This document shows positions 1 to 15,107 of a stretch of DNA of 15,107 nucleotides, one piece after another. The notes below the pieces were generated by a model. That model was not told the origin of the DNA. It saw nothing but the letters and a program-made list of their open reading frames with translations, and ran no database searches. Numbering within the stretch: the first letter of the stretch is position 1; each line of letters starts with the position of its first letter. Source of the DNA: Bacteroidales bacterium (GTDB taxonomy: Bacteria; Bacteroidota; Bacteroidia; Bacteroidales; UBA932); assembly GCA_017548805.1 (NCBI GenBank), contig JAFYZE010000073.1:1-15107 (forward strand), in the 5' to 3' direction. A program made the translations under genes and the position numbers.

Positions 1-114
1 CGGATATCAATAATGTGGTTGTTTTGTTCATAAGGCTGTTTTGGTGGCCGTTTCGCACCCGGCTTAGGGTTCAAACAAACAAATATAATCATTTTTGTTA
101 TATTTACGGAAAAA
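1..114. other. Intergenic lead-in with weak promoter-like boxes in both directions
   Basis: No coding region is supported here. The stretch is AT-rich toward its right end and holds a (CAAA)3 tract at 72-83. A TATATTTA box at 99-106 matches 7 of 8 positions of the Bacteroidota TAnnTTTG -7 element and could drive the lipoprotein gene that follows, although I see no good -33 box. On the minus strand, TATATTTG (complement of 80-87) is a perfect -7 box with a TTTC about 21 bp upstream, so a gene leaving the window to the left could start here. TTTGTTCA at 23-30 matches the arm of the repeat array at 3993-4169, possibly by chance. Confidence 0.35.
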
Positions 115-2559
115 ATGCCGGATATGGAATCCCGAAAGTGCCTGACTGCCCTTCTTTCCCTTTTCCTGTGCCTTTCATGCGGGACGGGGGAGCGGGATTA
201 TTTGCAGTTCCTGTACGACAGCATGCCGTTGCCGGACAGGGCGATGTATTCCGAGGCATGGTGGGGAGAGAACGTAGATAAGACTCTCGATGTTCGTGAA
301 AGGATGGGCTGGGATGTGCCCGAGAGGGAGTTCAGGCATTTCGTGCTGCCACTGAGGGTGAACAACGAGACGATGGACGATTTCCGGCTGGTGTATGCCG
401 ATTCGTTGTGTGACAGGGTGCAGGGTATGACGATGGCCGAGGCGGCCCTCGAAGTGAACCACTGGTGTCACGAGAGGGCGACGTACCGGCCGTCGGACGC
501 GCGGACGTCGTCGCCTTTGGCGACAATCCGCGCCGGATACGGCCGCTGCGGCGAGGAGTCCGTGCTGGCGGTGGCGGCATTGAGGGCGGCGGGCATACCT
601 GCAAGGCAGGTCTATACGCCGCGCTGGGCCCACACGGACGACAACCACGCCTGGGTGGAGGTATATGTGGACGGCGGTTGGCATTTCTTGGGTGCCTGTG
701 AGCCGGAACCGGTCCTTGACATGGGCTGGTTCAATGGTGCTGTATCCAGGGCTATGTTGCTGCATACCAAGGTATTCGGGGACTATGACGGCCCGGAAGA
801 TGTCATCTCCAGGACCGCTGCATATACTGAGATTAATGTGATCCGGGGGTATGTCCCTGCGCGCAGGACGACCGTAACGGTCGTCGATGCGCAGGGGAGT
901 CCGGTCCAGGACGCTTCGGTTGAATTCAAGATCTACAATTACGCAGAGTACTATACCGTCGCCTCCTACAAGGCCGATGCTTCTGGGCAGGCCGCTTTGG
1001 ACACCGGATTAGGAGACATCATGGTATGGGCTTCGGCCGGTGAACGCTTCGGGCTGGCCAAGGCTTCTTCAGACAGCGTGACAGTCGTACTTGACCATAG
1101 GTCCGGTGAGGAATTCTCCTTGGATTTCGATATCGTGCCGCCGGTCGAGCGGCCGCTACCGTCCGCCGCCACCGCGGAGCAAGTGGCGGACAATGCGCGG
1201 CGCCTGGCGGCCGAGGACGCCCTCCGGGCTGCCCGGCCGCACGGCAATTCCTCTGTTACTACAGCGTTCTTAAGCGGACATGGCCCCGTCGCTCAGGACA
1301 TCCTGAATTCCTTGTCATCCAAGGATTTGAATGATGTCACTTTGGACGTACTTGAGGATGCTCTGATGCATGTGGACCAGGGCGGATTCAGAAGATGGAA
1401 GGATAGTCCGCGCATCGAGCTTGAAGCCTTGTTCCCGTTTTTCGATGAGATAGGGGAGGGACTGGCATTTTCATCTCCGGTAGATATTTATGAATGGGTG
1501 TGCGAGAATGTCTCCCTTGACGATGCCGCCAACCCGCAGGGGCTGCGGATTCCGCCCGTCTTCGTCTGGCGCAGCCGTACGGCCGATTCGCGTTCACGCG
1601 ACATCTTCTTTGTCGCTATGTGCCGCAAGTTCGGATTTCCGGCACGGCTCGATGAGGTAACGGGCAAGGCCCAGTATCTGGAGGACGGCCGCTGGATTGA
1701 CATAGTCCTGGATGCTGAAGCCCCGCAGGGCCGTCTGTGTCTGGGCATTCCCGAAGACGCTTTCGAGAGGACCGCTCCGGCATATTCCGACAATCCCCTG
1801 TACTATACCCATTTTACATTGTCCAAGGTCGTCTACGAAGATGGCCTGATGACTTGTAAACTTCTGACTTTCAATGAGGACGGGCCTTTGGATTACTGTT
1901 CACTTTTCGCTGATCCTTATGGCCTGGACGAAGGGTATTATATGCTGACTACCGGCCGTCGCCTGGCTGACGGCAGCGTGCTCTCCCGGGTGTCATTCTT
2001 TAATGTCAGGGAAGGGGAGCGCATTGTAGTCCCGCTCGAAATCCGTTCATCATCGTCGGGGCTTCCTGTCCTCGGATCCTTCGATGCCGAGCAGACTTTC
2101 CTGCCTGCATCGGCCGCAGCTGCTTCGGCTGACGCTTCGGCGTCTGCGGCCGGAAGCCCCGCGACTGAGACCTCCATCTTGTCGGCTACGGGCCGCGGGT
2201 ATTTCCTGGTCGCCGTGCTGGGGCGGGGCGACGAGCCTTCCGTCCATGCCATCCGGCAGCTCGGAGCCGTGTCCGCCGAGCTGAACGCCTGGGGGCGTCC
2301 GCTCGTTGTGCTCGGCGGCCTGACTGCATCTTCAGCCGTGCCGTCAGTGCCTGCTTTCGATGTCGGCCTTGAGAATGTCGTGTATGGCACCGACACGGGC
2401 GGCAAGGTCGCCGCCATGCTTGCGACCGGCGCCGGGGCGGAATCCTTCCGCCTGCCGGTCGTCGCCGTCGGCGACAGTTTCGGCCGCATCGTCTATTTCT
2501 CGCAAGGTTACAACACCTCCTTGGCGGAGGACCTTCGAAATGTATTGAATAAACTGTAA
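115..2559 (+). CDS. Transglutaminase-like lipoprotein with a second, degenerate transglutaminase-like region and a thioredoxin-like C-terminus
   Basis: An 814-residue exported protein. The N-terminus has a short basic stretch, a Leu-rich core and Cys22, so it looks like a lipoprotein signal, although the lipobox (Cys-Leu-Ser-Cys) is not canonical. The ATG at 124 (residue 4) is an equally plausible start and gives a more typical signal. Residues ~135-200 form a transglutaminase-like core with catalytic-type Cys145 (GRCGEES) and His178 (NHAWVEVY) followed by GACEPEP, as in Bacteroidota members of this superfamily. Residues ~245-315 look like an Ig/carboxypeptidase-regulatory-like beta domain. 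Residues ~480-535 resemble a second core (GFPAR at 507-511, DGRW at 524-527) with Ser492 where Cys is expected and no matching His. An Ala/Ser-rich linker (~663-687) leads to a thioredoxin-like domain (~690-814) lacking CXXC. Substrate is unknown; it could be a peptidase or a binding protein. It probably lies in one transcript with the next gene. Confidence 0.85.
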   Translation: MPDMESRKCLTALLSLFLCLSCGTGERDYLQFLYDSMPLPDRAMYSEAWWGENVDKTLDVRERMGWDVPEREFRHFVLPLRVNNETMDDFRLVYADSLCDRVQGMTMAEAALEVNHWCHERATYRPSDARTSSPLATIRAGYGRCGEESVLAVAALRAAGIPARQVYTPRWAHTDDNHAWVEVYVDGGWHFLGACEPEPVLDMGWFNGAVSRAMLLHTKVFGDYDGPEDVISRTAAYTEINVIRGYVPARRTTVTVVDAQGSPVQDASVEFKIYNYAEYYTVASYKADASGQAALDTGLGDIMVWASAGERFGLAKASSDSVTVVLDHRSGEEFSLDFDIVPPVERPLPSAATAEQVADNARRLAAEDALRAARPHGNSSVTTAFLSGHGPVAQDILNSLSSKDLNDVTLDVLEDALMHVDQGGFRRWKDSPRIELEALFPFFDEIGEGLAFSSPVDIYEWVCENVSLDDAANPQGLRIPPVFVWRSRTADSRSRDIFFVAMCRKFGFPARLDEVTGKAQYLEDGRWIDIVLDAEAPQGRLCLGIPEDAFERTAPAYSDNPLYYTHFTLSKVVYEDGLMTCKLLTFNEDGPLDYCSLFADPYGLDEGYYMLTTGRRLADGSVLSRVSFFNVREGERIVVPLEIRSSSSGLPVLGSFDAEQTFLPASAAAASADASASAAGSPATETSILSATGRGYFLVAVLGRGDEPSVHAIRQLGAVSAELNAWGRPLVVLGGLTASSAVPSVPAFDVGLENVVYGTDTGGKVAAMLATGAGAESFRLPVVAVGDSFGRIVYFSQGYNTSLAEDLRNVLNKL

Positions 2560-2565
2560 ATCACT

Positions 2566-2976
2566 ATGATAGAACCTTATATCCACAAGGTAAAGTATTA
2601 TGAGTGTGACCGTATGGGCGTCACCCATCACTCCAATTATATCCGTTTCATGGAGGAGTCGCGCATCGACATGCTCGACCGCATAGGCTACGGCTTCGAG
2701 AAAATGGAAGCCGAGGGAGTCGTCTCTCCTGTCACCGAAGTTCACTGCTCTTATAAGAAGACCACGACTTTCCAGGACGAAATCGCCGTTGATGTGTTCG
2801 TGGAGGATATCTCGGCATTGAAACTACGCATCGGCTATGTGATGACATGCCGCGGCGAGGTAGTGTTTACCGGCTCCAGCGTCCATTGCTTCATCGAAAA
2901 CGGCAGGCCGATCGCTTTCGGCAACCGCTTCCCCGGCTTCATCGATGCTCTCGCCCCTTATATGCGTCAACAATAA
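2566..2976 (+). CDS. Acyl-CoA thioesterase, 4-hydroxybenzoyl-CoA thioesterase/YbgC-like hotdog family
   Basis: A 136-residue cytoplasmic protein of the usual length for single-hotdog thioesterases. The N-terminal motif around Asp15 (YECDRMGVTHHSNY) followed by FMEESR is the signature of the YbgC/FadM-type branch, in which the Asp is the catalytic acid/base. The family hydrolyses acyl-CoA (sometimes acyl-ACP) thioesters; the chain length cannot be read from sequence. The C-terminal half (SALKLRIGYVM, SSVHCFI) matches the beta strands of the fold. It starts only 6 bp after the lipoprotein stop with no Shine-Dalgarno sequence, so co-transcription is likely, but a shared function with the lipoprotein is not evident. 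Confidence 0.9.
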   Translation: MIEPYIHKVKYYECDRMGVTHHSNYIRFMEESRIDMLDRIGYGFEKMEAEGVVSPVTEVHCSYKKTTTFQDEIAVDVFVEDISALKLRIGYVMTCRGEVVFTGSSVHCFIENGRPIAFGNRFPGFIDALAPYMRQQ

Positions 2977-3083
2977 CGCTCTTTCGTCATGGTCTCTTGT
3001 AGCGGCGTTTTCAATCCCATCGTGCCTCGAAGCCATTGCGCCTTTTTATTCTCGTCCTCACTACTTTTAATTTCTGACGCTCA
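2977..3083. other. Intergenic gap before cutC
   Basis: A 107-bp non-coding stretch. The only candidate signal is TACTTTTA at 3062-3069, a 7-of-8 match to the TAnnTTTG box, without a convincing -33 element. I see no terminator hairpin, so cutC may be read from the upstream promoter, its own weak promoter, or both. Confidence 0.35.
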
Positions 3084-3974
3084 ATGAGATATGTGTTCGA
3101 AGGCTGCTGCACAAGTGCGGCTGATGCGGTGACGGCCCAGCACAGCGGGGCCGTCCGCATCGAACTTTGCAGCCGCCTCGACATCGGCGGCGTCACCCCC
3201 TCCGAATCCCTCCTCCGCGACACTCTCCTCGCCCTCGCCGAGGACTTCCTGATTTCCTCTCAGTTTACATCCACAACTCCTGCTTCTGATTCAGTATGCG
3301 CAGATATTGTTTCCTCTTCTCCCATCCTATCTGATGCCGTCCCTGACGCTCTCCCCACAGGAGGTTCTGGAGACTGTGTCAAAGTGAATGTTCTAGTCCG
3401 TCCCAGGGGAGGAGATTTCGTGTATTCAGAGGAAGAGATCCAAAAGATGCTGGAAGGCATTGAGATGTGTAAGCGCCTGGCAGTGAGAGATTCTGCCGGG
3501 AGGGAGCATCGAGTAAATGGTGTCGTTATCGGCGCCCTGCTGCCGGATGGCAGCATCGATATGGCGACGATGCGCAGGCTCATCGCCGCAGCGCGCCCGC
3601 TGGAAGTCACCTTCCACCGGGCCTTTGACGAATGCGCCGATGTGGAGCGCTGCTTGGAGGACGTCATAGCGCTCGGTTGCGAGCGCCTCCTGACGTCCGG
3701 CCATGCGGCGGACGCCTACGCCGGGCGCTTCGCCCTGGCCCGGCTCGTCCGCCAGGCCGCCGGCCGCATCATCATCCTCGCCGGCTGTGGCGTCCGTCCC
3801 CACAACATCGACGCCATCGCCTCCGCCGTCCTATCAGGCTCTATTTCCTCACCCTCCCTTTCCTCACTCTCCCTTTCTTCACCATCTTTTTCCTCCCCAT
3901 CCGATCGCTCTTCTTCCACCGGTTCCAGTTTCTCGCCCCTTGAATTCCATGCCTCCACCCTCACCGGCTGGTGA
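3084..3974 (+). CDS. cutC: CutC-family protein with Ser-rich insertions and a missing C-terminal tail
   Basis: A 296-residue cytoplasmic member of the CutC family, a TIM-barrel family historically linked to copper homeostasis but with no settled biochemical reaction. Family motifs are clear: RIELCSRLDIGGVTPS near the N-terminus, VNVLVRPRGGDF at 101-112, VTFHRAFD at 175-182, LTSGHAAD, and GCGVRP at 234-239. Two departures stand out. About 40 Ser/Thr-rich residues (roughly 54-98) separate the first strand/helix from the VRPRGGDF strand. Residues ~249-285 are Ser/Pro low-complexity sequence encoded by a 15-bp tandem repeat, inserted just before the conserved EFHAS (287-291). After EFHAS the protein stops within five residues, whereas E. 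coli CutC continues for some tens of residues. It may be a tolerated variant or an early stage of decay. The reading frame is intact, and neither other frame downstream restores the missing tail. Confidence 0.82.
   Translation: MRYVFEGCCTSAADAVTAQHSGAVRIELCSRLDIGGVTPSESLLRDTLLALAEDFLISSQFTSTTPASDSVCADIVSSSPILSDAVPDALPTGGSGDCVKVNVLVRPRGGDFVYSEEEIQKMLEGIEMCKRLAVRDSAGREHRVNGVVIGALLPDGSIDMATMRRLIAAARPLEVTFHRAFDECADVERCLEDVIALGCERLLTSGHAADAYAGRFALARLVRQAAGRIIILAGCGVRPHNIDAIASAVLSGSISSPSLSSLSLSSPSFSSPSDRSSSTGSSFSPLEFHASTLTGW
3834..3900 (+). repeat. 15-bp pyrimidine-rich tandem repeat inside cutC
   Basis: Units of 15 bp start at 3834 (diverged), 3849, 3864, 3879 and 3894 (partial); the best unit reads TCACCCTCCCTTTCC. 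Because 15 is a multiple of three, the repeat encodes a five-residue Ser-x-Ser-x-Ser unit in frame (SGSIS, SPSLS, SLSLS, SPSFS, SPSDR). Changes in copy number would alter protein length without a frameshift, and the tract is a likely slippage site. Confidence 0.85.
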
Positions 3975-3978
3975 CGCT

Positions 3979-4002
3979 GTTTTTGTTCTCGTAAACAAAA
4001 AC
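3979..4002. terminator. AT-rich inverted repeat just after the cutC stop
   Basis: GTTTTTGTT (3979-3987) and AACAAAAAC (3994-4002) form a perfect 9-bp inverted repeat with a 6-bp loop, beginning 5 bp after the cutC stop codon. The stem is A/T-rich and a T-run (4007-4012) follows four bases later, so it could be a weak intrinsic terminator. Its right arm also forms the left arm of the first unit of the next array, so it may simply be the edge of that array. Confidence 0.4.
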
Positions 4003-4169
4003 ATCCTTTTTTGTTCACAGCGAACACTTTTTCTGCCATTCTGTGAACAAAACAAGTAGTATTTGTTCACCACTGTCTTGTTTTTCCCGATTTCTGAACA
4101 AAAACACCCCTGTTTGTTCAATTCTGCCCCCTTTTTGCTGTTATTTGAACAAAAAGGGCGGATTTGTTC
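3993..4169. repeat. ~51-bp tandem array of GAACAAA-N9/10-TTTGTTC inverted repeats (four units)
   Basis: Left arms lie at 3993 (AAACAAA, diverged), 4045, 4096 and 4147; right arms TTTGTTC lie at 4010, 4062, 4113 and 4163. The period is 50-52 bp. In the last three units the arms extend to 9, 8 and 8 bp by matching flanks (for example GTGAACAAA/TTTGTTCAC at 4043-4051 and 4062-4070). Loop sequences are unrelated between units, while the arms are nearly invariant. Each spacer between units carries a T5 run at the same offset (4028, 4081, 4132). The pattern fits repeated protein-binding sites on one face of the helix (51 bp is about five turns) or repeated weak RNA hairpins. No known element is recognised. 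Confidence 0.85.
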
Positions 4170-4179
4170 AGACGGTAAT

Positions 4180-4290
4180 TATCCCTCACCTTTTCGCCGA
4201 GGGATATTGGGTGGAATGCCTTATCCCTCAGCATTTGGGTGAGGGATGTGAGGAGAAATGCCGTATCCCTCGGCATTTAGGTGAGGGATA
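4180..4290. repeat. 42-bp tandem array of TATCCCTC/GAGGGATA inverted repeats (three units)
   Basis: Inverted repeats lie at 4180-4187/4199-4206, 4223-4230/4240-4247 and 4264-4271/4283-4290, all with 8-bp perfect arms; their centres are exactly 42 bp apart. Units two and three also carry a second, overlapping inverted repeat: AATGC/GCATT (4215-4219/4231-4235) and AAATGCC/GGCATTT (4256-4262/4272-4278). Each overlaps the left arm of the first, so the two foldings exclude each other. The last unit ends 14 bp before the -33 box of the ettA promoter, and its centre (4277) lies about 61 bp upstream of the predicted transcription start. This placement suggests a regulatory role. Confidence 0.85.
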
Positions 4291-4303
4291 AGGAGGGGAG
4301 GGC

Positions 4304-4334
4304 TTTCAAGAGTCGTTAAAATGTTTTACATTTG
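4304..4334 (+). promoter_or_regulatory. Predicted Bacteroidota promoter of the ettA-glutamine synthetase operon
   Basis: TTTC at 4304-4307, a 19-bp spacer and TACATTTG at 4327-4334, a perfect TAnnTTTG -7 box. If the start lies 4 bases after the box, as expected for this promoter class, transcription begins near 4338, only about 3 bases before the ettA ATG. Confidence 0.75.
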
Positions 4335-4340
4335 CGCACT

Positions 4341-6016
<1,676 letters not shown>

Positions 6017-6017
<1 letters not shown>

Positions 6018-7525
6018 TGGACAAAACCGTAGCGATGAGCCCGAACCTTTTGGTTCGCTATCTCAAAAAGCCGGCATCCGAGTTCACCCGTGCCGACATC
6101 GTCAGATTCTGTGTGGAGAACGAAGTGGAAGGGATCAACTTCCATTATTGCGGCTGGGACGGCAGGTTGAAGACCTTGAATTTCGTAATACATAGCCAGG
6201 AGCATCTTGAGAACATCCTGGAGGCGGGGGAGCGTGTCGACGGTTCGAGTCTTTTCCCCTTTATCGAAGCAGGGGAGAGCGACCTGTATGTACTCCCCAA
6301 GTACCGTACCGCCTTTGTCAACCCTTTCTCGGAGGCGTTGACGGTCGACCTGCTTTGCTCGTATTTCAACCGTGAGGGCGAGCCTTTTGAGAGCTCGCCG
6401 GAGTTCATACTGCAGAAAGCGCACAAGGCCTTCAAGGAGGTCACGGGCATGAAGATGGAGACGATGGGCGAATTGGAGTACTACGTTATCGCCGATGCCG
6501 AGGGCCTGTACCAGGTGGCGGACCAGAAGGGGTACCATGAGAGCGCTCCGTTCAACAAGTTCACGGCCCTCAGGACCGAGGCCATGCAGCTCATAGCCAA
6601 GGCAGGGGGAAAGATCAAGTATGGCCATTCTGAAGTGGGCAATTTCACGCAAGGCGGCCGCATATATGAGCAGAACGAGATCGAGTTCCTTCCTGTGGAC
6701 ATCGAGGAAGCTGCCGACCAGTTGGTCGTGGCCAAATGGATAATGCGCCAGTTGGCGTACAAGTATAAGGTTGTCCTGACCTTCGCGCCGAAGATTACGG
6801 CTGGAAAGGCCGGGTCCGGCATGCATGTGCACTGCCGTTTCACCCGCGACGGCCGTTCAATGATGACGCGCGGAGGACAGTTGACGGACGAGTGCCGGAA
6901 AGCGATAGCCGGCTACATGGATGCCGGCACGTCGCTTCCGGCCTTCGGCAACCCGCATCCACTGTCGTTCATGCGGTTGGTGCCGAAGCAGGAGGCTCCT
7001 ACCTCGCTTTGCTGGTCATTCTCGAACCGCAGCGCGCTTGTACGTGTCCCCCTCGGCTGGCTGAAACCGGTCGACATGGCAGCCAAATGCAATCCTCTCG
7101 AAGAGGCTATGGACAAGGATTTCAGCGTCAAGCAGACTTTCGAGTGGCGGGCATCGGACGGTTTCGCAGACGCTTATCTGCTGATGGCCGCTTTATGTGC
7201 GGCTGCCAGGCACGGTTTCGAGATGCCGGATGCCCTGGAGATTGCCGATCGTACATACGTCGGGCTTGGCATTAACATACATGACGCCGGCAACCGTGCT
7301 CTGGAGGAGTCTTTTGAACAACTTCCATCCAGCTGCGTCGAGGCTGCAGCCGAATTGGAAAAGGACCGTGAGATCTATACCTCAAGGGGAGTGTTCTCCG
7401 ATGCGATTGTGGATTATATGGCCCGCTTCCTCAGGGAATTCCATGACGGGAATCTCCGCGAAGAACTCAAGGCCGACCCGAAACGGCTGATGATGATGGT
7501 GAAGATGAGTATCAACAACGGTTGA
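6017..7525 (+). CDS. Glutamine synthetase, type-I-like (~500-residue Bacteroidota form)
   Basis: A 502-residue cytoplasmic enzyme expected to join ammonia and glutamate using ATP. The catalytic motifs are present: GELEYYV (Glu152, Glu154; metal binding), GSGMHVHC (266-273, His270), NRSALVRVP (337-345; ATP/substrate arginines) and EWRASD (376-381, the EVR-type motif). The tyrosine adenylylation motif of proteobacterial GlnA is not seen, so GlnE-type control is unlikely. The length and N-terminal region (GRLKTLNFVI, GERVDGSSLFPFIEAGESDLYV) match Bacteroidota paralogues. A different gamma-glutamyl ligase specificity cannot be excluded. The start codon overlaps the ettA stop by one base (TAATG), which implies translational coupling. 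The stop faces the SGNH hydrolase stop across 3 bp. Confidence 0.88.
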
Positions 7526-7528
7526 CCT

Positions 7529-8236
7529 TTATTTTATCCGTCTTCCTTTGAACAGGTCACAGACTGTATCCGCTATCAGTCCGTGGCCTTTTTCGTTGGG
7601 ATGGATGCCGTCCGCGCACATGTAGTCCTGGAAGCATTTCTTGGAGAGGAAGGCTGTCGTGACGTCGATGACAGGAACGTTCAGGGCAAGTCCCAGCTTG
7701 AAGATCTGGAGATTGTATATCTCGTGCCAGTTGTTGATCCCTTCGGTGTCTCCTCCAAGCCATTTGAGGACATTGTCGCGTCCGGACCTGTCCATGTCAC
7801 GCGTCACATGCGCGAAATACCTGTCGGAAACCAGGGGGATGAGGGAGAACAGGACCGGTCTGGAACCGAGGTTGCGTACCTTGTCGACCAGAGATTTGTA
7901 GGTAAGCGAGAAGGTCCTAAGGTCGGTGTTCGGCTCATGCCTCGCATCCGGGTTGCAGCCGATGTCCGCCCACTTGAAGTCGCAGTCGTTGCCACCGTAC
8001 TCCAGGAAAGTGTAGTCGGAGTGCACTATCTGGTCCAGATGCCTGTTCAGTATCTTTTCACCGACCGTGACGGTACAGCCGAACCTTCCGTAGTTGTCGA
8101 TAGTCAGCCCGAGCCGCCTTCCGCACTGCTCGGCGAAGTTGTCCTCGAGGGCGGAGTAGTGGATGCCTTCGCTCCCGCTCCTGTCCAATACGACTCCCTT
8201 TATGATGGAGTCTCCGAATGCGATGCCTTTCTTCAT
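7529..8236 (-). CDS. SGNH/GDSL-family hydrolase
   Basis: A 235-residue protein with the four SGNH blocks: Ser10 in FGDSI, Gly50 in NYGRFG, Asn83 in YGGND, and Asp209/His212 in ADGIHPNEKGH. The family includes esterases, lipases and carbohydrate deacetylases. There is no signal peptide (MKKGIAFGDS begins with strand one), so a cytoplasmic location is likely and the substrate is unknown. It is transcribed divergently from the LytTR regulator and converges on the glutamine synthetase gene with no room for a terminator between the stops. A good promoter lies 20-50 bp upstream of its ATG. Confidence 0.88.
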   Translation of the reverse strand: MKKGIAFGDSIIKGVVLDRSGSEGIHYSALEDNFAEQCGRRLGLTIDNYGRFGCTVTVGEKILNRHLDQIVHSDYTFLEYGGNDCDFKWADIGCNPDARHEPNTDLRTFSLTYKSLVDKVRNLGSRPVLFSLIPLVSDRYFAHVTRDMDRSGRDNVLKWLGGDTEGINNWHEIYNLQIFKLGLALNVPVIDVTTAFLSKKCFQDYMCADGIHPNEKGHGLIADTVCDLFKGRRIK

Positions 8237-8258
8237 GTTTCCATCAGTTTTTCGGAAG

Positions 8259-8290
8259 CAAAGGTAGCGTCCGCTTTCCAGCTATGGAAA
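8259..8290 (-). promoter_or_regulatory. Predicted promoter of the SGNH hydrolase gene
   Basis: On the minus strand TACCTTTG (complement of 8259-8266) is a perfect -7 box, and TTTC (8290-8287) lies 20 bp upstream. The predicted start is near 8255, giving a leader of about 20 bases. Confidence 0.65.
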
Positions 8291-8301
8291 CAAGTGGTAT
8301 G

Positions 8302-8388
8302 TGGGATTAAAAAATGTGACGAATTATTGATTTTTGGGATAAAAATGCTATATTTGGGATGAAAAACGACTAAACGTCTTTTTATCCC
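8302..8388 (+). repeat. TGGGATnAAAA elements around the LytTR promoter
   Basis: Three direct copies begin at 8302 (TGGGATTAAAAAATG), 8335 (TGGGATAAAAATG) and 8355 (TGGGATGAAAAACG), 33 and 20 bp apart. A fourth, inverted copy, TTTTTATCCC, lies at 8379-8388, just before the ATG. The middle copy lies in the promoter spacer and the third overlaps the end of the -7 box and the start site. Copies three and four can also pair as a leader hairpin with GAC/GTC (8368-8370/8376-8378) next to the loop. Candidate operator, possibly for autoregulation. Confidence 0.6.
8326..8356 (+). promoter_or_regulatory. Predicted promoter of the LytTR regulator-cellobiose phosphorylase operon
   Basis: ATTG at 8326-8329, a 19-bp spacer and TATATTTG at 8349-8356, a perfect -7 box. 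Start predicted near 8360, giving a leader of about 32 bases. Confidence 0.7.
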
Positions 8389-8391
8389 TAT

Positions 8392-9189
8392 ATGGAAAAG
8401 ATTCCGAACATATTCAGGAGGCTACCTGTGCAGGTCTGGTATTTCCTTGCCGCACCGCTCTTTTTCATGGCCTTCCTGCTGGTCTATTGTCCATTTGACT
8501 CCAGGACGTTCCTGGATGCCGGACGCGGCCTGTTTTATTTCAACGTCTCCATCCTTTTCAGCATTCTCTTCGTCACCCTTGTGGCTACAAGGCTCGCCTT
8601 CCATTTCATTTTCCGAGGCAGGCTGCTGTCGCTGTTCGGATATATCGGATGGTGCCTTGCCGAGATGCTCCTGGCTGCGGCCTTCATGGCCATTTTCATG
8701 TCACTTATAGCCAAGCCGCACACTCCGTATTTCTGGACCCTTGGACGTTGCTCCAGGCTGTCTTTCCTGATCCTGTCTTTTCCTTATGCCATCATCACCC
8801 TTTCCCTCTTCTTATCTTCCAGGACCGAGGATGCCGAGATGAAGCAGGACAAGATGCTGCGCTTCACGGACGAGAACATGAAGCTCAAGATTGTCGTGGC
8901 ATCATCTTCCGTCGTTTATCTGGCAGCCGAAGAGAACTATGTCCGTATCCATTATCTGGAGGGCTTGAAGCTGAAGGATTATGCCCTGCGCAACTCCATG
9001 AAGGCGCTCGAGTCCCTGTGCGAAGGCAAGGGACTTGTGCGGTGCCACCGTTCATATATCATCAATCCGTCACATGTCAAGGCCCTCAGCAAGGGCAAGG
9101 AAGGCCTGATCGAGGCCGAGATGGACATCGATTGTCCGCCCATCCCCGTCTCCAAGCGCATGTACGACGATCTCTCAACCTTGCTATAA
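8392..9189 (+). CDS. Membrane-anchored LytTR-domain transcriptional regulator
   Basis: A 265-residue protein. Four hydrophobic segments (about 13-33, 47-72, 79-106, 122-143) make a compact membrane domain, followed by a charged helix and a C-terminal LytTR DNA-binding domain (about 165-265) with typical elements: [41 protein letters not shown] and [10 protein letters not shown]. There is no response-regulator receiver domain, so the membrane part is probably the sensor or an anchor; its signal is unknown. The gene ends 10 bp before the cellobiose phosphorylase gene, which strongly suggests one operon and makes that enzyme, or its own promoter, a likely target. Copies of TGGGATnAAAA around its promoter are candidate sites. 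Confidence 0.88.
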
Positions 9190-9199
9190 ACCTATTCCT

Positions 9200-11644
9200 A
9201 TGGAAATGAAACGATACGGACACTATGATGACGCTTCGCGCGAGTATGTAATTACCGATCCCGCCACCCCATGGCCATGGATCAACTATCTCGGCAATGA
9301 AGACTTCTTTTCCCTGATTTCCCAGACGGCCGGAGGCTATTCGTTCTATCGCGATGCCAAGTTCCGCCGCATTACACGCTACCGCTACAACGGAGTGCCC
9401 ATGGATGCGGGCGGGCGGTACTTTTATATTAAGGACGGGGACACCGTCTGGTCGCCCGGCTGGAAGCCGTGCAAGACCCCGCTTGATGCGTATGAGTGCC
9501 GTCACGGCATGAACTATACGCGCATAACGGGGGCTAAGGATGGAGTGGAGGCTTCCGTGTTGTTCTTCGTTCCGCTCGGCGCCCACTGCGAGGTTCAGAA
9601 GCTCACGCTAAGGAATACTACAAACGCTCCCAAGTCGTTGAAACTCTTCTCTTTCGTGGAATGGTGCCTGTGGAATGCCGCCACGGACATGGAGAATTTC
9701 CAGCGCAATTTCTCGACCGGAGAGGTCGAGGTCGAAGGGTCAACCATTTACCACAAGACCGAGTACAAGGAGCGGCGCAACCATTATGCTTTCTATACCG
9801 TCAACGCTCCAGTTTCGGGCTTTGACACGGACAGGGAGAGTTTCATCGGCCTCTACAACGGTTTCGAGGCGCCGCAGTGCGTGACTGCGGGCCAGGCCTC
9901 GAACAGCGTCGCGCTCGGCTGGAGCCCCGTCGCTTCGCATTTCATTGAGCTGACGCTCGCTCCGGGCGAGAGCAGCGATTACATTTTCCAGCTTGGCTAT
10001 ATTGAGCTTCCGGACGGGGAGAAATTCGACGAGGAGGCGACAGCTGCGGCCGTCGCGGCCGGCAACAAGCCGGTGAGTCCGTTTATCAACAAGCGTCCGG
10101 CGCATGAGCTCATGGCCCGCTTCGACACTTCGGAGAAGGTCGACGCGGCTTTCGCGGAGCTCCGCCGCTACTGGGATGACCTTCTTTCCATATTCAACCT
10201 CAACTCGGAGGAGCCGGGCCTGGACAGGATGGTGAATGTCTGGAACCAGTACCAGTGCATGGTGACTTTCAACATGTCGCGCAGCGCATCGTTCTTCGAG
10301 AGCGGCATAGGACGCGGAATGGGCTTCCGTGACTCCAACCAGGACCTGGTGGGCTTCGTGCACCAGATCCCGGGCCGTGCCCGGGAGCGCATCATCGACA
10401 TCGCTTCGACGCAGTTCGCTGACGGTGGCTGCTACCATCAGTATCAACCACTTAGCAAGCGTGGGAACAATGATATCGGAGGCGGCTTCAACGATGATCC
10501 GATGTGGCTGATCTTCGGTACGGTGGCTTACCTGAAAGAGACAGGGGACTTCTCCATACTCGATGAGATGGTCCCGTTCGACAATGAACCCGGTTCGGAG
10601 GTGAGCCTTTTCGAGCATCTGAGGATATCGTTCGACCATGTGGTGAACAATCTCGGGCCGCACGGCCTGCCGCTCATCGGCCGCGCAGACTGGAACGACT
10701 GCCTGAACCTCAACTGCTTCAGCCTTGATCCCAACGAATCCTTCCAGACCACGGAGAACAAGACCGAAGGCTCGAAGGCAGAGTCCCTGATGATCGCCGG
10801 CCTGTTCGTAGTCTGCGGCTGTGACTATGCGGCCCTCTGCCGGCGCCTGGGCAGAGCCGCCGAGGCGGAGCGGGCCCAGAGGTACATTGATGCGATGTGC
10901 GAAGCGATCAAGAAACACGGTTGGGACGGGGAATGGTTCCTGAGGGCCTACGACTATTACGGTAGGCCCGTAGGGTCCCATGTCAACGACGAGGGAAAGA
11001 TTTTCATCGAGTCCCAGGGCTGGTGCACCATGGCGGGCATCGGCGCCGAAGAGGGGATGGTGGACAAGGCCCTCGATTCCGTCAAGAAGTATCTTGACTG
11101 CGAGCACGGCATCGTGCTCAACAATCCTCCTTTCACGCGTTACAGGGTTGAATACGGCGAAATCTCCTCATACCCTGCCGGTTACAAGGAGAATGCCGGC
11201 GTTTTCTGCCACAACAATCCCTGGGTTATCATAGGTGAGACCCTGGCCGGCAGGGGAGACGATGCCTGGGAGCACTACCGCAAGATATGTCCTTCTTATG
11301 TCAAGGACCAGACACGGCGTAAAGTTGAGCCCTATGTGTATTGCCAGATGGTGGCGGGAAAGGACGCGGTCAAGCCCGGAGAGGGCAAGAACAGCTGGCT
11401 GACGGGTACGGCAGCCTGGAACTGGTACGCCGTCACGCAGTTTATACTCGGAATAAAGCCCGACTACGACGGACTGGTCATAGAACCGTGCATCCCGTCG
11501 CATTGGAAGGGTTATACGGTGCGGAGGAAGTTCCGCGATGCGGAGTATATCATCCGGGTATCCAACCCCGAAGGGCGCTGCAAGGGGAGCCCGGTATTCG
11601 TCCCTTATTCCCCGGGCACTCACGAAATAGAAGTCGTGATATAA
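9200..11644 (+). CDS. Cellobiose phosphorylase, GH94
   Basis: An 814-residue cytoplasmic enzyme (no signal peptide) near the length of known cellobiose phosphorylases. It is expected to convert cellobiose plus phosphate to glucose 1-phosphate and glucose. The N-terminal beta-sandwich has [31 protein letters not shown] and [12 protein letters not shown]. The (alpha/alpha)6 barrel shows [37 protein letters not shown] (430-437) and [11 protein letters not shown]; the last motif (Asp497-Asp500) lies where the general acid is placed in characterised enzymes. [19 protein letters not shown] near the end is also typical of the cellobiose rather than chitobiose or cellodextrin branches. ATG at 9206 is an alternative start. 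It follows the LytTR gene by 10 bp and is closed by a strong hairpin. No cellobiose importer is in the window. Confidence 0.92.
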
Positions 11645-11649
11645 AAAAC

Positions 11650-11678
11650 ATGCTCCGCATCGGACCGATGCGGAGCAT
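11650..11678. terminator. Bidirectional intrinsic terminator between the GH94 and plug-domain genes
   Basis: Arms ATGCTCCGCATCGG (11650-11663) and CCGATGCGGAGCAT (11665-11678) are perfectly complementary, GC-rich and centred on one base. On the minus strand the stem is followed by GTTTTTTAT, a good U-tract for the plug-domain gene; on the plus strand by the weaker TATTATTAG for the GH94 gene. Confidence 0.9.
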
Positions 11679-11701
11679 TATTATTAGAAAGAAAAGCTGT
11701 T

Positions 11702-12145
11702 CTATTCGGCGTTTTTCTTCTTCTTGGCCTCTTTCTTGGCCTGCTTGGCTGCCTTTTTGGCGGCAGCTTCGGCTTCCTGGGCATGAATGGCGGACTTGGT
11801 CGTGACCATGATCACGCCGTTGGCGCCCTGCATGCCGTAGATGGAAGAAGTGCCATCCTTGATGATGTCAATCTGGTAGACATTGTTGGGGTCGATGGAC
11901 GCGATGTTGTCCACCTGAAGTCCGTCAACTATAAAAAGCGGCTGCGTATGTTCGCTGTTGGTGCCAACTCCACGGATGACGATGCTTGGCGTCTGGCCGG
12001 GGCCGGCCTGCCCTACCTGCACTCCGGGGACCTTTCCACGGATGTATTCGAAGATGTCCGAATATTGTTGCTGTGCAGAAGCACAAACTGAACCGGCGAG
12101 GAAAACCACCGCCGCGATTATCAGGGATTTGAACAATCTTTTCAT
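11702..12145 (-). CDS. Small secreted stand-alone TonB-dependent receptor plug-domain protein
   Basis: A 147-residue protein. Residues 1-24 form a signal peptide with likely cleavage after ASA (before Gln25). Residues ~28-118 match the plug domain of SusC/TonB-type receptors: IRGKVPGVQVG, PSIVIRGVGT, PLFIVDGLQV, IDIIKDGTSSIYGMQGANGVIMVTT. There is no beta-barrel; the protein ends in a 27-residue Ala/Lys/Glu tail (121-147), probably helical and strongly basic at its end. An upstream in-frame ATG at 12199 would add 18 residues ahead of the signal peptide and lies in the predicted promoter, so 12145 is preferred. It follows the GH9 gene by 56 bp on the same strand but has its own good promoter. 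Function unknown; a periplasmic partner or decoy for a receptor is possible. Confidence 0.85.
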   Translation of the reverse strand: MKRLFKSLIIAAVVFLAGSVCASAQQQYSDIFEYIRGKVPGVQVGQAGPGQTPSIVIRGVGTNSEHTQPLFIVDGLQVDNIASIDPNNVYQIDIIKDGTSSIYGMQGANGVIMVTTKSAIHAQEAEAAAKKAAKQAKKEAKKKKNAE

Positions 12146-12169
12146 TTCGTTTATTCTATTGGTTGACGA

Positions 12170-12200
12170 CAAAGATACGAAAACCATGCCGAAATCCAAC
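12170..12200 (-). promoter_or_regulatory. Predicted promoter of the plug-domain gene
   Basis: On the minus strand GTTG (12200-12197), a 19-bp spacer and TATCTTTG (12177-12170), a perfect -7 box. The predicted start is near 12166, about 21 bases before the ATG. The -33 box directly abuts the GH9 stop codon. Confidence 0.75.
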
Positions 12201-12201
12201 C

Positions 12202-14754
12202 CTAATTCCGGACAATGTCCTTGAAGGCCGAGCCGAAGATCAGGTAGCTGGTGTTGCCGCCGATGGTTCCTTCATTCTGTCCCCAGAGGAACGGCCAGTC
12301 GTCGTAGTTCTCGAAGTGGTCGGGATGACGGAAGAGGACGCCGGGAGCGACGTTGCCGGGGATGAAGGAGAAGTCTGCGCGGTTGTTTCCGTAGAAGACC
12401 GCCTTCGGACGGGCAGCGCCGACGGCCGCCACAAACGAGTAGTTGTGGTACGGGTGGCATCCGAACAGGTAGTTGGTGGCCTTGTAGGCGTAGCTCTTGT
12501 CGATAATCTCGGGGAAATACTTGGCAGCAAAGCTGGCGGTGGTACCGAAACTGACCACAGAACCGCCTCCGGCCCAGTTGCCGAGGCCGATAGGAACTCC
12601 GTAGGGGTTGTCCTCCTCGAAGCTGTCGAGATACTCCTTGTACTTCTCCACATAAGGTACGAGCTTGTCCCTGTAAGCCTGGTCCATGTACGGGATGGCG
12701 TCCATGGCGGTGCTGATGGTGCTGGTGGCATTGCGCTCAAGACCTTCCCAGATCTGGGACTCGAAGCTGTCGAGATAGTGCTTCTCGCCGGTGGCCACAT
12801 AGAGCTGGAGGTTGGTGGCAGCGTTGTTGCCCATCATCCTGTTGCCGCCGCCCCCCTGCCTGCCGGGCTGCTGGGCCATCCTGGCCATAAGTTCCTCTGC
12901 CTCTTTCTGCAGACGCACGGACTGCTTGAGGGCACGGTCCGCGAGAGCGTCGTTATATCCCCTCAAGGCATGGCTGGCAGCTGCGAACATGGTCGCGGCG
13001 CGCATGTCGAGGCCGGGATTGCGGGTCGTGAAGGCCCACATGTCATCGGGGGTACCGCTGGACTTGCCGTCGGCGGACTTGGTGTAAGGCTTGAGCCTCG
13101 GATCATAATGGAGGCCGTCGGTGATGGCGGCGGCGTCGCCGAGGTGATGATAGTTGTCAAGCACGGAGTTCGAAAGGGTCTGGGCCATGTGGCCGATGTT
13201 CTCGGCCTGGGCTACGAGGTTGAGCGTACCATGCTCGATGAACTGGAGGACATCGGGAATGCCGTCCGGACGATGGATGTCGACATAGCGCTGGTCCTCG
13301 TCCACGAAAGTCTCGTCGCGCTGGGGCTTGAAGACCTCCCAGAGGGTGACGAGGTTCTGGACCACGCCGATGTTGGAACCGGTCTCGATGTCGAAGTCAC
13401 CGGCATCGAAATAGCCGCCGACATTCAGGCCTGGGATCAGCTGGAGCCCCTTGTACTTGGTATCGATGGCGCCCTGGCTGTGGAGGTCGAAGTGGTTGGT
13501 ATTGGCGGGAGCCTGGAGATAACCCTCCTTGAAAGGCTCTCCGTGCCAGATCCTGTACCCCTCGTTGACCGTCATGTGGTTCATGTGGACCGGGATCCAG
13601 ACATCACTGGTAGCATCGGTAATCTTGTCGTAGACACTGTCGTCGATGATGAAGTTGCCGGTCTTGAAGTCGCCGTACTTGATGTAGTAGATACCGGGAT
13701 CCTTGACTTCGCTGAAGTCGAACTTGACGTAGTTGTACTTGTAATACGGTCCCCACTCCTTTATCTTGCCGGTGAAGACGGACTTCTCAGTGCCGTCGTC
13801 GGCAATCCTGTAGAGCGAAGCGGTCGCCTGTGGCTTGTCTCGCTTGTCAAGCTCGATGACCGCCACCTTGGGCTGGTCCGGCTGGTAGCCGACCTGCGAG
13901 AAACCGATATTGGGTTCGCGGATCCAACCGTCGATGGCATTGGGCTCCACCGTCCATGAAAGGACCTTTCCGGTCTGGCCGGCGGGAAGTATGCTGCGGA
14001 GAACGAACCATCCATTCTGCGCCAGGACACGGCCGTCATAGAGGTTGATGTCGGAGTCGCTGGAGACCTTGATCATACGCTCAGGCTCGTCCGGAGCCAG
14101 GGTGAACAAATGGCCGGTCTCAAGCGGAAGCGGATCTACGAATTCGCCGGTGCCGCGGTCGTCGTAGGTCTTGTATCCCTTGTACTGCTTGACTTTCTCG
14201 CTGTTCGGCCTTGCAGTGGTCTCGCTTGCGGTATAACGCGGGAAGCGGTTCAGGCGGCCGTCGACGAGGAAGGTCTTGCCCCAGTACTGCGAGGGGAGGA
14301 ATTCGAGGTTGAATCCGGCGTCGCCCTCGAGCTCCTTGGGGACGGGCTTGTCCAGATAAACGGCAATCTCCACGGCGGGTCCCTTTCCGGTGACCACTAT
14401 CCTGGAGTCGAAGTCGTAGTCGTCATAACGCAGGGCGACCTCGATGGCGTTCTCGTCGGCCTTGACATTGCGCTCGAGCGTGTTGGGGACGAGGTCCCAC
14501 TGTTCGGGGGTGTTGCTCAGGCGGACAGCGCCGCCCTGTACGGTACGTACTCCGTGGTGGATGACCTCGATGCCGGAATTCTTCTCGTCATTGAAGCCTC
14601 CCGAGAAAGTGTTGCTGTAAACGAGGACATTTACTCCCTGCCTTTCGAAATACTCCAAGTCATTGATCTTCAGGTCAGAAGATGATGACCCGGTCTTGCA
14701 TCCCGTTGCCAGGAGGGCACATGCGGACAGCATCCATAGTGCAGTTTTTTTCAT
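12202..14754 (-). CDS. GH9 glycoside hydrolase lipoprotein with an extra N-terminal domain
   Basis: An 850-residue lipoprotein: the signal ends in LLATGC with Cys19, so it is exported and lipid-anchored, probably to the outer membrane. Residues ~25-280 are a beta-rich region I do not recognise. Residues ~282-375 are the Ig-like domain usual in front of GH9 catalytic domains (NIGFSQVGYQPDQPKVAVI to FIIDDSVY). The (alpha/alpha)6 GH9 domain follows, with GGYFDAGDFD (Asp450, Asp453; the DAGD nucleophile/base motif) and QNEGTIGGNTSYL (Glu828; expected general acid). The PHHR-type motif of classic endoglucanases is not seen; YGNNRADFSFIPGNV stands in that area, so substrate or cleavage mode may differ from cellulases. 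A Gly/Gln/Met-rich loop (~625-645) interrupts the barrel. Beta-glucan or cello-oligosaccharide cleavage fits the nearby GH94 gene. Confidence 0.88.
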   Translation of the reverse strand: MKKTALWMLSACALLATGCKTGSSSSDLKINDLEYFERQGVNVLVYSNTFSGGFNDEKNSGIEVIHHGVRTVQGGAVRLSNTPEQWDLVPNTLERNVKADENAIEVALRYDDYDFDSRIVVTGKGPAVEIAVYLDKPVPKELEGDAGFNLEFLPSQYWGKTFLVDGRLNRFPRYTASETTARPNSEKVKQYKGYKTYDDRGTGEFVDPLPLETGHLFTLAPDEPERMIKVSSDSDINLYDGRVLAQNGWFVLRSILPAGQTGKVLSWTVEPNAIDGWIREPNIGFSQVGYQPDQPKVAVIELDKRDKPQATASLYRIADDGTEKSVFTGKIKEWGPYYKYNYVKFDFSEVKDPGIYYIKYGDFKTGNFIIDDSVYDKITDATSDVWIPVHMNHMTVNEGYRIWHGEPFKEGYLQAPANTNHFDLHSQGAIDTKYKGLQLIPGLNVGGYFDAGDFDIETGSNIGVVQNLVTLWEVFKPQRDETFVDEDQRYVDIHRPDGIPDVLQFIEHGTLNLVAQAENIGHMAQTLSNSVLDNYHHLGDAAAITDGLHYDPRLKPYTKSADGKSSGTPDDMWAFTTRNPGLDMRAATMFAAASHALRGYNDALADRALKQSVRLQKEAEELMARMAQQPGRQGGGGNRMMGNNAATNLQLYVATGEKHYLDSFESQIWEGLERNATSTISTAMDAIPYMDQAYRDKLVPYVEKYKEYLDSFEEDNPYGVPIGLGNWAGGGSVVSFGTTASFAAKYFPEIIDKSYAYKATNYLFGCHPYHNYSFVAAVGAARPKAVFYGNNRADFSFIPGNVAPGVLFRHPDHFENYDDWPFLWGQNEGTIGGNTSYLIFGSAFKDIVRN

Positions 14755-14806
14755 AAGATACTGAAGTTTATAAGCTGGTTATTAAGTTTGTGAAAGTGCA
14801 TTTTGA

Positions 14807-14837
14807 TAAATATAAGGACAATTATCCTTTTTTCCAA
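14807..14837 (-). promoter_or_regulatory. Predicted GH9 promoter
   Basis: On the minus strand TTGG (14837-14834) and TATATTTA (14814-14807), 19 bp apart, match the -33/-7 pattern imperfectly (the last base of the -7 box is A, not G). The leader would be about 50 bases. Confidence 0.45.
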
Positions 14838-14841
14838 GGAT
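14814..14841. repeat. Alternating AAGGA/TCCTT half-sites over the GH9 promoter
   Basis: AAGGA at 14814, TCCTT at 14825 and AAGGA at 14836 alternate in orientation with exactly 11-bp steps. They form two overlapping inverted repeats, including perfect ATCCTT/AAGGAT (14824-14829/14836-14841). They span the -7 to -33 interval of the predicted GH9 promoter, as a repressor operator would. The same hairpin could act as a weak 3' end for the upstream EamA gene, but no U-tract follows. Confidence 0.45.
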
Positions 14842-14848
14842 CAGCCGT

Positions 14849-15107
14849 TTACAGGAGGAAGAAAAGTGCCACACCGGTGATGGTGATGAGCGTGCCTATG
14901 ACTTCCTTGGCGGTGATGCGCTGCTTGTTGATCATGGCATAAGGGACAATGATCAACACGGGCGTAAGGGCCATCAGGGTGGATGCTATTCCGGCCTTGG
15001 CGTACTGGACCGCCATCAATGAAAGGGATACTCCGAGGAAAGGACCGAAGAAGGTGGTCAGGGCTGCGAAGCCCATGCCCTTGCGGTCATGGAGCGCTTC
15101 GCGGACC
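14849..15107 (-). CDS. EamA/DMT-family transporter, C-terminal part (cut by window end)
   Basis: Only the last ~85 residues are present; the frame is open to the window edge. Three hydrophobic segments (from GFAALTTFFGPFLGVSLSL, GIASTLMALTPVLIIVPYAM and VIGTLITITGVALFFLL) and the sequence MALTPVLIIVPYAM followed by a short basic loop are characteristic of the second EamA repeat in drug/metabolite-type inner-membrane exporters. Substrate unknown. It is upstream of, and on the same strand as, the GH9 gene, with 94 bp between them. Confidence 0.8.
   Translation of the reverse strand, partial: VREALHDRKGMGFAALTTFFGPFLGVSLSLMAVQYAKAGIASTLMALTPVLIIVPYAMINKQRITAKEVIGTLITITGVALFFLL

Follow-up and report, generated by a model that had tools for sequence, protein, structure and literature searches.

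REP-RAYT systems and the cutC–ettA gap

The REP elements and REPtrons of RAYT (TnpA_REP) transposases in E. coli and Stenotrophomonas consist of short intergenic palindromes in many copies, with several families per genome, and the RAYT gene is flanked by its own palindromes. According to the accessible text of PMC8266576 on these two systems, the palindrome is recognised as a single-strand hairpin, the DNA is cleaved beside it and the strand is transferred. REPs are also clustered in intergenic gaps as BIMEs and REPINs, whose unit is made of two REPs in inverted orientation, and the accessible part of PMC3733652 describes clustered, tandemly reiterated REPs, for instance in Pseudomonas. As far as the accessible text of PMC6006769 goes, TnpA_Y1 subclass 2.6 (Bertels group 5), mostly from Bacteroidetes, contains RAYTs flanked by 'atypical secondary structures' that do not carry GT[AG]G and have copies elsewhere, and subclass 2.4 has canonical REP structures; the word 'tandem' is absent from its main text.

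The window, that is, the whole stretch of 15,107 nt analysed here, harbors in this order cutC (3084..3974, plus strand; Pfam CutC, 7.6e-55), two abutting arrays of palindromes (3991-4290), a gene for an ettA-type ABC-F ATPase (4341..6017, plus strand, ATG at 4341; Pfam ABC_tran, 9.1e-52, and close relatives) and glutamine synthetase, which agrees with the location upstream of ettA-glutamine synthetase given in an earlier note on this DNA. Array 1 is formed by three intact GAACAAA-N9/10-TTTGTTC palindromes spaced by 51 bp, namely TGAACAAA-N10-TTTGTTCA at 4044..4069 (GAACAAA to TTTGTTC 4045-4068, loop of 10) and again at 4095..4120 (4096-4119, loop of 10), and TGAACAAA-N9-TTTGTTCA at 4146..4170 (4147-4169, loop of 9), plus one decayed copy recognised in the sequence at about 3991..4018; the four units of about 51 bp proposed earlier thus keep their spacing and three intact palindromes, the fourth and leftmost being decayed. 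Array 2 is formed by three ATCCCTC-N11-GAGGGAT palindromes spaced by exactly 42 bp, the first of which, TATCCCTC-N11-GAGGGATA, lies at 4180..4206 (core 4181-4205), followed by those at 4222..4247 (core 4223-4247) and 4264..4290 (core 4265-4289). They had been called three exact units, which is right for the spacing and not for the sequence, since the later units are just 67-76% identical to the first one.

Conservation of the arms against divergence of the loops, also proposed earlier, is borne out in both arrays. Pairwise identities in array 2 reach 24/24 in the left arm and 22/24 in the right arm, as opposed to 20/33 in the loop, and amount to 24/45 in the spacer; in array 1 the left arm gives 24/24 and the right arms are identical across the three intact units, with loops matching at 8/24 over their first 8 positions. 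Both periods are, as the same note held, close to whole helical turns (about five for 51 bp and about four for 42 bp). No comparable array was found in 60 Markov-shuffled windows, and the folding of 3980-4292 reached z -9.2 as ssDNA and z -8.5 as RNA, with no equally stable shuffle among 100 in either case, so that the arrays are not a product of chance. The motif TACATTTG (4327..4334, plus strand) resembles what is taken here to be a Bacteroidota -7 promoter box, and the putative ettA promoter presumably lies downstream of both arrays. The window contains no RAYT gene. Within cutC there is also a 15-bp tandem repeat (3844-3895), encoding a Ser-rich C-terminal tail.

The arrays look REP-like, resembling the scattered palindromes that flank domesticated transposase genes in related gut bacteria and not a control switch of the adjacent genes, and their head-to-tail arrangement with nearly fixed spacing is unusual. 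Each of them is very probably a cluster of REP-like palindromes on which a RAYT/TnpA_REP single-strand transposase, encoded at another place in the genome, would act, and the best explanation takes arrays 1 and 2 as two different REP-like families placed side by side in one intergenic gap. Several features separate this form from the described ones. Instead of inverted pairs there are head-to-tail arrays with a nearly fixed period of 51/52 bp, and the repeated unit is one palindrome plus spacer in a single orientation (42, 51 or 52 bp), so that BIMEs and REPINs do not fit. The GT[AG]G tag was found at 1/45 sites (8 site sets, 0-2 nt from the hairpin foot), and these are therefore not canonical GTAG REPs. 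Loops of mostly 9-16 nt exceed the 2-5 nt of the search described in the accessible part of PMC6006769 and fall within the 2-20 nt of the table seen in PMC3733652. Subclass 2.6, as described in the accessible text, shares the phylum, a RAYT with non-canonical flanking structures that have copies elsewhere, and the absence of GTAG; compared by description, it differs in a value of 179, apparently length, in the PMC6006769 table, against mostly 283-350 aa for the RAYTs of the relatives studied here. The literature covered, which takes in few of the subscription journals, yielded no account of such fixed-period arrays in Bacteroidota. The window's units are assigned to the REP-RAYT kind as an atypical version, head-to-tail, free of the GTAG tag and about five helical turns long, and since no such fixed-period arrays were found described and the tag is absent, they are classed as a new form of it.

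The two arm families in relatives

The array-2 arms were searched in 400 genomes of the genus and matched in 19 of them, against 3 genomes for reversed arms. Matches were limited to one or two sites per genome except in G309, where four sites with N11 loops lie exactly 42 bp apart; copies of the array-2 palindrome number 4 in G309 and 0-2 in other genomes. The same 4.5-kb contig of G309 carries a RAYT gene with 51-bp arrays on both sides, whose arms, GAACAAA-N9-TTTGTTC, are those of array 1; the 42-bp array with array-2 arms is located 1.5 kb from this RAYT flanked by array-1 palindromes. This genome had been picked through the array-2 arms alone, the search having made no use of array-1 arms. 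Another RAYT of G309 lies between GAACAAA-N10 palindromes, and these two RAYTs (C13 and C48) are thus flanked by the array-1 family. Copies of the array-1 palindrome number 22 in G309, 26 in G370, 2 in G398 and none in seven other genomes, with no copy of the reversed control in any of them. In relatives the window's arms thus recur at unchanged periods and with loops of equal or almost equal length, and in G309 those of array 1 are dispersed and lie to either side of a RAYT gene. The earlier note had named scattered copies as the sign of a REP-like element, and with the arms found at numerous distinct sites in some relatives, this test comes down on the REP side.

The alternative that survives best accepts the RAYT link for array 1 and places the 42-bp array 2 in a separate class, for example that of tandem bidirectional terminators. 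It draws on the period, 42 and not 51, and on the scan of 177 RAYT stretches, some of which cover the same gene: exact ATCCCTC palindromes were found in 0/177, one stretch (L372) has the array-2 palindrome with one mismatch, and the variant ACCCTC arms of the L535 stretch are among the nearest cases, whereas exact array-1 palindromes occur in 4/177 stretches, representing three genes of G309 and G370. On the other hand, the geometry of array 2 is of the same kind as that of array 1, its family is present in G309 at the distance from an array-1 RAYT given above, and N11 singles occur in G398, G370 and G490. Moreover, a period of 42 bp is also found next to a RAYT gene in G398, in an array whose arms, CCGAAGGA, are different (L577:3640-3733); this array recurs elsewhere in G398 at L529:14390-14472. 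A separate class for array 2 is accordingly judged unlikely, while being the one alternative with appreciable weight.

Arrays, RAYT genes and their phylogeny

The association of such arrays with RAYT genes was examined at 20 of the 26 RAYT loci of three genomes, with their flanks (2 from G001, all 12 from G302 and 6/11 from G003), counting arrays of period 50-54 or 100-108. Twenty-two of the 24 arrays lie ≤1 kb from a RAYT (37 kb) versus 2 in the remaining 160 kb (p=2.3e-14), and arrays are borne by 11/20 of the loci (G001 2/2, G302 8/12, G003 1/6). Because these three genomes had come to notice through having arrays, the sample was extended by another 40 RAYT loci from the genus, and 9/40 of these had such arrays, not counting an extra 54-bp array in L463 that looks coding. 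As a control, 16 of the genomes so sampled supplied 16 stretches (250 kb in all) that contained no array of period 35-125, and cutC loci with such arrays amounted to 0/20. Among the best 30 genus-wide RAYT profile hits, 51/52-bp arrays were present in 3/30, one of them being the G001 locus. Many RAYTs are without tandem arrays, yet arrays go with RAYTs.

Four such arrays were detected in 400 kb of G302 free of detected RAYTs; one strongly matches a RAYT-flanking family (E 5e-25), and the other three match through their arms only, with weak BLAST values (0.017-0.19). Counts of exact geometry (GGACA-n15: 11 in G302 versus 0.9 at other gaps, 0 in G001, 4 versus 2.2 at other loci; GTCCTC-n16: 6 versus 0.0, 0 elsewhere) support two dispersed RAYT-flanking families. 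For the RAYT-flanking arms ACAGGA, TGAGGT, GACGACG, GGGAGC, GGTGCA and GGTGAG, no dispersed excess was seen in the scanned stretches. Another family was counted in G001, the genome of ettA locus L001, where GTGCGCA-N9..17-TGCGCAC has 48 copies, 47 with a 13-nt gap, versus 0 for the reversed control and 0 in nine other genomes; over 0.75 Mb of G001, exact pairs number 47 at the 13-nt gap versus 1 at the remaining gaps between 8 and 21 taken together. These arrays are located between different genes according to ORF maps, several arm families coexist in this single genome, and at one site two arrays abut, one of period 72 with different arms and one of period 51, in the same layout as in the window.

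The RAYTs of the relatives possess the HUH and catalytic Tyr residues, and the computed model of a G001 RAYT has TnpA_REP as its best structural match, with a predicted Y1 transposase fold. The L367 RAYT also has a well-predicted helical C-terminal part (residues 235-306) beyond the TnpA_REP-matched stretch. In a tree of 89 RAYTs, where the group test counts labelled rows only, four RAYTs flanked by CATGTG arms (4 genomes) form an exclusive fork (99/89), and four CCTTGC RAYTs (4 genomes) fall in one 7-row clade together with three unlabelled rows; each label requires one change (shuffles as low: 11/500 and 5/500, respectively). The period, 51 versus 52-53, requires a single change over 21 RAYTs (0/500). 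In a second, quicker tree of 72 rows the 52-53 label stays whole and the 51 label needs 3 changes, because L399 is placed elsewhere. The RAYTs with GAACAAA arms (L539, L541, L542) are found there inside a clade of other 51-bp RAYTs without forming one clade themselves (2 changes; shuffles as low 33/500). L539 has a close relative in L419, a RAYT of the GGACAG family. Array period and two arm families are thus tied to RAYT lineage and largely follow its tree, the period better than the arms.

Plain minisatellites, produced by slippage at chance palindromes with no protein involved, would account for the relatedness of the units within an array and for their varying copy number, and slippage may well drive local expansion. 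They would not account for arms common to distant loci whose loops and spacers differ, as in G001, for the clustering of arrays at RAYT genes, or for the link of period and of two arm families to RAYT lineage, and this explanation is thus highly improbable. In the preferred reading, that of REP-like substrates of RAYTs, the current model proposes, by analogy with TnpA_REP of E. coli and Stenotrophomonas, that the RAYT would bind the palindrome as a single-strand hairpin, cut beside it and rejoin the strand, thereby seeding copies. Head-to-tail spreading of these copies would follow, each unit measuring roughly five helical turns (51/52 bp) or four (42 bp), with slippage, recombination or the RAYT itself as the candidates for this multiplication at 42, 51 or 52 bp. 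It may tentatively be argued, as a possibility on the weaker side, that array period is a heritable trait of RAYT lineage, with 51 bp and 52-53 bp clades in which arm sequences turn over, and that the RAYT, alone or with a partner, would measure whole helical turns and build or maintain the arrays. If RAYTs do build them, this would be a second mode of REP amplification, in which up to eight RAYT genes of a single genome (8/12 in G302) would each have arrays of their own.

ettA loci, and consequences of the arrays

The regulatory site for ettA-glutamine synthetase that had been envisaged finds no support in the 80 ettA loci of relatives, 2 of which have <300 bp of upstream DNA: an arm pair of either array (one mismatch allowed) or any hairpin array was found ≤600 bp upstream of ettA in 0/80, and inspection by eye of 420 bp upstream of ettA in the first 30 relatives revealed no arrays. 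Apart from those of the window, whole-locus scanning of the 80 loci detected hairpin arrays in just two relatives, 1.3 kb upstream of ettA in L001 and some 4.8 kb downstream of it in L067, and a tandem-repeat scan added one in L045, 5.5 kb upstream; all three have periods of 51 or 52 bp and arms that differ from those of the window. Judged by these sequences, the arrays are no conserved ettA element. In L024, ettA is immediately preceded by a 74-bp tandem repeat (5789-5978) that is unrelated to the arrays of the window.

Operator arrays, in which each palindrome would be bound as double-strand DNA by a dimer regulating ettA-glutamine synthetase and all sites would face the same side of the helix, would agree with inverted arms about two turns apart, periods of 4-5 turns and an intergenic position upstream of ettA. 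Besides the empty upstream regions of the relatives, the same arms at many separate places, also flanking RAYTs, and the several arm families in one genome speak against them, and they rank marginally below minisatellites in probability. A CRISPR-like array, suggested by the palindromic repeats and regular spacing, is extremely improbable, as loops vary within the repeat and the spacers are related copies (24/45 in array 2) instead of unrelated sequences between identical repeats, and no cas gene was detected among 11 window proteins scanned.

With the arrays read as REP-like RAYT substrates, the mRNA of cutC or ettA may be affected as a side effect. Palindromes of the 'atypical' sort described for subclass 2.6 gain a definite form, with arms mostly of 6-9 bp, loops mostly of 9-16 nt and tandem repetition whose period, 51/52 bp, is linked to the RAYT tree, and both RAYT recognition and REP multiplication become directly testable, with about thirty natural candidate enzyme-substrate pairs. 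Several contigs of G001 start or stop inside arrays, which therefore seem to break assembly; the arrays may explain why contigs of draft genomes end at them, and possibly also spurious long repetitive reading frames. In L001:1-760 and L067:11778-12791, where the period is a multiple of three, more than one reading frame stays open, and the resulting long repetitive ORFs may be taken for proteins in annotation. G001 has further palindromic array families with periods of 72, 83, 102 and 104 bp (L103, L109, L128, L130, L138, L140), for which no RAYT was found. Finally, several of its GTGCGCA arrays (L127, L128, L129, L106) share the same flank beyond the array, up to about 160 bp where the contig continues, which suggests a composite dispersed element.
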